A stretch of DNA of 64,000 bases from Planctomycetaceae bacterium. GTDB lineage: Bacteria; Planctomycetota; Phycisphaerae; SM23-33. Shown piece by piece: positions 1 to 64,000 of this stretch (position 1 is its first letter; every line of letters starts with the position of its first letter). The stretch is taken from assembly GCA_021371965.1 (NCBI GenBank), contig JAJFVE010000157.1, positions 1 to 64,000 on the forward strand. The letters run 5' to 3'. The position numbers and the translations under genes were made by a program. Under the pieces are notes generated by a model. That model was not told the origin of the DNA. It made no database searches and was given only the letters and a program-made list of their open reading frames with translations.

Positions 1-93
1 CAGAAACTTTACGGAGTGGGCCTCATGGACAGTCTGTTTTTTCAGATTAGCGCCACTCGCGACGTTAGATGGTCTTGTTTTGAGCCAATTTCT

Positions 94-125
94 TCTCTGC
101 GTACTTTGCGGTCTCTGCGGTTCAT
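94..125. repeat. dispersed GCAAAG/GCAGAG-type intergenic repeat, copy 1
   Basis: Read on the minus strand this stretch is a run of short units of the form CCGCAgAGa/CCGCAAAG followed by ACGCAGAG. The same style of repeat occurs at 16256-16285, inverted at 16408-16437, and at 58921-58952. It lies at the left edge of the window, where bases 1-150 hold no convincing gene. Its function is unknown; such units are common between genes in some large bacterial genomes. Confidence 0.5.
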
Positions 126-155
126 GCAGTTTTCGGGCTAAGCGCCAGCGCAAGA

Positions 156-189
156 CAACGGGCGGCCTTTTTGAAAAGACCGCCCGTTG
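156..189 (-). terminator. hairpin terminator downstream of the glycine-rich PEP-CTERM gene
   Basis: A perfect 10-bp stem (156-165 with 180-189, CAACGGGCGG/CCGCCCGTTG) encloses a loop whose CTTTT and AAAAG halves can also pair. It lies about 28 bp beyond the stop codon of the minus-strand gene ending at 217. The U-tract is inside the hairpin rather than after it, so the mode of termination is uncertain. Confidence 0.6.
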
Positions 190-216
190 CGGATGCGATT
201 TACTGTTTCCGTCAAA

Positions 217-2166
217 TTACGCCCGACGTCGCCTCCGGATCATCAGGGCCACGCCGCCCATCGCCAGCAGCGCCATCGTCGCCGGCTCGGGGATGACGGC
301 AAACGAATACAGTGCAATATCGTTTCCGCCCGTCAGGTCGCCAGTAGCCGAATTGCCTTGGTAGGTGATCAGGGCCGTATAAGTGCCCAAGTTGACGGTC
401 CCGCCTTCGGCAAGGCCCGCAAACGTGCCAGTGATCCCATCGCTGCCGTCATTGGTGAGAATGAACAGCTTGTCCGCGGCCGAGGCCGCATAGCCCACTG
501 TTCCAGTCAAAATGGCATCAGTCACGGTGACCAGGCCAACCACATTCAGCCGGTCGTACTCCGTCCCAGCCGTCGCGCCATCAAGCTGCACATTGAAGAT
601 ACCGCCACTTTCAAAGACGGTGTTTCCGGTGACGGTCAGGATCCCGGGGCTGTTTCCGGGGGCGATGCTTCCGCCGGACTTGACGGTAACGGCCCCGGTG
701 ATGAACCCGCTGCCGCCGAGCGTACCAGTGTTCTTGACCGTCACGATCCCGTTACCAGTGGCGCTGCCCGTGCTGTTATTGGCCAGGAGCAATCCGGCGT
801 CAATCGACGTTCCGCCCACATACGTGTTGGCAGCAGTCAACTCAAGGATGCCCGCGCCCTTCTTGGCGAACCCGCCGGTGATCTGGGTGTCAACGCCGCC
901 GCCAATCGTGTCGGCGATCGTTACGGTGCCAGAACTGACGGTGTATGAAGCCGAACCGGCCAGAAAGATGGCCGAGCCGATAGCGCTACCGGCCGCAGGC
1001 GTTATGGTGTTGCCGCCTGATCCACCGTTGCCGCCTGTAACAGAACCCCCACTTAGCCCACCGCCAGTGATGTTCAGGGTTGCCCCTTGACGCACAAATA
1101 GGGCTCCGCCTGCACCCAGGCCGCCACCACCGCCCGCCTGAACGTTCGTGCCAGATCGGCCGCCATAGCCGCCGCCAAAACCGTTGTTGTTACCTTGACC
1201 GGAGGATCGACCGCCGCCACCACCGCCGAAATTGCCGTTGCCGCCCCCGCCGCCGCCAGCGCCACCGCCGCCACCACCGCCAAATCCCCCATTTCCGCCG
1301 GCGGTATTGTTGTAGGATCCGCCGCCACCACCGCCGAATCCGCCGGTCTGTTGGGTCGCGCCCACCAGTCCGCCGCCACCGCCAACGCCACTGCTGCCAC
1401 CACCCCCGCCACCGCCGCCATCGGAACCACCAGCGGCACCCTGGCTGCCGTTTCCACCCGCTAAGCCCCCCGTGAACTTGCCGGCAGAGCCGCCGGAGGT
1501 GGTTACCCCACCGTTGGCCCCGATGCCAAAACCACCGCCGCCCCCGCCGCCTGAGGTTGTAGCCCCAGCGCCCGTGCCACCCATGCCCCCGCCTCCAGCG
1601 CCGCGCCCGCTGCTGCCGCTCCCATTTCCGCCATTGCCACCGACGGCACGATTGCCTGCCAAATCGACCCCGCTCAAATTGAGGGTACCTGCATTCAAAA
1701 AGATGGCTCCGCCCAAACCCGCGCCGCCGCCACCGCCCCGCTGGTTGCCGTTGCCCCCGTTGCCGCCGCGAGCATTGCCATTCTGCAGCGTCAGGTTGTT
1801 GAGGTTGTAGACGGCGCTGGCTGTGGAGACTAACGAGCCGCCGACCTCGCCTGCACTGACGCCTATGAAGAAGATTCGGTCGCCGGTTGTGTTGCTCGTG
1901 GAACCGCCGCTGATCGCGGAACCATTCCCATTGATTGTGATCCCGTAAGGGTTGGTCATGACCGGCATCATCGACCCGATGGTAAATGACGAACTGGCCG
2001 TCATGTTGATCGTCACGGCGTCGCCGTGTGCGTTGGCTGAGGTAATCGCACTGCGAAGCAGCGCCTCAGTGCTCACGTTGTTGATGATGAGGGGATCGGC
2101 CAAAGCTCCGCCCGCCCACGAGAGCAGTGATAAAGCGACCACAAAAAGAGTCAATGACCTGCGCAT
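217..2166 (-). CDS. glycine-rich autotransporter-repeat protein with PEP-CTERM tail
   Basis: A secreted surface protein of 649 aa. The start at 2166 gives a clean signal peptide (MRRSLTLFVVALSLLSW...) and sits behind an AAGGAG ribosome site; frame upstream of it is non-secretory. The middle, roughly residues 100-370, is dominated by Gly-Gly runs with Asn/Ser. A beta-strand block of the autotransporter-associated repeat type follows (GAGILELTAANTYVGGTS) and then SGGSIAPGNSPG, both typical of passenger beta-helices. The C-terminus is a PEP-CTERM signal: IPEPATMALLAMGGVAL then five arginines. In that family the tail is cut by an exosortase, which is not in this window. The specific role is unknown; adhesion or matrix function is an inference. 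Confidence 0.85.
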   Translation of the reverse strand: MRRSLTLFVVALSLLSWAGGALADPLIINNVSTEALLRSAITSANAHGDAVTINMTASSSFTIGSMMPVMTNPYGITINGNGSAISGGSTSNTTGDRIFFIGVSAGEVGGSLVSTASAVYNLNNLTLQNGNARGGNGGNGNQRGGGGGAGLGGAIFLNAGTLNLSGVDLAGNRAVGGNGGNGSGSSGRGAGGGGMGGTGAGATTSGGGGGGGFGIGANGGVTTSGGSAGKFTGGLAGGNGSQGAAGGSDGGGGGGGGSSGVGGGGGLVGATQQTGGFGGGGGGSYNNTAGGNGGFGGGGGGGAGGGGGGNGNFGGGGGGRSSGQGNNNGFGGGYGGRSGTNVQAGGGGGLGAGGALFVRQGATLNITGGGLSGGSVTGGNGGSGGNTITPAAGSAIGSAIFLAGSASYTVSSGTVTIADTIGGGVDTQITGGFAKKGAGILELTAANTYVGGTSIDAGLLLANNSTGSATGNGIVTVKNTGTLGGSGFITGAVTVKSGGSIAPGNSPGILTVTGNTVFESGGIFNVQLDGATAGTEYDRLNVVGLVTVTDAILTGTVGYAASAADKLFILTNDGSDGITGTFAGLAEGGTVNLGTYTALITYQGNSATGDLTGGNDIALYSFAVIPEPATMALLAMGGVALMIRRRRRA

Positions 2167-2316
2167 TCGATTTCTCCTTCTTCCTTCTAAAGATGTTGGC
2201 CGTCTGCTCGGGTTTCCCCAGCCGAAAAGCGTAACGAATGGCTGAACTGCGGGAATATGGCCTCTGGACCTACCTCTTCTTCTTGGTCCAGATGCGTACA
2301 AGACCTTCTAATGCAG

Positions 2317-2344
2317 AGTCTACCACAAAAGACATTTCTGGCAA
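2317..2344 (-). promoter_or_regulatory. probable sigma70-type promoter of the glycine-rich PEP-CTERM gene
   Basis: On the minus strand TTGCCA (2339-2344) and TAGACT (2317-2322) are separated by 16 bp. They lie about 145 bp upstream of the chosen start at 2166, so the transcript would carry a long leader. No known riboswitch was recognised in that leader. Confidence 0.4.
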
Positions 2345-2463
2345 GGAAAAAAAGGCGAAATGGTCATAGATTTTGCCCAATGACCAAAGAAGCAAACTAT
2401 AACCAGACAGACCGGCGGGCCGGTGTTTGAGTCTTAGAGGCTTGATTTGGAGTCTGTTGAGTG

Positions 2464-2781
2464 CTAGGCCACGATCTTGGTGATGCGGACCTGGAGATAC
2501 TTCTGGCGGTGGCCGACGCGGCGCTTAGAGGCTTTGCGGCGGCGCAGGTAGCTGGCGAAGACCTTGGGGCCCTTGGCTTGCTCGTTGACGATTTCGGCCT
2601 GGACGGTCGCGCCCTTGACCAGCGGCGTGCCGACCTGGACCTGGTCATCTTTGCTGACGAGCAGGACGCGGCCGAACTCGACGGATTCGGCGCCCTCGGC
2701 CAACTCGCGCACGTCGACGTTGACGACGTCGCCTTCGGAAACCTTAAACTGTTGCCCGCTATCTTCAATAATCGCGTACAC
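2464..2781 (-). CDS. rplU: 50S ribosomal protein L21
   Basis: This 105-aa protein has the full length and signature of bacterial L21: N-terminal MYAIIEDSGQQFKVSEGD, the central FGRVLLV strand and the basic C-terminus KVFASYLRRRKASKRRVGHRQ. It binds 23S rRNA in the large subunit. The start is GTG at 2781 with an AGGAGA ribosome site six bases upstream, preceded by a strong promoter. The usual partner rpmA (L27) is not downstream: about 300 bp of non-coding DNA follows, then the glycine-rich surface protein gene. Confidence 0.97.
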   Translation of the reverse strand: MYAIIEDSGQQFKVSEGDVVNVDVRELAEGAESVEFGRVLLVSKDDQVQVGTPLVKGATVQAEIVNEQAKGPKVFASYLRRRKASKRRVGHRQKYLQVRITKIVA

Positions 2782-2811
2782 GTCGATTCTCCTGTGTCAC
2801 GGAAGCCCAGC

Positions 2812-2840
2812 ATTATGTACGCCCGCGCTGCAGTTGTCAA
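2812..2840 (-). promoter_or_regulatory. strong sigma70-type promoter of rplU
   Basis: On the minus strand a perfect TTGACA -35 box (2835-2840) is followed after 17 bp by CATAAT (2812-2817). The predicted start of transcription lies about 25 bp before the GTG start codon of rplU. This is the best consensus promoter seen in the window and fits a highly expressed ribosomal gene. Confidence 0.75.
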
Positions 2841-2879
2841 CGGCGAAATGTTGCAATTGAAGATGCTTCGATTGCGTCC

Positions 2880-4070
2880 CTATCCGCCGCCTGCAACCGA
2901 ATGCTGTTTTCGCCACGCACGCGGGCTCAGGCCGGTGACGCGGCGGAGGGTGGCGCGGAAGTGCTCTTCGTCGCGATAGCCGCATGCGGCCGCGATCTCT
3001 TTGACGGTCTGATCTGTCGCGGCTAACAGGTTCATGGCGCGGTCGAGCCTGACGCGGCGGATCTCCTCGACGACCGACCGCCCCAGGTGCTGGTGAAACG
3101 CCAGGTACAGCCCCGGCCTCGAGAGCGTGGTGGCGGCTACCACGTCGTCGACGCCCAGTCGCCAATTGGCGTAATTGTTCCAGATGAAGCGGACGGCCTT
3201 GGCCACCTCGACGTGCGGCACGGCGACGATGTCGCTGCTTTGGCGCACGATCAACTGGCCGGGGGGAATGCGGATCGGTCCGCGGGGGATGAGACTGCGC
3301 CAGCGGCGACCGGCGCGGATCAGGCGGTCCAGCAGTTCGGCGGCGGCATAGCCCTGGCTGGGGCGGTTGGTGTCGATGGTGCTGATGGGCAGCGGGGCGT
3401 TTTCGCACAGGATCGGGTCTTCGTCGACGGCGATGACGGCCACCTGCTCGGGCACGAGCAGCCCGCAGACGCGGCAGGCCTCGATGGCTTCCAGAGCCGT
3501 CCATGGGCTGTCCACCAGCAACGCCAGGGGCGTGGGCATGGCCGCCAGTTCCTCGGCCAGCCACAGGCGAAATTGCGCGGGGTAGGCGTATCGTCCCTGT
3601 CCGGTGGCGACCCAGTCCATGCAGAGGAAGGTTCGGCCGGCCCGCTCGACGCTGCGGCGGAACCCGTCGGCGTGCTCTTGCAGGAATGGCGAAGGCGCCA
3701 TCAGGCAGTACGCCAGGTGTTCGAAACCGCGTTGGAGGAAGTGCGCCGCCGCCGCGGCCGCCACGGCTGCATGATCGGGCTCGACGGCCGCGATGCCGGT
3801 GGCGGCGGTGTGCTCGGTCGAGAGGGTTACCGTCGGGACGGTCGTGTGCCGCCACGCGGGCAAGAACTGCAACCGGGGTCCCTCGGCCAAGTGGTCGCAC
3901 AGGATGGCCACGACGTCCCAGTTCCTGGCCAGCGCGTCGGGCGGTTCGTCGGCCAGGCCGCAGAGAATGGGCAGCCATCCGGCTTCGCGCGCATACTCCA
4001 GCGCGCCGGCGCGGCTGGCCTCATGCAGGCCCAGCAGCAAGACCCGGGGTGGACGGGGCGGTTTGGTCAT
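2880..4070 (-). CDS. XylR-family transcriptional regulator (LacI-type sensor + AraC DNA-binding domain)
   Basis: A sugar-responsive regulator of 396 aa. Residues about 8-270 form a periplasmic-binding/LacI-like sensor (RVLLLGLHEASRAGALEY at the N-terminus; VIAVDEDPILCENAPLPIST in the middle). The last 110 residues are an AraC-type double helix-turn-helix (TVKEIAAACGYRDEEHFR, then GLSPRAWR). XylR-type proteins of this architecture control pentose or other sugar genes; the ligand cannot be read from sequence. The ATG at 4070 is preferred over an upstream TTG at 4130 because a promoter-like element and a small palindrome occupy the space between them. Its neighbour on the other strand is a LamG surface protein, not an obvious sugar operon. 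Confidence 0.9.
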   Translation of the reverse strand: MTKPPRPPRVLLLGLHEASRAGALEYAREAGWLPILCGLADEPPDALARNWDVVAILCDHLAEGPRLQFLPAWRHTTVPTVTLSTEHTAATGIAAVEPDHAAVAAAAAAHFLQRGFEHLAYCLMAPSPFLQEHADGFRRSVERAGRTFLCMDWVATGQGRYAYPAQFRLWLAEELAAMPTPLALLVDSPWTALEAIEACRVCGLLVPEQVAVIAVDEDPILCENAPLPISTIDTNRPSQGYAAAELLDRLIRAGRRWRSLIPRGPIRIPPGQLIVRQSSDIVAVPHVEVAKAVRFIWNNYANWRLGVDDVVAATTLSRPGLYLAFHQHLGRSVVEEIRRVRLDRAMNLLAATDQTVKEIAAACGYRDEEHFRATLRRVTGLSPRAWRKQHSVAGGG

Positions 4071-4377
4071 TTCAGGACTATCGGAATAACACGCTATTTC
4101 TATTAGAAACGAGGGTACCGCTTTCGTCAAGATACATTAAGATGATGGGGCAATGGGCGGCACGGAGTCACCTGTACGGAGAGCCGCCCCAGAAGGCAAG
4201 CTAGCCTGGAAGTATCGAGGCAGAGCCGTTGCAGCGGCCCACTTCAGCCCCGAGCGATCAGAAGGCAGGCAAGTCCACGTTTTTGGCGAGAAGATGCCGC
4301 TATCGTCGGCGGCTTCGTAATCGACTGCACATGAAGACCCGCGCCTGGTTGGCGGGGGAACAATTTGAAGGAGACCG
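4071..4377. other. intergenic region between the XylR-type regulator and the LamG gene
   Basis: About 300 bp between divergent genes. Apart from the palindrome/promoter near 4097-4130 it contains a small GC-rich hairpin near 4296-4314 (GCCGC/GCGGC) and the ribosome site GAAGGAG before the LamG gene. I see no gene and no recognisable riboswitch core. Confidence 0.5.
4097..4130 (-). promoter_or_regulatory. putative promoter and autoregulatory palindrome of the XylR-type gene
   Basis: On the minus strand TTGACG (4125-4130) is followed after 16 bp by a TTCTAA -10-like hexamer. The palindrome TTTCTATTAGAAA (4097-4109, 5-bp arms) covers this -10 region. A palindrome overlapping the promoter of a regulator gene is compatible with self-repression; this is inference. 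Confidence 0.35.
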
Positions 4378-5247
4378 ATGATGACCGCGAAAACAGTTTT
4401 GACCCTTGGCCTGGTGTTGTGCATCGCCGCGGCGGCGCAGGCGAGCGTTACCACGAATTACGCCTATTACCGTCTGGGCGAGGACCAAGGCGCCGTTGCC
4501 GGCGGCAACGCCTCCGCTCCGCAGCTCGCCAACACGGATGGAACGACGTTCCAGGACACGCTGTATACGTACCTTGGCGGCAGTGGCGGCACGGCTGTCT
4601 ATTCCGATGACGTCAAGGCCGGTTCCGGCAGCACGACGTCGGTCCTGCTGAACGGATGGGGCGGTTGGGCCAACAACATCGGCGGGGTCTGGGACACCGG
4701 CACGAATCCCAGTATCCAGGCGATGAGCGGCGGAAACTGGGGCATGGAAGTTTACGTCAAGTCGCTCGGCGCCTCTTTTGCCAACGACGGCCGTATTTAC
4801 CAGAACGGCCGCGGCCCCATTGGCGGTCAGTGGTCAGCCCTGCAGGTCAGCGGCAACGGTTCCACCTTCTTCCGCGAAGGCGACAACAAGACGCCGCAAT
4901 GGTCAGCCAGCGCCATCGCCGATCAGCAGTGGCACAGCATGGTGCTCGTGCAGCGCGCCAGCGACTTTGGCGGCGATAAGTTCTACGTCTATTACGACGG
5001 CGAGTTGGTTTATTCCGACAACACCCTTGGCCAGACCAGCACGCCCCAGAGCATGTTCATGCTCGGCGGCAGCGACGGCGCCGTGTGGACCGGATACCTC
5101 GACGAGTTCCGCATCTTCACGTTCGACGCTTCGGCCGCCAACGCCCAGATCGTTGCCGAAACGAATCAGACCATCCCCGAGCCGGCGACGATGAGCCTGC
5201 TGGCCATCGGCGCGCTGGCGGGCTTGATCCGCCGCAGGAAAGCGTAA
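4378..5247 (+). CDS. LamG-like (concanavalin A-fold) PEP-CTERM protein
   Basis: A secreted 289-aa protein with an N-terminal signal peptide (TVLTLGLVLCIAAAAQAS), a single LamG/pentraxin-like domain (QWHSMVLVQRASDFGGD, FYVYYDGELVYSD, GYLDEFRIFTFD) and a PEP-CTERM tail (IPEPATMSLLAIGALAGL then IRRRKA). LamG domains bind glycans or proteins, and the PEP-CTERM tail marks it for exosortase processing and surface or matrix retention. GAAGGAG lies just upstream of two consecutive ATG codons, so the start may be 4378 or 4381. The gene is monocistronic and closed by a textbook terminator. Ligand unknown. Confidence 0.9.
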   Translation: MMTAKTVLTLGLVLCIAAAAQASVTTNYAYYRLGEDQGAVAGGNASAPQLANTDGTTFQDTLYTYLGGSGGTAVYSDDVKAGSGSTTSVLLNGWGGWANNIGGVWDTGTNPSIQAMSGGNWGMEVYVKSLGASFANDGRIYQNGRGPIGGQWSALQVSGNGSTFFREGDNKTPQWSASAIADQQWHSMVLVQRASDFGGDKFYVYYDGELVYSDNTLGQTSTPQSMFMLGGSDGAVWTGYLDEFRIFTFDASAANAQIVAETNQTIPEPATMSLLAIGALAGLIRRRKA

Positions 5248-5302
5248 ATCAGAACACCGCGCTCGAAGGTCACCTTGCCGTGGATGATCTTTGAGTGTCC
5301 AG

Positions 5303-5332
5303 GCGGCCGGTCCTGAGGGACCGGCCGCTTTT
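5303..5332 (+). terminator. rho-independent terminator of the LamG PEP-CTERM gene
   Basis: A perfect 11-bp GC-rich stem (GCGGCCGGTCC, 5303-5313, with 5318-5328) with a TGAG tetraloop is followed directly by TTTTGTCTT. It starts 56 bp after the stop codon. Confidence 0.9.
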
Positions 5333-5358
5333 GTCTTGATCGGCGGGTTCGTGAAAAC

Positions 5359-5492
5359 AAATTCCAAAACACAAAATACAAGCTTCAAACAAATCCCAAT
5401 GACTCAAATCTCAGGCAAATCCCAAGCGGCGATTCTTCGGTTGTGGTTTCGCTCTTGGCTTTTGGAGTTTTGTGTTTTGTGGTTTGGAATTT
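5359..5492. repeat. long A/T-rich imperfect inverted repeat
   Basis: The arm at 5359-5381 (AAATTCCAAAACACAAAATA...) is nearly complementary to 5470-5492 (...TTTTGTGGTTTGGAATTT), with about 20 of 23 positions pairing. The roughly 90-nt centre is also rich in CAAATCCCAA-type words. It fills most of the 5248-5644 gene-free stretch. The composition differs sharply from neighbouring genes. No coding potential was seen; it resembles a dispersed intergenic repeat. Confidence 0.5.
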
Positions 5493-5555
5493 CCATGCCA
5501 CGCGGCGCGGCTTGCCCCTACATAACTGAAAGAATCAATCTGCGTGCAGAATTGC

Positions 5556-5584
5556 TTGCCAACGGCCGCGCGCATGGGTAGTCT
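5556..5584 (+). promoter_or_regulatory. probable promoter of the Gfo/Idh/MocA-ThuA operon
   Basis: TTGCCA (5556-5561) and TAGTCT (5579-5584) are separated by 17 bp, about 65-70 bp upstream of the oxidoreductase start. No other comparable pair was seen between the preceding terminator and this gene. Confidence 0.45.
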
Positions 5585-5653
5585 GCGCTGTTTGTAACCC
5601 CACGATTTCTCCGGCGAAACACGGAGAGTAGACCTTTTAAGGACATGGACCCC

Positions 5654-6691
5654 ATGAAGCGTTTCAAGAAAGCCAGTGACATCAAGGTTGGCGTGATCGG
5701 GTACGGCGGCGCATTCAATATGGGCAAGGCCCACCTGGACCTGATGAAGCAGGCCGGGATGACGCCGGTGGCCGTCATGGACGTGGACAAAGTCCGCGTC
5801 GAGCAGGCGGGCAAGGATTTCCCCGGCATCGAGATGTACACCTCGCTGACGACGATGCTGGCCAAGAGCAGCGTGAACTTCGTCGTGATCATCACGCCGC
5901 ACAACACGCACGCCAAGATCGCCCTGCAGTGCCTCAACGCCGGCAAGCACGTCTGCAGCGAGAAGCCCCTGGCCATCACCACCGAAGAATGCGACAAGAT
6001 GATCGCCGCGGCCAAGAAGAACGGCCTGGTCCTGACGACCTTCCACAACCGCCACTGGGACGGCTGGATTATCGAGGCCGTTCGCCAGATCGTGCGCGAG
6101 AAGCGCATCGGCGAGGTCATGCGCGTCGAGGGGCACATGGGCGGCTACGGCAAGCCCGGCGACTGGTGGCGTTCGAGCAAGAGCATTTCCGGCGGCATCC
6201 TGTACGACTGGGGCGTGCACATTCTCGAATACTCGCTGCAGCTCATCGACAGCGAGATGGTCGAAGTCTTCGGCACCGCTCACAACGGTTTCTGGGCCTC
6301 CCAGACCAAGTGGGGCAAGGACACCAATGAAGACGAAGCCAAGGCCGTCGTCCGCTTCAAGAACGGCGCGTGGCTGAGCCTCCAGTCCTCCAGCACCGAC
6401 CTGAACTCGCCGGAAGGATTCCTGACCGTCACCGGCACCAAGGGCAAGTACGTCATGGGCGGCGGCCTGGGTTACAAGATCTGGTACATGCAGGACGGGC
6501 AGAAACGCTACGAAGAAGGCCCCAACCCGCCCGGGCACTACGAGAAGTTCTACAAGAACGTGGCCGACCACCTGGTCAAGGGCACCGAGTTGATCATCAC
6601 CCCGCAGTGGTCTCGCCGCCCGATCCACATTCTGGACCTGGCCAACAAGAGCGCCAAGGCCGGCAAGGCGATGAAGACGAAGTACGCGTAA
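5654..6691 (+). CDS. Gfo/Idh/MocA family NAD(P)-dependent oxidoreductase
   Basis: This 345-aa enzyme has the Rossmann start KVGVIGYGGAFNMG, the canonical EKP catalytic motif (CSEKPLAITTEE) and the C-terminal sheet domain with GGILYDWGVHILEYSL. Members oxidise or reduce hydroxyls of sugars, inositols or nucleotide sugars. Two in-frame ATGs exist; the second (5654) has AAGGA about ten bases upstream, whereas at 5645 the spacing would be too short. The next metabolic gene is a ThuA-like protein, a common pairing in carbohydrate catabolism. The substrate cannot be assigned. Confidence 0.92.
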   Translation: MKRFKKASDIKVGVIGYGGAFNMGKAHLDLMKQAGMTPVAVMDVDKVRVEQAGKDFPGIEMYTSLTTMLAKSSVNFVVIITPHNTHAKIALQCLNAGKHVCSEKPLAITTEECDKMIAAAKKNGLVLTTFHNRHWDGWIIEAVRQIVREKRIGEVMRVEGHMGGYGKPGDWWRSSKSISGGILYDWGVHILEYSLQLIDSEMVEVFGTAHNGFWASQTKWGKDTNEDEAKAVVRFKNGAWLSLQSSSTDLNSPEGFLTVTGTKGKYVMGGGLGYKIWYMQDGQKRYEEGPNPPGHYEKFYKNVADHLVKGTELIITPQWSRRPIHILDLANKSAKAGKAMKTKYA

Positions 6692-6694
6692 GCA

Positions 6695-6726
6695 AGCTCT
6701 CTGCTGTCAGCTTTCCGCTGTCAGCT
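6695..6726. repeat. left terminal inverted repeat of the four-helix-bundle cassette
   Basis: This 32-bp sequence of GCTGTCAGCT-type units pairs with 7094-7125 at 29 of 32 positions. It begins four bases after the stop codon of the upstream oxidoreductase. The two copies bracket only the four-helix-bundle gene. Confidence 0.75.
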
Positions 6727-6740
6727 AAGAGGAAGAACCG

Positions 6741-7106
6741 TTGCAGGATTTTCGGAATCTCGCGGTCTGGCGGAAGAGTCACGAATTGACTCTTGAAATC
6801 TACCGCCAGACCGCGAGCTTTCCCCGCTGCGAGCAGTATGGCTTGGTTTCGCAACTGCGCAGGGCGAGCTCGTCTGTCGCGGCCAACATTGCCGAAGGCT
6901 GCGGGCGAGGAAGCGACAGTGATTTCAAACGCTTCCTGAGCATGGCAATGGGCTCAGCCAGTGAGACGCAGTACCATCTTCTGCTGGCGAAGGATCTGCA
7001 GATGCTTCATGTAGAAGCTTTTGACATGCTTTGCGCTCAAGTGCAGGATGTTAAGCGGATGCTCGCGTCATTGATCAAGAAACTGAAATCACAAGCTGAT
7101 AGCTGA
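6741..7106 (+). CDS. four-helix-bundle protein (23S rRNA intervening-sequence / S23 family)
   Basis: A 121-aa protein with the family signature: FRNLAVWRKSHELTLEIY near the N-terminus, the central LRRASSSVAANIAEGCGRG, then FLSMAMGSASETQYHLLLAKDL. Members form small alpha-helical pentamers and were first found in intervening sequences of 23S rRNA genes; their biochemical role is unclear. No rRNA is nearby. The start is TTG at 6741 behind AAGAGGAAG. The gene sits between two operon genes and its last codons run into the right inverted repeat, which suggests insertion as a unit. Confidence 0.9.
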   Translation: MQDFRNLAVWRKSHELTLEIYRQTASFPRCEQYGLVSQLRRASSSVAANIAEGCGRGSDSDFKRFLSMAMGSASETQYHLLLAKDLQMLHVEAFDMLCAQVQDVKRMLASLIKKLKSQADS

Positions 7107-7125
7107 AAGCTGACAGCAGATAGCT
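7094..7125. repeat. right terminal inverted repeat of the four-helix-bundle cassette
   Basis: Reverse complement of 6695-6726 with three mismatches. It overlaps the final codons and stop of the four-helix-bundle gene and ends about 20 bp before the ThuA-like gene, leaving that gene's ribosome site (AAAGGAG) intact. Confidence 0.75.
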
Positions 7126-7145
7126 GCGAAATAAAGGAGCGGCAC

Positions 7146-7814
7146 ATGAGCGACGCGTTGAATGTTCTGGTCATGGGCGGACGTACCAAGGGCTTCCACG
7201 ACTTTGCCGAGATGGCGCCGATCTATGAGGCGTTCCTGGTCGCGGCGGGCTTCAAGGTCAAGATCACCGAAGACCGCGACGACTTCCTGGCCGAGCGCAT
7301 CAAGGACTTCGACGCTATCGTCGACTACACCACCGGCGAGGAACTCTCCCCCACGCAAGCCGGCGGGCTCATCGGGCACATTGTCTCGGGGCACGGATTT
7401 GTCGGCGTGCACTCGGCGGCCGACTCGTTCAAGAACTCCCAGGCCTACATGCGCATGGTGGGCGGGGTGTTCCTGACGCACCCGCCGACGATCCCGCACA
7501 CGTTCAAGGTGACCAAGCCCGACCATCCGTGCATGGTCGGGGTCGAAGAAGAGTTCACCATGCCGGAGGAACTCTACCTGATGGACTATCTCACCGACTT
7601 CGACACGCTGATGGTGACGGAGTTCAACAGTTTTCGCCTGCCGATGGCGTGGGTCAAACCGTACGGGTTCGGGCGGATCTTCTACACCGCACTGGGCCAC
7701 GGCGCGCCGCAGCACGCCAATCCCAACTTCCAGACGATGGTCGTCAACGCCATCCGCTGGTCGAGCGAAGCCAAAGCCGTCCGAGCCAAGTGCAAAGAAA
7801 TCGGCGGATGGTGA
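7146..7814 (+). CDS. ThuA-like domain protein
   Basis: A 222-aa cytoplasmic protein with the class I glutamine-amidotransferase-like fold of the ThuA family: DALNVLVMGGRTKGFHDF, the turn GFVGVHSAADSF, VGGVFLTHPP and the C-terminal WVKPYGFGRIFYTALGH. ThuA proteins are linked to trehalose and other disaccharide utilisation and commonly neighbour Gfo/Idh/MocA oxidoreductases, as here. The exact reaction is not established for the family. The ribosome site AAAGGAG precedes the ATG. A strong terminator ends the operon. Confidence 0.9.
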   Translation: MSDALNVLVMGGRTKGFHDFAEMAPIYEAFLVAAGFKVKITEDRDDFLAERIKDFDAIVDYTTGEELSPTQAGGLIGHIVSGHGFVGVHSAADSFKNSQAYMRMVGGVFLTHPPTIPHTFKVTKPDHPCMVGVEEEFTMPEELYLMDYLTDFDTLMVTEFNSFRLPMAWVKPYGFGRIFYTALGHGAPQHANPNFQTMVVNAIRWSSEAKAVRAKCKEIGGW

Positions 7815-7833
7815 CCGGCCGAAGGATACGAAA

Positions 7834-7887
7834 AACCGACGACGAGGACGACAAAAGTCGTCGTCCTCGTCGTCGGTTCTTTCTTTT
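7834..7887 (+). terminator. long-stem terminator after the ThuA-like gene
   Basis: A perfect 19-bp stem (7834-7852 with 7860-7878), built of repeated GACGA units, has a 7-nt loop and is followed by CTTTCTTTT. It lies about 20 bp after the stop codon and separates this operon from the inositol-phosphate synthase gene. Confidence 0.88.
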
Positions 7888-7912
7888 CCAGTTTCTGGGC
7901 ATGATTATGGGT

Positions 7913-7941
7913 TTGAGACGCGCATGTGGATAAAATATCTT
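7913..7941 (+). promoter_or_regulatory. probable promoter of the inositol-phosphate synthase gene
   Basis: TTGAGA (7913-7918) and TATCTT (7936-7941) are 17 bp apart, inside an A/T-rich patch directly after the preceding terminator and about 90 bp upstream of the start codon. Confidence 0.4.
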
Positions 7942-8031
7942 GCCGTTGCCGGGGTCGAGTAGTAAATTTCGCGGTCTTGGATTCACCGGGCAGATCGCTC
8001 CTTAGTGCCAGGAGCCGGAAGGACACACGCC

Positions 8032-9213
8032 ATGGATCGTATTCGAGTTGCTATTGCCGGAATTGGAAACTGCTGCTCATCCCTCATTCAGGGGATTCAT
8101 TATTACCGCGACCTCAAGGCCGGCGAGGAAGTCGTCGGGCTGGCCCATCCCACCCTCGGCGGGTACGCTGCGGGCGATATCGAGATCGTTGCGGCGATCG
8201 ACGTTGATTCACGCAAGGTCGGCCGTCCGCTGCACGAGGCCCTCTTCGCTCCGCCGAATTGCACGAAGGTCTTCTACGACAACTTCCGCTACGACAACGT
8301 GAAAGTCCGCATGGGGGCCGTGCTCGACGGCGTCGCGGCGCACATGAAAGACTTCCCCGACAACCAAGCCTTCCGCGTCAGCAGCGCCCCCGAGGCGGCC
8401 CAGAAAGATATCGAGAAGCTCCTGCGCGAGACCGGCGCCGAAATCCTGATGAACTACATCCCCGTCGGCAGCCAGAAGGCCAGCGAGTTCTACGCCGAAT
8501 GCTGCCTCAACACCGGCGTGAGCTTCATCAACTGCATCCCCGTGTTCATCGTGTCCGACCCGGCGTGGGGCAAGCGGTTCACGGCCGCGGGCATCCCCTG
8601 CGTGGGCGACGACGTCAAGGCCCAGGTCGGCGCGACGATCACGCACCGCGTGCTCACGCGCCTGATGAACGACCGCGGCGCCAAGATCGACGCGACGTAC
8701 CAGCTCAACACGGCCGGCAACACCGACTTTTTGAACATGTGGGACCGCTCGCGCCTGGGCTGCAAGAAGATCTCCAAGACCGAAGCCGTCCAGAGCCAGC
8801 TCGACGTGCCGCTGCCGGCCGACCAGGTCCACATCGGCCCGGCCGACTACGTGCCCTGGCAGAAGGACAACAAGGTCTGCTTCCTGCGGATCGAGGCTCG
8901 CGGGTTTGGCAACGTGCCGCTGCACATCGAGGCCCGCCTGAGCGTGGAAGATTCGCCCAACAGCGGCGGCGAGACGATCGACGCCATCCGCGTCTGCAAG
9001 ATCGCCCGCACGCGCAGGCTCGCCGGCCCGCTCGACGCCATCAGTTCCTTCACGATGAAGCACCCGCCCCAGCAGTTCACCGACTCGCAGGCCCTGCAAC
9101 TGCTGGAGAACTTCATCGCCAACGACGACGCCCCCGCCCGCATCGAGAACGGCCAGTACCTCAAGGCCAAGGGCCTGAGCAAACCCGCGCAAACCCGCGC
9201 CGCCGCGCACTGA
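8032..9213 (+). CDS. ino1: inositol-3-phosphate synthase (myo-inositol-1-phosphate synthase)
   Basis: A 393-aa NAD-dependent enzyme converting glucose-6-phosphate to myo-inositol-3-phosphate. Visible signatures are the Rossmann start RIRVAIAGIGNCCSSLIQG, the central PVFIVSDPAWGKRF and the family hallmark GDDVKAQVGATITHRVL followed by QLNTAGNTDFLNM. Length fits the prokaryotic branch, slightly extended at the C-terminus. ATG at 8032 has GGAAGGA upstream; an earlier in-frame start at 8005 lacks the family N-terminus. The product could feed phosphatidylinositol lipids, inositol-based solutes or glycans. The neighbouring oxidoreductase/ThuA pair may belong to the same area of sugar or inositol metabolism. 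Confidence 0.93.
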   Translation: MDRIRVAIAGIGNCCSSLIQGIHYYRDLKAGEEVVGLAHPTLGGYAAGDIEIVAAIDVDSRKVGRPLHEALFAPPNCTKVFYDNFRYDNVKVRMGAVLDGVAAHMKDFPDNQAFRVSSAPEAAQKDIEKLLRETGAEILMNYIPVGSQKASEFYAECCLNTGVSFINCIPVFIVSDPAWGKRFTAAGIPCVGDDVKAQVGATITHRVLTRLMNDRGAKIDATYQLNTAGNTDFLNMWDRSRLGCKKISKTEAVQSQLDVPLPADQVHIGPADYVPWQKDNKVCFLRIEARGFGNVPLHIEARLSVEDSPNSGGETIDAIRVCKIARTRRLAGPLDAISSFTMKHPPQQFTDSQALQLLENFIANDDAPARIENGQYLKAKGLSKPAQTRAAAH

Positions 9214-9238
9214 TGTAACTTGGGCGCCTCGTTTGTGG

Positions 9239-9257
9239 CATGGGCGTCCCGCCCATG
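9239..9257 (+). terminator. hairpin after the inositol-phosphate synthase gene (part of a dispersed repeat)
   Basis: CATGGGCG and CGCCCATG form a perfect 8-bp stem with a 3-nt loop, 26 bp after the stop codon. No U-tract follows, and the sequence belongs to the GTGGCATGGGCG repeat family seen again at 9267-9304, so terminator function is possible but not certain. Confidence 0.4.
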
Positions 9258-9266
9258 CTCTTGCCG

Positions 9267-9304
9267 TGTGGCATGGGCGTCCCCAGGGGACAGGTCTCGC
9301 CCAT
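9267..9304. repeat. 38-bp inverted repeat, left copy, flanking the methyltransferase gene
   Basis: The 38 bases starting TGTGGCATGGGCGTCCCC are the exact reverse complement of 10226-10263. The unit also contains internal palindromic words. It lies 128 bp upstream of the methyltransferase start. Confidence 0.85.
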
Positions 9305-9329
9305 GCTCTCCGGTGTGGATGGTCAGGGA

Positions 9330-9360
9330 CACGCACAACGGAGTTGTGCGTGGCACCCGT
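9330..9360. repeat. palindromic dispersed repeat (GTTGTGCGTGGCACCCGT type), copy 1
   Basis: CACGCACAAC (9330-9339) and GTTGTGCGTG (9343-9352) make a perfect 10-bp hairpin with a GGA loop. The 21 bases at 9340-9360 recur identically at 60811-60831, 51 kb away. Confidence 0.65.
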
Positions 9361-9431
9361 CCCGCCCACCCTCTTTGTGTTGCGTACCATGCAAGTCGAC
9401 AGCCGCAAGATAGTGGTTTAGAATCTCTGTC

Positions 9432-10166
9432 ATGGACCACAATCTCAGCCAGCATGTCTCGCCCTATTATGAGGAACTCTTTGTCGACGGCCAGCCGCCT
9501 TCGCGGCAGTATTACGCCGGCGCGGCTAAGGGCTTGTCGCGGCGGCTCAAGGGATGGCTGCCGGCTGCGCGCGATGTTCGGTGCGTCGAGCTCGGCTGTG
9601 GGCGCGGCGAGATGCTCTTTCTGCTGGGACAGATGGGCGTTGCCGATCTGACTGGCGTGGACATCACGCCCGAGCAGCTCGCGGCCGCGGGGCAGTTCAC
9701 CTCGGCCAAGCTCGTTTGCAGCGACGTGCCGGAGTATCTGCGGCAGTGTCCGGATGAGTCGGTGGACTTCTTCTTCGCGATGAGCTTTCTAGAGCATCTG
9801 GACACGGCGGTTCTTCCGGCGGTGCTGGCCGACTGCCGGCGCGTATTGCGGCCCGGCGGGGCGCTGATCGCCCAGGTGCCCAATGCCGTGTCGCTGTTTG
9901 GCAGCGGCGCGCGGCACTGGGACATTTCGCACCAGAGCGCCTTTACGGTTTTTGGCGTGCGGCAACTGGCCCGCATCGCGGGCTTCGACCCGGCGGCAGT
10001 GGCGTTTCGCGAATGGTCCGCCCCCTGGGGCGGCCCGCGCAGCACGCTGCGGGCGATCCTTTGGCGGATCCTGCGACTCAAGATCATGGCGTACCTGTGG
10101 ATCGAGTGCGGCGGCCTGCGCGGCGGGATCTACACTTGGGACATGCTCTTCCGCATGGTCAGATGA
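9432..10166 (+). CDS. class I SAM-dependent methyltransferase
   Basis: This 244-aa protein has the Rossmann methyltransferase motifs in order: motif I VELGCGRGEMLFLLG near residue 55, acidic strand 2 LTGVDITPEQL, and the post-motif FFFAMSFLEHLDTAVLPAVL leading to RRVLRPGGALIAQVP. It belongs to the Methyltransf_11/UbiE-like group that modifies small molecules, lipids or sugars; the acceptor is unknown. A 38-bp perfect inverted repeat lies on both sides (9267-9304, 10226-10263) and isolates the gene from its neighbours, so it may be a late insertion. Confidence 0.88.
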   Translation: MDHNLSQHVSPYYEELFVDGQPPSRQYYAGAAKGLSRRLKGWLPAARDVRCVELGCGRGEMLFLLGQMGVADLTGVDITPEQLAAAGQFTSAKLVCSDVPEYLRQCPDESVDFFFAMSFLEHLDTAVLPAVLADCRRVLRPGGALIAQVPNAVSLFGSGARHWDISHQSAFTVFGVRQLARIAGFDPAAVAFREWSAPWGGPRSTLRAILWRILRLKIMAYLWIECGGLRGGIYTWDMLFRMVR

Positions 10167-10225
10167 CCCTTGGCGAATGCTGATGCTCGATGGATGTTTC
10201 TCCTGATCCCAGAGAAAGCAAGGAG

Positions 10226-10263
10226 ATGGGCGAGACCTGTCCCCTGGGGACGCCCATGCCACA
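10226..10263. repeat. 38-bp inverted repeat, right copy, flanking the methyltransferase gene
   Basis: Exact reverse complement of 9267-9304. It lies 59 bp after the methyltransferase stop and about 95 bp before the next gene. Confidence 0.85.
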
Positions 10264-10357
10264 GGGGAGCACGGGCAGGCCGCGACGCGTTATCGCTCTG
10301 GTGAGTGGGCGTTTCAGCCGATAATATCGAGAAAGGCTTTTGTTGCGAGGAAGACAG

Positions 10358-12496
10358 TTGATACAGATTGTTCAGGACATGCAGAGCGGGCGGGTACATG
10401 GGGCCCAGATCGAGGCGCCTCTGTGCCAGAGCGGCTGCGTGCTCATTCGCACTCGCCGCACGCTTCTGGCCGGGCCGCTCGAACGGGCCTCGATTGAAGC
10501 AAGCGCCTCCGCCCTGGCTGCTCGCGGCGGGGCAGAGGCCGCCCAGATCGCCCAGGCGCTCGATGCCGTGTCGGCAGGGGGAGCTTTGCCGACGCTGGAA
10601 AGCGTCTACCGCCACCTGAACGTGCCGCTGCCGCTGGGGTGCAGCGGCGCGGGCGTGGTGCTGGCGGTTGGGCGGGGCGTGCGGGGCTTGGCCCCGGGCC
10701 AACGCGTGGCCGGACTGTTCCCGCACGCGGAAATCGCCCAAACGCCGCAGCGCCTCTGCCAGATCGTTCCCGAGAACGTCAGCGACGATGCTGCCGCCTT
10801 CGTGATCCCCATGGCCATCGCCCTGCACGGCGTGCGGCTGGCGCAACGCACGTTGGGCGAAACCGCGATCGTGCTGGGCCTGGACCTGATCGGATTGCTG
10901 AGCGTGAAACTGCTGGCAGCCGGCGGCTGTCGCGTGCTGGCGGCCGACGGTCGCGCCGGCCGCCTGGCGCTGGCGGGCAAGCTCGGCGCGACGGGCCTGG
11001 CCCTGAGCGATCATGAGGGCCTGCGGCGTGCGGCTGGCGAACTGCCCGGCGGCGGGGCTGACGCGGTGATCGTCAATCTCGACGATCAGGAATCCGCTGC
11101 CGCGCCGATGGCTGGAGATCTGTGCCGTCGCGCAGCACGCATCGTGCTCATTGGTTGCGGCAGCGTCCCCCCCGCCCAGAGCCTTCTCAAAAGCAAAGAG
11201 TTATCTGTTACAGGCGCCTGCGCGCAGGGTCCGGGCCGCTTCGACAGCGATTACGAACTGGGGCGGCGGGATTATCCCTATGGTTTCGTCCGCTGGTCGG
11301 CCCAGCGAGACCTTCAGGCGGTGCTCGAAGCGATGGCCGACGGGCGGCTGGCGGTCGATGCGCTGATCGAGCGGCGGGTTGGCTTCCTCGACGCGGCGGA
11401 CCATTACGATGAACTGGTCGGCACGACAGGGGCTGTAATAATTGACTATTCCCACGAGGCCGCGGCAGCCAGGCCGGTTGGGCGGCAACAGCCGCCGGCG
11501 GCCGCGGTGGAACCGTCGGTGGCGGTGATCGGGGCGGGGCGGCATGCCAGCGAGGTGCTGCTGCCGGCCTTGGGCCGCACGCAGGCGCAGATCGCCCACG
11601 TGGCGGACCTGGAGCTCAATGCGGCCAAGAAACTGGCTCGTCGATTCGGCGCGGCCCGGGCGGTCAGCGACGCGGAGACCATCATGCGCGACGCCAACGT
11701 CAACGCCGTGGTGATCGCCACGGGGCACAGCGCCCACGCCGAACTGGTGATTCAGTCGCTGGAGAATCGCAAGCACGTGCTGGTGGAGCGCCCGCTGGCG
11801 ACGACGGTCGCCGATCTGCAGGCGGTGCTGCACTCGGCCGCCCGTCACGCCGACCGGCAGTTGCTGGTGGGCTTCAACCTGCGTTTCAGCCGCCACGCCG
11901 ACCAGATTCTGCGCCTGCTGGCGGGGCGGGGCGAACCGCTGACGATGAACCTGACCGTCAACGCCGGCTACGTTCCGCCGGAACACTGGCTGCACGATCC
12001 GATGCGCGGCGGCGGGCGCGTGATCGGCCAGGCCGTCAGCTACATCGACTTTTTGGCGTTTGTGGCCGGTTCGCCCGTCAAGACGGTGGCGGCGACTCGG
12101 GCGTCGCGCGGCCTGGTGCGGGACGACCGCACGGCCATCTGCCTGGGGTTCGCCGACGGCTCGACGGCGATGCTGAACTTCTTCGCCAACGGCAGCGCCG
12201 AGTGGGGCGGCGAGGAACTGGAGATCTTCAGCGACGAGCGCGTGCTGCGCCTGCGGGACTTCAAGGAACTCGATGGCTTCGGGTTTGCCTCGTTCAAACG
12301 GCTGCGGACATCCGGCAGCGACCGCGGGCACCAGCGCGAGGTGGCGGCGTTCGTCAACCGCCTCGGCAGCGGCGGCGGGGCGCTGATCCCGCTGGACCAG
12401 ATCGTCAATTCCACGCTGGCGAGCTTCGCCGCCGTCACGGCCGCGGCCGAAAACCGCACGATCATCCTGGATCGCGAGTATCGCAGCATGGCCTGA
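10358..12496 (+). CDS. divergent two-domain oxidoreductase (MDR alcohol-dehydrogenase-like + Gfo/Idh/MocA-like)
   Basis: A 712-aa fusion. Residues 1 to about 365 match the medium-chain dehydrogenase fold; the rest match Gfo/Idh/MocA (SVAVIGAGRHASEVLLPAL onward). It parallels the 719-aa protein at 42870-45029 over its whole length (for example VPPEHWLHDPMRGGGRVIG here and IPPEHWVHDPVLGGGRIIG there). Key residues differ: the dinucleotide loop of the first domain reads GLDLIG instead of GLGVIG, and the catalytic EKP of the second reads ERP. Activity may be altered or lost. TTG at 10358 is chosen because GAGGAAG lies six bases upstream and the start then aligns with the paralog. Zinc-ligand GHE motifs are absent in both copies. 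Confidence 0.85.
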   Translation: MIQIVQDMQSGRVHGAQIEAPLCQSGCVLIRTRRTLLAGPLERASIEASASALAARGGAEAAQIAQALDAVSAGGALPTLESVYRHLNVPLPLGCSGAGVVLAVGRGVRGLAPGQRVAGLFPHAEIAQTPQRLCQIVPENVSDDAAAFVIPMAIALHGVRLAQRTLGETAIVLGLDLIGLLSVKLLAAGGCRVLAADGRAGRLALAGKLGATGLALSDHEGLRRAAGELPGGGADAVIVNLDDQESAAAPMAGDLCRRAARIVLIGCGSVPPAQSLLKSKELSVTGACAQGPGRFDSDYELGRRDYPYGFVRWSAQRDLQAVLEAMADGRLAVDALIERRVGFLDAADHYDELVGTTGAVIIDYSHEAAAARPVGRQQPPAAAVEPSVAVIGAGRHASEVLLPALGRTQAQIAHVADLELNAAKKLARRFGAARAVSDAETIMRDANVNAVVIATGHSAHAELVIQSLENRKHVLVERPLATTVADLQAVLHSAARHADRQLLVGFNLRFSRHADQILRLLAGRGEPLTMNLTVNAGYVPPEHWLHDPMRGGGRVIGQAVSYIDFLAFVAGSPVKTVAATRASRGLVRDDRTAICLGFADGSTAMLNFFANGSAEWGGEELEIFSDERVLRLRDFKELDGFGFASFKRLRTSGSDRGHQREVAAFVNRLGSGGGALIPLDQIVNSTLASFAAVTAAAENRTIILDREYRSMA

Positions 12497-12523
12497 CCAT
12501 GAATGAGGCGGCGGCGCAAGACA

Positions 12524-12545
12524 GCCCCCGCCCGAAGGCGGGGGC
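12524..12545. terminator. bidirectional hairpin between convergent genes
   Basis: GCCCCCGCC (12524-12532) pairs perfectly with GGCGGGGGC (12537-12545) around a CGAA tetraloop. It lies in the 76-bp gap between the convergent two-domain oxidoreductase gene and the GspK-like gene and could serve both. U-tracts are poor on both sides. Confidence 0.6.
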
Positions 12546-12572
12546 CCGTGATACCTGTCTTGCATATCGTGC

Positions 12573-15500
12573 CTACTCGACGCGGGTTGTCATCAGGATC
12601 GTGGGCTGGTCGGTGGGCAGTTTGCAGTTGCTGCGGTCGATGATCGCCACGAAGTACTTCGTTCCCAGCGTTCCGGCGCTGCCCAGTTGAACCCGCATGT
12701 AGACGGCGTAGACGTCGCTGTTGACGGTGACGCAGTTGCTCACGGAGTTCCACAGGGCGTTCTGAGCTTCGTAGTAGCCCAGTCCCGTCGTGGCGCCCAG
12801 GACCTTGGTGCGGGCGTAGTCGACGATATCCGCCGCCACGGCCCCGGGCGTGGTGTACGGCGTCGTGCCCCGCTTGGCGATAATGGCGTCAGCGATGGCC
12901 GCCACATGCTTGGCGCGGTTGTTGTTCCATTCCGCCACGTCGGTGGTGCCCATCTTCAATGTCAGCGGGAAGGGCAGTTGCGTGAGCACCTTCTTGTCGG
13001 CCGTGTTGATGTTGATCAGGCCGTACAGAACGCCGTTGGCGACGGTGTCGTGCGTCGGGAGCATCTGCAGCAGCTCGGGAACGACGCAGGCAAAGTTGAT
13101 GTTGGGATAGTCTTTCGTCCATGCCGCGGGGGCGTCGCCCTTGTAGTCGAGCTTGCCGCGGGTCTGCGAGCTGGCCTTGGCCAGCAACTGGTGGGGCAGG
13201 TCCTTGTACTCGGTCACGGCGGTCTCGGCCTCGGGACCGACGATGAAGCGGGCAATCACGTCGCCCAGCGTCGCCGGGAAGGTCTCGCCCTTGCGGATAA
13301 AGAAGCCCTGAGAGACCGGCGAGCTGTTGATGCTTTCGGCAGTAATGCCATTATCCGCCGCCTGGCCCAGCGAATGGGAACCTTTCTTGTCCATGGCCGC
13401 CACGAGCGCGCGGCCGCGCCCTCCGAAATTGGCCGCCCAACTGTCGTCGCGCTGTCCCACCAGCGGCGTGGGCGTTTCGGCATCGGTCTGTGGGGCGCTG
13501 CCGGTGTAGCCGATATCCGCGCCGGTGACGCTGTCGACGGGGATCACATACGACGCGCCGTCAGTGACGATGCGATAGACCTTGATGGCGCCGCCGGAGG
13601 CGTTGGCCTGGGCAAAGTCCAGCAGGCTGGTCGTGCCCGTGCCGATGCGATACCAGTTGGCCCCCGGCGCCACGTTGAACAACGCCGCGTCGCTGGCCGC
13701 GGCAGGCTGAGTGCGGTTGGCCTTGTTCTTGCCGCCGAAACTGTAGAGCACCATCTTGGCCCCCGCGGCCAGGTTGACCGGACAGCCGCTGATGGTGCTG
13801 AACCGAACCTCGTTGGCCGTGCCGCTGGAGAAGGCGTAATTGCTCAGCGAGATGCTCTGGGTCGTCGGGTTCATCACCTCGATGGCGAAGGCCCAACCCT
13901 GATCCGCCGCGCCCGGGCCGCTCTCAGGATACGTCTTGGCAAAGGCCTCAGTGATGGCCAACTGCGGCACCACCCCAAATGCCTTGCCCACGTGAAACGC
14001 GTGCGTCAACGGGTCAAGGTTCGACAGGTATGCCCAAAGGTTGGCCACAAAGTGATCGACAGGGCCAGTGTCGGCTTCCCCGCCTCCGCCCGTGGTCTCG
14101 ACTTCCTTGCACGTGAACTGAATGGCGTCAGCCACGACGAAGCCTACGGTGCCCGCAGTCCTCATCTTGACAGTTGCTGTGGAATTCTTCGTGAAACGGT
14201 ATTGTCCTATTGGCTCGAATACACCTGGATTGGTGGTCTGGTTCAATGTGACGGTGGTCGAGCCGTCGGCATGCTCAATATCGATGGGGGTTGTTGCGCT
14301 CTTTCCGGAATCGGCCGCAGCTTTGTAGATGGCAATTTCATATTTCCCGGAAACAGGAATGATGCAGGAGTATTCCGCGATCTTGGTGCCTTTACCGGTA
14401 TTTCCATCATGATGGTAGTTGGCACCATACCTGACAGCACTTGAACTCGATACCGTCCAAGCTCCGGTGAAGACGGCGGCTGGATTATCTATGACCCACG
14501 GATCGGGGGGTGTTGGAGGCGGTGGTGGGACTTTCTTGAGAACAAATTGTACGGCATCCGCTACAACATATGCAGTTGTCCCGGCTGTATTCAATCTCAC
14601 TACCCCTGTGCTTCCTGCCTCAAAGACAAACTGCCCCAGCGCCTCCCATGTTCCAGCGTTGGTCGTCTGGTTAAGAGTAACCGCCGCAGTTCCTTTTGAA
14701 TGAACAATTTCAACAGGAGTATTTGAGGATTTTCCTGAATCAGCAGCGGCTTTGTATACGCTGACTTCGTATTTGCCTTTTGTCGTTATGGGGAAAGCAT
14801 AGCTCGCGCTTTTCGTGCCCTTTCCAGTATTACCGTCATGACGATAGTCTGCCCCATATTTGACAGGGTTTGATGTGGATACAGTCCAAGTCCCCGCAAA
14901 AGTGACCCCTGCGTCGGAATTGTCCACTATGATGGGTGATGTACCGGCGGGCGGGTCAACCCAGTCGCTTTCGTCTTCGTCGCCACCCCCGGTGCCCCCC
15001 GCCGCACTGAGGGCTTTCTTGAGTTGCTCATAGAACCAAGTCCGCGTGGCATCATCATCCAGCAGCGCCCGGTTGAGCACCATGGCGCTCTGGTCGGCGT
15101 TCCAGTTGTACAATTGCAGCTGTTTCTTGATCGCGGCCGTCGGATGACGCAGGAGCGATCGCGAACGCGACGCGGTGGTCAAGTAGCCGGCCTTGGAGAA
15201 CGTGTGCAGCACGTTGTAGAGCCGCCCGACATTAGCGCCGGAACAGTAGCCCTGCCACCGCAACTGCAGTTCGTCGTCGATGGTGTAGAGGCTGTAAGGG
15301 CTCGATGCCGGCAGGCCCCCAGCCTTGAGGGCGGCGCCGATGCTGTAGGAGGGCAGGTCCTGCCCCGCCGACCCGCAACGGGCGGAATGCACGGCGGCAT
15401 AGTACGGACGCAGATCGGCGTTGAGAAACTCCTTGAGGTAGATCTCCGCCGGCGTGCTGGGCGACAGGGCCAGGCCCACTTCGCCGCTGGTGTTGACGTT

Positions 15501-15983
15501 CAGCATGCGTGACAGGTCAACGACGCTGACGGCGACGTAGATCTGCACGCCGTTTTCGTTGTACATGTTGGGTATGGGAACCAGCGCGGCATCGGCGATC
15601 AGATCCCCGTCGGTGTCAACCTTGGTATATCCGTCATAGGTTCCCTGGGCGATGTTGTAGACGGCCTTGAGCGGCTGCTTGAGCACGTCGCTCGTGGCGG
15701 TATCGGCAGGCCAGCCCAGATATTCGTCGTCGGTGACCGATCCCTTGGCCAGACTGTATGGCCCCAGCGCGTCGAGATAGAGATCCTTCTTGAGAAGTTG
15801 TGCAACTTCAGCGGCAATTCCTGACGGGGCTTCGTTGAGCGGCGAAGCGGCGATGACATTGCTGGCCACCTTGCGATGGGTGGAGGCGATGATCAGAAAG
15901 GTGCTTCCGAGCATCGCCAGAATGGTCAACAACCCAACCACCATCAGCAGTGCCGAGCCGTTATTCTTTACACTTTTTTTCAT
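12573..15983 (-). CDS. very large GspK/PilX-like pilus-assembly protein with two golvesin-like domains
   Basis: A 1136-aa protein. ATG at 15983 is preceded by AAAGGAAGG. The N-terminus KKSVKNNGSALLMVVGLLTILAML is a single membrane helix of the PilX/GspK type, followed by an alpha-helical region (KVASNVIAAS, AAEVAQLLKKDLYLD). At about residues 350-485 and 495-626 come two tandem domains, each starting with VDN/IDNP and sharing FAGTWTVS/FTGAWTVS, YRHDGNTGKGTK/YHHDGNTGKGTK, VYKAAADSGKS and VTLNQTTN: the golvesin or Xly carbohydrate-binding-like fold. A later stretch (WAFAIEVMNPTTQSISLSNY) resembles a lamin-tail domain. GspK is normally about 300 aa. It is divergent from two pseudopilins and probably caps or assembles an unusual pseudopilus; function is inferred. 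Confidence 0.8.
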   Translation of the reverse strand: MKKSVKNNGSALLMVVGLLTILAMLGSTFLIIASTHRKVASNVIAASPLNEAPSGIAAEVAQLLKKDLYLDALGPYSLAKGSVTDDEYLGWPADTATSDVLKQPLKAVYNIAQGTYDGYTKVDTDGDLIADAALVPIPNMYNENGVQIYVAVSVVDLSRMLNVNTSGEVGLALSPSTPAEIYLKEFLNADLRPYYAAVHSARCGSAGQDLPSYSIGAALKAGGLPASSPYSLYTIDDELQLRWQGYCSGANVGRLYNVLHTFSKAGYLTTASRSRSLLRHPTAAIKKQLQLYNWNADQSAMVLNRALLDDDATRTWFYEQLKKALSAAGGTGGGDEDESDWVDPPAGTSPIIVDNSDAGVTFAGTWTVSTSNPVKYGADYRHDGNTGKGTKSASYAFPITTKGKYEVSVYKAAADSGKSSNTPVEIVHSKGTAAVTLNQTTNAGTWEALGQFVFEAGSTGVVRLNTAGTTAYVVADAVQFVLKKVPPPPPTPPDPWVIDNPAAVFTGAWTVSSSSAVRYGANYHHDGNTGKGTKIAEYSCIIPVSGKYEIAIYKAAADSGKSATTPIDIEHADGSTTVTLNQTTNPGVFEPIGQYRFTKNSTATVKMRTAGTVGFVVADAIQFTCKEVETTGGGGEADTGPVDHFVANLWAYLSNLDPLTHAFHVGKAFGVVPQLAITEAFAKTYPESGPGAADQGWAFAIEVMNPTTQSISLSNYAFSSGTANEVRFSTISGCPVNLAAGAKMVLYSFGGKNKANRTQPAAASDAALFNVAPGANWYRIGTGTTSLLDFAQANASGGAIKVYRIVTDGASYVIPVDSVTGADIGYTGSAPQTDAETPTPLVGQRDDSWAANFGGRGRALVAAMDKKGSHSLGQAADNGITAESINSSPVSQGFFIRKGETFPATLGDVIARFIVGPEAETAVTEYKDLPHQLLAKASSQTRGKLDYKGDAPAAWTKDYPNINFACVVPELLQMLPTHDTVANGVLYGLININTADKKVLTQLPFPLTLKMGTTDVAEWNNNRAKHVAAIADAIIAKRGTTPYTTPGAVAADIVDYARTKVLGATTGLGYYEAQNALWNSVSNCVTVNSDVYAVYMRVQLGSAGTLGTKYFVAIIDRSNCKLPTDQPTILMTTRVE
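14105..14935 (-). repeat. tandem duplication of golvesin-like domain inside the GspK-like gene
   Basis: Two adjacent coding blocks of roughly 400 bp (about 14530-14935 and 14105-14500) encode near-homologous domains with shared words such as GNTGKGTK, KAAADSGKS and LNQTTN. The first block is visibly richer in A/T than the second and than the rest of the gene, so the two copies have either diverged in composition or have different origins. Confidence 0.7.
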
Positions 15984-16255
15984 GGCAAAAGCCTTCCTTT
16001 CAATCCTTTTTCGGCAGGACACTTGGTTTTTGAGACATCTCGGTCCCAAAAAGACAACCGCCGACGCTCGCTAACCCCAGCTCGCTCGTTATCGGGCAGG
16101 TTGGAATGCTCATGGGTCTGCTCCATCCAGCGTCTTGGAGGGCTTTCGGGGGCGCTGGGCGTGCGCCTTCGGGAGTCCCTCCCGCCCCGAAGGCTTTTGC
16201 TGACGCCATATTGTACGGCCGGGAGGCATTGTCAAGCAAGGGAGTTCAAGACATT

Positions 16256-16285
16256 GAACGCAAAGATCGCAAAGGGCGCAAAGGT
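16256..16285. repeat. dispersed GCAAAG-type repeat, copy 2
   Basis: ACGCAAAGATCGCAAAGGGC-type run; 27 of 30 bases match the reverse complement of 16408-16437. It is related to the copies at 94-125 and 58921-58952. Confidence 0.6.
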
Positions 16286-16407
16286 TTTGGAGTGGGACGG
16301 ACAACTCCGCACAGCAATGGTGACGGCGGCCGACGAAATGGTGCATAACGGGTCACTCCGGTCGCGGCCGAGCCAATAGAAAAAGTCTGGCGTTATTCCC
16401 TTCAGAC

Positions 16408-16437
16408 ACCTTTGCGTCCTTTGCGATCTTTGCGGTT
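16408..16437. repeat. dispersed GCAAAG-type repeat, copy 3 (inverted)
   Basis: Inverted partner of 16256-16285. Together they could form a long hairpin with a roughly 120-nt loop upstream of the pseudopilin genes. Confidence 0.6.
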
Positions 16438-16555
16438 GATCATGAATGAAATATTCGGGCGACGCACGGGTGTTCACGTTACAATAGTACCGGACGGGGC
16501 CACACGCAGGAGCCTGCCAGGATTGAATGCGAAGCAGTAACAGGAGACGGCCATT

Positions 16556-17368
16556 ATGAACCGCCGCTTTGCCTTTACCCTCGTCGAGTTGATGATCGTG
16601 ATAGCCATCATCGCCATCCTGGTGACGATCCTGGTCCCGGTGATCGCCAACTCGCTGGAGACCGCCAACAAGACCAAGTGCGCCTCCAATCTCAAGGTGA
16701 TCGGCAATGCCCTGCACGCCTTCGCCCACGACAACAATGCCCGCTTCCCGTCCATCGAATCCACGGCCGCGGGCAACGCCTACGGGCGAATCGGCTACAA
16801 CAATAACGATCCGACGACGCTTGAGGTGGCCGACGCCACGCGGCCGCTGTTTATGTTGATGGCCTTGCCCAACGGAGCGACTGCCCGCACGGTTGGCTAC
16901 GCCGCGCCGGCGGCATTCGTCTGTCCCAGCGTCAGCGGGGCCAGGACCGATCCGATAGCACTGGCCAACCAGGTCGGTTTCACTTCCGACAAGAACATCT
17001 CGTATTCGTACCAGCACCAGATCAAGGTCGTCACGACCGGGTTCCGGCTTGGATTGCTGACGGGCAAGGACAAGGTGGTCCTGGCCGACAGGAGTCCGCT
17101 GACCGAGCATCGCGGGGTTACCGGCACGGCCGGCGGATCGACCTGGTACGCGATGGAGGCCACGACGGCCAGCCACGGCGCCAATTCCACCAATCACCGG
17201 GGCGTGGGGCAGAATGTGCTGCGAGCGAATAACACGGTGGCCTGGACAAGTTCGGTTGCCATAGGTCCGGACAACGACACGATCTGGGACCCTTCCAACA
17301 AGCTGACCGGGTCGCTGAGCGTAACGGAATTGCCCCAGAGCACGGATGATATATTCCTGGTGCCTTGA
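16556..17368 (+). CDS. type II secretion/type IV pilin-like pseudopilin
   Basis: This 270-aa protein begins with a type III prepilin signal: a short basic leader MNRRFA then FTLVELMIVIAIIAILVTIL, in which F would be residue 1 and E residue 5 of the mature protein. The rest is a planctomycete-type pseudopilin head ending in NHRGVGQNVLRANNTVAW, comparable to the H-x9-DG-like C-terminus of these families. It should be processed by a prepilin peptidase, which is not in this window, and assemble in the inner membrane. CAGGAGA precedes the ATG. It is followed directly by a paralog and is divergent from the GspK-like gene. Confidence 0.9.
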   Translation: MNRRFAFTLVELMIVIAIIAILVTILVPVIANSLETANKTKCASNLKVIGNALHAFAHDNNARFPSIESTAAGNAYGRIGYNNNDPTTLEVADATRPLFMLMALPNGATARTVGYAAPAAFVCPSVSGARTDPIALANQVGFTSDKNISYSYQHQIKVVTTGFRLGLLTGKDKVVLADRSPLTEHRGVTGTAGGSTWYAMEATTASHGANSTNHRGVGQNVLRANNTVAWTSSVAIGPDNDTIWDPSNKLTGSLSVTELPQSTDDIFLVP

Positions 17369-17388
17369 GCCTGAAAGCGAGGCTAGAG

Positions 17389-18186
17389 ATGAGACGTCGG
17401 GCGATTACGCTGATCGAACTGCTGGTGGTCATCGCTATCCTGGCGATCCTGGTTGCCATCCTGGTGCCGGTCTTTATCGGCGTAATAGAGTCCAGCCGCC
17501 GGGCCAAGTGTACGTCAAACCTCAAGAACATTGGAAAAGGCGTACATGAGTCCGCCGCGGATAACGGCCAGGCGATTCCCGGTTTTGATTCCGCAACCAC
17601 CCAATGGCGGCGAATAGGGCACTACAACAATACTCCGACATCACTTAACATGGACGACGGAACGCGTCCCCTGTTCATGTTGATGTACATTCCCAGCGGC
17701 GCGACGGCAAAAGCGGTTAATTATGCCGCGCCAGCGGCTTTCGTCTGTCCGTCGGTTACGACAGCCAAGCCCGATCCGATCGGCTATTCCACGCAGGTGG
17801 GTTTCACCTCGCCTTTCAACATCAGTTATTCTGTTCAGCACCAGATCCGCGTCAGCGTGACGGGGCGGCTGACGCTGACGGGCGTTCCGCAGCGGCCGAT
17901 TTGCGCCGACAAGAATCCATTGATGTTCTATGGAGGGGGGACATCCACAGCGGGCGGCACCACGTTCTATGGAATGGACCCGACGACAGCGGCCCATACC
18001 GCCAATTCGGTCAACCATAAGAGCGTAGGGCAAAATGTGCTGCTGCTGGATGCCTCGGTCTCTTGGAGAACTACCCCTGTGATTCCCGGCGGTACAGACA
18101 ATATGTGGGACCCCAGAGGCCAAGTCTCCGCGCTGGTCGGCAGCGAGCTGCCCGTCGACGCCGATGACGTGTTTCTGGTTCCCTGA
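17389..18186 (+). CDS. second tandem pseudopilin (paralog)
   Basis: A 265-aa paralog of the preceding gene, with the prepilin signal MRRRA then ITLIELLVVIAILAILVAIL (mature Glu5 retained) and the same C-terminal pattern NHKSVGQNVLLLDASVSW and DADDVFLVP. Shared blocks (TSLNMDDGTRPLFMLMYIP here, TTLEVADATRPLFMLMALP in the first) show a recent tandem duplication. An in-frame TTG at 17365 overlaps the stop of the previous gene, but ATG 17389 gives a proper short basic leader and is preferred. The two proteins probably act in one pseudopilus. Confidence 0.88.
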   Translation: MRRRAITLIELLVVIAILAILVAILVPVFIGVIESSRRAKCTSNLKNIGKGVHESAADNGQAIPGFDSATTQWRRIGHYNNTPTSLNMDDGTRPLFMLMYIPSGATAKAVNYAAPAAFVCPSVTTAKPDPIGYSTQVGFTSPFNISYSVQHQIRVSVTGRLTLTGVPQRPICADKNPLMFYGGGTSTAGGTTFYGMDPTTAAHTANSVNHKSVGQNVLLLDASVSWRTTPVIPGGTDNMWDPRGQVSALVGSELPVDADDVFLVP

Positions 18187-18240
18187 CCCTGCGACGACCG
18201 CGACGACCACTCATTCTTGATTTCAAATCTTTCAACGGTT

Positions 18241-19530
18241 ATGTTGAATGCAATGAGATCCCATAATGCGATCATCGTTATCCTCGTTCTTCTGGGCGAG
18301 GTTCTCCTGGTGGTGATGGCTTGGCGCTCGCCATGGATCATCGCACTGACAGTTTTTCTCCAACTATTCTTCTTCTGGGCGGGAACGAAATCCACTTCCA
18401 TCGCAAAACTCTTGCGACGATTTCACGAGCCAAGTTTTCCTTGGAATGAACTGACCCCCCCGTACGTTGCCAGAGTGCAGGCTTTTGCGAAAACCCTTCT
18501 TGAAGACCCATCTATTGAGGCAACTGAATTCGGTTTCAGGGGTGCCTCATTCCGAAGAGCTGGCGCCAATTCCGCCGCCGTAAACGGGTGGGAGAACGCG
18601 TGCCTGCTCAATGGATATCGAACGGCGCTGCGTTACGCTCCCCAAGATAATGATATCGAGATCATCGAGCGTTTTTGCGGGCGGATCATAGACCCCAAGG
18701 GCCGGTTCAAGACTGATCCGAAGACGGTGGATCAATGCATGATCGGGGAGGCTCTGCTGGACCTCTTTGAAAAGACTCAAAAAGATGCTTATAGGTCTTC
18801 CGTAGCGACGCTGGCGGAAGTCCTTATGAAGGTCCATGCTCGCACCAGCAGCGGGACTTTGCCCTATCGAAAGACTTCACCCCAGATAGTCCTTGTCGAT
18901 GCCATTCCCATGGTGAGCCCATTCCTGGTTCGATATGGGAACATGTTTCAGTCGTCCGAAGCGGTAGAACTGGGAGTGCATCAGTGCCGCGAGTTCCTGC
19001 AGTGCGGGTTGGAGTATGGCACAAATCTGCCTTATCATGGGTATTATGTTGGTCGCCCTGGCGGTCTGGGAGCCGTCGCCTGGGGCCGCGGGTGCGGTTG
19101 GTTCGCATTGGGCTTGTCTGGCGTGTTGACGTACCTTTCGCCCCAAACGGAACACCATCAATACCTTTTGGAAGGTTTTCGCAAGGTCGTCCGCTCCATG
19201 TGCGATTACCAACTAAAAGGTGGGGGATGGGCTTGGTGCCTTCCGTTTACGTCACCTCGAGCAGAGACATCGGCTACAGCCACGATTGCCTGCGGGATCC
19301 AGCGGGGCATTGATATCGGGGCATTAGACGGTTCTTACGCCGACACCGTCCAAGGGGCGATACGCGCATTAGTTGCCGCCACCGATGCGCAAGGTGTAGT
19401 CACTGGTGGACACGGGGTTTCGCTGGGTGCCGGAACGCGGCCCCTGAATGTATGGTTTTCCCGCTGGACTCAAGGATGCACAATGGCTCTTGCCACTATG
19501 TTGACGCATTCAGGCGAAGGAGTTCGTTAA
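18241..19530 (+). CDS. membrane-anchored GH88/GH105-like glycoside hydrolase
   Basis: A 429-aa protein with two N-terminal hydrophobic segments (AIIVILVLLGEVLLVVMAW and IIALTVFLQLFFFWAG) and then an alpha/alpha-toroid domain. The pieces GAVAWGRGCGWFALGLSGVL and ETSATATIACGIQRGI, with VDAIPMVSPFLVRYG earlier, match the pattern of GH105 unsaturated rhamnogalacturonyl hydrolases and their GH88 relatives. The fold call is supported, but the substrate is unknown and the catalytic acid was not verified. It opens the glycan locus, directly followed by a pyruvyltransferase and a flippase, so it may trim the exported polymer. Start choice is weak: TTG 18217 or ATG 18253 are alternatives. Its G+C is lower than that of its flanks. 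Confidence 0.65.
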   Translation: MLNAMRSHNAIIVILVLLGEVLLVVMAWRSPWIIALTVFLQLFFFWAGTKSTSIAKLLRRFHEPSFPWNELTPPYVARVQAFAKTLLEDPSIEATEFGFRGASFRRAGANSAAVNGWENACLLNGYRTALRYAPQDNDIEIIERFCGRIIDPKGRFKTDPKTVDQCMIGEALLDLFEKTQKDAYRSSVATLAEVLMKVHARTSSGTLPYRKTSPQIVLVDAIPMVSPFLVRYGNMFQSSEAVELGVHQCREFLQCGLEYGTNLPYHGYYVGRPGGLGAVAWGRGCGWFALGLSGVLTYLSPQTEHHQYLLEGFRKVVRSMCDYQLKGGGWAWCLPFTSPRAETSATATIACGIQRGIDIGALDGSYADTVQGAIRALVAATDAQGVVTGGHGVSLGAGTRPLNVWFSRWTQGCTMALATMLTHSGEGVR

Positions 19531-19531
19531 T

Positions 19532-20761
19532 ATGACCTTCCATTTCGCCGCTGCCGGCGACTGTACGGCAAGGCCTCTCTTTCTATTTGTGGGAAACGGC
19601 AGTTGCGCCAATCGCGGATGCGAGGCCATACTGCGCGGCACGATGGCCATTCTCCGGAAGGAATTTGGCGCGTGCACTTTTGTTAATATGGGCCCACTGA
19701 CTTTACACGCCGCAGACCCGGACCTTAGGCAGCAGATTACCCGCCGTTTCTCAAAAGAATGGATATTCAGGCAGTTGGGAAAGGTGCTAAAACGCGATTC
19801 ATGGATTAGATATGGTTCGTTGTTGTCGAATGCGGCCGCTGTATTTGCTCTCGGCGGCGACAATGTTTCGCTCGATTACGGCCCTGTACTACCCAAAACT
19901 AATTTTGATTTGGCTGATGCGGCGGTTAGCGGCGGTAAGCCGTTTCTGCTGTGGGGAGCCTCAATAGGTCCGTTTGACAAGCAGCCTGACTTTGAAAGAA
20001 TTGCTGTTCAGAGATTGAAACGATTTACGCGGCTGTGTGTCAGGGAAAGCTGCACACAGGAGTACTTGGCTTCACGGGGAATTGTCGACAACGTCGTGAC
20101 GATGTCCGATCCGGCGTTTGTAATGGCCCCGGAACCATGCGAACTGCCACCAGAGATCGAAAGAATATTGGCTACTGGAGAGGCCATTGGAGTCAACTTA
20201 TCGAATCTTGTTGCCCGATTTAGAACCTCTGATGTCCGCTGGGAAGACGTGGCCGGGGCCTGCCTGCAGGAACTTGATAAACGCCTAGGGCGTCCTATTG
20301 TTCTTGTACCGCATGTGATGACGCCCAAAGGCAATGACCACGTGTTTCTTGCCAGCGTGATGAATTTGTTGCGCGACGTCCCTATACGCAACCAGGTCGT
20401 GCTCGTTGGTCCGGACTATAGCGCGCCTCAGTATAAATGGATTGTATCGCGATTGTCCTTGTTCATCGGTGCCAGGACACATGCGACAATTGCCGCAATC
20501 TCATCGTATATTCCGACTATCTCCATCGGCTACAGCATGAAGGCCAAGGGCATCAATAGAGACGTGTTTGGAGATGTCCGATGGCTTATTCCCGTCGCAG
20601 ATCTCACGCCTTCTAGGCTGACCGATCTGGCAGACACCGCATTACAGAAGGGGGCTTCCATTCGAGCCGGACTTCGAGATGTGATGCCAGGATACATCAA
20701 CAAGGCGTGGCAAGCGGGTTCTTTGGTACGGGAAGTCATTGATGACTGCCATAACCGATAG
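19532..20761 (+). CDS. polysaccharide pyruvyl transferase family protein
   Basis: A 409-aa protein of the CsaB/WcaK family: N-terminal FVGNGSCANRGCEAILRG, glycine-rich FALGGDNVSLDYG, LLWGASIGPF and the C-terminal FIGARTHATIAAISSYIPTISIGYS. Such enzymes transfer pyruvate from phosphoenolpyruvate to polysaccharide hydroxyls to form ketals, though some members have other roles. AGGAG lies upstream of the ATG, which nearly touches the previous stop. It probably modifies the glycan made by this locus, adding negative charge. Base composition is A/T-richer than the downstream genes (hand-counted lines gave 53-55% G+C). Confidence 0.88.
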   Translation: MTFHFAAAGDCTARPLFLFVGNGSCANRGCEAILRGTMAILRKEFGACTFVNMGPLTLHAADPDLRQQITRRFSKEWIFRQLGKVLKRDSWIRYGSLLSNAAAVFALGGDNVSLDYGPVLPKTNFDLADAAVSGGKPFLLWGASIGPFDKQPDFERIAVQRLKRFTRLCVRESCTQEYLASRGIVDNVVTMSDPAFVMAPEPCELPPEIERILATGEAIGVNLSNLVARFRTSDVRWEDVAGACLQELDKRLGRPIVLVPHVMTPKGNDHVFLASVMNLLRDVPIRNQVVLVGPDYSAPQYKWIVSRLSLFIGARTHATIAAISSYIPTISIGYSMKAKGINRDVFGDVRWLIPVADLTPSRLTDLADTALQKGASIRAGLRDVMPGYINKAWQAGSLVREVIDDCHNR

Positions 20762-20848
20762 CCCAAATTGCGTCCTGCAATTCCAGAAGGTCGGCTGCGT
20801 GACGCGGGTCTGCGTGGCTATGAACGATTTATGGGGCTAGCAGTTGGC

Positions 20849-22486
20849 ATGAAGACTTCAACCCGGATAACGCTAAACACCGCTACCAACTGGGCCTATT
20901 CGGGTCTTCGGGCGTTAATTCAATTGGCAATGGTCCCGTTCCTGCTGGAGAAGTTGGGCACCAGCGGGTACGGCATCATCGGTCTGGTAGGCGTTATCGT
21001 CAGCTCGACGGAACTGCTGGACATGGGGCTGCGCTCCGGGTTGGGGCGGCACCTGGCCTTTGAAATCGCCCGCAAGGACTACCGGCGATTCAACGAGCTG
21101 GCCAGCACGGGGCTGGCGACTTATCTGATCCTCGGTTCGCTCTTCGCCTCCGCGTGCATCATTCTTGCCAGGCCTATCGCGGCGTTGTTCAAGGTGCCCC
21201 CGGAATTGGTAAATCAGGCCGTATTCCTCATTCGTGTCTATGGAGGGCTCTCGATCCTGGTGTATTTTCTCCAACCGGTCTTCAACGCCACGATCATCGG
21301 CGAGAACCGCTTTGACATCCGCAATTACCTTGATATGGGCTACACGGTCGTTCAAGGCGGGCTGCTGTTTGCAGTGCTGGGTCTAACCAGCTATGGCCTG
21401 ATGGGCTACACCCTGGTTTCGTCCGGGACGCTGGTGCTTTCTCTGCTGGCGCGGGTATGGGCAGCGAAGCGGCTTTGGCCGAGCATGCGGCTGTCGCCGC
21501 GTTTCGTGCGGCTGGACGCCTTCAAGCCCATGCTGTCGCTGGGCAGCAAGTTATTTGTGTTCCATCTGACCCGGTTTATCAGCATCCGCTCAGATCCGAT
21601 CATCATTACACGGTTCTTCGGTCCTGCCGGGGTGGCATTGTACACGCCCGGGCTGTCGCTGCCGGCGATGGCGGATCAGATCATCGGGGGCTTCAGAGGC
21701 CAGTTAGAAACGGTGGCCACGCGGTTCCACGCTGTGGGCGAAAAAGCCCGCCTTCACGCACTTCTAATACGCGGAACAAAGTACACGCTATTGATGGGGA
21801 TCGCCGCTTGCGTGATTCTTGGGGTGTTCGCGCACTCGATCATCAAGGTCTGGCTGGGGCGGCGGCTGGGAGAGAGCTACCAGATAACGGCCTGGTTCAT
21901 GGTCGGCTGGTCCGTTGTGTACCTCGCTTCGTACGCGGCCGGTACTCAGTGGGCAGTGCTGATGGCGGTCAACCGCATGAACTTCATAACGAAGCTCAAT
22001 GTTGCTTCGGGCATAATCAATGTGCTCGCGTCGATCTACCTGGCGGGGTTCACGCCCTTGGGGGTGTTGGGCGTCATTATCCCGACGGCAATCCTGGCCA
22101 ACATCACACGCCCGATCGTGAGCATTCACACGGCGCGAGTCTGTGGGTTGCCGGTGCGGCGGTATTTTTGGGAGGCGTATGCACGGCCGCTGGTTGTGCT
22201 GGTTATCCTGGCAGCCATCGGCTTGGCCTTGCGATTCGCAGTGAATCCCCAGACACTGTTATCGCTGGCGGCCTGCGTGGCCGCCGTGGCGCTGGCGTGG
22301 CTTCCCCTGTGCTGGTGGGTCGGGTTTGACAAGGAAGACAAGAAGCGATTCGGCGGCATCGCCGACGGCATTCGAAAGAAGATCGGGCTGTCACCCAGGA
22401 ATGGGAGAGTTCCGGCCGATTCGCCGCCGCAGACCCCGTCGCCCGCCGGGACGGCGGATGATGAGGAATCCGACCTGCCCTGCTGA
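20849..22486 (+). CDS. oligosaccharide flippase family protein (Wzx-like)
   Basis: An integral membrane protein of 545 aa with about 12-14 hydrophobic segments and the MOP/polysaccharide-transporter start TRITLNTATNWAYSGLRALI, followed by FLLEKLGTSGYGIIGLVG, a typical Wzx pattern. It should flip lipid-linked oligosaccharide across the inner membrane. ATG 20849 places the first helix correctly; an upstream in-frame TTG would add an unrelated leader. The C-terminus has a Pro/Ser-rich cytoplasmic tail (PADSPPQTPSPAG). It ends six bases from the convergent LamG PEP-CTERM gene. Confidence 0.9.
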   Translation: MKTSTRITLNTATNWAYSGLRALIQLAMVPFLLEKLGTSGYGIIGLVGVIVSSTELLDMGLRSGLGRHLAFEIARKDYRRFNELASTGLATYLILGSLFASACIILARPIAALFKVPPELVNQAVFLIRVYGGLSILVYFLQPVFNATIIGENRFDIRNYLDMGYTVVQGGLLFAVLGLTSYGLMGYTLVSSGTLVLSLLARVWAAKRLWPSMRLSPRFVRLDAFKPMLSLGSKLFVFHLTRFISIRSDPIIITRFFGPAGVALYTPGLSLPAMADQIIGGFRGQLETVATRFHAVGEKARLHALLIRGTKYTLLMGIAACVILGVFAHSIIKVWLGRRLGESYQITAWFMVGWSVVYLASYAAGTQWAVLMAVNRMNFITKLNVASGIINVLASIYLAGFTPLGVLGVIIPTAILANITRPIVSIHTARVCGLPVRRYFWEAYARPLVVLVILAAIGLALRFAVNPQTLLSLAACVAAVALAWLPLCWWVGFDKEDKKRFGGIADGIRKKIGLSPRNGRVPADSPPQTPSPAGTADDEESDLPC

Positions 22487-22492
22487 AACCCC

Positions 22493-23359
22493 TTACGCCC
22501 TTGGGCGTCGGAGGATCGCCAGCCCCGCTACGGCAAACAAGGCCACCGTGGCCGGCTCGGGGGTGGTTTCGGGGGGAGGCATCAGATTGTAATGCTCCAG
22601 CACTTTTTCGGCCGACAGCGCTTGGTCGTAGATGGCGACCTCGTCGATCAGCCCGTTGAAGAAGCGGTCCATGCCGGAACTGGTCATGGTGGCGCCGATG
22701 GTCGGGGACCAGACGTTGGTGGCGTCATAATACGCATACTTGGACCCTTTAAATGACACGCTGGTGCTACGGGCAACGGTTCCGTCGATATAAACGGTGA
22801 CCGTGTCGGCTGCAAAATTCAGCACACCGACAATGTGATGCCACTCACCGATCGAGTTATAGGCGGCCAAGGTGCTCTTGAAGCTTTCGGTTCCATCCGA
22901 CCGCCCACCCAGGGAGATATTGGCCCCGTTCATCTGCAAGGCGGCGCCGGCTTTCTGTCCGATGAATGTGGTGAATATCATGTTTTCTTCAAAGCCGCTT
23001 CCAGGGAGGTCCGCATTGCAGATCCAGGCTTCCACGGTGATGGCGCTGGCGTCCTTCAAGCCGTCTCCAAGACTCTTGGGCAGTTCGACACACGCATCCA
23101 CATTGTTGAAGCTTGCGGCTTGGCCGACAACCCCCTGGACCAGGGAGACGGTCGTGGTGTAGGTGCCGTTACAGCCGGTGCCCATGCTGTTGATGGCCGC
23201 CTGGGAGACGCTGGACTCCTCAAATCGCCAGTAGGCGATGGGGGCATCGGCCACCACGGCGGCGGCGTAGTCAGACACGCTCGCCATGCCGGGAGAGGCA
23301 ATGGCCAATACGATAGTAATAAGGATGCACGCTTGAGAGATTTTCCACGTGGTCTTCAC
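22493..23359 (-). CDS. LamG-like PEP-CTERM protein, second in the window
   Basis: A secreted 288-aa protein. The start is GTG at 23359 with AAGGAG six bases upstream. It has a signal peptide (ISQACILITIVLAIASPGMAS), the LamG opening DAPIAYWRFEESS, the central ITVEAWICNADLP and EWHHIVGVLNFAADTVTVYI, then LIDEVAIYDQALSAEKVLEHY. The tail TPEPATVALFAVAGLAIL followed by RRPRA is a PEP-CTERM signal. It sits inside the glycan locus on the opposite strand, consistent with the known association of PEP-CTERM proteins with exopolysaccharide loci. The ligand is unknown. Confidence 0.9.
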   Translation of the reverse strand: MKTTWKISQACILITIVLAIASPGMASVSDYAAAVVADAPIAYWRFEESSVSQAAINSMGTGCNGTYTTTVSLVQGVVGQAASFNNVDACVELPKSLGDGLKDASAITVEAWICNADLPGSGFEENMIFTTFIGQKAGAALQMNGANISLGGRSDGTESFKSTLAAYNSIGEWHHIVGVLNFAADTVTVYIDGTVARSTSVSFKGSKYAYYDATNVWSPTIGATMTSSGMDRFFNGLIDEVAIYDQALSAEKVLEHYNLMPPPETTPEPATVALFAVAGLAILRRPRA

Positions 23360-23446
23360 TGATTTCTCCTTGGTCCCAGCAACAGGGTCTGAAAGGCCTC
23401 TCCATGGGCTACTTGGTCGCCTGGCTCCATGCGAATCCAGTTCAGT

Positions 23447-23474
23447 TTGTCCGCTGAAGTGCCGATGTTACAAT
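23447..23474 (+). promoter_or_regulatory. probable plus-strand promoter of the gmhA-neuB cassette
   Basis: TTGTCC (23447-23452) and TACAAT (23469-23474) are 16 bp apart, about 150 bp upstream of the gmhA-like start. Its -10 overlaps the -10 of an opposing promoter (23465-23493). Confidence 0.4.
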
Positions 23475-23493
23475 CAAGAACGGATTCCGGCAA
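23465..23493 (-). promoter_or_regulatory. probable minus-strand promoter of the LamG PEP-CTERM gene
   Basis: On the minus strand TTGCCG (23488-23493) and TAACAT (23465-23470) are 17 bp apart, about 100 bp upstream of the GTG start at 23359. It overlaps the opposing promoter by ten bases. Confidence 0.4.
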
Positions 23494-23627
23494 GGAAGTT
23501 TCTGCCTTATATTCGAACTTTTGCCGCTTTTAAGCGGAATAAAGGCTGGTGCCCCATGCCCAGGCGCGGTAGCGGGCGGGACCTTGGGGTGCGCCCGACG
23601 GGGACGGAGTCTGTCCGCAATTCCGGT

Positions 23628-24233
23628 ATGACATTGAACTCGAACGAACCATTGATTCGCCAGCGGTTTGAAGAGGCCGCGTCGCTGACACGCTTGGCGC
23701 AGGAGCAGTTGGCGCCGCGCATCGCCGCGGCGGCCGATGCTATCGTGGCCGCCTATCGCAACGGCGGCGGGGTGTTCCTGTTCGGCAATGGCGGCTCGGC
23801 GGCCGACGCGCAGCACATGGCCGGCGAGCTGGTGGGACGGTTCCTCAAGAACCGCCGCGCCCTCAAGGCCGAGGCGCTGACGGTCAACAGTTCGGTTCTG
23901 ACGGCGCTGGCCAACGATTTCGGGTATCAGAGCGTCTTCGCCCGGCAGCTTGAGGCCAACGCCAAGAGCGGCGACGTGGCCGTGGCCTTGAGCACCTCGG
24001 GCAACGCGCCCAGTGTGATCGCCGCGATGAAGCAGGCCAAAGCCATGGGCCTGACGACGATCGCCCTCACCGGCCGCGGCGGTGGACAGTGCGCCGCCCT
24101 GGCCGACATCCTGCTGGACATTCCCTCCGACCAGACCCCCCGGATTCAGGAAGTATCGACGATCGTGTACCACGTGCTGTGCGAACTGGTGGAAGCCCAA
24201 GCCGGCGCGGCTGATCTGCCTGGAGTAAGATGA
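23628..24233 (+). CDS. gmhA: SIS-domain phosphosugar isomerase, GmhA-like
   Basis: A 201-aa protein with the phosphoheptose isomerase signature FLFGNGGSAADAQHMAGELVG, then LTALANDFGYQSVFARQLEA and ALSTSGNAPSVIAAMKQAKAMG. GmhA converts sedoheptulose-7-phosphate to heptose-7-phosphate. ATG 23628 gives the family length; the frame upstream is not GmhA-like. Its last base codes overlap the ATG of the SpsF-NeuB fusion by four bases (ATGA), so the two are translationally coupled. No other heptose-pathway gene (hldE, gmhB) was seen here, so it may act on a different phosphosugar supplying the ulosonate synthase. Confidence 0.88.
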   Translation: MTLNSNEPLIRQRFEEAASLTRLAQEQLAPRIAAAADAIVAAYRNGGGVFLFGNGGSAADAQHMAGELVGRFLKNRRALKAEALTVNSSVLTALANDFGYQSVFARQLEANAKSGDVAVALSTSGNAPSVIAAMKQAKAMGLTTIALTGRGGGQCAALADILLDIPSDQTPRIQEVSTIVYHVLCELVEAQAGAADLPGVR

Positions 24234-25996
24234 TGAGAGTCAGAGCCGTTGTACAAGCCCGCATGTTGAGCACCCGTCTTCGCGGCAAGAGCCTCATCGC
24301 CGTGGCGGGCAAGCCGCTTCTGGCCCGGGTGCTGGAGCGCCTTGCGGCGATGTCGTTCCTGGACGAAGTGTGCGTGGCCACCACGCATGACGCCGCCGAC
24401 GAACCCATCGGCGCCCTCGTCGCCAGCCGCAACATGAAGTGCATCCGCGGCGATCGCCTCGATGTGCTGGGGCGGTTCCTCCAGGCCGCCGCCGACCTCG
24501 ACGACAACGACACGATCGTCCGATTCACGGCAGACAATCCGCTGTATGACCCGGGGCGTTCGGCGCAGGCGTTCCAGGCTCATCTGGCCGCCAAGGCCGA
24601 CTACACGCACGTGGACGGGCTGAGCCACATGGTTCCCGAATTCATCCGCGTCGGGGCGCTGCGGCAGGCCGCTGCGGCGACGGCAGAACCGTTCGACCAC
24701 GAGCATGTCACTCCATATCTGCGCAAAAACCCTGAGCAGTTCAAGGTGCAGAAACTCAGCGGCGACTTCGCGGGCCTGCGTCCCGAGCTCGACGCACACC
24801 TGACGATCGACAGTTGGGACGATCTGGAGATGTTCGAGAAGATGCTTCACGACATCGAGCATCCCAACGAGTTCGTGCGTCTGGACGACTGCTATCTCTG
24901 GCTGGACCGCAACCGCGCCGGGCTGCAGGGCGTGGTTACGCATCCGCCCGATCAACTCCGCGTGAAGATCGCCGGGCACGAGATCGGCGACGGCTGCCCC
25001 TGCTTCATCATCGCCGAGATCGGGCAGAACCATAACGGTCAGGTTGGCATGGCCAAGCGCCTGATCGACATGGCCGCCCGCTGCGGCTGCGACGCGGTGA
25101 AGTTCCAAAAGCGCGACATCAAGTGGGAACTGACCGAAGAGGTCTACAACAAGCCTTACGATAATCCCAATTCGTTCGCGGCCACGTACGGCAAGCACCG
25201 CGAGTTCCTCGAGCTCAACGAAGAGCAGCACAAGGAGCTGCGCGAATACGCCATGGCGCGGCGGCTGATCTACTTCTGCACCGCCTGCGACGAACCGTCG
25301 GTGGAGATGATGGAGCGCGTGGGCAACCCCATCTACAAGATCGCTTCGCGAGACATCACGAACATTCCGCTGCTCAAAGCCGTCGCCCGCACCCGAAAGC
25401 CCGTGATCCTCTCGACGGGAATGGCTGGTCTGCAGGAACTGGCCGAGGCGCGCGAGGCCCTGGGCGACTCGCCCGAGGCCGTCATCATCATGCAGTGCGT
25501 TTCGCAGTATCCCGCCGAGGTCGAGCACGTCAACCTCAAGGCCATGCAGACCATCCGCAAGGAAACCGGCCTGCTGGTGGGCCTGTCGGATCACACCCCC
25601 GGCGTCATCACGCCGGTGGCCGCGGCGGTCATGGGCGCGTGCATGGTCGAAAAACACGTGACCCTCTCGCGCGCGATGCAGGGAACCGACCACGCCGCTG
25701 CCCTGGAAGAGGAAGGCCTGCGGCGCATGGTCGACTACATTCGGCTCTGCGCCATCGCCATGGGCGACGGCAAGAAGGTCTACGACGACGTGGCCGAAAG
25801 CGCCCGCAAGAAACTCTCCCGCAGCCTGACCAGCAAAGGCCCCATCGCGGCCGGGGCGGTGCTGACGGAAGAGATGCTTTGCCTCAAGAGCCCCGGCACG
25901 GGGATCCTGTGGCGCGACAAGGGGCTGATCGTCGGCAAGAAGGCCAGGAAAGACATCGCCTCTGACGTAACCCTCAGCGTCGAAGACTTCCAATAA
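24230..25996 (+). CDS. fusion: SpsF-type cytidylyltransferase + NeuB-type nonulosonate synthase + SAF domain
   Basis: A 588-aa protein. Residues 1 to about 225 are an SpsF/CMP-sugar nucleotidyltransferase-like domain (RAVVQARMLSTRLRGKSL, GDRLDVLGRFLQAAADLD, IVRFTADNPLYDP). Residues about 245-500 are a NeuB/SpsE synthase (FIIAEIGQNHNGQVGMAKRL, DAVKFQKRD, KIASRDITNIPLL, GLSDHTPG, MVEKHVTLSRAMQGTDHAAAL), which condenses phosphoenolpyruvate with an N-acylhexosamine-type sugar. The final 60 residues form an SAF/antifreeze-like domain. Normally these are separate proteins (SpsE and SpsF in Bacillus spore coat synthesis). The fusion implies synthesis and CMP-type activation of one acidic sugar by one polypeptide. 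The exact sugar is unknown. Confidence 0.9.
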   Translation: MMRVRAVVQARMLSTRLRGKSLIAVAGKPLLARVLERLAAMSFLDEVCVATTHDAADEPIGALVASRNMKCIRGDRLDVLGRFLQAAADLDDNDTIVRFTADNPLYDPGRSAQAFQAHLAAKADYTHVDGLSHMVPEFIRVGALRQAAAATAEPFDHEHVTPYLRKNPEQFKVQKLSGDFAGLRPELDAHLTIDSWDDLEMFEKMLHDIEHPNEFVRLDDCYLWLDRNRAGLQGVVTHPPDQLRVKIAGHEIGDGCPCFIIAEIGQNHNGQVGMAKRLIDMAARCGCDAVKFQKRDIKWELTEEVYNKPYDNPNSFAATYGKHREFLELNEEQHKELREYAMARRLIYFCTACDEPSVEMMERVGNPIYKIASRDITNIPLLKAVARTRKPVILSTGMAGLQELAEAREALGDSPEAVIIMQCVSQYPAEVEHVNLKAMQTIRKETGLLVGLSDHTPGVITPVAAAVMGACMVEKHVTLSRAMQGTDHAAALEEEGLRRMVDYIRLCAIAMGDGKKVYDDVAESARKKLSRSLTSKGPIAAGAVLTEEMLCLKSPGTGILWRDKGLIVGKKARKDIASDVTLSVEDFQ

Positions 25997-26003
25997 GGTT
26001 CCC

Positions 26004-26672
26004 ATGCCCCTGCAGGCGCTGATTTTTGACATGGGGGACATTCTGTTCGACGCGTCGCTCTGGCGGCGATGGCTCACGGTGCGGCTCAACGAACTCGGCG
26101 TCAGCATCACGTATGAGCAGCTCGTCCAGGCCTGGGAAGCGCTGCTCGTGGATGTCTACCGCGGGCGGGCTGACTACTGGCAGCGATTCGGTCAGCTCTT
26201 GGCCGACCAGGGGCTCGACCCTTCCGCCGCCGCGGCGCTGACGCAGGAAGCGCGCGACAAAGGCAAGGCGCTGGCGGCCTCGCGAACGCTCTTTGACGGG
26301 GTGGCGCAGACGCTGGCCGATCTTAAGGCGGCCGGCATCAAGCTGGCTGTTCTGTCCGACAACGAGTCCGGGCAGGCCGCCGTGGTCCGCATGCTGGCCG
26401 ACCTGGGCGTCGCCGACTGTTTCGACGCCGTCCTCTCATCGCGCGACCTCGGTCACGCCAAGCCGGACCCCCGCGCCTTTGCCGCGGCGGTGCAGGCGAT
26501 TGGCCTGACCCAAACCGCGTGCGGATTCGTCGGCCACGATATCGACGAACTCACCGGCGCCCGCGAGGCGGGTCTGCTGGCCATCGGATTCAACTATCAC
26601 CCCGAGGCGCCGGCCGACCGGTATATCGAACGTTTCGGCGATCTGCTGGACGTGGTCAAGGAGCAGACGTGA
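26004..26672 (+). CDS. HAD-superfamily phosphatase-like hydrolase
   Basis: A 222-aa HAD hydrolase with an alpha-helical cap. Motif I reads FDMGDILFD (nucleophile Asp retained, the usual second Asp of DxD replaced by Gly, as in the DxGN-type branch). Motif II is AVLSDNES, the motif III lysine lies in LGHAKPDPRAF, and motif IV is FVGHDIDELTGA. It follows the synthase fusion by seven bases and overlaps the next gene, so it may remove phosphate from the ulosonate-phosphate or its precursor. That role is inferred from position only. Confidence 0.85.
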   Translation: MPLQALIFDMGDILFDASLWRRWLTVRLNELGVSITYEQLVQAWEALLVDVYRGRADYWQRFGQLLADQGLDPSAAAALTQEARDKGKALAASRTLFDGVAQTLADLKAAGIKLAVLSDNESGQAAVVRMLADLGVADCFDAVLSSRDLGHAKPDPRAFAAAVQAIGLTQTACGFVGHDIDELTGAREAGLLAIGFNYHPEAPADRYIERFGDLLDVVKEQT

Positions 26673-27673
26673 TTCACGGATGGGTTCTGGTAGCCGGATA
26701 CGGCTCGATTGGCCGACGGCACTTCCGCAATCTGCAGGCGCTGGGATGCTCAGACGTTCGGCTACTGCGAGGCCGCGCCCGCGCCGGTTCGTTTGAATCG
26801 CCTGACAACGCGAAAGTCTACACCGACCTCTCCCAGGCGCTGGCGGACAAACCTGTGGCGGTCATCGTGGCCAATCCCACGTCGCTGCATGTGAGCGTGG
26901 CCGTCGCAGCCTTGCAGGCCGGCGCCCATGTGGTCCTGGAAAAGCCCGTCGCCGCCGATCTGCAGGCCGCCGCCGCGCTGGTCGACGCCGCGCGAACCTC
27001 CCGCGGGCACTGCAGCATGGCGTACTGCTTCCGCTATCACCCGCTGTACCGCAAGGTCCACGACGTGGTGACCTCAGGCCGCATCGGGCGTGCATTTCAC
27101 GCCCACACCTGGCAGGGGAGTTTTCTGCCCTCGTGGCATCCTTGGGAAGACTATCACGAGAGCTACGCCGCCCGCAGCGACATGGGCGGCGGCGTCATTC
27201 GCACCCTCGATCACGATCTGGACGTGCTGCGATGGACGCTGGGCCAGCCCGAGTCGGTGCTGGCATCCGGCGGCGCGCTGTCGGGCATCGGCATCTCGGC
27301 CGAGGACACTGCCGACATGATCTTCCGCTTTCCGCAGCGCGTGCAGGCGTGCGCTCACCTGAGCTTCGCCCGGCAGGATTACTGCCGCGGCATGTGGGTT
27401 GTCGGCGAAGAAGGCAGCGTGAACCTGGACTGGAACGCGCGCAGCGTGACGGTCTTCAAAGGCAAAGAGCCGGACGAGACGCTGCAACTGCCGGCCGATT
27501 TCGACCTCAACACGATCTACATCGAAATGCTGCGCGACGCACTGGCAGGCTTCGCCGCCTCGCCGCCGCGGGCGGCTATCGAACTGACTGAAGGACTGGC
27601 CTCGCTGGAGATGGCCTTGGGTGCTTTGCAGTCCAGCCGCGAAGGCCGCGCCGTGACCCTGAAAGGAGCTTGA
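26669..27673 (+). CDS. Gfo/Idh/MocA family oxidoreductase of the ulosonate cassette
   Basis: A 334-aa enzyme starting at GTG 26669, which overlaps the HAD stop by four bases and has AAGGAG upstream. The Rossmann motif is VLVAGYGSIGRRHFRNL, the catalytic motif is canonical (VVLEKPVAADLQAA), and the C-terminal domain has DMGGGVIRTLDHDLDVL. Members act on sugar or nucleotide-sugar hydroxyls. Close packing with the NeuB fusion and an SDR suggests it modifies the acidic sugar or its precursor. The upstream extension of the same frame overlaps the HAD gene and is not expected to be coding. Confidence 0.88.
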   Translation: MIHGWVLVAGYGSIGRRHFRNLQALGCSDVRLLRGRARAGSFESPDNAKVYTDLSQALADKPVAVIVANPTSLHVSVAVAALQAGAHVVLEKPVAADLQAAAALVDAARTSRGHCSMAYCFRYHPLYRKVHDVVTSGRIGRAFHAHTWQGSFLPSWHPWEDYHESYAARSDMGGGVIRTLDHDLDVLRWTLGQPESVLASGGALSGIGISAEDTADMIFRFPQRVQACAHLSFARQDYCRGMWVVGEEGSVNLDWNARSVTVFKGKEPDETLQLPADFDLNTIYIEMLRDALAGFAASPPRAAIELTEGLASLEMALGALQSSREGRAVTLKGA

Positions 27674-27676
27674 CGG

Positions 27677-28468
27677 ATGGGACGCATTGAAGACTTGTAT
27701 CGCCTCGATGGGCAGGTGGCCGTGGTCAGCGGCGGCGGCGGGCAGATCGGCGCCAAGCTGTGCGAGATCCTCGCCGAGGCCGGCGCCGATATCGTCATGG
27801 TCGATAACAACGCCGAACTGGCAGCGAGCGAGTCCAAGCGCATCGCCGCGGCGACGCAGCGCCAGGTCGTGCCCAAGGCCGTCGACATCACCTCCGAAGA
27901 CGCCGTCAAACAATTGGCCGCCGAGGTGTACGACCAGTTCGGCCGCTGTGACATCCTGATCAATGCCGCCCACTACAAGGGCGGGGCATTCTTCGCGCCG
28001 CTGGATCAGTACCCTCTCGACGCCTGGAAGCGCGTGCTCGAGGTGAACTTGACCGGTGCGTTCCTGACCTGCCGCGAGATCGGCGGACGCATGTACAAAG
28101 GCAACGGCGGCGTGATTGTCAATTTCTCGTCGACGTACGGTCTGGTCAGTCCGGACCCGCGAATCTACGGCGAGAGCGGCATCAATTCGCCCATCGCCTA
28201 TGCGGCCACCAAGAGCGGGCTGATCAACATGACGCGGTACATCGCCATCCACTGGCGTCCCAAGGTGCGCGCCAACGTGTTGGCCCCCGGCGGCGTCGAA
28301 GCCGGTCAGGCACCGGAGTTCATTCACCATTACGTCGACCGCACACCGCTGGGCCGCATGGCCAAACGCGACGACTACCAGGGCGCCATCCTCTTTATGT
28401 GCTCTAAGGCTTCAGACTATATGACCGGCGCCGTCGTCACCGTCGATGGCGGCTGGACCGCCTGGTGA
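27677..28468 (+). CDS. short-chain dehydrogenase/reductase (SDR)
   Basis: A 263-aa classical SDR: cofactor loop VAVVSGGGGQIGAKLCEIL, LINAAHYKGG (the NAAH variant of the usual NNAG), the catalytic serine in NFSSTYG, and the YxxxK pair in PIAYAATKSGL. The tail MTGAVVTVDGGWTAW is typical. It lies three bases after the Gfo/Idh/MocA gene. SDRs of this type occur in legionaminic/nonulosonate loci (the PtmA-like position), which supports, but does not prove, a role in making the same sugar. Confidence 0.9.
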   Translation: MGRIEDLYRLDGQVAVVSGGGGQIGAKLCEILAEAGADIVMVDNNAELAASESKRIAAATQRQVVPKAVDITSEDAVKQLAAEVYDQFGRCDILINAAHYKGGAFFAPLDQYPLDAWKRVLEVNLTGAFLTCREIGGRMYKGNGGVIVNFSSTYGLVSPDPRIYGESGINSPIAYAATKSGLINMTRYIAIHWRPKVRANVLAPGGVEAGQAPEFIHHYVDRTPLGRMAKRDDYQGAILFMCSKASDYMTGAVVTVDGGWTAW

Positions 28469-28486
28469 TTTCGGCATAGTGAAAGC

Positions 28487-30106
28487 ATGAACAAGAAGAA
28501 GCTTCGCAAAGCAGTAGGGCTGTCGCGGCGCGACGGTCTGCGCCTGAGGCTTGGACCGGTGCTGGCCCGGATGGGCCGCATAGTGGGCATGAAATGGCCG
28601 GCCCTGGGTCTCAAGATCGGTCGCGAGACGCTCATCGCCCAGGCGCGCAGTCTCTGGCCGGTGCGGGCGGTCTTGCCGGCCGAGAAACCCCTGCGGGTAG
28701 TCTTCATGACGATGATGGGCGGCAACCACCGCCTTTGCAGCACCGAGGTGCTCCTGGGACGCATCCTGCAGGCCCGTGGCCATCAGGTCAGCTACGTTTT
28801 GTGCGACCAGATGCTGCCGGCTTGCGAAGTCAAATGGCAAGGCAAGGAGTATGACTGGCAGCGCAGTTGCGCCAAGTGCTACGAGTTCGGCCGCCAGTTT
28901 GTTGGCGGAGCCGGTTACGACATTCTCCCGGCCAGCGATCTCATCGCCGGCCAGCAGGACCAGGGCGCGTGGAAAGAGTATGTAGACGCGGCCTTGCTGA
29001 AGCACTACCACGTGGGCGTCTTGCCCCAGAGCCCCGAGGTTGCGGCGCGGCGCGAACTGTTCGTGCAGGCCGCTCAGGTTACCGCGCGGGTGGGCAAGGC
29101 GCTGGCGGCGATGAAACCCGACCGCGTCGTCATGTCGCATGGGATCTACTGCACTTGGGGACCGGCTCGCGAGGTGCTGCTCGAGGCGAGCATCCCCGTG
29201 CTCACGTACGGCGAGGGCAAAAAGAAGGACACGATCAAGTTCAACTGGAATACCTCGGCCGACTGGTGGGATGTCTCCAAGGAATGGCAGAAGGTGCGGG
29301 ACGTGCCGTTGACGGCTGAGCAGGAAAAGACCATCGACGACTATCTGGCCTCCCGGCGCACTCATTCCAAAGACGCCCGTGTGTACAATTTTGGCCGCGA
29401 GGAAACCCTCGAAGAAACGCGCCGCCGGCTGAACCTGGAACCGGACAAGCAGACCTTCGTCCTGTTCACGAACGTTCTGTGGGACGCCGCCAGCGCCCAG
29501 CGCGAAATCGCCTTCAAGAACCCCATTGAGTGGGTGACGGCCACCATCGCCTGGTTTGCCGGGCATCCGGACAAGCAACTGGTGGTGAAGATCCATCCAG
29601 CCGAGGTGGTCATCGGGACCAGTCAGCCCTTCGCTTTGTTGATCCGGCAGGAGTTCCCCAACCTGCCGGCGAACGTCCGCGTGATCGAGCCCCACGAGAA
29701 GGTCAACAGTTGGTCTATCATGCGCGTGGCCGACCTGGGCCTAGTGCACACCAGCACCATCGGGATGGAACTGCAGCTCGAAGGCATCCCGGTGGCCGTA
29801 GTGTCCAAGACGCACTTCCGCGGCCGCGGATTTACCATCGACGTCAACAGCCGCCAGGAATACTTCGACCTGATCGAGCAGTGGGATGGATCGAAAGTCG
29901 ACCGTCAGCGGCTTGCGACGCTGTCGAAGCGCTACGCCTATCTGCTGTTCGAGCGCTATCAGTTGCACTTCCCGTTCTTGTTCGAAAACCGCGTCAACGA
30001 TGTCCGGGCGATGATCAACATCGAAGAGGCGTCGCTGCTCACGCATCCTTCCGTGCAGGTGTTCTTACGAGGCTTTGAGAATAGGCAGGAGCTTCTTGTG
30101 CCCTGA
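28487..30106 (+). CDS. KpsS/capsule-biosynthesis-like glycosyltransferase
   Basis: A 539-aa protein without a signal peptide and with a basic N-terminus. The second half has the pattern of capsule polysaccharide biosynthesis proteins (KpsS/LipB-like): QLVVKIHPAEVVIG, VRVIEPHEKVNSWSIMRVAD and LVHTSTIGMELQLEGIPVAV, which form the nucleotide-sugar pocket. A CxxC pair occurs near residue 127 (SCAKCYEFG). KpsS-type enzymes transfer Kdo, a CMP-activated ulosonate. Here it is the last gene of the ulosonate cassette, so transfer of the CMP-sugar made by its neighbours is a natural hypothesis. Confidence 0.72.
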   Translation: MNKKKLRKAVGLSRRDGLRLRLGPVLARMGRIVGMKWPALGLKIGRETLIAQARSLWPVRAVLPAEKPLRVVFMTMMGGNHRLCSTEVLLGRILQARGHQVSYVLCDQMLPACEVKWQGKEYDWQRSCAKCYEFGRQFVGGAGYDILPASDLIAGQQDQGAWKEYVDAALLKHYHVGVLPQSPEVAARRELFVQAAQVTARVGKALAAMKPDRVVMSHGIYCTWGPAREVLLEASIPVLTYGEGKKKDTIKFNWNTSADWWDVSKEWQKVRDVPLTAEQEKTIDDYLASRRTHSKDARVYNFGREETLEETRRRLNLEPDKQTFVLFTNVLWDAASAQREIAFKNPIEWVTATIAWFAGHPDKQLVVKIHPAEVVIGTSQPFALLIRQEFPNLPANVRVIEPHEKVNSWSIMRVADLGLVHTSTIGMELQLEGIPVAVVSKTHFRGRGFTIDVNSRQEYFDLIEQWDGSKVDRQRLATLSKRYAYLLFERYQLHFPFLFENRVNDVRAMINIEEASLLTHPSVQVFLRGFENRQELLVP

Positions 30107-30155
30107 AGGGCCGCCGATTACATTGGACTGGTGGTTTCGCAGAAAAGGGTGTTTC

Positions 30156-31421
30156 ATGGGCGAACGATTGCGAATTGGCTTCATCAGCTATACGCCGATC
30201 CAGAACCGCTGGACCAGCAGCGGTGTCGCCTACAGCATGGCGCAAAGCCTCTCGCGCTATTGTGGGGAGGTGGTGGAATTAGGACCCTTTCCGCGTCCTG
30301 CCCCACCACTGTTGCATCGCATTTTCTGGAAGTTGGAACGCCAATTGACCGGGCGCAGCGTTCGGTGGAGTGCTACTCGCCGATGCTGCGATCTTGCGGC
30401 GCAGATGGTCCTGCAGGCAATTGAGCGGAAGCCATGTGATCTGCTATTTGTGGCACTGGCAGGTTGGCGGGTGGCGACGCTGCGACATTCGCTTCCGGTC
30501 CTTGTCATGACAGATGGAACCTTGCCAGCCATGCGACGGATGGGAGGCTATCGGCATGTTGAGATCATGGCCCGTCGCTCCGTATGCCAAGCCTGCGCCC
30601 TTGAGCGAGAGGCGATGCATCATTTCACGGCGATCATCTCTTCAAGTCACTGGGCAAAGCAGTCCCTTAGGCATGACTACGACGTGGACGAAGACAAAAT
30701 CTTCGTGATCCGTAATGCTGCAAATATCGAGGCTTCGGAAGTACCCTCGCTGGACGAGGTGAACGGCAAACAATGCTCCAGGGACTGTCGCCTGTTGATG
30801 GTGGGCGGCCCGTGGGACCGTAAAGGTGGCGATATCGTCTGGGAGACGCTGCTGGCGCTGGAGAGCCTGGGAATCCAGGCGCATCTGACGATCGTTGGGT
30901 GTCAGCCGCCCGTTCCGTTAGTTCATCCCCGGCTGAACATTATCCCATTCTTGGATAAGAATAAGCCACAGGAGGCGCGGCGGCTGTTCGATCTGTATCG
31001 CAAGGCCGACTTTTTCATTCTCCCCTCTCGAGCGGAGGCATTTGGCATCGTATACGCCGAAGCCAGCGCCTTTGGCTTGCCCTCTGTCGCAACAGACGTT
31101 GGTGGTGTATCTGACGCCGTCCGTCCCAATATCAACGGAATCCTGCTGCCGCGTGATGCCGCGCCCGGCCAGTACGCGCAAGCCATTGCAGAAATCTACC
31201 ACGATCATGCACGCTATTGCAGGCTTGTCCGCGACAGCCGCCAATTCTTCGATCAGGAGCTGAACTGGGATGCCTGGGGACGCAGTGTCGCAGTCTGCAT
31301 GAAGAAGATGCTCCCCCCAGACCTGGCAGCTAGAGTTGGCAACAGGCTGCAGGCGTCGGATGGGGATGACAGGACGTGCGGAGAAGGAAATATAGACAGT
31401 TGCTCGAAAGGAGTGATCTGA
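30156..31421 (+). CDS. glycosyltransferase family 4 protein
   Basis: A 421-aa GT-B glycosyltransferase. The N-terminal half begins RLRIGFISYTPIQNRWTSSG; the C-terminal half has RLLMVGGPWDRKGGDIV and the nucleotide-sugar motif FFILPSRAEAFGIVYAEASAFGLPS (E-x7-E). ATG 30156 matches the GT4 start; the frame upstream overlaps the end of the preceding gene. The donor and acceptor cannot be read. Codon use is less G+C-rich than in genes after 35985. It ends immediately before the asparagine-synthase-like gene. Confidence 0.88.
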   Translation: MGERLRIGFISYTPIQNRWTSSGVAYSMAQSLSRYCGEVVELGPFPRPAPPLLHRIFWKLERQLTGRSVRWSATRRCCDLAAQMVLQAIERKPCDLLFVALAGWRVATLRHSLPVLVMTDGTLPAMRRMGGYRHVEIMARRSVCQACALEREAMHHFTAIISSSHWAKQSLRHDYDVDEDKIFVIRNAANIEASEVPSLDEVNGKQCSRDCRLLMVGGPWDRKGGDIVWETLLALESLGIQAHLTIVGCQPPVPLVHPRLNIIPFLDKNKPQEARRLFDLYRKADFFILPSRAEAFGIVYAEASAFGLPSVATDVGGVSDAVRPNINGILLPRDAAPGQYAQAIAEIYHDHARYCRLVRDSRQFFDQELNWDAWGRSVAVCMKKMLPPDLAARVGNRLQASDGDDRTCGEGNIDSCSKGVI

Positions 31422-33230
31422 ATGATCTGTGTGGCTGCTGTAACCGGTGACTCGATCGCCGGCAATAACGAGGAAACCTGTTTTCTTCGCTGGCGTCAGG
31501 CCGTCGACCCGGCACGGATGCGCTTTGACAACCTTCATTCAGCGAGATATCCGTGGGGCTGGCTCGCCATCTCAGGCTTTCAGATTGAGCAATACCCCGT
31601 TCAACTGGATGGCGGCCAAATGGCGACTCTCTATCTTGAAGGCACGCTTCTATCTGCAGAACTCCTGCGCTCGATTCGAGCGGGCCAGGCCGACCAGCGG
31701 ACTTTGGAAGAACTCCGCCTGTCAAATGGGCAGTACATCTATGTCGTTGTTGGCAACGATCCATCACGGTGGTGCTTTGAGTGCGGTTCCGACGGCATGG
31801 GCACACGCCCTTTGTTCTTTGCCTGCCGGGACCAAAGCAGATGCTTTTCTACGCACGCGTCATTGTGTGCGATGCTGAACGGACAGGCCGCACTGGACGT
31901 TGAATCCGTAAGGGACTATGTCATCAAGGACTGCTTGCTTCCTGAGGCGTGCCTCTTGTCCGGCGTGCGGCGGTTGAAAAGAGGACAGGCTGTCCACTGG
32001 GATGGACGCGAACTGACGGTTTCCGGCGACACTGCTGCTGAGACATCAACCGTCAGACTTGAGGAAGCATGTCAGTCGCTTGTTGAAGCGGCAAAGGGAC
32101 TCCCCTCCTATCCCATGACACCACTGCTCAAGTTGACCGGAGGAAAAGACTCCCGGCTGGTCATGTCGTCGCTTCTGGCTGCGGGTGTTTCTTTTGAGGC
32201 TATCACGCACAGCCATCCTTGCGAAGACAGTCTGAAGGCCGGATCGCTTACTTCCGCAGTGGGTGTAAAGCATTGGATGCTGCCGGTAGTCGAGGCAGAT
32301 CCAGTTTCCATCGTCAGCCATTATTTTGGGATCCTGCCACTGACAGATGGATTGGCTTCATTCCCCCCCGTGGACGCCAGCAGAGACCGGATAGAAGACT
32401 TCATCGTTTCCCGCGGTATGCTGGAATTGGGCGGAGCATTCGGCGCGGCGCATCGCGGCTACTGGGACAATGCCGCATTGGCGGCAAATGATTCCAGCAC
32501 TTGCCTTTTCGCCAGACTGTTTCAGCCCAAGTATGACATTCTGTACCCTTCCTGTGACACGGTGAAAGATGCGATGGATAAGTGGCTGTCTGTGCTGAAA
32601 TCCATGCCGGCGCCGGATGAATTCGCGGCGCTGCAAGTGCTCTGGCTTGATGGACGCTTTCGTGGCGTCATTGCCATGAACTGCAACGCCGCCCCCAACA
32701 AGTTCGCTTGGTTACTTGCAAATCGGCAGTTCTATTGCCATTCCTTGCAGAGGCCACGACACGAGCGACAGGCAGCAGCAGTCTTCAAGCAGGCTATCTC
32801 ACTGCTGGCGTCGGGGCTTCTTAACGTTACGCCCTTCACGGTGTCGAGCCCACCCGTGGCGCGGCAGGGAACGTCGTTAAATCCATATCGGAGGCTTCGC
32901 AGATTGCTTTCTCAATCCACCACCGTACACAAGTGTCGCGGGGCCTTGCTGAATCGGAAGGAACGGCACAGCGGGCTCGGACGCATGCGGCTGGCCTTCA
33001 TGGCGGATCCCCGAAAGAAAGAATGGCTGGGACAGTTCTTCTCGCCGGACGGAATTTCACAATTGGCCACTTGCAGCAAAACTTTTCTGCCTCAGATTGA
33101 CAGGCTGATGGGAATCTATTTCTTCAATATGTTTCTGGAGCAACTGAATCTACATCCGCGTTCAGGCCACTGTGACTGGCGGAGGCAGGCTCTGGATGAA
33201 ATATTCGCTGACTCTGCAGAACAGGCATGA
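31422..33230 (+). CDS. asparagine-synthase-like protein
   Basis: A 602-aa protein whose ATG abuts the previous stop codon. The ATP-pyrophosphatase core is seen as PLLKLTGGKDSRLVMSSLL with MSRGMLELGGAFGAAHRG-like text further on. The N-terminal region is only weakly like a class II glutaminase: it begins MICVAAV, so Cys is residue 3 rather than 2, and FECGSDGMGTRPLFFA recalls the AsnB GSDRxGxRPLYY segment. In O-antigen loci such proteins amidate uronic acids or couple amino groups. Whether glutaminase activity survives is doubtful. Next come alanine racemase and an acyltransferase. Sampled G+C is about 57%, below later genes. Confidence 0.75.
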   Translation: MICVAAVTGDSIAGNNEETCFLRWRQAVDPARMRFDNLHSARYPWGWLAISGFQIEQYPVQLDGGQMATLYLEGTLLSAELLRSIRAGQADQRTLEELRLSNGQYIYVVVGNDPSRWCFECGSDGMGTRPLFFACRDQSRCFSTHASLCAMLNGQAALDVESVRDYVIKDCLLPEACLLSGVRRLKRGQAVHWDGRELTVSGDTAAETSTVRLEEACQSLVEAAKGLPSYPMTPLLKLTGGKDSRLVMSSLLAAGVSFEAITHSHPCEDSLKAGSLTSAVGVKHWMLPVVEADPVSIVSHYFGILPLTDGLASFPPVDASRDRIEDFIVSRGMLELGGAFGAAHRGYWDNAALAANDSSTCLFARLFQPKYDILYPSCDTVKDAMDKWLSVLKSMPAPDEFAALQVLWLDGRFRGVIAMNCNAAPNKFAWLLANRQFYCHSLQRPRHERQAAAVFKQAISLLASGLLNVTPFTVSSPPVARQGTSLNPYRRLRRLLSQSTTVHKCRGALLNRKERHSGLGRMRLAFMADPRKKEWLGQFFSPDGISQLATCSKTFLPQIDRLMGIYFFNMFLEQLNLHPRSGHCDWRRQALDEIFADSAEQA

Positions 33231-33280
33231 TCCAACCGTTGCACTGAGAGCTTGAAGTTGTATTCCGAGGACACTGGCAC

Positions 33281-34408
33281 GTGAAGACACATCTGACGGC
33301 CGAAATTTCAGCGTCCACGTTGGCTTATAACATCACCTCCATCCGCCGACACCTTGAGCCATACGTGAAACTTTGTGCCGTCGTCAAGGCCGACGCCTAT
33401 GGGCACGGGCTGGAACTCATGGTGCCAGCGATGCTGCCGCACGCGGACGCCTTTGCGGTGGCCACAGCCGAGGAGGCCTTCGACGTGCGGCGCGTGGCGC
33501 CGCGAGTGCCCCTGCTGGTATTCTTCACGCCCGGCTCGATCGAGCCAGGGCATGTCGAATTGACGCTGGCCGAACTGGTGCGACTGGATGTCATCATCAG
33601 CATCGTCAGCGCGGCCGAAGTGGCGGCCGTCACCACGGCTGCGGCATTGGCCGGAGAGCAGGCCATGGTACACATCAAGGTCGACACCGGCATGGGGCGC
33701 AGCGGTGTGCTGCCTGAGCAGTTCCCGAAACTGCTGGCTACGGTTCTCTCGCATGAAGGCATCCGTCTGCAGGGGCTTTACACGCATCTGCCGCTGGCCG
33801 ATGAAGGCGACTGGAACTACACGTCTATGCAACTCGACCGGTTACGGCAATGCGCCGCGGCCTGTCCGCCCACCATGACGTTGTGCCGCCATGCCGCTAA
33901 CTCCGCCGCCACGATGGGCTATCCCTCGTCGCATCTGGATATGGTGCGTCCGGGGCTGGCTATCTACGGATATCGAACAGGTGATGATTGCCCTGGCCAG
34001 GAAGCGCTGCGGCCGGCGCTGCGGGTGACGGCGCGGCTTATGCAGGTCAAAGATGTCGACGCCGGAACGCGATGCGGATACGGCTTGACATACGCCATGC
34101 CCGCGGCAGGGCGGATCGGCTTGGTGCCCATCGGCTATGCCGACGGATACCTGCGGAGTTTTTCAAATCGTGCCTGCATGAAGGTTCGCGGCCAGTCTGC
34201 ACGCGTCATCGGGCGCGTGTCGATGGACCAGACGATCATCGATTTGACAGGCATTGCAGGCGCGGCTGTCGGCGACGAAGTGGAAGTGATCTCGTCAGAT
34301 CGCAACGAGCCGAATTCGGTGGAGAATCTGGCGAAGATGGCCGGAACCATTCCGTATGAGATCATTGTGCGCCTGGGGGCGCGCGTTCGCCGGGTGCTGA
34401 GAGATTAG
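33281..34408 (+). CDS. alr: alanine racemase
   Basis: A 375-aa PLP enzyme interconverting L- and D-alanine. The PLP lysine lies in CAVVKADAYGHGLELM, followed by MVHIKVDTGMGRSGV, the HAANSAAT phosphate-binding turn, RPGLAIYGY, and the second-domain catalytic tyrosine in RCGYGLTYAMP; RVSMDQTIIDLT closes the active site. The start is GTG 33281 after a 50-bp gap. Usually this gene serves peptidoglycan; embedded between an asparagine-synthase-like gene and a hexapeptide acyltransferase in a glycan locus, it may be dedicated to D-alanine for glycan decoration. It could also be the only housekeeping copy. Confidence 0.92.
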   Translation: MKTHLTAEISASTLAYNITSIRRHLEPYVKLCAVVKADAYGHGLELMVPAMLPHADAFAVATAEEAFDVRRVAPRVPLLVFFTPGSIEPGHVELTLAELVRLDVIISIVSAAEVAAVTTAAALAGEQAMVHIKVDTGMGRSGVLPEQFPKLLATVLSHEGIRLQGLYTHLPLADEGDWNYTSMQLDRLRQCAAACPPTMTLCRHAANSAATMGYPSSHLDMVRPGLAIYGYRTGDDCPGQEALRPALRVTARLMQVKDVDAGTRCGYGLTYAMPAAGRIGLVPIGYADGYLRSFSNRACMKVRGQSARVIGRVSMDQTIIDLTGIAGAAVGDEVEVISSDRNEPNSVENLAKMAGTIPYEIIVRLGARVRRVLRD

Positions 34409-34411
34409 CTC

Positions 34412-34945
34412 ATGAACGTGCGGCTTACAAAACTCTGTAGGGATGTCTACAACGTCTGGGTCAGTCACACCCCGTCTCGCCGTTGGCGTCGGTTCTGGCT
34501 GCAGCGGCTGCTGGGGGCGTTTGAACCCAAAGCGTTCCTGTGCATGCACGTACACCTGATGAACCCGCAGAATATCTTCATCGGCGAGCGATCGGCGATT
34601 AACGCCCACTGCATCCTGGACGGGCGCGAGTGTCCGCTGCGGATCGCCAACGACGTCGACATCGGAACGCACACACACATCTGGACCATCGAGCACGATC
34701 CCAATAGCGACTCGCACGCCACCAAGAGCGGACCGGTGACCATTGAAGATCACGTCTGGATCGCCTCGCGCGTGACGATTCTGCCCGGCGTCACCATCGG
34801 GCGCGGGGCGGTGGTGGCGGCCGGGGCGGTTGTCACCAAAGACGTTCCGCCGCTGGCGATCGTGGGCGGCGTACCGGCCAAGATCATCGGACAGCGCAGC
34901 AATGCGCTGACCTACAAACTGGATTTTGCGCCGCGGCTTCGTTAA
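34412..34945 (+). CDS. left-handed beta-helix acyltransferase (WbbJ/maltose O-acetyltransferase-like)
   Basis: A 177-aa hexapeptide-repeat transferase three bases downstream of alr. Imperfect hexapeptides run through [38 protein letters not shown] and [19 protein letters not shown]. The likely catalytic histidine lies in [12 protein letters not shown]. The end [15 protein letters not shown] is typical. Such enzymes O- or N-acetylate sugars using acetyl-CoA. It may serve the amino sugar made by the DegT/CapD pair or decorate the polymer. Confidence 0.88.
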
Positions 34946-34959
34946 GGCAAAGGAGTGCG

Positions 34960-35976
34960 ATGCGCAGGCTTCTCTGGATCATTCGGGACATCCTTCTGAT
35001 CACGATCTACTACAGTGGTCTAGCCGCCTTGTGGGCGGCGCTGTGGGGAAGAAGATCCGGGATCCTCTCCTACCACAATGTCCTGGCGGCCGGAGAGATG
35101 TCGAAAGGATATGCCTACAGGGTTGACTGCACGATAGAGGTTTTTGAATCCCAGCTAGCTTATCTGGCCCGGCACTATCCGATTCTGCCGGCACGGATGA
35201 TCGGGCGGGAAGCCTCAGAGGGATGGATACTGACCTTTGACGACGGCATGCTCAATGCCTTTAGCACAATTGCTCCAATCCTGTCACGAAGGAATCTTAC
35301 CGCAGTATTTGCCGTTTGTCCTGGACTTATCGAGGGCGATATTCCGCACGTGTGGCGGGATCATATCTACCTGATCCTTCAGCAATCTGTTGGCCGCTCG
35401 CTGAGGTTGCCCATGGACCAATACGGACAACCCGTGGCCATCGGGGCTGACAACATCGATGCCATAGGCGCGGCCATTAAGGATCATGTGGTCAGCCATA
35501 GGATCGCCGACGTATATAGGTTGGTCCGTACTCTTTGTGAATGCAATGCTTTGCCTTATCGCCGCGAAACGGTTCATCCGGATCGCTTCAGCCCGATGGA
35601 TTGGCCGATGGTACGCAGCCTCCAGGCAGCCGGACACGTGATTGCTTCGCACACGTGGTCCCATCGAATTCTGAGCCTGTTGCCTGACGACCAGAAGCGC
35701 GAAGAACTGGAGCGGTCGCGTGCGATGCTGGCGGCGCGGCTTGGCCAAGCCCCGGAAGTAATCGTATACCCTTACGGCGGGCCTGCGGAAGTGGATCAGG
35801 AAACTGTGACTCTGGCCGCCGAGTGCAATTACCGCGTGGGCCTGATGAACGTTTCTGCTCGGATGGCCGGTACTAACACTATGACGGTTCCGCGATTTGG
35901 GCTCCCGCCAACACCATGGCGCGCGCACCTGTTTGCGACGCTCTGTGGCATGAAGAACGCGATGAAGGGAATGTGA
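34960..35976 (+). CDS. membrane-anchored polysaccharide deacetylase (CE4)
   Basis: A 338-aa protein with an N-terminal transmembrane helix (DILLITIYYSGLAALWAALWG) and a NodB/CE4 domain. Motif 1 is LTFDDGMLNAF, with the catalytic base and a metal-binding Asp; motif 2 is IASHTWSHRIL, with the metal histidines; motif 3 is YPYGGP. It should remove N-acetyl groups from an exported polysaccharide or lipid-linked oligosaccharide at the membrane, creating free amines. Somewhat A/T-richer than the following glycosyltransferases. Confidence 0.88.
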   Translation: MRRLLWIIRDILLITIYYSGLAALWAALWGRRSGILSYHNVLAAGEMSKGYAYRVDCTIEVFESQLAYLARHYPILPARMIGREASEGWILTFDDGMLNAFSTIAPILSRRNLTAVFAVCPGLIEGDIPHVWRDHIYLILQQSVGRSLRLPMDQYGQPVAIGADNIDAIGAAIKDHVVSHRIADVYRLVRTLCECNALPYRRETVHPDRFSPMDWPMVRSLQAAGHVIASHTWSHRILSLLPDDQKREELERSRAMLAARLGQAPEVIVYPYGGPAEVDQETVTLAAECNYRVGLMNVSARMAGTNTMTVPRFGLPPTPWRAHLFATLCGMKNAMKGM

Positions 35977-35984
35977 GCGGCGGC

Positions 35985-37067
35985 ATGGCCATGGGTAAGA
36001 TCACCGTAGGAAATTTTCCATACTGTCTCGACTCCAACCCGTACCAGCGGTTGTTTTCGGGCGCCCTGGAGTCGGCGGGGCTCAAGGTGATCCGCATCCC
36101 GCCGCGGAAGATGTTTCCCCTGCACTACGCCACGTCGTTTCCCCTCGACGTGCTGCATCTGGATTGGCCGCACGATTTCTATCACGGTCGCACGTGGCTG
36201 CTGACGCGTATCAAGCGAGTGATGTACTGGCTTGGTCTGAGGCGCCTGCGGCGGTGCAAGGTGGTTTGGACGGTTCACAATCTGGTCGGCCACGACTCGC
36301 CCGATGTCGTCCAGGAGATCCGTCTGCTCCAGCGCCTGGTGGACCGCTGCAACGCTCTGATGGTCATGTCCAACAGTGCCCTCCAGCAGGTGCAGGCGAC
36401 GTATCGCCTGGATCGCGGACAGCGCATCGCGGTGGTCCCGCACGGGCACTACATCGACGCCTACCCCAATACGATAACGGCTGCCGATGCTCGGCGGCGA
36501 CTGGGACTTGAGCATTCAAGGCGCGTAGTGCTGTCGTTGGGGCGCATGTGCCGCTATAAGGGGCTTGACGATCTAGTGCGGGCCTTTGGCGCCCAGGCCA
36601 AGGCCGGCGACACGCTGGTGCTGGCCGGACAGCCGGAGAACCTTCAGTTGGTGCAGGAACTGGAAACGCTCGCGCGACAGAACATCCCTGCAGGCGCCAG
36701 CCTGTGCCTTCGCCCGCAGGAGGTGGCCGACGAGGATCTTCAGCTTTACTTCAACGCCGCCGACGTGGTGGCCTTGCCCTTCAGGAGGATTCTCAACTCC
36801 GGCAGCTTGCTGCTGGCGATGAGTTTCGCCCGCTGCGTGGTGGGGCCGAAGGCGGGGTCGCTGCCGGAAGTGGCATGCCCGCAGGCCTTTTTTGGCTACG
36901 ACGGCGACGATGAAGGCGGGCTTAGCGCGGCCCTGTCGCACGCGATGGAGCAGGACGATCTTTTGCAGCGCGGGCAGCAGGCGCGCCAATACGTCAGGGG
37001 GCGCTATGACTGGAGCGACATCGGCGTGAAACTCCGCACGCTCTACCAGGAACTTTTAGACCGCTGA
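35985..37067 (+). CDS. glycosyltransferase family 4 protein
   Basis: A 360-aa GT-B enzyme beginning MAMGKITVGNFPYCLDSNPY. The hinge and donor site show VVLSLGRMCRYKGLDDLVRA, DTLVLAGQPENLQLV and ADVVALPFRRILNSGSLLLA, where the last replaces the common E-x7-E. ATG 35985 or 35991 fits; an upstream in-frame start overlaps the deacetylase. It begins the run of high-G+C glycosyltransferases that continues to 41468. Donor unknown. Confidence 0.85.
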   Translation: MAMGKITVGNFPYCLDSNPYQRLFSGALESAGLKVIRIPPRKMFPLHYATSFPLDVLHLDWPHDFYHGRTWLLTRIKRVMYWLGLRRLRRCKVVWTVHNLVGHDSPDVVQEIRLLQRLVDRCNALMVMSNSALQQVQATYRLDRGQRIAVVPHGHYIDAYPNTITAADARRRLGLEHSRRVVLSLGRMCRYKGLDDLVRAFGAQAKAGDTLVLAGQPENLQLVQELETLARQNIPAGASLCLRPQEVADEDLQLYFNAADVVALPFRRILNSGSLLLAMSFARCVVGPKAGSLPEVACPQAFFGYDGDDEGGLSAALSHAMEQDDLLQRGQQARQYVRGRYDWSDIGVKLRTLYQELLDR

Positions 37068-37079
37068 AGGCGCAGGTTC

Positions 37080-38243
37080 ATGAAGCCGCGGATCGTCTTT
37101 GCCACCACAGTTTTTCAGGACGTTGCCACAGGCCCGGGCATGTACGCCCAGTACCTCTGGCAGGCTTTCGGCGACGATCCGGAGATCGAGTTTCACCTTG
37201 TGGCCCCGGCGGCGGAGGAGAGGCATCCGCGGCTGCACACGCTCGATGCCGCCGACACGGCTGGTTCGATTTACGAGCGTATTGCCCACAGGGCGCTGCA
37301 GGTGGCCGGCCAGCGCGAGGGCACGATCATCCACAGCAACGCCGCGCACGCCAGCGGTGCTTTTGTCGGTTACGCCGGCCCGTGGGCGGTGCAGGTGAAC
37401 GATTACGAAGTGGCCGACGTGACGCGGCATATGGCCGCGACGCTGCTGGGCAAAGGCCCACGCCGGCTGGCGAGCCTGCTGTGGCGTCGCCGCCAGGAAC
37501 GCCGCGTCGTCGCCGCGACGTGCGAGGTAGTATGTAATTCGCAGTACACGCGGCAGCGCGTGCTGGATGCCTATGGCGCCGACGCAGATCGCGTCTGCAC
37601 GATATACAAGGCCGTGGACACGCAGGCATTCAAGCGCCCGGCGGCACTGGGCGCCGATCCGCTGGGCGGTCGCAAAGGTCCGCGGATCGCCCTGGTGGGC
37701 ACGAACTGGCAGCTCAAAGGGCTCGACACGCTCCTGAAAGCTATGCCACGCCTGCTCCATCGCCACCCGAGGGCCACGCTGGCGGTTGCCGGAGCGCCGC
37801 GCGACAGCGTCAACGTGCGAATGATCGATCTTTACCGCCGCCTGAACCTGGGCGACAGCGTCACGTTCGTCGGGCGGCTGGACCGCAGCGCCTTGGCGGC
37901 GATGCTGTGGCACAGCGATTTGTTCGTACTGCCCAGCCGCTGCGAAGGATTCGGCGTGGCGGTGCTCGAGGCGATGGGCGCCGGCGTGGCGGTGGTGGCC
38001 TCGAACGTGGGCGGTCTGCCGGAAATCGTCGGTCACCGGTGGGGCGTGCTGGTCGAACCGGACCAACCGCAGGCGCTGGCGGAGGCTATCGACGCGCTGC
38101 TGAGCGATGATGCGCGGCGCGGGCAGCTTGCGGCGGCGGGACCTCAGCGGGCAGGGGAGTTCGACCTGCAGCACATGATCAGCGGCGTGCGCGCGTTGTA
38201 CAGCCGCTTGAACGGCGGCGGTGATCGACAGCAACATGGCTGA
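37080..38243 (+). CDS. glycosyltransferase family 4 protein
   Basis: A 387-aa GT-B enzyme: N-terminal RIVFATTVFQDVATGPGMYA, mid-region VVCNSQYTRQRVLDAYGAD, then IALVGTNWQLKGLDTLLKAM and the donor motif FVLPSRCEGFGVAVLEAMGAG (E-x7-E present). It overlaps the next gene by eight bases. It probably adds one residue to the repeat unit; sugar unknown. Confidence 0.9.
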   Translation: MKPRIVFATTVFQDVATGPGMYAQYLWQAFGDDPEIEFHLVAPAAEERHPRLHTLDAADTAGSIYERIAHRALQVAGQREGTIIHSNAAHASGAFVGYAGPWAVQVNDYEVADVTRHMAATLLGKGPRRLASLLWRRRQERRVVAATCEVVCNSQYTRQRVLDAYGADADRVCTIYKAVDTQAFKRPAALGADPLGGRKGPRIALVGTNWQLKGLDTLLKAMPRLLHRHPRATLAVAGAPRDSVNVRMIDLYRRLNLGDSVTFVGRLDRSALAAMLWHSDLFVLPSRCEGFGVAVLEAMGAGVAVVASNVGGLPEIVGHRWGVLVEPDQPQALAEAIDALLSDDARRGQLAAAGPQRAGEFDLQHMISGVRALYSRLNGGGDRQQHG

Positions 38244-39216
38244 ACACTCCCAACAATCCGATGCGGTCAGCGGGCAAAGGCCGGCCGTTGCGGTGCTGAT
38301 TCCCGCCTGCAACGAAGAGGCCTCTATCGGGGCCGTCGTCGACGCGTTCCGGCGCGAGCTGCCCGCTGCGACGATCTTCGTGTTCGATAACTGCTCCACC
38401 GACGCGACGGCGGCGATTGCGGCCGCACGCGGGGCCATCGTCCGTAACGAACCGCGCCAGGGCAAAGGGTACGTCATCGAGCGGATGTTCGACACGGTAG
38501 AGGCTGACGCGTATGTCATGGTCGACGGGGACGACACGTACCCGGCCGAAAAAGTTCACGACCTGCTGGCGCCGATCCTGGCGGGGCAAGCCGACATGGT
38601 CGTCGGGGCGCGCCTGGAGGAGTATTCCGACAAGGCGTTCCGCCCGCTGCACGTCTGTGGCAACAAGCTGGTGCGGGCGCTGGTGAACTGGGCCGGCCAC
38701 AGCCGCCTCAGCGACATCATGAGCGGCTACCGCGCGTTCTCACGCCGCGTCATCGAGCGCCTCCCGGTGGTCTCGGCCGGGTTTGAGGTCGAGACCGACA
38801 TGACCATCCAAATGTTGTACTACCGCATGATGATCGTGGAGGTGCCGGTGCATTACCGCCCGCGCGGCGACGGGTCGGCGAGCAAGCTGCGCACGGTCCG
38901 TGACGGCGTGCGCGTGATGTGGAAGATCTTCACGCTGTTTCGCTCGTTCAAGCCGCTGACATTCTTCGGCGCCGCCGCGGCCGTGCTCTTCCTGTGCGGA
39001 CTGCTCGCCGGTGCCACGCCGATCCATGACTACGCCACTACGTCCAAGGTCACCCACCAGGGGCTGGCCATTATGGCCGTGGGACTGATGGTGCTCTCGT
39101 CGGGTAGCTTGTTTCTGGGCATTATGCTCCATGCAATCAACTGGCGGCTGCGGGAACTGCACAACGTCATGTGCCGCATCGCCACCGGTTCTACTACCCG
39201 CCGGCCGCTGGCATAA
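38236..39216 (+). CDS. glycosyltransferase family 2 protein with C-terminal membrane helices
   Basis: A 326-aa GT-A enzyme: VAVLIPACNEEASIGAVVD, VFDNCSTDATAAI, the DxD-type motif MVDGDDTYP and GYRAFSRRVIERLP, followed by two C-terminal transmembrane segments near residues 235-295. This resembles dolichyl/polyprenyl-phosphate mannose synthase-like enzymes that load a lipid carrier. ATG 38236 overlaps the stop of the preceding gene and is preferred to GTG 38221. Confidence 0.88.
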   Translation: MAEHSQQSDAVSGQRPAVAVLIPACNEEASIGAVVDAFRRELPAATIFVFDNCSTDATAAIAAARGAIVRNEPRQGKGYVIERMFDTVEADAYVMVDGDDTYPAEKVHDLLAPILAGQADMVVGARLEEYSDKAFRPLHVCGNKLVRALVNWAGHSRLSDIMSGYRAFSRRVIERLPVVSAGFEVETDMTIQMLYYRMMIVEVPVHYRPRGDGSASKLRTVRDGVRVMWKIFTLFRSFKPLTFFGAAAAVLFLCGLLAGATPIHDYATTSKVTHQGLAIMAVGLMVLSSGSLFLGIMLHAINWRLRELHNVMCRIATGSTTRRPLA

Positions 39217-39234
39217 GACAAAGGCCGCCTGCTG

Positions 39235-40359
39235 ATGAAAGTAGCCGTGATAGTTGGAACGCGACCCGAGGCCATCAAGATGGCGCCGGTGTATCTGGCG
39301 CTTCGAGATGATCCGCGCTTTGAAGGCATGCTGCTGGCCACCGCGCAGCATCGACAGATGCTCGACCAGGTGCTGTCGGTGTTCGCCATCAAGCCCGACG
39401 TGGACCTGGACCTGATGCGCCCCAACCAGACCCTCGGGGACATCACCGCCCGCACGATCGTGGCGACGCAGGCGACGCTGGCGGCGATGAAGCCCGACGC
39501 CGTGCTCGTCCACGGCGATACGACGACGTGCCTGGCCTCGGCCATCGCTGCGTTCTATGAGCGCATTCCGGTCGGCCACGTTGAGGCGGGGCTGCGGACG
39601 TACAACTTTGAGGCCCCCTGGCCCGAGGAGATGAACCGGCGGCTGGTCGACCCGATCTGCCGTTGGTGCTTTGCGCCCACCCAAGGGGCTGCGGATAATC
39701 TCAGAGCAGAACGCATTCCGGCACAGAACATCACCGTCACGGGCAACACCGTCATTGACGCGCTGCTGCGAACGCGCGACACGGTCCGCAGCCGCCCTCC
39801 GGCGGTGCCGGGTCTGGCCGGCGACGCCCTGGACGGGCGGCGGTTGATCCTGGTGACCGGGCACCGGCGTGAGAGCTTCGGCGAGCCCTTCGAGCAGTTC
39901 TGCCTGGCGCTGAAGGACATTGTCCAGGCGCATCGTGACACGGTGGTGGTCTATCCGGTACACCTGAACCCCAACGTGCAGCGTCCGGTGCGAAGCCTTC
40001 TGGGCGGGCAGGATCGCATTCACCTGATCGAACCGATCGAATACCTGCCCTTCGTGTATCTGATGGACCGCTGCGAGTTGATCATCACGGACTCCGGCGG
40101 GATTCAGGAAGAGGCTCCCTCGCTGCACAAGCCGGTGCTGGTGACTCGCGAGGTCACCGAGCGCCCCGAGGCCATGCAGGCGGGGCTGGCCATGCTGGTG
40201 GGAACCGACCGGCGTCGCATCGTCAGCGAAGCGTCGAGGCTTCTGACGGACCCGGTCGCCTACCGCCGCATGGCCGCGGGAGAAAATCCTTACGGCGACG
40301 GGCAAGCGGCCAAGAGAATTGCACACACGTTGTATGAAACGCTCAGCGGGACCAACTGA
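39235..40359 (+). CDS. wecB: UDP-N-acetylglucosamine 2-epimerase (non-hydrolysing)
   Basis: A 374-aa enzyme with the complete family signature: VAVIVGTRPEAIKMAPVYLA, VLVHGDTTTCLASAIAA, VGHVEAGLRTYN, EEMNRRLVDPI and LIITDSGGIQEEAPSL. It interconverts UDP-GlcNAc and UDP-ManNAc. The ManNAc product could be a building block of the polymer. The sequence fits the non-hydrolysing WecB type rather than NeuC, so it probably does not feed free ManNAc to the NeuB domain. Its stop shares a base with the next start (TGATG). Confidence 0.95.
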   Translation: MKVAVIVGTRPEAIKMAPVYLALRDDPRFEGMLLATAQHRQMLDQVLSVFAIKPDVDLDLMRPNQTLGDITARTIVATQATLAAMKPDAVLVHGDTTTCLASAIAAFYERIPVGHVEAGLRTYNFEAPWPEEMNRRLVDPICRWCFAPTQGAADNLRAERIPAQNITVTGNTVIDALLRTRDTVRSRPPAVPGLAGDALDGRRLILVTGHRRESFGEPFEQFCLALKDIVQAHRDTVVVYPVHLNPNVQRPVRSLLGGQDRIHLIEPIEYLPFVYLMDRCELIITDSGGIQEEAPSLHKPVLVTREVTERPEAMQAGLAMLVGTDRRRIVSEASRLLTDPVAYRRMAAGENPYGDGQAAKRIAHTLYETLSGTN

Positions 40360-41468
40360 TGCGCATCGCAATCATCCACGGCAATGACGGGTCCGATGTG
40401 CGGATCGGCAAGCTGTGCCGCTCGCTTTCGGCGCGGGGGCACGATGTGCATTTCATTGGCTGGGATCGCCGCCCCGACGTGACCAAGACCATAGACCTCG
40501 GTGGAGCATCCATGCACGTTCTGTCCTGCGCCACGCGGTTCGGGCGCGCCAGCATGAGCGGGCAGTTCAGCTTCCTGCGCCACATCGTGCGTGTGCTCAA
40601 GGCGCTGCGGCCGCAGGCGGTGCATTGCGTCAACGAAGACCTCACCTTCCTCCTGCTGCCGTTTCGTGGCTGGCTGTACCAGTATCTGGTCTGCGATGTG
40701 TTCGACGCGCTGGCCGACCGGCACAGTCATCGCCCCAAGCCGATCCCCTGGGTGCTGCGGATGGTCTCAGAGATTGTTCGGTCCGGTAGTGATCACCTGA
40801 TCGCGACGGATCAGCAGCGCTTTGCGCGTTTTGGGCGGTATCGCTGGAAGACGGCGGTAGTTGAGAATGTGCCAGAAGATCCGGGCGATGAGCTATGGCG
40901 GCGGTTTCCGGACGGACCTGTGAAGATCTACGTCGCCGGAACGCTTAATCTAAACCGCGGTCTTGCGCAGATTGTTGCCGCGACCGAGGCGGTGGAAAAC
41001 CTTGAGATTATCTCGGCCGGTTGGCTCTACGACGACTATGCCAACAACGTCTTCGCCAAACATCCGCGCGTGTCCTTCAAGGGTATCGTGACGGCGCGGC
41101 AGTCGCTGGAACTCGCCGCCGCCTGCGACGCGGTGCTTTCATATTACAGTCCTTCATCGACGAACAATCTCTTTGCCAGTCCCAACAAGATTTACGATGC
41201 TCTGAGCGTCGGACGCCCGGTCCTGATCAATCGGGAGATCCGGGTAGCGCGTTGGGTGGAGCAGCACGATGCGGGATGGGCGCTGGCGTACGATGACGTC
41301 CCCGCCCTGATCGAGACGCTGAGACTTCTGGAACCGGCGCGGTCGCAGTTGTCCCAACGAAGCCGGCGCCTCAGGGAACTCTATGCGGGCGGCTTCACAT
41401 GGACGAAGATGGAAGAGCGCCTGACAGCAATGTACGCTTCACTGGCCCTGCCGGCAGCAGGAAATTAG
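40359..41468 (+). CDS. glycosyltransferase (GT4-like)
   Basis: A 369-aa protein starting RIAIIHGNDGSDVRIGKLCR. It has the pattern of short GT4 relatives: VKIYVAGTLNLNRGLAQIV and ACDAVLSYYSPSSTNNLFA then PNKIYDALSVGRPVLIN. Translational coupling with wecB (shared base) suggests it may use a sugar from that pathway, for example ManNAc. The donor is not determined. Confidence 0.82.
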   Translation: MRIAIIHGNDGSDVRIGKLCRSLSARGHDVHFIGWDRRPDVTKTIDLGGASMHVLSCATRFGRASMSGQFSFLRHIVRVLKALRPQAVHCVNEDLTFLLLPFRGWLYQYLVCDVFDALADRHSHRPKPIPWVLRMVSEIVRSGSDHLIATDQQRFARFGRYRWKTAVVENVPEDPGDELWRRFPDGPVKIYVAGTLNLNRGLAQIVAATEAVENLEIISAGWLYDDYANNVFAKHPRVSFKGIVTARQSLELAAACDAVLSYYSPSSTNNLFASPNKIYDALSVGRPVLINREIRVARWVEQHDAGWALAYDDVPALIETLRLLEPARSQLSQRSRRLRELYAGGFTWTKMEERLTAMYASLALPAAGN

Positions 41469-41525
41469 GCCAGGGACAGGTTTGGAGCGTAACGTAAGTG
41501 AAGGCGGTCGTCGGGTCATAGCGTT

Positions 41526-42854
41526 ATGAGTGGAATCACATTACGTCTGGCGCGGTTCTACGAGGCCACGGGCATGATGGGGGTCATGGTCGTAGTGCTG
41601 CTGCTGGTGGCGCTGTTGGTATTGGGAATCCTGAACAAGCGATGGCTGCTGCTTTCGCTGTTCGTGTCGGCCTTGATGTTTTCCGGTCACGTGCATGAAA
41701 GTCTCGACTCGGGATCGACGCTGCTGCGATGGGCGATCATGTTCGTTCTGGCGCTGACGGCCTTCAACGGGATGGCCAATCCCGGTATCGCGGCGGTCAT
41801 GCTGGGGATCATGGCAACGTGGGGAATAGCGACGTCGTTCCTGTCCGTTTCGACGTTCTATGCGGTGCAGAAGGCAGGATTGCTTTTCGTGCTGGCGCTT
41901 CCGATGGCGGCAGTGATGGCCGATCGCGCGCGAACGGAGCGGGACGTTCGAATCTTTCTGATGATTTTGATGTGTACTGCGGGATTGTTCATGGTCTTGG
42001 GCGTGCAGTCGCTGGGCTCTCTTCGGGGGGCGCGATACGCCGGGGCGATCTCATCGGCCCCCTTGTTCGTTCTGACCGGCGGTCTCCTGGCGCCGGTGAT
42101 GTTATGGGGGGCGATGTCGTCGCTTCCAAAGTACTGGCGCATCTATTCGGCGGTGGTGCTGGCGGTTATCGTCATATTGTGCGTGCTCAGCGGGCAGCGA
42201 ACAGGCACCTTTGCCGGCTTCATCGCTTGCTTGCCTCTGCTGCTGGGACGCTTTGGCATCAAGCGGTTGCTGTTGGCGCTAGTCGTGGTCATTGTGATCG
42301 CCGTAGTGGCTAATTTCGTGCTGGACATGATGCCGGCGCAGAAAGAATTCGTAATCCGCCGCTTCACCTCCGCCGACACGACAGGCCGTACCCGACTCTG
42401 GATGGCAGGATTGGGGGCATGCCTGAAGGAGCCCTTTGTCGGCCACGGATCGGGCATGGCAGCCACACTCGGGTTCGGGACGCACAACGCGTTCCTCAAC
42501 GTCTGGTACGAACTAGGGCTTCCTGGGCTGGTGCTGTTTGCCGGAGCGATGATCACGATGTTGGTGCAGTCGGTTAAACAGATCATCTCCGGGCACAATC
42601 CGGAAGGACGCGAGTATGGCAGGCTCTTTCTGGGTCTGATGATGGGAAGCCTGGCGGCGGCCTTCTTTGAAGCTAAGCTGGACAGCCCCAGCAACGTGGC
42701 CGTCTTCATGATGGTGATAACCAGCGTGATGCTGACGTGCTTAAGGAATGACGACACGATCGCGGCGGCGGCCTCGCTCACTGTGCCCGAAGAGTTCCGC
42801 ATGCAACAGCGGGCCCTGGCGCCGGGACTGCTGATCCAAAGTTACTACGGTTGA
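41526..42854 (+). CDS. O-antigen ligase/polymerase-like membrane protein
   Basis: A 442-aa protein with about ten to twelve hydrophobic segments (MMGVMVVVLLLVALLVLGIL, LLLALVVVIVIAVVANFVL and others). The large periplasmic loop contains RRFTSADTTGRTRLWMAG then GHGSGMAATLGFGTHNAFLNVWYELG, the typical WaaL/Wzy_C pattern with the H-N-xx-L motif. It would polymerise or ligate lipid-linked repeat units on the outer face of the inner membrane. An exosortase was considered and excluded because its Cys/Arg/His motif is absent. Confidence 0.88.
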   Translation: MSGITLRLARFYEATGMMGVMVVVLLLVALLVLGILNKRWLLLSLFVSALMFSGHVHESLDSGSTLLRWAIMFVLALTAFNGMANPGIAAVMLGIMATWGIATSFLSVSTFYAVQKAGLLFVLALPMAAVMADRARTERDVRIFLMILMCTAGLFMVLGVQSLGSLRGARYAGAISSAPLFVLTGGLLAPVMLWGAMSSLPKYWRIYSAVVLAVIVILCVLSGQRTGTFAGFIACLPLLLGRFGIKRLLLALVVVIVIAVVANFVLDMMPAQKEFVIRRFTSADTTGRTRLWMAGLGACLKEPFVGHGSGMAATLGFGTHNAFLNVWYELGLPGLVLFAGAMITMLVQSVKQIISGHNPEGREYGRLFLGLMMGSLAAAFFEAKLDSPSNVAVFMMVITSVMLTCLRNDDTIAAAASLTVPEEFRMQQRALAPGLLIQSYYG

Positions 42855-42869
42855 CGTCCGGGACCACCG

Positions 42870-45029
42870 ATGAAACAAATTCTTCAGGATCTCCGCGGCG
42901 GGCAGACTCGGCTGGTTGAAGTTCCCTCGCCGATCGTCACGCCCGGGTCGCTGCTGATCCGCACCACGCGAACGCTGATCTCGGCTGGGACTGAGCGCAT
43001 GCTTGTCGAGTTCGGCAAGGCCTCGCTGATTGCCAAGGCCCGCAGTCAACCTGACAAGGTCAAGCAGGTGCTCGACAAAATCAAGACTGACGGGCTGTCG
43101 GCCACACTTGAGGCGGTGTTCAGCCGCCTGGACGAGCCGCTGCCACTGGGCTACTGCAACTGCGGGGTGGTGATGCAGGTCGGGGCCGGCGTGACGGGCT
43201 TCGCGCCCGGCGACCGCTTGATCAGCAACGGCCCGCACGCACAAATCGTCGCCGTGCCCAAGAACCTCTGCGCCAAGGTTCCCGATTGCATCAGCGATGA
43301 GCAGGCGGCCTTCACGGTGCTGGCCAGCATCGCCCTGCAGGGGCTGCGGCTGGTGAACCCGGTAATGGGTGAACGGGTAGCCGTTTTCGGTCTGGGCGTG
43401 ATCGGTCTGGTGGCGGTGCAATTGTTGCGGGCCAACGGCTGCCAGGTGCTGGCCATCGACGTCAACGCCGACCGGCTCAAGCAGGCTGCCTCCCACGGCG
43501 CCGCAACGGCGCTGGCCGGACAGGGTTCGGACCCTGTGATAGCCGCCCGGGCGTGGACCGGCGGGTGCGGCGTCGATGCGGTGGTGATCACGGCTGCGGC
43601 CAAGACCGATCTGATCATGCACCAGGCCGCCGAGATGTCGCGCAAGCGCGGGCGGCTGGTGCTGGTGGGCGTGGTGGGGCTCAACCTCCGTCGTAGCGAC
43701 TTCTATGAGAAAGAACTGACGTTCCAGGTCTCCTGCTCATACGGTCCAGGGCGCTATGACGACCGCTACGAAAAGGGCGGACAGGATTATTCGCTCTCCG
43801 AGGTCCGATGGACCGAGCAGCGCAATTTCCAAGCCGTCCTGGACATGATGTCCACCGGGCGGCTCAACGTCGATGCCTTGGTCAGCCATCGGTTCAACCT
43901 CGACGAGGCGGCCGAAGCCTACGACCTGATTACGACCCGCGGCGGGCTGGGAGTGATTCTCAAGTATCCCGAGTCGGTGGACCCCATGCCGACACTGACA
44001 CTGGGCTGGCCGCAAGGCACTTCCAGCGATTCGCCCGTCATCGGCGTCATCGGTGCCGGCAATTTCTCCAAGGTCACGCTCATGCCCGCCCTGGCGAAAA
44101 TCCGCGCGCGAGTGGGATACATCGCCGACCTCAACACGGCTGCGGCCGTGCATTTGGCAAGCAAGTTTCACGCCAACAAGGCCGTCAGCGACTATCGCCT
44201 GATGCTGGAAGACCCAGCCGTGCAGGCGGTGTTCGTGGCGGTTAATCACAACCTGCACGCGCGGCTGGTGACGGAGATCCTGCGTTCGGGCAAGCACGCC
44301 TTTGTCGAGAAACCGCTGGCGATGACGCTGGAGGAGCTGGCGCAGATTCAATCGGCAATCGCGGCGGCGCCGAGGTGCATGGTCATGACGGGCTTCAACC
44401 GCCGGTTTTCGCCGCACACGCAGGCCATCGCCAAGGCGCTGGCCTCTCGCAAGGAACCGCTGTCGATGGCGATGACGGTCAACGCCGGTTATATCCCGCC
44501 CGAGCACTGGGTGCACGACCCGGTCCTGGGCGGCGGGCGTATCATTGGCGAGGCCTGCCACTTCATCGATCTTCTGGCATTTCTGGCCGGGTGCGAGGTC
44601 ACGACGGTATCGGCCTGCATGGCCGGCCGCGGTTTCGCCACGCGCGACGACAAGATGGCCATCACGCTGGGATTTGCCGACGGTTCGGTCGGTTCGGTGT
44701 GCTATTACGCCAATGGCTCAAAGCAGTACCCCAAGGAACTGCTGCGGGTCTTCAGCGATGGCCACGTGTTTGAACTGGACAATTTCCGCCAGACGCGCGC
44801 CCTCGGGGTCCGCGGATTCCGCACCGTCCGCACGCATGGACAGGACAAAGGGCACACCCGCGAGTTCAAAACGTTCATTGATCGGGTGGCCCAGGAGGCG
44901 GGGGAGTGGCCCGTTTCATTTGAGCAACAGATCAACAGCACATTGGCGAGCTTTGCGGCCGTGGTAGCCGCGGCCGAGAACCGCACTGTGATTCTCGCCC
45001 AGGAATACGTTACGGCATCAAGCACCTGA
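42870..45029 (+). CDS. two-domain oxidoreductase (MDR alcohol-dehydrogenase-like + Gfo/Idh/MocA)
   Basis: A 719-aa fusion. Residues 1 to about 365 form an MDR-type dehydrogenase (TLISAGTERMLVEFGKAS; dinucleotide loop VFGLGVIGLVAVQLL); residues about 378-719 form a Gfo/Idh/MocA enzyme (GVIGAGNFSKVTLMPALAK; canonical VEKPLAMTLEELA). Fusions of this type occur beside heparinase II/III-family genes in polysaccharide loci, as here (46148). They may interconvert keto and hydroxy forms of a nucleotide sugar. It is the intact paralog of the divergent protein at 10358-12496. Confidence 0.9.
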   Translation: MKQILQDLRGGQTRLVEVPSPIVTPGSLLIRTTRTLISAGTERMLVEFGKASLIAKARSQPDKVKQVLDKIKTDGLSATLEAVFSRLDEPLPLGYCNCGVVMQVGAGVTGFAPGDRLISNGPHAQIVAVPKNLCAKVPDCISDEQAAFTVLASIALQGLRLVNPVMGERVAVFGLGVIGLVAVQLLRANGCQVLAIDVNADRLKQAASHGAATALAGQGSDPVIAARAWTGGCGVDAVVITAAAKTDLIMHQAAEMSRKRGRLVLVGVVGLNLRRSDFYEKELTFQVSCSYGPGRYDDRYEKGGQDYSLSEVRWTEQRNFQAVLDMMSTGRLNVDALVSHRFNLDEAAEAYDLITTRGGLGVILKYPESVDPMPTLTLGWPQGTSSDSPVIGVIGAGNFSKVTLMPALAKIRARVGYIADLNTAAAVHLASKFHANKAVSDYRLMLEDPAVQAVFVAVNHNLHARLVTEILRSGKHAFVEKPLAMTLEELAQIQSAIAAAPRCMVMTGFNRRFSPHTQAIAKALASRKEPLSMAMTVNAGYIPPEHWVHDPVLGGGRIIGEACHFIDLLAFLAGCEVTTVSACMAGRGFATRDDKMAITLGFADGSVGSVCYYANGSKQYPKELLRVFSDGHVFELDNFRQTRALGVRGFRTVRTHGQDKGHTREFKTFIDRVAQEAGEWPVSFEQQINSTLASFAAVVAAAENRTVILAQEYVTASST

Positions 45030-45034
45030 GCGGT

Positions 45035-46006
45035 TCAATGCGGCAAGTCGCCGGGTGTTACAAAGAACGCGTCATCATATCGTAGCATCAGCATGCCGTC
45101 GGTCCAGGCGCCCTCGTCGATGGCGGGCCGGCGGCCCAGCAGCAACTCCAGCAGCCATCGCGGTGAATCGGCGCCGGCGCGGATCGACAGCGGCGCCCCG
45201 CCGCCAAATCGCGGATTGATCTCGATAAACACCACTTCGCCCGCGGCCGTCAGAAAGCACTGCACCGTCACCATGCCCACGCAGCCCTTGAGGTGCCCGA
45301 CAAGGTGGCGCGTCTGCGCGATGATCGTCGCATTACGGACGGTCTGCGATTTGCTGACTTCGCCGGCCCGCACTTCGTGCCGCAGCCGCGGGACCGCGCA
45401 GAGGCAGTTGCCCCGGAAGTCGGTGAAGGCGTCGACGGTGTGCTCGCGGCCGCGGATATACTGCTGGAAGATCAAGTCGCCCCGGCCGCTGCGGCGGTAA
45501 TAGTCCAGCTCGTGCTGCGTGCGGATCACGTTGACATCGAGGCTGGCGCTGCCGAACTGCGGTTTGACCAGGATGGGGAAGGTGGGATTGTCCAGGTCCC
45601 GCGGAGCGAGGATACGCGGGCCGGGCAGGTTGTTGTCGGCCAGGAAGGCGGCGGTCTTGAGCTTGTCGGCGGCGATGTCCACCACCCGCGGCGAGCAGAC
45701 GACGGCGCGCGTGCCGTAGCGGGCAAAGTCTTCGCGGGCGGCCGCGAGCACGCCCAGTTCCGTGTCGATCAGCGGGACGAGGGCGTCGATGGCGTTGCGG
45801 CGGCAGTAATCCAGCAGGAAGGGGATGTACTGGCCTGAGTCGATGCGCGGAGCGATTGCCGCTACGGAGGCCTCCTGCAGCGCCGGCGCCATCGGCTGGG
45901 CGTCGACGGCGTGGAGTTCCAGACCGAGATCCAGTTCAGCGGCCGCACGCTGGAACTCGCGCAGCAGGACCACTCGCCGTCCGGCGGATGTGAACAGCAA
46001 CTTCAT
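45035..46006 (-). CDS. ATP-grasp domain protein (CarB-like)
   Basis: A 323-aa protein on the opposite strand to its neighbours. It starts KLLFTSAGRRVVLLREFQRA (pre-ATP-grasp Rossmann part), then FPILVKPQFGSASLDVNVI with the ATP-binding lysine, FQQYIRGREHTVDAF, and the metal-binding end VVFIEINPRFGGGAPLS. ATP-grasp ligases of this type join carboxylates to amines or thiols; in glycan loci they can attach amino acids. A longer upstream frame exists, but ATG 46006 matches the family N-terminus. The substrate is unknown; coupling of an amino acid to the glycan is one possibility. It ends five bases from the convergent oxidoreductase gene. Confidence 0.87.
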   Translation of the reverse strand: MKLLFTSAGRRVVLLREFQRAAAELDLGLELHAVDAQPMAPALQEASVAAIAPRIDSGQYIPFLLDYCRRNAIDALVPLIDTELGVLAAAREDFARYGTRAVVCSPRVVDIAADKLKTAAFLADNNLPGPRILAPRDLDNPTFPILVKPQFGSASLDVNVIRTQHELDYYRRSGRGDLIFQQYIRGREHTVDAFTDFRGNCLCAVPRLRHEVRAGEVSKSQTVRNATIIAQTRHLVGHLKGCVGMVTVQCFLTAAGEVVFIEINPRFGGGAPLSIRAGADSPRWLLELLLGRRPAIDEGAWTDGMLMLRYDDAFFVTPGDLPH

Positions 46007-46109
46007 GGTGCTCTCGAAATCATGGGTTGAAGGTCGCATCGCGATGCCCGCGACGCCATTAGATGAATCGGCCCAAGGGCGCCTGCGGCAATAGTCCCAT
46101 GTGGGGGCG

Positions 46110-46138
46110 TTGTCCGCCGGAGCGGCCGCTGGTAAACT
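46110..46138 (+). promoter_or_regulatory. possible promoter of the heparinase-family gene
   Basis: TTGTCC (46110-46115) and TAAACT (46133-46138) are 17 bp apart, but the -10 touches the TGGAGG ribosome site of the GTG start at 46148. Either the promoter is spurious or transcription begins at the start codon. Confidence 0.25.
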
Positions 46139-46147
46139 GGAGGCATC

Positions 46148-48325
46148 GTGACGAATGTCATCGCCAAATACGCAACGTTGCTGAAGCAGTATGGCTTGGC
46201 CAACTGCCTTTCGCGGCTGATCTACGACGTCAAGCGCCATCGCGGGCTTATCAAGAGGCGATTCCCCTGCTGGCAGTGGGCGCAGCGTCCTCTGGCCTTC
46301 TGGCTGAAAGACGGCGTCCCTTGCGACGTGGCCGCCTATCGCAGCTACGCCGATACCAACACCGGCGCGTTTTTCTTTCCGCTGGGCAAGCCGCCCATGC
46401 TGGATGAGCCCTGGGGCGGCCAGGCGGTCGCCGCCGCCGGGAGAATCCTTCGGGGCGAGTTTCCCTATTTCTCCAATCTTTGGGGGCGCCTGGGCTATCC
46501 CGAGCCGGCGTGGCTGACGAATCCCTTCACCGGCCAGAGCGAATCGGCCTCTCGCCACTGGTGCGACCTTCGCGACTTCGACCCTGCCCGCGGGGACATC
46601 AAGTTCCTGTGGGAGCCTTCGCGTTTCTCCTGGGCCTGGCCGCTGGTTCGGGCGTACGCCGCCACCGGCGACGACCGGTATGCCCAGGCGTTCTGGACGT
46701 TGTTCGAGTCATGGCTGGAGTGCAATCCGCCGCACATGGGGCCTAACTGGCTGTGCGGGCAGGAGGTGTCTATCCGGATCATCGCCTGCGCTTTCGCCAC
46801 CCGCGCCTTCTGGGCCAGCCCGGCCACCACAGATGCACGCGTGGCGGCGATGGCCGTCTTCATGGGCGCCAGCGCTCAGCGCGTGGCTGGAAACATCGAC
46901 TTTGCCTTGTGGCAGAAGAGCAATCATGCCGTCACCGAAGCCGCCGGAGTGTTCACCGTCGGCATGCTCTGGCCTGAGCTCAAGGACGCCCCTCACTGGC
47001 GCCGCCTCGGCCGCCATGTGTTGCTGGACCAATGCCGCAGGTACAATTGGCCTGACGGCTCGTACGTGATGCACTCGTTCAATTACCAACGCATGTCGCT
47101 GCAGGTCTTCCTGTGGTGCATGCGACTGGCTCAACTGGCGGGCGAGCCGATGCCCGCGGAGATGTCCGACCGCATCCGCTTGTCGACGCGATTCCTCTAT
47201 CAATTGCAGGACGCCGCCGGTCGCTGCCCCAATTACGGATCCAACGACGGCGCGCTGCTCCTGCCCCTCAACGGCTGCGACTATCTCGACTACCGCCCCG
47301 CCCTTGGCGCCCTGCACTACCTGCTGGAGGGCAAGCCGCTCTACACCCGCGGACCCTGGTCGGAGGACCTGGTCTGGCTCTTCGGCCGCGAGGCGGCCGA
47401 TGCCCCCCCGCAGGCGTTGGCGCGCACCTCCTGCGACTTCACCTACGGCGGCTATTACACCCTCCGCGGCCGCGACACATGGGCGATGATCCGCTGCCAC
47501 AGCTACCGCAGCCGCCCCGGGCAGGCCGATCTGCTGGCGGTGGATCTGTGGTGGAAGGGCGTCAACGTCCTGCGCGACTCGGGCACGTTCAGCTACTATG
47601 ACCCGCAGGGGCAGTGGAACAATTACTTCCTCTCGACGACCGCGCATAACACGGTGCAGATCGGCGGGCAGGATCAGATGATTAAGGGTCCGCGGTTTCA
47701 GTGGCAGACGCTGGCGCAGTCGCGGTTGCTGGGCCGGCGAGGCGCGGGAGATGTCGAGATCTGGCAGGGCGAGCATTACGGCTATCGCCGCCTGTCGCCA
47801 GCGGTGGTGCACCGCCGTACGCTCTGCCGCCTGGGCGATCAGGCATGGCTTGTGGTGGACGATCTGCTAGGCAGCGGCGCCGTCGATGCCAAGCTGTTCT
47901 GGCACCTGACGTGCGACGGATACGACCGGCACGATGACGTGGTGTATCTGCAGACGCCGGCTGGCGAGGTGACGCTGTTCACCGCGTGCTCGGGGGCGGT
48001 CGAGTGCACTATGGCGCAGGGGCAGGAATCGTCTCTGCGGTTAGGGTGGCAGTCGCTGTATTACGGGCGGCGAACGCCGGCGCTGGCGATGCAGCTTGCC
48101 TCGCTCGACCAACTGCCGCTGCGGTACGTGACAGTCGTAGGCCTGGCTGGCCGATATGAAATAACGCAGTGCCTTCCCGATCACGTGGTGGCATGGCGCG
48201 GCGGCGAGGGCGTGACAACGATCGACCTGTTGCCACCGCCGGAGGCGGGAGTGATTCGCCGCGTGGCGATCAACGGGACGGACGTGTGGCAACAGAGTCA
48301 AGGTGCTGGCGGAGAATCTGTCTGA
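46148..48325 (+). CDS. heparinase II/III family (alginate lyase-like) protein
   Basis: A 725-aa protein with the family's two-part architecture. The alpha/alpha toroid includes WPLVRAYAATGDDRYAQAF, GPNWLCGQEVSIRIIACAF, KSNHAVTEAAGVFTVG and YGSNDGALLLPLNGCDYLDY. The C-terminal beta-sandwich contains GGYYTLRGRDTWAMIRC and LSTTAHNTVQIGG. These proteins are usually polysaccharide lyases acting on uronic-acid polymers and are often coded in exopolysaccharide loci without a signal peptide, as seems the case here. The start is GTG 46148 behind CTGGAGG. It shares its last base with the next start codon. Confidence 0.9.
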   Translation: MTNVIAKYATLLKQYGLANCLSRLIYDVKRHRGLIKRRFPCWQWAQRPLAFWLKDGVPCDVAAYRSYADTNTGAFFFPLGKPPMLDEPWGGQAVAAAGRILRGEFPYFSNLWGRLGYPEPAWLTNPFTGQSESASRHWCDLRDFDPARGDIKFLWEPSRFSWAWPLVRAYAATGDDRYAQAFWTLFESWLECNPPHMGPNWLCGQEVSIRIIACAFATRAFWASPATTDARVAAMAVFMGASAQRVAGNIDFALWQKSNHAVTEAAGVFTVGMLWPELKDAPHWRRLGRHVLLDQCRRYNWPDGSYVMHSFNYQRMSLQVFLWCMRLAQLAGEPMPAEMSDRIRLSTRFLYQLQDAAGRCPNYGSNDGALLLPLNGCDYLDYRPALGALHYLLEGKPLYTRGPWSEDLVWLFGREAADAPPQALARTSCDFTYGGYYTLRGRDTWAMIRCHSYRSRPGQADLLAVDLWWKGVNVLRDSGTFSYYDPQGQWNNYFLSTTAHNTVQIGGQDQMIKGPRFQWQTLAQSRLLGRRGAGDVEIWQGEHYGYRRLSPAVVHRRTLCRLGDQAWLVVDDLLGSGAVDAKLFWHLTCDGYDRHDDVVYLQTPAGEVTLFTACSGAVECTMAQGQESSLRLGWQSLYYGRRTPALAMQLASLDQLPLRYVTVVGLAGRYEITQCLPDHVVAWRGGEGVTTIDLLPPPEAGVIRRVAINGTDVWQQSQGAGGESV

Positions 48326-49572
48326 TGCGGATATTGATTATTCACCAGTTCTTTCTCGGTCGTAGCGATTCGGGCGGCTCGCGCTGGAACCAGTTCGCCA
48401 AGTATTGGGCCGCGGCAGGGCATGATGTGACGGTGCTGGCGGGCATGGTGCACTATGCCAAGGGAACCAAACCGCCTGAGTACAAAGGGCGATTCATCGT
48501 TTCCGAACAGGTCGGCCCGCGCGTGACGGTGCTGCGATGCCACGTCAGTGAGTCCTACAACCGCAACTTTATGGGACGTTTCTGGGCGTACCTGAGCTTC
48601 ACATTCTCGTCGCTCATAGCCGGCATTCTGTATGCGCCGCGCCCCGATATTATTGTCGCCACCAGTCCGCCGCTGACGGTGGCGCCGACCATGTGGATGC
48701 TGAGCGTGCTGCTGGGCAGCCCCGCCGTCTTCGAGGTGCGCGACCTGTGGCCCGAGAGCGCTGTCGATACGGGAGTGTTGACCTCCAAGCCCCTGATCTG
48801 GCTGAGCTATCGCATCGAGGCGCTGGCATATCGCCGGGCGGCTTTAATCAACGTGCTTACGCCGGCCTTTGTCGACGCTCTGATCGTTCGCAAGGGCGTC
48901 TCTCCCCGGCGGCTGACCATGATCCCCAACGCGGCCGACCTGGACCTGATGCAACCGGGCCCTCGCGACAATCACATCCGGGCCGAACTGGGCCTGGCGG
49001 GCAAATTCGTCATCAGCTACTTCGGCGCGCACGGGCGGGCCAACAAGGTCGGGCAACTACTCGATGCGGCCGAACTGGTCAGGAATTCTCACCCGGACAT
49101 CCGGTTCCTGCTGGTGGGCGACGGGATGGAAAAACCCATGCTCGTCGAGCAGGCCGCCCAGCGCAAGCTCGACAACGTGATCTTCGCCCCGCCGGTGTCG
49201 AAGGAGCAGGTGGGCGACTACATTAATGCCTCCGATGCCTGCACGGCGGTGCTGATGAAGAACGAGACCTTCAAGACCGTCTATCCCAACAAGGTCTTCG
49301 ACTACATGTGCTGCCGCCGCCCGATCATTATCGGCATCGACGGCGCCGCCAGAAAGCTTATCGAAGAGCAAGCCCATGCCGGCCTCTATGCCGAGCCGGA
49401 GAACCCGCAGGCCTTTGTCGACGCCGTGCTGGCGCTGAAGAACGACCCGGATCGGGCGGAAGGCATGGGGCGCAGCGGCTGGGAATATGTTGTAGAACAC
49501 TTTGACCGGGAGAAGCTTGCGGCCAAGTATCTGCTGGAGATCGGTCGCGTGCTGGAGGGCTGCGGGAGCTAG
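48325..49572 (+). CDS. WbuB-like glycosyltransferase family 4 protein
   Basis: A 415-aa GT-B enzyme: RILIIHQFFLGRSDSGGSRW at the N-terminus, AVFEVRDLWPESAVDTGVL, MIPNAADLDLM and VFDYMCCRRPIIIGIDGAA. The pattern matches WbuB/WcaI-type transferases. ATG 48325 uses the last base of the upstream stop codon, so it is coupled to the heparinase-family gene. Its 3' end overlaps the convergent WecA-like gene by four bases (CTAG carries both stops). Confidence 0.9.
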   Translation: MRILIIHQFFLGRSDSGGSRWNQFAKYWAAAGHDVTVLAGMVHYAKGTKPPEYKGRFIVSEQVGPRVTVLRCHVSESYNRNFMGRFWAYLSFTFSSLIAGILYAPRPDIIVATSPPLTVAPTMWMLSVLLGSPAVFEVRDLWPESAVDTGVLTSKPLIWLSYRIEALAYRRAALINVLTPAFVDALIVRKGVSPRRLTMIPNAADLDLMQPGPRDNHIRAELGLAGKFVISYFGAHGRANKVGQLLDAAELVRNSHPDIRFLLVGDGMEKPMLVEQAAQRKLDNVIFAPPVSKEQVGDYINASDACTAVLMKNETFKTVYPNKVFDYMCCRRPIIIGIDGAARKLIEEQAHAGLYAEPENPQAFVDAVLALKNDPDRAEGMGRSGWEYVVEHFDREKLAAKYLLEIGRVLEGCGS

Positions 49573-50654
49573 ATGCCGGCCCCGGTCTGTGCGGCCGGAT
49601 CAGCCGGTGCCCCGTGGCGCCGGAACGTGCGGTGTACCAGTACGCTGTAGACGATCATCATGCCCAGAAGCCCTGTCAGCAGAGCCAGTCTACCGGCGTT
49701 TCCCCAGTGGTTATAGAGCAGCGCCCCGGCCGACCAACACGTCATCATCGTTATCTGCAGGCACGTCACGGCGGTATGGCTCCATCCCGAGCGGATCAGC
49801 AGTTGGTAGTGGTGCTCGCGGTGGGCCTTGTAGAATTTCTGTCCTCGGATCATGCGTTTGATGACAGTAAAGGCTGCGTCATAGATGAACACGCCCAAGG
49901 GCATCAGGAAGACGATCCAGGGGAACTTCGTCTGCTTGGCCCCCAACAGTGTCAGCATCGCCAGCACGAATCCCAGCGTCGCCGAGCCTACGTCGCCCAT
50001 GAACATGCGCGCTTTGGGGAAATTGTGCGGCAGGAAGCCCAGGCAGGCTCCAGCTACTGCCGCGGCGGCCAACACGCTGTTGGCTGTACCCCCCCAGAAC
50101 AGCAGCAGCGACATCGTCCCGGCGCCCCAGATGCCTTGAGCGGCGGCAATGCCATTGATGCCGTCCATGAAGTTGAAGAAATTGACGAAGGCCACCACGA
50201 ACAGCACGGCCAGAAAAACACCCAGGGCGGGAGACAGCGGCAGAGGCAGATAAGGCAGGTTCAACTCATCGGGGATCAAACGGATCAACAGGACCGTCCC
50301 CAGTGTCACTGCCAGGTGCACCGCAAACCGTACCGGCGAGGGCATCTGGCGGAAGTCATCCAGGAAGCTGATGATCGCGATCATGGCGCCGATACCGGCA
50401 CCGACGGCGAAGGCCGGCGTGGGCTTGAACAACGTCAGCCCGGCGCCGAAAGCGCCGAGGATGATCGCCACGCCCCCCACGCGAGGCACCGCCTCGGTAT
50501 GGCTGCTGCGATGGATCGGCCGGTCCATGATGTTCATCCGCAGCCCCGCGCTGCGAATGGGAAAGCCTATCAGGTAGGTCAGCGCTGCCGCAATTGCCAT
50601 GGCCAGAAGCATGGCGCTCCAACCGGTTACCTGAATGCTCATTACCTGAAACAT
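49569..50654 (-). CDS. wecA: undecaprenyl-phosphate N-acetylhexosamine-1-phosphate transferase (WecA/MraY family)
   Basis: A 361-aa membrane protein with about ten or eleven helices. Family motifs are MDRPIHRSSHTEAVPRVGGV near the N-terminus, IISFLDDFRQMPSPVRF, FNFMDGINGIAAAQG and FPKARMFMGDVGSATLGF; the end of the catalytic region is KAHREHHYQLLIRSGWSH. It transfers HexNAc-1-phosphate from a UDP-sugar to undecaprenyl phosphate and should start the repeat unit. ATG 50654 or 50642 are both possible starts. It is the third gene of a minus-strand unit after the CapD-like and DegT-like genes, which likely supply its substrate. Confidence 0.9.
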   Translation of the reverse strand: MFQVMSIQVTGWSAMLLAMAIAAALTYLIGFPIRSAGLRMNIMDRPIHRSSHTEAVPRVGGVAIILGAFGAGLTLFKPTPAFAVGAGIGAMIAIISFLDDFRQMPSPVRFAVHLAVTLGTVLLIRLIPDELNLPYLPLPLSPALGVFLAVLFVVAFVNFFNFMDGINGIAAAQGIWGAGTMSLLLFWGGTANSVLAAAAVAGACLGFLPHNFPKARMFMGDVGSATLGFVLAMLTLLGAKQTKFPWIVFLMPLGVFIYDAAFTVIKRMIRGQKFYKAHREHHYQLLIRSGWSHTAVTCLQITMMTCWSAGALLYNHWGNAGRLALLTGLLGMMIVYSVLVHRTFRRHGAPADPAAQTGAGI

Positions 50655-50701
50655 TCCACGTTTATCCCATTTTGGGGCGAGAGTCTTGCAGAGCGAAACT
50701 A

Positions 50702-51835
50702 TCAGCCCGCCAGCGTCTTCTTGAGTTCCTCGACGATCCTGAGGATCATTTCCGGCGTCATGCCGACAAAGAACGGCAGCACGATGGTGCGGTCGGCCAC
50801 GCATTCACACACGGGGAAATCGCCCCGCTCGATCCCCAGCAGTTCCTGGATGTACGGCTGGAGGTGGATGGCGGGGAAATACGCCTGCACGGCGATGCCC
50901 CGGGCGTTAAGATGGTCCAGAATCTTGTCGCGTTGCGAGGCGCTGAACCGGTCGGGCAGACGGATCACGTAAGCGAACCAACTGGCGTGCTCAATATCCG
51001 GGCAGGGGGGCAGATGAATATCCAGCGGGGCCAGCATCTCGTTGTACATCCGGGCGATCAGTCGGCGCTGATGCAGGATATCGTCCAGCCGCAGCATCTG
51101 CCGTTCACCCAGCGCCGCGGCCACTTCCGTCAAGCGGTAGTTGTACCCCAGGCGGGTGAAGACATTGGCGTTTTCGCTGGACCGGCCTTGGTTGCGCATC
51201 GAGCGGCACGCCTCCGCCAGTTCGTCGTTGTCGGTGACGATGACGCCGCCTTCTCCCGTTGTCACCTGCTTGTTGGGATAGAATCCGAACACCCCGCAGT
51301 CGCCGAAACTGCCGGCCGGTCGCCCCTCCAGCGAGCCGCCCAGGGCCTCGCAGCAGTCCTCAATCAGCAGCAGCTTGTGTTTGCGGGCGATGCGATCATA
51401 TGCCTGGAAATGGGCGACGTTGCCGAAGGCCTCCACCGGAAGAATGGCCTTGGTTCGCGGCGTGATGGCCGCCTCGACGGCCTGGGGATCCATGTTGTAC
51501 GTCTCGATGTCGATATCGACGAAGATCGGCGTGGCGCGCTCGAAGAGAATGCAGTTGGTCGTCGCAATGAACGAGAACGGCGAGGTAATGACCTCGTCCC
51601 CCTCGCCGATTCCCATCCCCCGCACGCACAGGTGCAGCCCGCTGGTGCCGCTGTTGACGCCGATCCCGTGCTTGCGCGAGGCGCGGTGGGCCACCGCCTG
51701 CTCGAACAGCTCGATGTGCGGGCCGATGCTCAGTCGGTCGCTACGAAGCACCTGCGCTACTGCCTCGATCTCCGATTCAGTGATATCCGGTCTGGCCAGG
51801 GGAATATTGCCAAGATCAGAAATATGGGTGGTCAT
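50702..51835 (-). CDS. DegT/DnrJ/EryC1/StrS family sugar aminotransferase
   Basis: A 377-aa PLP enzyme: NIPLARPDITESEIEAVAQV, the GVNSGTSGLHLCVRGMG phosphate-binding loop, LIEDCCEALGG and the PLP lysine in GFYPNKQVTTGEGG. The end of the domain includes YNYRLTEVAAALGERQ. It aminates a keto-sugar nucleotide. ATG 51835 overlaps the stop of the CapD-like gene by four bases and has GAGAGGA upstream. With the dehydratase it forms the classic pair that makes UDP-4-amino-4,6-dideoxy sugars of the bacillosamine type; PglE-like activity is the leading suggestion. Confidence 0.93.
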   Translation of the reverse strand: MTTHISDLGNIPLARPDITESEIEAVAQVLRSDRLSIGPHIELFEQAVAHRASRKHGIGVNSGTSGLHLCVRGMGIGEGDEVITSPFSFIATTNCILFERATPIFVDIDIETYNMDPQAVEAAITPRTKAILPVEAFGNVAHFQAYDRIARKHKLLLIEDCCEALGGSLEGRPAGSFGDCGVFGFYPNKQVTTGEGGVIVTDNDELAEACRSMRNQGRSSENANVFTRLGYNYRLTEVAAALGERQMLRLDDILHQRRLIARMYNEMLAPLDIHLPPCPDIEHASWFAYVIRLPDRFSASQRDKILDHLNARGIAVQAYFPAIHLQPYIQELLGIERGDFPVCECVADRTIVLPFFVGMTPEMILRIVEELKKTLAG

Positions 51836-53895
51836 GGGGAATCCTCTCGGTACGACGTTGACGATGGGTGGCCCTGCGAGTCGATATGATGCTTCATCTC
51901 GTTGCGTTCCACTGAGGGCGGGTTGAGCGGGGTGTACTCGGGCACGATCTGCTTCAGGGCGTCGATGATCGGCTGGCGCTGGTGCTTGTGTTGCAGCAGG
52001 GCGAGGCGTTCGACGGCGGCCTGGGCCGCTTCCCATTGGGCAGGGCGGCAGCGCCAGATGCTGATCTTGGGATGGCAGGTGGTCTCGACATCCTCGCCGG
52101 TGGTGCGCAGCTCTTCGAACATCTTCTCGCCGGGGCGCACGCCGCTGAAGACGATGTCGATGTCTTCGCCGGGGCGGAACCCGCTCAGCGTGATCATCTG
52201 CCGCGCCAGGTCCACAATCTTGACCGGCTCGCCCATGTCCAGCAGGTAGATCTGCCCGCCGGTTCCGGTGGCCGCCGCCTGCAGCACGAGCTGCGAGGCC
52301 TCCGGGATCGTCATGAAGTACCGCGTCATCTCCGGGTGCGTCACGCGCACCGGCCCGCCGGCGGCGATCTGCTTGCGGAAGGTCGGCACCACCGAGCCCG
52401 CCGAGCCCAGCACGTTGCCGAATCGCACGGCCTTGAACTGCGTCTTGCACAGCGGGCGGTGGTTGAGCGACTGGGTATAGATTTCGCCCACGCGCTTGGT
52501 GACGCCCATCACCGAGGAGGGGTTGACGGCCTTGTCGGTGGAGATCAGGACGAACTCTTTGACGGCGTACTCGACGGAGGCGTCGGCGACGTTGCGAGTG
52601 CCCAGCACGTTGTTCTTGATGGCTTCCCAGGGGTTGCGTTCCATCAGTGGTACGTGCTTGTGGGCGGCGGCGTGGATCACCACCTCCGGGCGGAAGCGGT
52701 TCCACACGGCCATCACGTTCTCGCGGTCGTATACGTCGCAGATGACCGGCGTCAGGGGGATGGAGGGGAACTTCTCGGCCAGTTCGTTCTCGATGTCGAA
52801 CAGCGGGTTCTCGGCTTGTTCAAGCAGGATCAGCGAGGCCGGCTGGTATCGGCAGACCTGGCGGCACATTTCCGAACCGATGCTTCCGCCGGCGCCGGTG
52901 ATGAGGAGGCGCCGTCCGCGGAGGTAGTTGGCCACGGCCGCGTCGTCCAGGCGCACCACGTCGCGTCCGAGCAGGTCGTTGATGTCGACGGGGCGCATCT
53001 GCGAGGTGGCGACGCGCCCGTCGATGAGGTCCTGGAGGCCCGGGAGGGTCTTGAATGTCAACTTGGTTCCGCTGCACAGCTCGATCACTTTGGAAAGTTC
53101 TTTCCGCGTGGCCGAGGGGATGGCGATGAGGATCTCGTCGATCTTTCGCTGCTCGCAAATCTCGCGGATATCCTCGGTCGTCCCCAGCACCGGAACGCCG
53201 TGGAGAGTCAGGCTGCTCTTGCCGCGGTCGTCGTCGACCATGCCGATGACGCGGTAGCGCTCGACGCGCATGCGGTTGATCTCGCGGATGATCGCCTCGG
53301 CCGCGTTGCCCGCCCCGATAATCAGCACGCGCTTGAGCCCCTCGGCCGCCACCGGACGAAGCTCCTCGCGATACAGGCGAAACGCCAGCCGCGCCGTGGC
53401 CACCATGAAGACCGTCGCCAGGAAGTCCAGCAGCAGGATGCTGGTCTGGTAATAGGTCGTATTATGGTCTCGGTAATAGAACAGCGGCTCGCGGCCGAAG
53501 TACGTGGGCAGGTAAAAGAACAGCAGGGCGAAGATGAAAAGAATTGCCAGGGCGATCCAACTGCCCAGCAGGATGTTGACGATATCGCGAATGCTCGAAT
53601 ATCGCCAGTTGCTGTGAAACAGCTTCATCTTGCCGAAGACCAGCAGCTTGATGACCATGAACACCGGCAGCCAGTGGATGTAGAGATAGAACCAGGGCAG
53701 GTCCTCGGAGCGGCTGCTGCCCTCGAATCGAATCCCGTAAGCGACCAGCAGCGCCACGGCAAAGAGCACCACGTGTACGATGATGCTGACGGCCGCCCGG
53801 TGGCGAATCGCAAACGCTTCGATGGGAGTCAGTTTGGGCTCGTCACCCGTTGGGGCGTGTGATTCGATCAGAGATTGTGCGGCTGGCTCAACCAT
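51832..53895 (-). CDS. CapD/FlaA1/WbpM-type nucleotide-sugar 4,6-dehydratase (membrane-bound)
   Basis: A 687-aa protein. The N-terminal part has four transmembrane helices (VSIIVHVVLFAVALLVAYGI and others), then a first Rossmann region (RVLIIGAGNAAEAIIREI) and a second, catalytic one (RRLLITGAGGSIGSEMCRQ, VIHAAAHKHVPLMERNP, LISTDKAVNPSSVMGVTKR, VRFGNVLGSAGSVVP). The MxxxK form of the active site is typical of PglF/WbpM UDP-GlcNAc 4,6-dehydratases. It is translationally coupled to the DegT aminotransferase. ATG 53895 is chosen because it shortly precedes the first helix; the ribosome site is weak. Confidence 0.92.
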   Translation of the reverse strand: MVEPAAQSLIESHAPTGDEPKLTPIEAFAIRHRAAVSIIVHVVLFAVALLVAYGIRFEGSSRSEDLPWFYLYIHWLPVFMVIKLLVFGKMKLFHSNWRYSSIRDIVNILLGSWIALAILFIFALLFFYLPTYFGREPLFYYRDHNTTYYQTSILLLDFLATVFMVATARLAFRLYREELRPVAAEGLKRVLIIGAGNAAEAIIREINRMRVERYRVIGMVDDDRGKSSLTLHGVPVLGTTEDIREICEQRKIDEILIAIPSATRKELSKVIELCSGTKLTFKTLPGLQDLIDGRVATSQMRPVDINDLLGRDVVRLDDAAVANYLRGRRLLITGAGGSIGSEMCRQVCRYQPASLILLEQAENPLFDIENELAEKFPSIPLTPVICDVYDRENVMAVWNRFRPEVVIHAAAHKHVPLMERNPWEAIKNNVLGTRNVADASVEYAVKEFVLISTDKAVNPSSVMGVTKRVGEIYTQSLNHRPLCKTQFKAVRFGNVLGSAGSVVPTFRKQIAAGGPVRVTHPEMTRYFMTIPEASQLVLQAAATGTGGQIYLLDMGEPVKIVDLARQMITLSGFRPGEDIDIVFSGVRPGEKMFEELRTTGEDVETTCHPKISIWRCRPAQWEAAQAAVERLALLQHKHQRQPIIDALKQIVPEYTPLNPPSVERNEMKHHIDSQGHPSSTSYREDSP

Positions 53896-54248
53896 TCCGA
53901 TGTCGTGGAACTCCAATGAACGACGCTGCCCTATGAATCGGCAGGATTTGCAGCAAAATTCAACAGAGGATGCTGCATCGTCACTGCAGAAGCTTTCGGC
54001 CACCCCGGCTACACTAGAATATCGAATCGGACACGGCCATTCCAGTTGAAAAGTAGCGGCACAGCGATCCGGTGGCACGGCCTTTCCAGGCTGTGGCTCC
54101 CTGATCGATCACGGGCTGGAACGTTCACAGGCTGGAAAGCCTGTGCCACGAGGCTTTCCCGTTGACGCCGTTGCCGCCGGCGCCGAAAATGACGCTGTGG
54201 GCGACTGACGCGTAATGGAGTTCGCCGCTGGAAAATTCGGACAAAATC
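53896..54248. other. intergenic region with GTGGCACAGGCTTTCCAGCC-type repeats
   Basis: A 353-bp stretch between divergent genes without a convincing ORF. A unit at 54072-54096 (GTGGCACGGCCTTTCCAGGC...) is similar to the reverse complement of 54126-54149. Within the latter, CACAGGCT/AGCCTGTG (54126-54133 and 54138-54145) forms a perfect 8-bp hairpin. No clear promoter was recognised. Confidence 0.5.
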
Positions 54249-55169
54249 GTGTTCTCCCTCGTCGTCCCCCTCTTTCGCGAAGAGCAGGGGATCGATCACA
54301 CCGTCGCGGCCGCCCGCGAGGCCCTGGCCTCCCTCTCGCAGCCGTGCGAGATCATCCTCATCGACGACGGCTCCGACGACGGCACGTGGCAAGCCGTCTG
54401 CCGCCATGCAGCCGCCGGCGGCCTGCGCGGAATCCGCCTGAGCCGCAACTTCGGCAAAGAGGCCGCCATCTGCGCCGGGCTCGAAGCCGCCGCCGACGCC
54501 CAGGCTGCCATCATCATGGACGGCGATCTGCAGCACCCCCCAGCCCTGATCGCTCAGATGGTCGAGGTCTGGCGCAGCGGGCAGGCCGACATCGTCGAGG
54601 CCGTCAAGCCCCGCCGCCCTCGCGAGCCGATGGTCGCTCGCCTGGGCAGCAAGGTCTTCTACCGCCTGCTGCGGCGGCTGTCGGGCTTCGACCTGGCCGG
54701 AGCGTCGGACTTCAAGCTGCTCGACGCCCGCGTGTGCGAGGCCTACCGCCGCATGGGCGAGCGGGCGCTGTTCTTTCGCGGCATGATCGCATGGCTCGGT
54801 TTCCGCCGCGTGCAGATCCCCTTTGAAGTGCCCGACCGCGCCAGCGGCCGATCCAAGTGGCGGCTTGGCGCCCTATGGCAGCTGGCGACCACCGGCCTGA
54901 CGGCCTTTTCGTCGTCGGCTTTGCGGATCGTCAACTGGTTAGCCGCGATCTTCCTGCTGCTGGCGGTGGCGATGGGCATCCGCGCCTTGTGGGTGTACTT
55001 CGCCGGCCAACCCGGCGCGGGGATCACGACAGTGATCCTCCTGCAACTGCTGACCGGCGGTTTCGTCCTGCTGGGCCTGGGCATCATCGGCGAATACATC
55101 GCCCGCATCTACGAAGAAGTAAAAGCCCGCCCAAGGTACGTCGTAGCCGAGAAAACATCCGACCACTAG
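54249..55169 (+). CDS. glycosyltransferase family 2 protein (GtrB/ArnC-like)
   Basis: A 306-aa polyprenyl-phosphate glycosyltransferase: FSLVVPLFREEQGIDHTV, IILIDDGSDDGTW, LSRNFGKEAAICAGLEAA and the metal motif IIMDGDLQHPP, followed by GASDFKLLDARV and two C-terminal membrane helices (NWLAAIFLLLAVAMGI and TVILLQLLTGGFVLLGLGII). It should transfer a sugar to polyprenyl phosphate for later use on the outer face of the membrane. The start appears to be GTG 54249. No GtrA-type flippase lies next to it. Confidence 0.9.
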   Translation: MFSLVVPLFREEQGIDHTVAAAREALASLSQPCEIILIDDGSDDGTWQAVCRHAAAGGLRGIRLSRNFGKEAAICAGLEAAADAQAAIIMDGDLQHPPALIAQMVEVWRSGQADIVEAVKPRRPREPMVARLGSKVFYRLLRRLSGFDLAGASDFKLLDARVCEAYRRMGERALFFRGMIAWLGFRRVQIPFEVPDRASGRSKWRLGALWQLATTGLTAFSSSALRIVNWLAAIFLLLAVAMGIRALWVYFAGQPGAGITTVILLQLLTGGFVLLGLGIIGEYIARIYEEVKARPRYVVAEKTSDH

Positions 55170-55343
55170 CGTGGCACTACGTCGTATCGTCCCCTTGGGG
55201 ACACGTGTTGCTTCTTCCCTCGCCGGGGCGGACCTCCGACGGAGTCGCTCGGGGCGGTTCGCGGCCATTCCTTCTTGCTGTTGCCGTGGGTGCACCGGTA
55301 CTATTCGCGGCGGTCTATCCCCAACAAGAGTCAGGAGCAGAAG

Positions 55344-56372
55344 ATGCCCAAGAGACTGATCTGCGTGGCGAAGAAGCAATTGGCGTGGGAAGAGTACGAC
55401 CCCGGCCAGCCCGTCGGCGACCAGGCGCTGCTGGTCAGCGAGTTCGCGGCCGCCAAGCACGGGACGGAGATGTCCTGCTTCAAGGGCCTCATGTACGACC
55501 GCGGGCACTTCGACGGCGAGATGGCCGTGTGGATGCCCGGGGCCGAGGGCTGGTGCAGCTTCCCCGTCGGCGTGGGCAACATGATCGTCGCCCGCGTTGA
55601 GAAGACCGGGCCCGACGTCAAGACCCTCAAGGTCGGCGACAAGGTCTGCTTCCACTGCTGCTTTCAGCCGTCGATCGTCCTGCCCGAGGGCGCGGTTCGC
55701 AAGATGCCCTCGGGCCTGGGCTGGAAGTCGGCCGTCTGCCTCGATCCATCGGTATTCGCCTTCTCGGCAGTGCGCGACGGGCACGTGCGCGTCGGCGACA
55801 CGGTGGCGGTGTACGGCATGGGCGCCATCGGCCTGATGGTGATCCAGATCGCCCGGCTGGCCGGGGCGAGCAAGGTCATCGCCGTCGAGCCCCTGGCCAA
55901 TCGCCGGGCGGTGGCCAAGGAGCTCGGGGCCGACCTGGTGCTCGACCCCAACGCCTGCGATGCGGGGCTCGAGGTCAAAAAGGCCACCGCCAAGCGCGGT
56001 GCGGATGTGACCATCGACTATAGCGGCGACGTCAAGGCCATGCGCGACGCGCTGCGCGGGGCGGCGTATGGTGGCAATGTCGTCGCCGGGGCCATGCCGG
56101 CCGCGTACGCCGCCGGCCTGGACTTCGGCGCCGAGGCGCACTTCAACGTGCCCAACATCATCTTCTCCCGCGCGTGCAGCCAGCCCGACCGCGACCACCC
56201 GCGCTGGTCCGAGCGGCGGATCACGGAAATGTGCTGGCAGTGGATCTGCGAAGGCCGCATCAACGGCGAACCGGTCGTCCAGCCGGTAGTAGCGTACGAC
56301 GAACTGATCAACGAGTATCCCCTGATCGCGACCAACCCCGAACGCAGCGTTAAACTCGGGGCGAGTTTCTAA
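55344..56372 (+). CDS. MDR-family dehydrogenase (zinc-type alcohol dehydrogenase-like)
   Basis: A 342-aa medium-chain dehydrogenase. The GroES-like half contains AAAKHGTEMSCFKGL and VGVGNMIVARVEKTGPDV in place of the usual GHE zinc loop; the cofactor half has DTVAVYGMGAIGLMVIQIARLAGA. Many lone MDR proteins in planctomycete genomes act on sugars or polyols. ATG 55344 has CAGGAG six bases upstream. The substrate is unknown; a GH51-type glycosidase follows after a repeat-containing gap. Confidence 0.88.
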   Translation: MPKRLICVAKKQLAWEEYDPGQPVGDQALLVSEFAAAKHGTEMSCFKGLMYDRGHFDGEMAVWMPGAEGWCSFPVGVGNMIVARVEKTGPDVKTLKVGDKVCFHCCFQPSIVLPEGAVRKMPSGLGWKSAVCLDPSVFAFSAVRDGHVRVGDTVAVYGMGAIGLMVIQIARLAGASKVIAVEPLANRRAVAKELGADLVLDPNACDAGLEVKKATAKRGADVTIDYSGDVKAMRDALRGAAYGGNVVAGAMPAAYAAGLDFGAEAHFNVPNIIFSRACSQPDRDHPRWSERRITEMCWQWICEGRINGEPVVQPVVAYDELINEYPLIATNPERSVKLGASF

Positions 56373-56379
56373 AAACAGT

Positions 56380-56439
56380 AGCCTGTAGCCTGTAGCCGGT
56401 AGCCCGTTCATACAGCCTGTTTTACCGGCTACCGGCTAC
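56380..56439. repeat. GTAGCC/GGCTAC inverted repeat
   Basis: GTAGCCGGTAGCC (56392-56404) pairs perfectly with GGCTACCGGCTAC (56427-56439). Two further GTAGCCT units precede the left arm, so the element is built of 7-bp tandem units. It lies between the MDR and GH51 genes and may also act as a transcription terminator. Confidence 0.65.
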
Positions 56440-56470
56440 TGGCCAGGGGCTACTCCTTGCGGAGCAAGCA

Positions 56471-58915
56471 ATGCCTGCATCGAAAGTAACCCTGCGTGTC
56501 CCCGCCAACGGCGTGCTGCACCGCCTGAGCCCGCTGATGATCGGGGCGAACCTGGAAGACCTCAACTACCAGTGCTACGGCGGGCTGTACAGCCAGCTTC
56601 TCCATGGCGAGCACTTCCAGGAACCTAGCAGCGGGTTCACGCGGCCGCTCAAGGGCTTCCGCGCCTACGGCGGCACGTGGAACGTGCGAGACGGCGTGCT
56701 CTTTGCCGCCGCTGAGGCCGGAGCGATGCTCGTGGCCGACGGGCCGGTGATCGCCGACGGCGCTGCCGGGGCCGAGGTGTTCTTTCGTGACGAGCAGGAA
56801 GGCCGCGCCGGCCTCATCGTGCGCGTCATCGACCCCTCCGCCGATCCGCGGTCGTTCGAGGGGTACTCGATCCACCTCTGCCCCAAGGGCCGCAAGCTCA
56901 TGGTCGTGCGGCACAAACCGCGCACCGACTGGGTGCTGATCGACACGGTCTGCGATTTCGCCGTCAAGCAGTGGGTGCATCTTGAGGCCCGGTTCGCCGC
57001 CAAGCAGTTCGAGGTGCTCGTCAATGGCATCCCGTTCATCGCTGCCGACGATTCGTGGCGGCGCGAGCTGTCCGGCGGGCCTGTCGGCCTGCGGGCGGAC
57101 AACTCCGACGCGCAGTTTCGCAATCTTTGGGTCGCTGCCGAAGGCGGCAAGAAGCAGCCGATCGCCCTCGATGCTGCGGCCTCGGCCGGCACGCGCGACG
57201 ATATCTCCCTGCGCTGGGCGAAGGTGCAGACCGGCACCGCACAGGGCTCGTTCGGGCTCGAACACGACCACCCGCTGGCGGGCAAGCAGAGCCAGCGAGT
57301 CACGTTCGAGAGCGGCCGCGGCGAGATTGGCATCGACAACGCCGGACTGCACCGCTGGGGCCTGAACCTGCTGGCCGGGCGCGAGTACGAGGGCAGCGTG
57401 TGTCTGCAGAGCCTCAAGGCCGCGGCTGTGACCGTCTCGCTGCGCAGCGCCGGCGGGCGGAAGATATACGCGTCCAGAACGCTGAAGGTCAAGGGCAGCC
57501 GCAGGTGGCAGTCGCTGTCGTTCAAGCTCAAGCCTTCGCGCACAGACCGCGACGCACGCTTCGCCATCACGCTGAGCAAGCCCGCCAGCATCGTCGTCGG
57601 ATACGCGTTTCTCCAGCCGGGGCAGTGGGGGCGCTTCGCCGGGCTGCACGTCCGCAAGGATCTGGCCGAGGCCGTCATCGCTCAGGGCATCAAGATCATC
57701 CGCTATAACGGCTCCATGGTAACGTGCCCGAATCAGTCGGACTACCAGTGGAAGAAGATGATCGGCCCGCGCGAGAACCGCCCGCCGTATGTCGGGACGT
57801 TCAACCCCTTCGCCAGCCACGGCTGGGGCATTCCGGACTTCCTGGCGTTCTGCCAGGCGGCTGGCATCGTGGCCGTGCCCGGCGTGAACCGTTCCGAGAG
57901 CCCCGCCGACCTGGCGGACCTGGTGGAATACTGCAACGGCCCGGCCGGCAGCAAGTGGGGCCGCCGCCGCGCGGCCGACGGGTTCAAGAAACCCCTGCAC
58001 CTGTCGTATATCCAGTATGGCAACGAGGAGCGGATCAACGACGAGTACCTGGCCGACTTCAAAGCCGCCGCGGCGGCCGTCTGGGCCAAGGACCCCACGA
58101 TCACGATGGTGGTCTCGGACTGGATGTATTGGGACGGCATCCCCGACCCGCAGAAGATCGCCCGCGCCACGTGCGAGAACCTCGACGCCCACGTCAAGCT
58201 GCTGCAGTGGGCCCGCGACGAGGGCGGCAAGGTCTGGTGGGACGTGCACGTCTGGGAAGCCGGGCCGTGGGTTTCCGGCGTCAAGGGCATCGCCGACCTG
58301 CACGCGTGGTTCGAGAAGTTCGTGCCGTACTACCCCGTGCCCATCGCGGCGCTGGAGCAGAACGCCGGCAACCATGACCTGAAGCGCGGCCTCGCGCACG
58401 CGTGTATGAGCAATGAACTGGCCAAGCTCGGCCGCTTCGTGCCGGCAGCGGCTGCGCCCAACACCATGCAGCCGTGGCAGCAGTACACCACGCGCGGCTG
58501 GGACCAGGGCCAGATCTTCTTCACGCAGTCTAAGTTCTGGTACCAGCCCAGCGGGTACGTCGACATCATGCTCACGCAGAACGCCTGCCCGGACCTGCTG
58601 GAAATATCCAGCACGCTCGAGCCCAAAGAGTTCAGCGTCACCGCCAGAAAGAGCACCGACGGCCGCACGATCTCGATCGTAGCCGTCAACGAGTCCGACC
58701 AGCCGCGCCCCGCGACGATCGAGCTGGACGCCTTCACCCCGCGCAAGAAGACCGCCACGGTGCTGGAACTGGCCGGCAAGCCCGAGCACGACAACACCCC
58801 CAAGGCCCCCACGCGCGTCGTCCCGGTCAAACGCACGTGGCGCTACGCCGTCCGCAAAGGCGTGGTGAGCTACCTCTTCCCGCCGCACTCGTTTACGATT
58901 TTGCGATTTGAATAA
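56471..58915 (+). CDS. GH51-like alpha-L-arabinofuranosidase
   Basis: An 814-aa protein without an obvious signal peptide. The N-terminal part starts RLSPLMIGANLEDLNYQCYG and GEHFQEPSSGF, typical of GH51. A roughly 200-residue laminin/CBM-like insertion follows (YSIHLCPKGRKLMVVRHK, KQFEVLVNGIPFIAADD). The barrel has IQYGNEERINDEYLADF, with the acid/base Glu of the NE motif, and PIAALEQNAG as the probable nucleophile segment. The end is a beta-sandwich (PPHSFTILRFE). Such enzymes release arabinose from hemicellulose or pectin. Cytoplasmic location suggests action on imported oligosaccharides. Confidence 0.87.
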   Translation: MPASKVTLRVPANGVLHRLSPLMIGANLEDLNYQCYGGLYSQLLHGEHFQEPSSGFTRPLKGFRAYGGTWNVRDGVLFAAAEAGAMLVADGPVIADGAAGAEVFFRDEQEGRAGLIVRVIDPSADPRSFEGYSIHLCPKGRKLMVVRHKPRTDWVLIDTVCDFAVKQWVHLEARFAAKQFEVLVNGIPFIAADDSWRRELSGGPVGLRADNSDAQFRNLWVAAEGGKKQPIALDAAASAGTRDDISLRWAKVQTGTAQGSFGLEHDHPLAGKQSQRVTFESGRGEIGIDNAGLHRWGLNLLAGREYEGSVCLQSLKAAAVTVSLRSAGGRKIYASRTLKVKGSRRWQSLSFKLKPSRTDRDARFAITLSKPASIVVGYAFLQPGQWGRFAGLHVRKDLAEAVIAQGIKIIRYNGSMVTCPNQSDYQWKKMIGPRENRPPYVGTFNPFASHGWGIPDFLAFCQAAGIVAVPGVNRSESPADLADLVEYCNGPAGSKWGRRRAADGFKKPLHLSYIQYGNEERINDEYLADFKAAAAAVWAKDPTITMVVSDWMYWDGIPDPQKIARATCENLDAHVKLLQWARDEGGKVWWDVHVWEAGPWVSGVKGIADLHAWFEKFVPYYPVPIAALEQNAGNHDLKRGLAHACMSNELAKLGRFVPAAAAPNTMQPWQQYTTRGWDQGQIFFTQSKFWYQPSGYVDIMLTQNACPDLLEISSTLEPKEFSVTARKSTDGRTISIVAVNESDQPRPATIELDAFTPRKKTATVLELAGKPEHDNTPKAPTRVVPVKRTWRYAVRKGVVSYLFPPHSFTILRFE

Positions 58916-58920
58916 GTTAC

Positions 58921-58952
58921 TCACCGCAGAGAGCGCAAAGGTCGCAGAGCAA
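58921..58952. repeat. dispersed GCAAAG/GCAGAG-type repeat, copy 4
   Basis: ACCGCAGAGAGCGCAAAGGT-type run just after the GH51 stop codon, related to 94-125, 16256-16285 and 16408-16437. Confidence 0.5.
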
Positions 58953-59029
58953 GTTGAAGAGATATCGCTGCATGGTAAGCGGTTGCTATGATCGGATTCA
59001 CCCCCGGTATTCTGGACAGGGGTATACAG

Positions 59030-59059
59030 TTGCTTGGAGTGGCTTGTGGACGATATAAA
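59030..59059 (+). promoter_or_regulatory. probable promoter of the MNT-HEPN pair
   Basis: TTGCTT (59030-59035) and TATAAA (59054-59059) are 18 bp apart in an A/T-rich patch. The -10 reaches to within three bases of an ATG at 59062, which makes the GTG at 59089 a more credible translation start. Confidence 0.5.
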
Positions 59060-59088
59060 ATATGCTGCCAAAGCAAAGGCCGTGCGCT

Positions 59089-59409
59089 GTGATCAATGAC
59101 AGAACAATCCGTGAAGCTGTGTTGCTGCTGAAGAAAGCAGCCGATCCCAGGCGGATCATCCTGTTTGGCTCGCATGCCACAGGGCTTGCCGGCGAAGATA
59201 GCGACGTGGACTTGATGATCATTGAGGCAGCGGTGCCCAACGTGGTTACCGAAACCGTCCGCCTGCGACGCGTTCTGAGCCCGCTGCGCATTCCGGTCGA
59301 CATCATCGTCGTCAGCGAAGACTACTTCAATTACTGGGCCGACACGCCCGGCAACCTCATGTTCGAGGCCGCCACCGACGGCAAGGTTCTCTATGACCAG
59401 GCCGCGTGA
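59089..59409 (+). CDS. MNT-type nucleotidyltransferase (antitoxin-like)
   Basis: A 106-aa minimal nucleotidyltransferase with the polymerase-beta motif GSHATGLAGEDSDVDLMII, where the glycine-serine pair and the DxD aspartates are present, and a second acidic position in VDIIVVSED. In MNT/HEPN modules this protein modifies and neutralises the HEPN partner. Start choice: GTG 59089 lies behind AAAGG and after the predicted promoter; ATG 59062 would add nine residues. It overlaps the HEPN gene by 17 bases. Confidence 0.87.
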   Translation: MINDRTIREAVLLLKKAADPRRIILFGSHATGLAGEDSDVDLMIIEAAVPNVVTETVRLRRVLSPLRIPVDIIVVSEDYFNYWADTPGNLMFEAATDGKVLYDQAA

Positions 59410-59779
59410 ACAAGCGCTTGCGCTGTTAGCCAAAGCGCGGCAGGACGAGGTCCTGCTGGAAGAGGTTCTTGCCTCTCCACGCGTTGCCGATGAAATCGTC
59501 GGGTTTCATGCCCAGCAGGCTATTGAGAAGTTGCTCAAGGCCGCCCTGTCCCTTCGAGAAATCCGTTATCGCAAGACCCATGATTTGCGAGAGCTTCTGG
59601 ACCTGCTGCGCGACGTTGGATGCGCTTTGCCAGAGAAGATCGATTGTGTCGACGACCTGACGCCTTACGGAACATTGCTTCGCTATGAAGCGATGAGCGT
59701 GGACCAGCCGGTTGATCGTCAAGAGATGCTCGATCTGGTTCAGCAAGTTCGGCGATGGGTTGAATCGCAGCTTGGATAA
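59393..59779 (+). CDS. HEPN-domain protein (toxin-like RNase)
   Basis: A 128-aa all-helical protein of the HEPN superfamily: DEIVGFHAQQAIEKLLKAAL in the first half and the RX4H catalytic motif in IRYRKTHDLRELLDLL. HEPN proteins of MNT/HEPN pairs are metal-independent ribonucleases. The residue two positions after the His is Leu, not the Tyr that is AMPylated in the best-studied HEPN/MNT toxin, so control by the MNT partner may differ. The gene overlaps the MNT gene and shares its promoter. Confidence 0.87.
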   Translation: MTRPREQALALLAKARQDEVLLEEVLASPRVADEIVGFHAQQAIEKLLKAALSLREIRYRKTHDLRELLDLLRDVGCALPEKIDCVDDLTPYGTLLRYEAMSVDQPVDRQEMLDLVQQVRRWVESQLG

Positions 59780-59817
59780 GCCCTTCGTGGCGAGTGAGCA
59801 CTGAGCTCCCAAGTGAG

Positions 59818-60633
59818 CTATCTGGCCGGTTGCGTTGCGGGGGCGAATTCTGCGGCTTCAGCCCGCAGCGCTTCGGGGGAGAACTCGACGGCGGGTCCCT
59901 CCCAGCGGCGAGCCGTGATGGGGTAGCGGTCCAGGCCCAGCTCCTTGATCAGCCAATCGTGGGTCTGGCGCGGGTGGATCAGCAGCGGCCGGCGGCACAA
60001 TTGCCGCACGATATTCTCCGAGGCCTCGTGCCCGTACAGCTTCAGCGGATACCCCGCCCGCCCAAACTGGGGGTCGATGTCGGTCAGGGCGTGAAAACAG
60101 TTCGACGCGTTGGCGTTTCGCGCCGCCCCGCCGATCTGATCGATGCACTGGTATCCGATCCGCCCGGAGTCCAGGAACTCCTTCTGCGTCATGAATCGCC
60201 GGTAGAGGCCCTGCCAGCATTCATACGGCCCCCAGAGGCAGATCTGCTCCTTCTGCTTGAGCATTTCCTTTATCGTCGTATCGAGATCCAGGTTGACGCC
60301 CTTCTCGCCCGAGAGCCGTAGCGGAACGATCTCCAGCGTGGCCGGCATCCAACTGATCGTGTCGATGGAGGCGATCCGCCGAGGCTGGCCCGGCACTTCG
60401 ATCGTCCGCACAGCCGTGCCCCAGGTATGCGTGTACTTGGGCTCCCGCGAGGGCCTCTCCGAGCCGAAGACCATGACGTAGTAGTGCTCGTGCTCGATCG
60501 CGGGCAATGCCAACAACCCATCGGTGGTCAACTGCCGAGCCGGAGTCAGCGGCCGCGGGTCCCGGCAGCCTTCCTGCGCAAAGGCGACGACCAGAAGCAT
60601 GGCAATTGCGAACGAATGAGGTTTTATGGACAT
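59818..60633 (-). CDS. hypothetical secreted protein, possible lipoprotein
   Basis: A 271-aa protein of unknown function. It begins MSIKPHSFAIAMLLVVAFAQ followed by EGC, a signal peptide with a Cys at about residue 23 in a poor lipobox (Gln-Glu-Gly before Cys). Recognisable text includes EHEHYYVMVFGSERPSREPK, DTISWMPATLEIVPL and SNCFHALTDIDPQFG. I do not recognise a family. A catalytic DUF-type transferase is possible, because HALTDID recalls LssY/DUF4105 proteins. ATG 60633 carries AGGA just upstream and a good promoter lies before it. Confidence 0.7.
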   Translation of the reverse strand: MSIKPHSFAIAMLLVVAFAQEGCRDPRPLTPARQLTTDGLLALPAIEHEHYYVMVFGSERPSREPKYTHTWGTAVRTIEVPGQPRRIASIDTISWMPATLEIVPLRLSGEKGVNLDLDTTIKEMLKQKEQICLWGPYECWQGLYRRFMTQKEFLDSGRIGYQCIDQIGGAARNANASNCFHALTDIDPQFGRAGYPLKLYGHEASENIVRQLCRRPLLIHPRQTHDWLIKELGLDRYPITARRWEGPAVEFSPEALRAEAAEFAPATQPAR

Positions 60634-60681
60634 ATTCCTCGCCTGAGGACGCCGTGGATAGTGGGTAATGGCGACGGGCAC

Positions 60682-60711
60682 AGTATGTCATCGCCGCCCC
60701 TCGTCGGTCAA
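60682..60711 (-). promoter_or_regulatory. probable promoter of the possible lipoprotein gene
   Basis: On the minus strand TTGACC (60706-60711) and CATACT (60682-60687) are 18 bp apart. Predicted transcription starts about 40 bp upstream of ATG 60633. Confidence 0.55.
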
Positions 60712-60810
60712 TAACGAGCCCGTTCTATTTCTATCGTTCGCCGTTTGCCTAGCGCTGTGGAATCTGCGTTATCCCTTTGATGTGCTCTCCATGCGATGTC
60801 TCTCATCCCG

Positions 60811-60831
60811 GGAGTTGTGCGTGGCACCCGT
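60811..60831. repeat. dispersed GTTGTGCGTGGCACCCGT repeat, copy 2
   Basis: Identical over 21 bases to 9340-9360. The palindromic left half present in copy 1 is missing here. Confidence 0.6.
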
Positions 60832-61006
60832 TCCGGAACTTCCCGTTCCCCCAGGCCACCCGCCCCAAAACCTGCCCGGCGGCCGGCGCCGAACGAACAG
60901 ACCTTCTCCCGCGATGCGTTCTTGGGTGTGGGCGGGCGAAGCGAGGCCATGCCAGGTTCTTTGTGCCCTTCGCGGCAGAGTTCTACCGATGCTTCAAGTG
61001 CCGCGG

Positions 61007-62173
61007 TTACTGCGGCGGGGTTTTGAGGTGAAGGGGTTCGGCGGCGGATTCGATGGCGGCGGCCAGGGCGGCGGGGTTCAGGTCGGGCGTCCAGCGCACC
61101 AGCAGCGCGCGGCGATGCGCCGGGCCATAGAGGTGCTGGGCGGTCAACGCCAGGCGGCAGGATTGCACCTCGTCCCAGGCCGCCGGCGGTGCGGCGGCGT
61201 GGGCGGCCATCGCTTGCAGCAGCGATTGCAGGGCATCCTCTTTAGGAGGATAGGCCACCGCCGGGCCGGCGGCCACGGACCCGCGGCAGGCGAGGAAGGT
61301 TTTGATCTGCCGCCTGCCGCGGCCACGCTGGAGGATGATGAAGGCGAACTGCTCGGCTGCTCGCACGTCGGCCAGCGCGGGGGCGGCCAAGTCGTCGAGT
61401 TTCTGCAGCTTGGCTTTGAACGATGCGGCGGCCTCGAACATCAATTGCTCGGCGGCCGCCCGCATGCGAGACTGCAACTGGTCGCGGATGGCATGCGTGT
61501 GGCCCTCGGCCACGTGCACTGCCGCGGCGACGTGGCGGGCGTAATCTTCCAGGCTGACGGTGCCGTCGCAGACGGACAGGCACTTGCCCATCTGGGCGTA
61601 GGGGCAGGGTCGGCCGTTTGGTGCAGCGCGGCCGCAGGCGCTCTCCCGGCAGAGGTCGAAGATTTCCACCAGCAGGTTGATGTACGCGTCGGCCGACTTG
61701 CCGGTAGGGAAGGGACCGAAGTACCGCCCGCGGCGCTGGAAGACGCTGCGGCTGCGCTGAAAGAGCGGGAACCGCTCGTCGAGGTCGACGTGGACGAACC
61801 AGGCGCTCTTCCACGCGAGCATCGACTGATAGTCCTGCGGCCACAGCGCCGCCGCGATGTCGAGGAATCGCAGGTCGGTCTCGAAGTCGCCGGCCGTGAG
61901 CGTCCAGAGGACCTGGGCGGTGACCTTGCTCAGGTCGGGCATTTTGGTGGCCGCCGGCTCGTCGTCGGCGCCGCGCATGCGGGCCCCCAGGCGGCTGCGC
62001 ATGTCGGCAGCCGGGAGCAGGACGACGGGCTTGCCCTCGCGCGTCAGCAGGAGCATGAGCCCCCGCCGCGCGGGGATGTGCGGCAGGAGCGAGTCGTCCA
62101 GGCCGCCGGGAAAGCACAGACCGTGGTCAAAATGAGCGGGCAGGTCGGGCACGCCACCATGATAATCGGCCAT
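61007..62173 (-). CDS. UvrC-like protein with degenerate GIY-YIG domain
   Basis: A 388-aa protein resembling the N-terminal two thirds of UvrC. The GIY-YIG region aligns as RGLMLLLTREGKPVVLLPAAD then MRSRL: the two catalytic Tyr-containing motifs (GVY and YVG in UvrC) read GLM and LLP, so endonuclease activity is unlikely. A Cys cluster follows at residues 175, 180, 190, 198 and 202 (RPCPYAQMGKCLSVCDG), matching the metal/Fe-S site of UvrC, and then a UVR-like helical part (AEQLMFEAAASFKAKLQKLD). The RNase H-like and helix-hairpin-helix domains are absent. It may be a structural or regulatory relative of excision repair. Start ATG 62173 has a weak ribosome site. Confidence 0.75.
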   Translation of the reverse strand: MADYHGGVPDLPAHFDHGLCFPGGLDDSLLPHIPARRGLMLLLTREGKPVVLLPAADMRSRLGARMRGADDEPAATKMPDLSKVTAQVLWTLTAGDFETDLRFLDIAAALWPQDYQSMLAWKSAWFVHVDLDERFPLFQRSRSVFQRRGRYFGPFPTGKSADAYINLLVEIFDLCRESACGRAAPNGRPCPYAQMGKCLSVCDGTVSLEDYARHVAAAVHVAEGHTHAIRDQLQSRMRAAAEQLMFEAAASFKAKLQKLDDLAAPALADVRAAEQFAFIILQRGRGRRQIKTFLACRGSVAAGPAVAYPPKEDALQSLLQAMAAHAAAPPAAWDEVQSCRLALTAQHLYGPAHRRALLVRWTPDLNPAALAAAIESAAEPLHLKTPPQ

Positions 62174-62212
62174 GGAGCGCTGCGGCAACGACGAGACGCA
62201 AGAGCAATGCGC

Positions 62213-62218
62213 TATAAT
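62213..62218 (+). promoter_or_regulatory. possible -10 element of the GH63-like gene
   Basis: A perfect TATAAT lies in the 86-bp divergent gap between the UvrC-like and GH63-like genes, about 40 bp before the ATG. No good -35 box was found at the expected distance. Confidence 0.3.
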
Positions 62219-62259
62219 CCCGACGAACGCGCACTCTAGGGGAGGCTGCCGGGACACGC

Positions 62260-64000
62260 ATGAACGCCGAGAAGCAACGCCTAGCCGACGCCGTCGCGAA
62301 GAAGGCCCCATGGCGAAAGTGGGGGCCCTATCTCAGCGAGCGCCAGTGGGCCACCGTGCGGGAAGACTACAGCCCCGACGGCAGCGCCTGGGATTACTTC
62401 CCGCACGAGCACGCCCGCAGCCGCGCGTACCGCTGGGGCGAAGACGGGATCGCCGGCATCAGCGATTCGTCGCAGCAACTCTGCCTGGCCCTGGCGTTGT
62501 GGAACGGGCTGGACCCGTTTTTGAAGGAACGGCTCTTCGGCCTGACGAACCGCCAGGGCAACCACGGCGAGGACGTCAAGGAACTCTACTACTATCTTGA
62601 CGCCACGCCGACGCACTCCTATCTCAAGATGCTCTACAAGTACCCGCAGCGGCGTTTTCCGTACGAGCGGCTCGTCGAGGAGAACGCCCGCCGCGGGCGC
62701 GACCAGGGCGAGTTCGAGCTGATCGACACCGGCGTTTTCGACGATGACCGATATTTTGACGTCTTCGTCGAATACGCCAAGGCCTCGCCCGTGGACATCC
62801 TCATGCTCATCAGCGCGTGCAACTGCGGCGAGCGACCGGCCGCCATTCACGTCCTGCCGCAGATCTGGTTTCGCAACACATGGTCGTGGCAGCGGGGTTC
62901 GCCCACGCCGCTGATAACGCCCGCCGGCGGCGAGGCGGTCAAGGCCGACGACGGGCGCAGCGTCTATCATCTGCACGCCCAGGGCCAGCCGCAGTGGCTG
63001 TTTTGCGACAACGCGACCAACGCTCGGCGGCTGTACGGCGCCGAGATCGATGGGCACTTCAAGGACGCATTCCACGATTATCTCGTCGCCGGTCGGCACG
63101 AGGCGGTCAATCCGGCCCGGCAAGGCACCAAGGCCGCGGCGCACTATGCCCTGACGGTTGGCCCGGGCGAGACGGCTGTCCTGCGCCTGCGGCTGTCGGC
63201 CTCGCCGCTGAGGCAGCCGTTCGCCGATTTCGACTCGCTCGTGGCCCGGCGGCGCGGCGAGGCCGACGAGTTCTACGCCGAGCTTCAATCGCCCATCGCC
63301 GACGCCGATGCCCGCAACGTCCAGCGCCAGGCTCTGGCGGGGATGATCTGGAACAAGCAGTTTTACCACTACGACGTCGCGCGGTGGCTCGACGGCGACC
63401 CCGCTCAGCCGCGGCCGCCGCAGTGCCGCCTGTGCGGGCGCAACTGGGAGTGGACGCACCTCAACAACGCCGACATCCTGTCGATGCCCGACACGTGGGA
63501 GTATCCCTGGTATGCCTCGTGGGACCTGGGCTTCCACTGCATCGCCCTGGCGATGATCGATCCGGAGTTTGCCAAGTCGCAACTGGTGCTGCTGGCTCGC
63601 GAGTGGTACATGCACCCCAACGGACAACTGCCGGCGTGCGAGTGGAACTTCAGCGACGTCAACCCGCCGGTCCAGGCGTGGGCGGCCTGGCGGGTGTTTC
63701 AGATCGACCGCCGCCACGGCGCCGGCGGACCGGGCGACCTGGCGTTCCTGGAGCGCGTGTTCCACAAGCTGCTGCTCAACTTCACCTGGTGGGTCAACCG
63801 CAAGGACCGCCAGGAGCGGAACATCTTCCAGGGCGGGTTTCTCGGCCTGGACAACATCGGCGTCTTCGACCGCAGCGCCCCGCTCAGCGGCGGCGGGTTC
63901 ATCAGCCAGGCCGACGCCACGAGTTGGATGGCGATGTACTGCCTGAACCTCATGCGCATCGCCCTGGAACTGGCGCTGCACAATCCCGTGTACGAAGACG
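62260..64000 (+). CDS. GH63/MGH1-like glucosidase, truncated by the window edge
   Basis: An open frame from ATG 62260 that continues past the right edge; 580 residues are visible. It begins [20 protein letters not shown] and soon has [20 protein letters not shown] and [15 protein letters not shown], the pattern of the large bacterial GH63-type glucosidases (about 880 aa). Further on come [40 protein letters not shown] and [18 protein letters not shown]; the [11 protein letters not shown] segment carries the family's likely catalytic acid. No signal peptide is seen. GGGGAGG lies some 15-20 bases upstream. Members cleave alpha-glucosides or mannosylglycerate-type substrates; the substrate here is unknown. 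Confidence 0.85.

What the first reader, a model, noticed from the sequence alone, without database searches (positions are those of the whole stretch)
23628..30106. Compact cassette for an unidentified CMP-activated nonulosonate-type sugar
Six plus-strand genes with overlaps or gaps of a few bases encode a GmhA-like isomerase, an SpsF-NeuB fusion, a HAD phosphatase, a Gfo/Idh/MocA enzyme, an SDR and a KpsS-like transferase. Seen: order, spacing and family motifs. Known: NeuB enzymes make nonulosonates, SpsF/NeuA-type enzymes activate them with CMP, and KpsS-type enzymes transfer the CMP-activated ulosonate Kdo. Inferred: the cassette makes, dephosphorylates, remodels and transfers one acidic sugar. 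A phosphoheptose-type isomerase, two dehydrogenases and the absence of NeuC-, LegB- or PseB-type genes do not match the standard sialic, legionaminic or pseudaminic acid routes as I know them. This is the best candidate for an undescribed system here.
Basis: partly seen in the sequence, partly recalled or inferred. Interest (0 to 1): 0.72.

Follow-up and report, generated by a model that had tools for sequence, protein, structure and literature searches.

The report
Fused CMP-Kdn-type acidic sugar operon
A bacterium, probably a planctomycete, carries a tight set of six genes that most likely makes, activates, alters and attaches a sialic-acid-like sugar by the little-studied Kdn route, with two of the steps fused into one protein; this is a new variant of a known kind of pathway rather than a wholly new one.

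Summary
The six genes are real, open and tightly packed at 23628-30106. The NeuB half of the fusion is of a 'KFQKR' type: 62 of 148 such NeuB domains have a HAD phosphatase gene nearby (0 of 31 others) and 1 of 148 has NeuC (12 of 31 others), although few branches of the tree carry this contrast. It has Ser where Neisseria NeuB has Arg314. In 3 of 6 fetched relatives the fusion sits beside a protein over the curated Kdn-9-phosphate phosphatase cut-off; in 2 of 6 beside the window's own HAD type. The last gene's predicted fold is closest to the Kdo transferases KpsC and WbbB. The SDR and Gfo genes resemble two genes of an Azospirillum legionaminate-type cluster; their chemistry is unassigned. 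The phosphoheptose-isomerase-like gene is probably not core: the 5 fusion-bearing genomes searched lack it, though similar isomerases joined NeuB clusters elsewhere. Sugar identity, redox steps and the isomerase's role are inferred. New variant of a known kind.

The parts
23628..24233 (+). GmhA-like SIS isomerase, 201 aa; overlaps the fusion by 4 bases; probably a lineage-specific addition
   Evidence: PF13580 104.8 bits; TIGR00441 gmhA 176.9 bits against cut-off 209.45; solved phosphoheptose isomerases to E 1.9e-50; no homologue at E<=1e-15 in the 5 fusion-bearing genomes searched
24230..25996 (+). SpsF-NeuB-SAF fusion, 588 aa: predicted phospho-ulosonate (Kdn-9-P-type) synthase plus CMP-ulosonate synthetase
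24230..24940 (+). SpsF-type cytidylyltransferase domain of the fusion
   Evidence: PF02348 at residues 6-205; model residues 1-229 match 6oew
25061..25777 (+). NeuB domain with the KFQKR motif (K294, R295) and the PY..S...TYG.HR..LE loop
   Evidence: PF03102 at residues 278-516; loop read; motif statistics
25820..25987 (+). SAF (antifreeze-like) domain; Ser554 at the place of N. meningitidis NeuB Arg314
   Evidence: PF08666 at residues 531-586; alignment to 4ipi and 4ipj, the R314A and R314K structures
26004..26672 (+). HAD hydrolase, FDxGD motif; predicted ulosonate-9-phosphate phosphatase
   Evidence: PF00702 82.1 bits; same type beside the fusion in L001 and L122, while L121, L123 and L004 have a protein over the Kdn-9-P phosphatase cut-off
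26669..27673 (+). Gfo/Idh/MocA oxidoreductase, 334 aa (PtmF-like position)
   Evidence: PF01408 66.4 bits; 78 bits to an unnamed neighbour of the cytidylyltransferase in the Azospirillum LegB-LegC-NeuC cluster L219
27677..28468 (+). SDR oxidoreductase, 263 aa (PtmA-like position)
   Evidence: PF13561 152.9 bits; 197 bits to the SDR of L219 and 188 bits to that of Halorussus L220
28487..30106 (+). GT-B protein, 539 aa; predicted CMP-ulosonate transferase with KpsC/WbbB-like fold
19532..22486 (+). context: polysaccharide pyruvyl transferase (19532-20761) and flippase-like gene (20768-22486) of the same polysaccharide locus
   Evidence: PF04230 104.3 bits; PF13440 47.2 bits
30156..31421 (+). context: group-1 glycosyltransferase directly downstream (gap 49)
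   Evidence: PF13692 72.9 bits; start and stop

Best explanation
The cassette is a CMP-Kdn-type nonulosonate operon inside a surface polysaccharide locus. A hexose 6-phosphate (most likely mannose 6-phosphate) is condensed with PEP by the NeuB half of the fusion to an ulosonate 9-phosphate. The HAD enzyme removes the phosphate and the SpsF half makes the CMP sugar. The Gfo/SDR pair oxidises and reduces a hydroxyl (epimerisation or a deoxy/keto change) of the sugar. The KpsC-fold protein transfers the sugar to the growing glycan. Shown here: gene content, order, recurrence, motifs and folds. Inferred: substrates, the order of the redox steps, the final sugar, and that the GmhA-like isomerase is an add-on rather than a core step.
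For: (1) Beside the fusion, L121 (within 0.6 kb), L123 and L004 (overlapping) have a protein above the curated cut-off (180) of NF058599, Kdn-9-phosphate phosphatase: 242.7, 211.3 and 219.8 bits. The window's HAD type takes that place in L001 and L122. So 5 of 6 fusion-bearing relatives show a phosphatase beside the fusion; in the sixth, L002, the contig starts inside the fusion. (2) KFQKR-type NeuB against others, 179 non-redundant domains: HAD phosphatase within 6 kb on the same strand 62/148 against 0/31; within 1.5 kb 54/148 against 0/31; NeuC within 6 kb 1/148 against 12/31. (3) The Arg314 place is Ser in the window; Arg in 0 of 65 KR-type and 22 of 25 other domains that have a letter there. 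(4) The last gene's fold is closest to Kdo transferases. (5) CMP-Kdn in B. thetaiotaomicron runs through phosphorylated intermediates (PMC6200933, passages). (6) In the capped lists of 120 hits each, fusion and KpsS-like share 14 exact contig lengths (13 besides the window's own), 13 of the 14 among the 63 listed fusion contigs of 10 kb or more.
Against: The window's own HAD is not listed under the Kdn-9-P phosphatase model among the 25 of 32 families shown, and has Gly where DxD phosphatases have the second Asp (FDMGD; the rule is recalled). No Kdn-synthase model appeared, so ManNAc-6-P is not excluded. The KR/phosphatase association rests on few independent branches: 5 label changes, 4-5 independent pairs, no significance possible, and the HAD and KdsC query sequences came from KR loci. 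Amino-sugar-type genes are not always far away: L001 has a LegC-like aminotransferase (259 bits) about 4.6 kb upstream, and unfused L003 has a LegB-like gene (143 bits) directly upstream. KpsS-like was found in 2 of 5 fusion-bearing genomes. The Gfo/SDR pair is not explained by plain Kdn. The GmhA-like gene overlaps the fusion by 4 bases, which argues for co-expression.
Confidence: 0.6

Rival explanations
1. The isomerase is part of the route: sedoheptulose 7-phosphate is turned into a heptose 7-phosphate, and NeuB makes a ten-carbon (decul-)ulosonate phosphate.
For: SIS and fusion overlap by ATGA; GmhA-type relatives in the PDB. SIS genes lie within 6 kb of 12 of 148 KR-type NeuB, the window being one of the 12, and 0 of 31 others, needing 10 changes on the tree. 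In L205 a transaldolase-family gene, SIS and NeuB are consecutive.
Against: 12/148 against 0/31 is not significant (p 0.13). The 5 fusion-bearing genomes searched lack a SIS homologue at E<=1e-15 (drafts of unstated completeness; the genome of L004 was not searched). In the capped lists, close SIS homologues share no contig length with fusions except the window's own.
Confidence: 0.1
2. Ordinary Neu5Ac by the phosphorylated (animal-like) route from ManNAc 6-phosphate, with Gfo/SDR as decoration.
For: KR-type NeuB plus phosphatase fits any 9-phosphate route; SDR relatives also occur in clusters with NeuC.
Against: None of the six family assignments is an enzyme that makes ManNAc 6-phosphate; the 39 kb epimerase is WecB-type. 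Ser replaces the Arg314-equivalent residue. The phosphatase beside the fusion in 3 of 6 relatives is over the Kdn-9-P phosphatase cut-off.
Confidence: 0.15
3. The Gfo/SDR pair acts before NeuB, building an unusual hexose or amino-sugar phosphate, so the product is not Kdn-based.
For: The Plesiomonas paper places PtmA in the first step of the Leg route, which makes the GDP sugar (PMC4481668, passages). Gfo- and SDR-type genes lie within 6 kb of 12 and 34 of 148 KR-type NeuB, where NeuC is rare (1 of 148). A LegC-like gene lies upstream in L001.
Against: No aminotransferase or second nucleotidyltransferase is in the cassette; SDR genes of this type lie within 200 bases of a NeuA-type gene in 14 of 38 cases, which fits action near CMP activation as well.
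Confidence: 0.15
4. An independent GmhA gene (heptose for another glycan) lies by accident upstream of a five-gene ulosonate operon.
For: SIS not found in the fusion-bearing genomes searched; its closest listed homologues (88-60%) sit on contigs whose lengths do not occur in the fusion list. Compatible with the best explanation.
Against: 4-base overlap; recurrent SIS-NeuB proximity in several phyla.
Confidence: 0.55

Closest known systems
CMP-Kdn pathway (Bacteroides thetaiotaomicron; haptophyte Prymnesium parvum)
   Same: NeuB-family synthase, phosphatase, CMP synthetase; a protein over the NF058599 Kdn-9-P phosphatase cut-off beside the fusion in 3 of 6 relatives
   Different: synthase and CMP synthetase fused; a different HAD type in the window; extra Gfo, SDR, KpsC-fold transferase and SIS
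PtmA/PtmF pair of legionaminic acid clusters (Campylobacter, Plesiomonas)
   Same: an SDR plus a Gfo-type gene near a CMP-nonulosonate synthetase; homology to two such genes in the Azospirillum LegB/LegC/NeuC cluster
   Different: no LegB, LegC, LegG, PtmE or GDP-sugar genes in the cassette; no direct comparison with Campylobacter sequences was made
Kdo pathway and KpsC/WbbB Kdo transferases
   Same: same step logic (phosphosugar, PEP synthase, phosphatase, CMP transferase, CMP-ulosonate transferase) and transferase fold
   Different: NeuB family, not KdsA; transferase sequence identity about 10-14% in the structural alignments
GmhA D-sedoheptulose 7-phosphate isomerase
   Same: SIS_2 domain; best PDB relatives and many database relatives carry that name
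   Different: below the cut-offs of all four phosphoheptose isomerase models listed; operon partner is a nonulosonate synthase

Membership tests
CMP-Kdn pathway | Kdn-9-phosphate phosphatase (NF058599) | tested here: not met
   NF058599 is not among the 25 best of 32 families listed for the window HAD. The protein beside the same fusion in L121, L123 and L004 exceeds the cut-off.
CMP-Kdn pathway | NeuB-family synthase of the phosphosugar type | tested here: inconclusive
   KFQKR motif, Ser at the Arg314 place, phosphatase association; no Kdn-synthase model appeared
CMP-Kdn pathway | acceptor is mannose 6-phosphate and product is Kdn | not testable with these tools
   needs enzyme assay and LC-MS
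Neu5Ac pathway (NeuC-NeuB-NeuA) | hydrolysing UDP-GlcNAc 2-epimerase NeuC in the cassette | tested here: not met
   no such match among the six proteins; the 39 kb gene is wecB (474.5 bits) and below the NeuC cut-off
Neu5Ac pathway (NeuC-NeuB-NeuA) | NeuB equivalog TIGR03569 | tested here: not met
   310.1 bits, cut-off 399.65
Pseudaminic acid pathway | PseI equivalog TIGR03586 | tested here: not met
   237.5 bits, cut-off 340.25
Legionaminic/pseudaminic acid pathways | LegB/PseB dehydratase and aminotransferase in the cassette | tested here: not met
   none listed for the six proteins
KpsC/KpsS-WbbB Kdo transferases | PF05159 Capsule_synth over cut-off | tested here: not met
   19.9 bits, cut-off 20; 6 of the 120 listed homologues carry PF05159
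KpsC/KpsS-WbbB Kdo transferases | GT-B fold of the Kdo transferases | tested here: met
KpsC/KpsS-WbbB Kdo transferases | use of a CMP-ulosonate donor | not testable with these tools
   needs assay
GmhA | gmhA equivalog TIGR00441 | tested here: not met
   176.9 bits, cut-off 209.45
GmhA | SIS_2 domain and closest solved relatives | tested here: met
PtmA/PtmF pair | SDR and Gfo-type homologues beside a nonulosonate cytidylyltransferase in a classical cluster | tested here: inconclusive
   197 and 78 bits to two L219 genes, but the Gfo-like one has no Pfam match at E<=1e-5 and the window Gfo does not match the Gfo beside the Halorussus SDR at E<=1e-3; Campylobacter sequences not compared

The most novel reading that the evidence does not exclude
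NeuB-family synthases of the KFQKR type have repeatedly been joined to GmhA-like isomerases to build higher ulosonates on the logic of the Kdo pathway; in this window the isomerase feeds the fusion a heptose 7-phosphate, giving a ten-carbon ulosonic acid that Gfo/SDR then alter.
Probability: 0.08. Interest if true: 0.85.

Novelty: new variant of a known kind. Interest (0 to 1): 0.45.

Why it matters
Nonulosonates are being measured in environmental bacteria and sludges (titles and abstract openings of PMC8053191 and PMC10483923, listing); in my judgement it is still mostly unclear which genes make which of these sugars. A fused Kdn-9-P synthase/CMP synthetase would be a single-gene marker for a Kdn-type route in Planctomycetota and Bacteroidota. 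The KFQKR motif with the Arg314 place gives a testable sequence rule for NeuB enzymes that use phosphorylated sugars, and the orphan Gfo/SDR pair becomes a defined target for assay.

Tried and rejected
Undescribed nonulosonate core: weakened when relatives of the fusion proved to sit beside proteins over the Kdn-9-P phosphatase cut-off.

SIS as core enzyme: weakened by its absence at E<=1e-15 in the 5 fusion-bearing genomes searched (a sixth genome, G003, with unfused genes, has one at 41%; the genome of L004 was not searched) and by no shared contig length with the fusion list other than the window's own.

Survey of the fusion: a match spanning both domains in 1 of 392 genomes of the phylum of G001 (E<=1e-60) and 4 of 395 of the phylum of G002 (E<=1e-90); 1 of 149 in the family of G001, 1 of 9 in the family of G628, 1 of 196 in the order of G504. 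Each tally includes the centre genome, which I chose for having the fusion; leaving it out gives 0 of 391, 3 of 394, 0 of 148, 0 of 8 and 0 of 195. The samples overlap. The viral-contig scan (80 of 393 kept) gave no ORF with both domains.

Phylogenetic control of the KR/phosphatase association: underpowered. A first motif scan by regular expression left 56 domains unclassified; it was replaced by alignment columns (repeated with longer flanks for 18 regions fetched). In one search, 200 NeuB-like ORFs were cut to 179: rows with more than 60 gaps in the domain or over 90% identical to a kept row were dropped, and small duplicate loci (L081-L120, L131, L210-L218) were left out beforehand.

Profile search of the last protein against PDB sequences gave only chance-level KpsC matches; the fold comparison was needed. 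A search of plasmids with the fusion found no record at 60% identity or more (0 of 104).

Literature: 0 papers of the held library combine sedoheptulose, nonulosonic and NeuB, and 0 combine SpsF, sialic acid synthase and fusion. The 1 row and the 15 rows listed of 24 were not on point by title and abstract opening; two searches gave no account of such a cassette in their listings. The role of PtmA/PtmF could be read only second-hand (passages of PMC4481668; one search found no other paper). PMC7371886 was read in one passage, PMC6200933 in 12 passages.
Full report
What is there. Six plus-strand genes run from 23628 to 30106 with overlaps or gaps of -4, 7, -4, 3 and 18 bases and no internal stops. 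Pfam and NCBIfam confirm SIS_2; cytidylyltransferase + NeuB + SAF in one 588-residue protein; a HAD hydrolase; a Gfo/Idh/MocA enzyme; an SDR; and a protein just under the Capsule_synth cut-off. The cassette lies in a larger polysaccharide locus with a pyruvyl transferase, a flippase-like gene and a group-1 glycosyltransferase. No whole genome is held for the window.

Conservation. A protein search found 2078 hits to the fusion among 8000 scored candidates; the 120 listed are 53-100% identical and each shows both the NeuB and the cytidylyltransferase Pfam domain. Named hits include Planctomycetota and Bacteroidota (Saprospiraceae, Lewinella). L001 repeats the window's order fusion-HAD-Gfo-SDR-KpsS-like until its contig ends. 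L002 has the fusion, one other gene, Gfo and SDR. L122 has fusion-HAD. L121, L123 and L004 have the fusion with a KdsC-type HAD; L123 also a Gfo gene. L121 has the KpsS-like gene about 6 kb downstream (436 bits). Over the five fusion-bearing genomes searched, the SDR is found in 4 (in G765 close to the Gfo gene; in G628 about 15 kb from the fusion, 43% identical) and the KpsS-like protein in 2. So fusion plus phosphatase is the steady core; Gfo, SDR and KpsS-like are frequent but not constant. L003 carries cytidylyltransferase, NeuB and HAD as three adjacent, unfused genes. In a tree of 179 NeuB domains the six fused rows that could be placed (window, L001, L002, L121, L122, L123) form one set with SH-aLRT 99. 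Genomes with a match spanning both domains are rare: 1 of 392 (the centre genome itself) and 4 of 395 (one of them the centre).

Indirect linkage. In the two capped lists of 120, fusion and KpsS-like hits share 14 exact 'longest contig' lengths, 13 besides the window's own; 13 of the 63 listed fusion contigs of 10 kb or more (the window's own among them) have such a partner, 50 do not. Fusion and SIS hits share none besides the window's own (lists). This is a proxy for sharing a contig, not a direct reading.

Kdn-9-phosphate link. The KdsC-type proteins beside the fusion in L121, L123 and L004 score 242.7, 211.3 and 219.8 bits against NCBIfam NF058599, 3-deoxy-D-glycero-D-galacto-nonulopyranosonate 9-phosphatase, cut-off 180. 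Of eight KdsC-type proteins that I picked by hand from KFQKR-type NeuB loci without the fusion (L005, L006, L008, L016, L022, L024, L031, L050), none reached that cut-off (72.6-173.5 bits). A protein in L088, a second NeuB locus of the L002 genome, scored 180.5 with a cytidylyltransferase-like domain in front. In the window, L001 and L122 the place is taken by a different HAD with the motif FDxGD, also seen in L003. The simplest reading is replacement of one phosphatase by another, which supports a phosphatase role for the window's HAD without proving it.

A NeuB sequence rule. The fusion's NeuB reads VKFQKRD and carries a PY..S...TYG.HR..LE loop; from memory this resembles human NANS, which uses phosphorylated sugars (not tested). 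Among the 31 other domains the two residues after KxQ are mostly TF (11) or TY (6). Over 179 non-redundant domains: HAD phosphatase gene on the same strand within 6 kb, 62 of 148 KR against 0 of 31 others (Fisher p 4.8e-7); within 1.5 kb, 54 of 148 against 0 of 31; restricted to loci with enough flank at 6 kb, 42 of 85 against 0 of 16. NeuC within 6 kb: 1 of 148 against 12 of 31. LegB: 4 of 148 against 7 of 31. Gfo and SDR do not differ (12 and 34 of 148 against 4 and 4 of 31). The place of N. meningitidis Arg314 (mutated in PDB 4ipi and 4ipj) is Arg in 0 of 65 KR and 22 of 25 other domains with a letter there; it is Ser554 in the window. Caveats: the loci were chosen by likeness to the fusion, the HAD and KdsC queries came from KR loci, and the KR label changes only 5 times on the tree, so an independent-pairs test (4-5 pairs) cannot reach significance.

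Redox pair. The SDR and Gfo are homologous (197 and 78 bits) to an SDR and an unnamed protein flanking the cytidylyltransferase in a LegB-LegC-NeuC cluster of Azospirillum thermophilum. The unnamed protein has no Pfam match at E<=1e-5. The SDR also matches (188 bits) one beside a cytidylyltransferase in Halorussus, but the window's Gfo does not match the Gfo gene next to it at E<=1e-3. SDR genes of this type (over 140 bits) lie within 200 bases of a NeuA-type gene in 14 of 38 cases and of a Gfo gene in 11 of 38. In position the two genes recall PtmA/PtmF; PMC4481668 (passages) lists PtmF as oxidoreductase and places PtmA in the first, GDP-sugar step of the Leg route. Without the GDP-sugar genes that role cannot apply here unchanged, so the reaction is open: I favour oxidation and reduction at one hydroxyl of Kdn or CMP-Kdn, with low confidence in the position.

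Facts that pull towards an amino sugar. L001 has a LegC-like aminotransferase (259 bits) about 4.6 kb upstream of the fusion, with an acetyltransferase-like and a dehydratase-like gene beside it (labels by eye), and L003 has a LegB-like gene (143 bits) directly upstream of its cytidylyltransferase. They may serve another sugar of the same polysaccharide, but I cannot exclude that they feed the NeuB.

The isomerase. It overlaps the fusion by 4 bases, but none of the five fusion-bearing genomes searched has a homologue at E<=1e-15 (drafts of unstated completeness). SIS genes do lie within 6 kb of 12 of 148 KR-type NeuB (the window included) across several phyla, needing 10 changes on the tree, sometimes with a transaldolase-family gene (L205) or a TPP enzyme and TIM-barrel genes (L031, L064). 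So sugar-phosphate isomerases have been recruited to such clusters repeatedly, and the window may be one more case; this keeps the C10 reading alive at low probability.

Verdict. A new variant (fused synthase/CMP synthetase, alternative phosphatase, redox pair, KpsC-fold transferase) of a known kind, the Kdn-type nonulosonate route.

Noticed in passing
L205 8657-16178 (IMG/VR contig): Transaldolase-family, GmhA-like SIS, NeuB, NeuA, aminotransferase-like, two TIM-barrel, Gfo and SDR genes in a row on a contig catalogued as viral.
   Followed up: partly
L031 10058-16667; L064 9911-16568: Recurrent clusters with short NeuB, KdsC-type phosphatase, SIS, TPP enzyme, TIM barrel, Gfo and SDR in different phyla; product unknown.
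   Followed up: partly
L219 9539-14963 (Azospirillum thermophilum plasmid): A surface carbohydrate protein, NeuB, HisF/HisH-like and N-acetyl sugar amidotransferase genes run on from a LegB-LegC-NeuC cluster, suggesting an amidino-modified sugar (inference).
   Followed up: no
L121 14602-15870; L122 4428-5774: Related proteins of 423 and 449 aa, which look like the DUF4910 aminopeptidase-like family (label recalled, not tested), lie in both fusion loci.
   Followed up: no
window 31422-33230: 602-aa protein without a Pfam (E<=1e-5) or NCBIfam (E<=1e-15) match, with an LTGGKDSR stretch recalling PP-loop amidotransferases (by eye).
   Followed up: no
window 33281-34408: An alanine racemase (TIGR00492 289.7 bits, cut-off 168) sits in the middle of the polysaccharide locus.
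   Followed up: no
window 22493-23359 (-): Minus-strand protein ending in a PEP-CTERM-like tail (read by eye) splits the polysaccharide locus just upstream of the cassette.
   Followed up: no
L002 1536-2192: A gene that looks like a TylF-type methyltransferase (by eye) lies between fusion and Gfo, so the sugar may be methylated in that lineage.
   Followed up: no
L001 2-2744; L003 837-1772: LegC-like aminotransferase with acetyltransferase-like and dehydratase-like genes upstream of the fusion in L001, and a LegB-like gene directly upstream of the unfused set in L003.
   Followed up: partly
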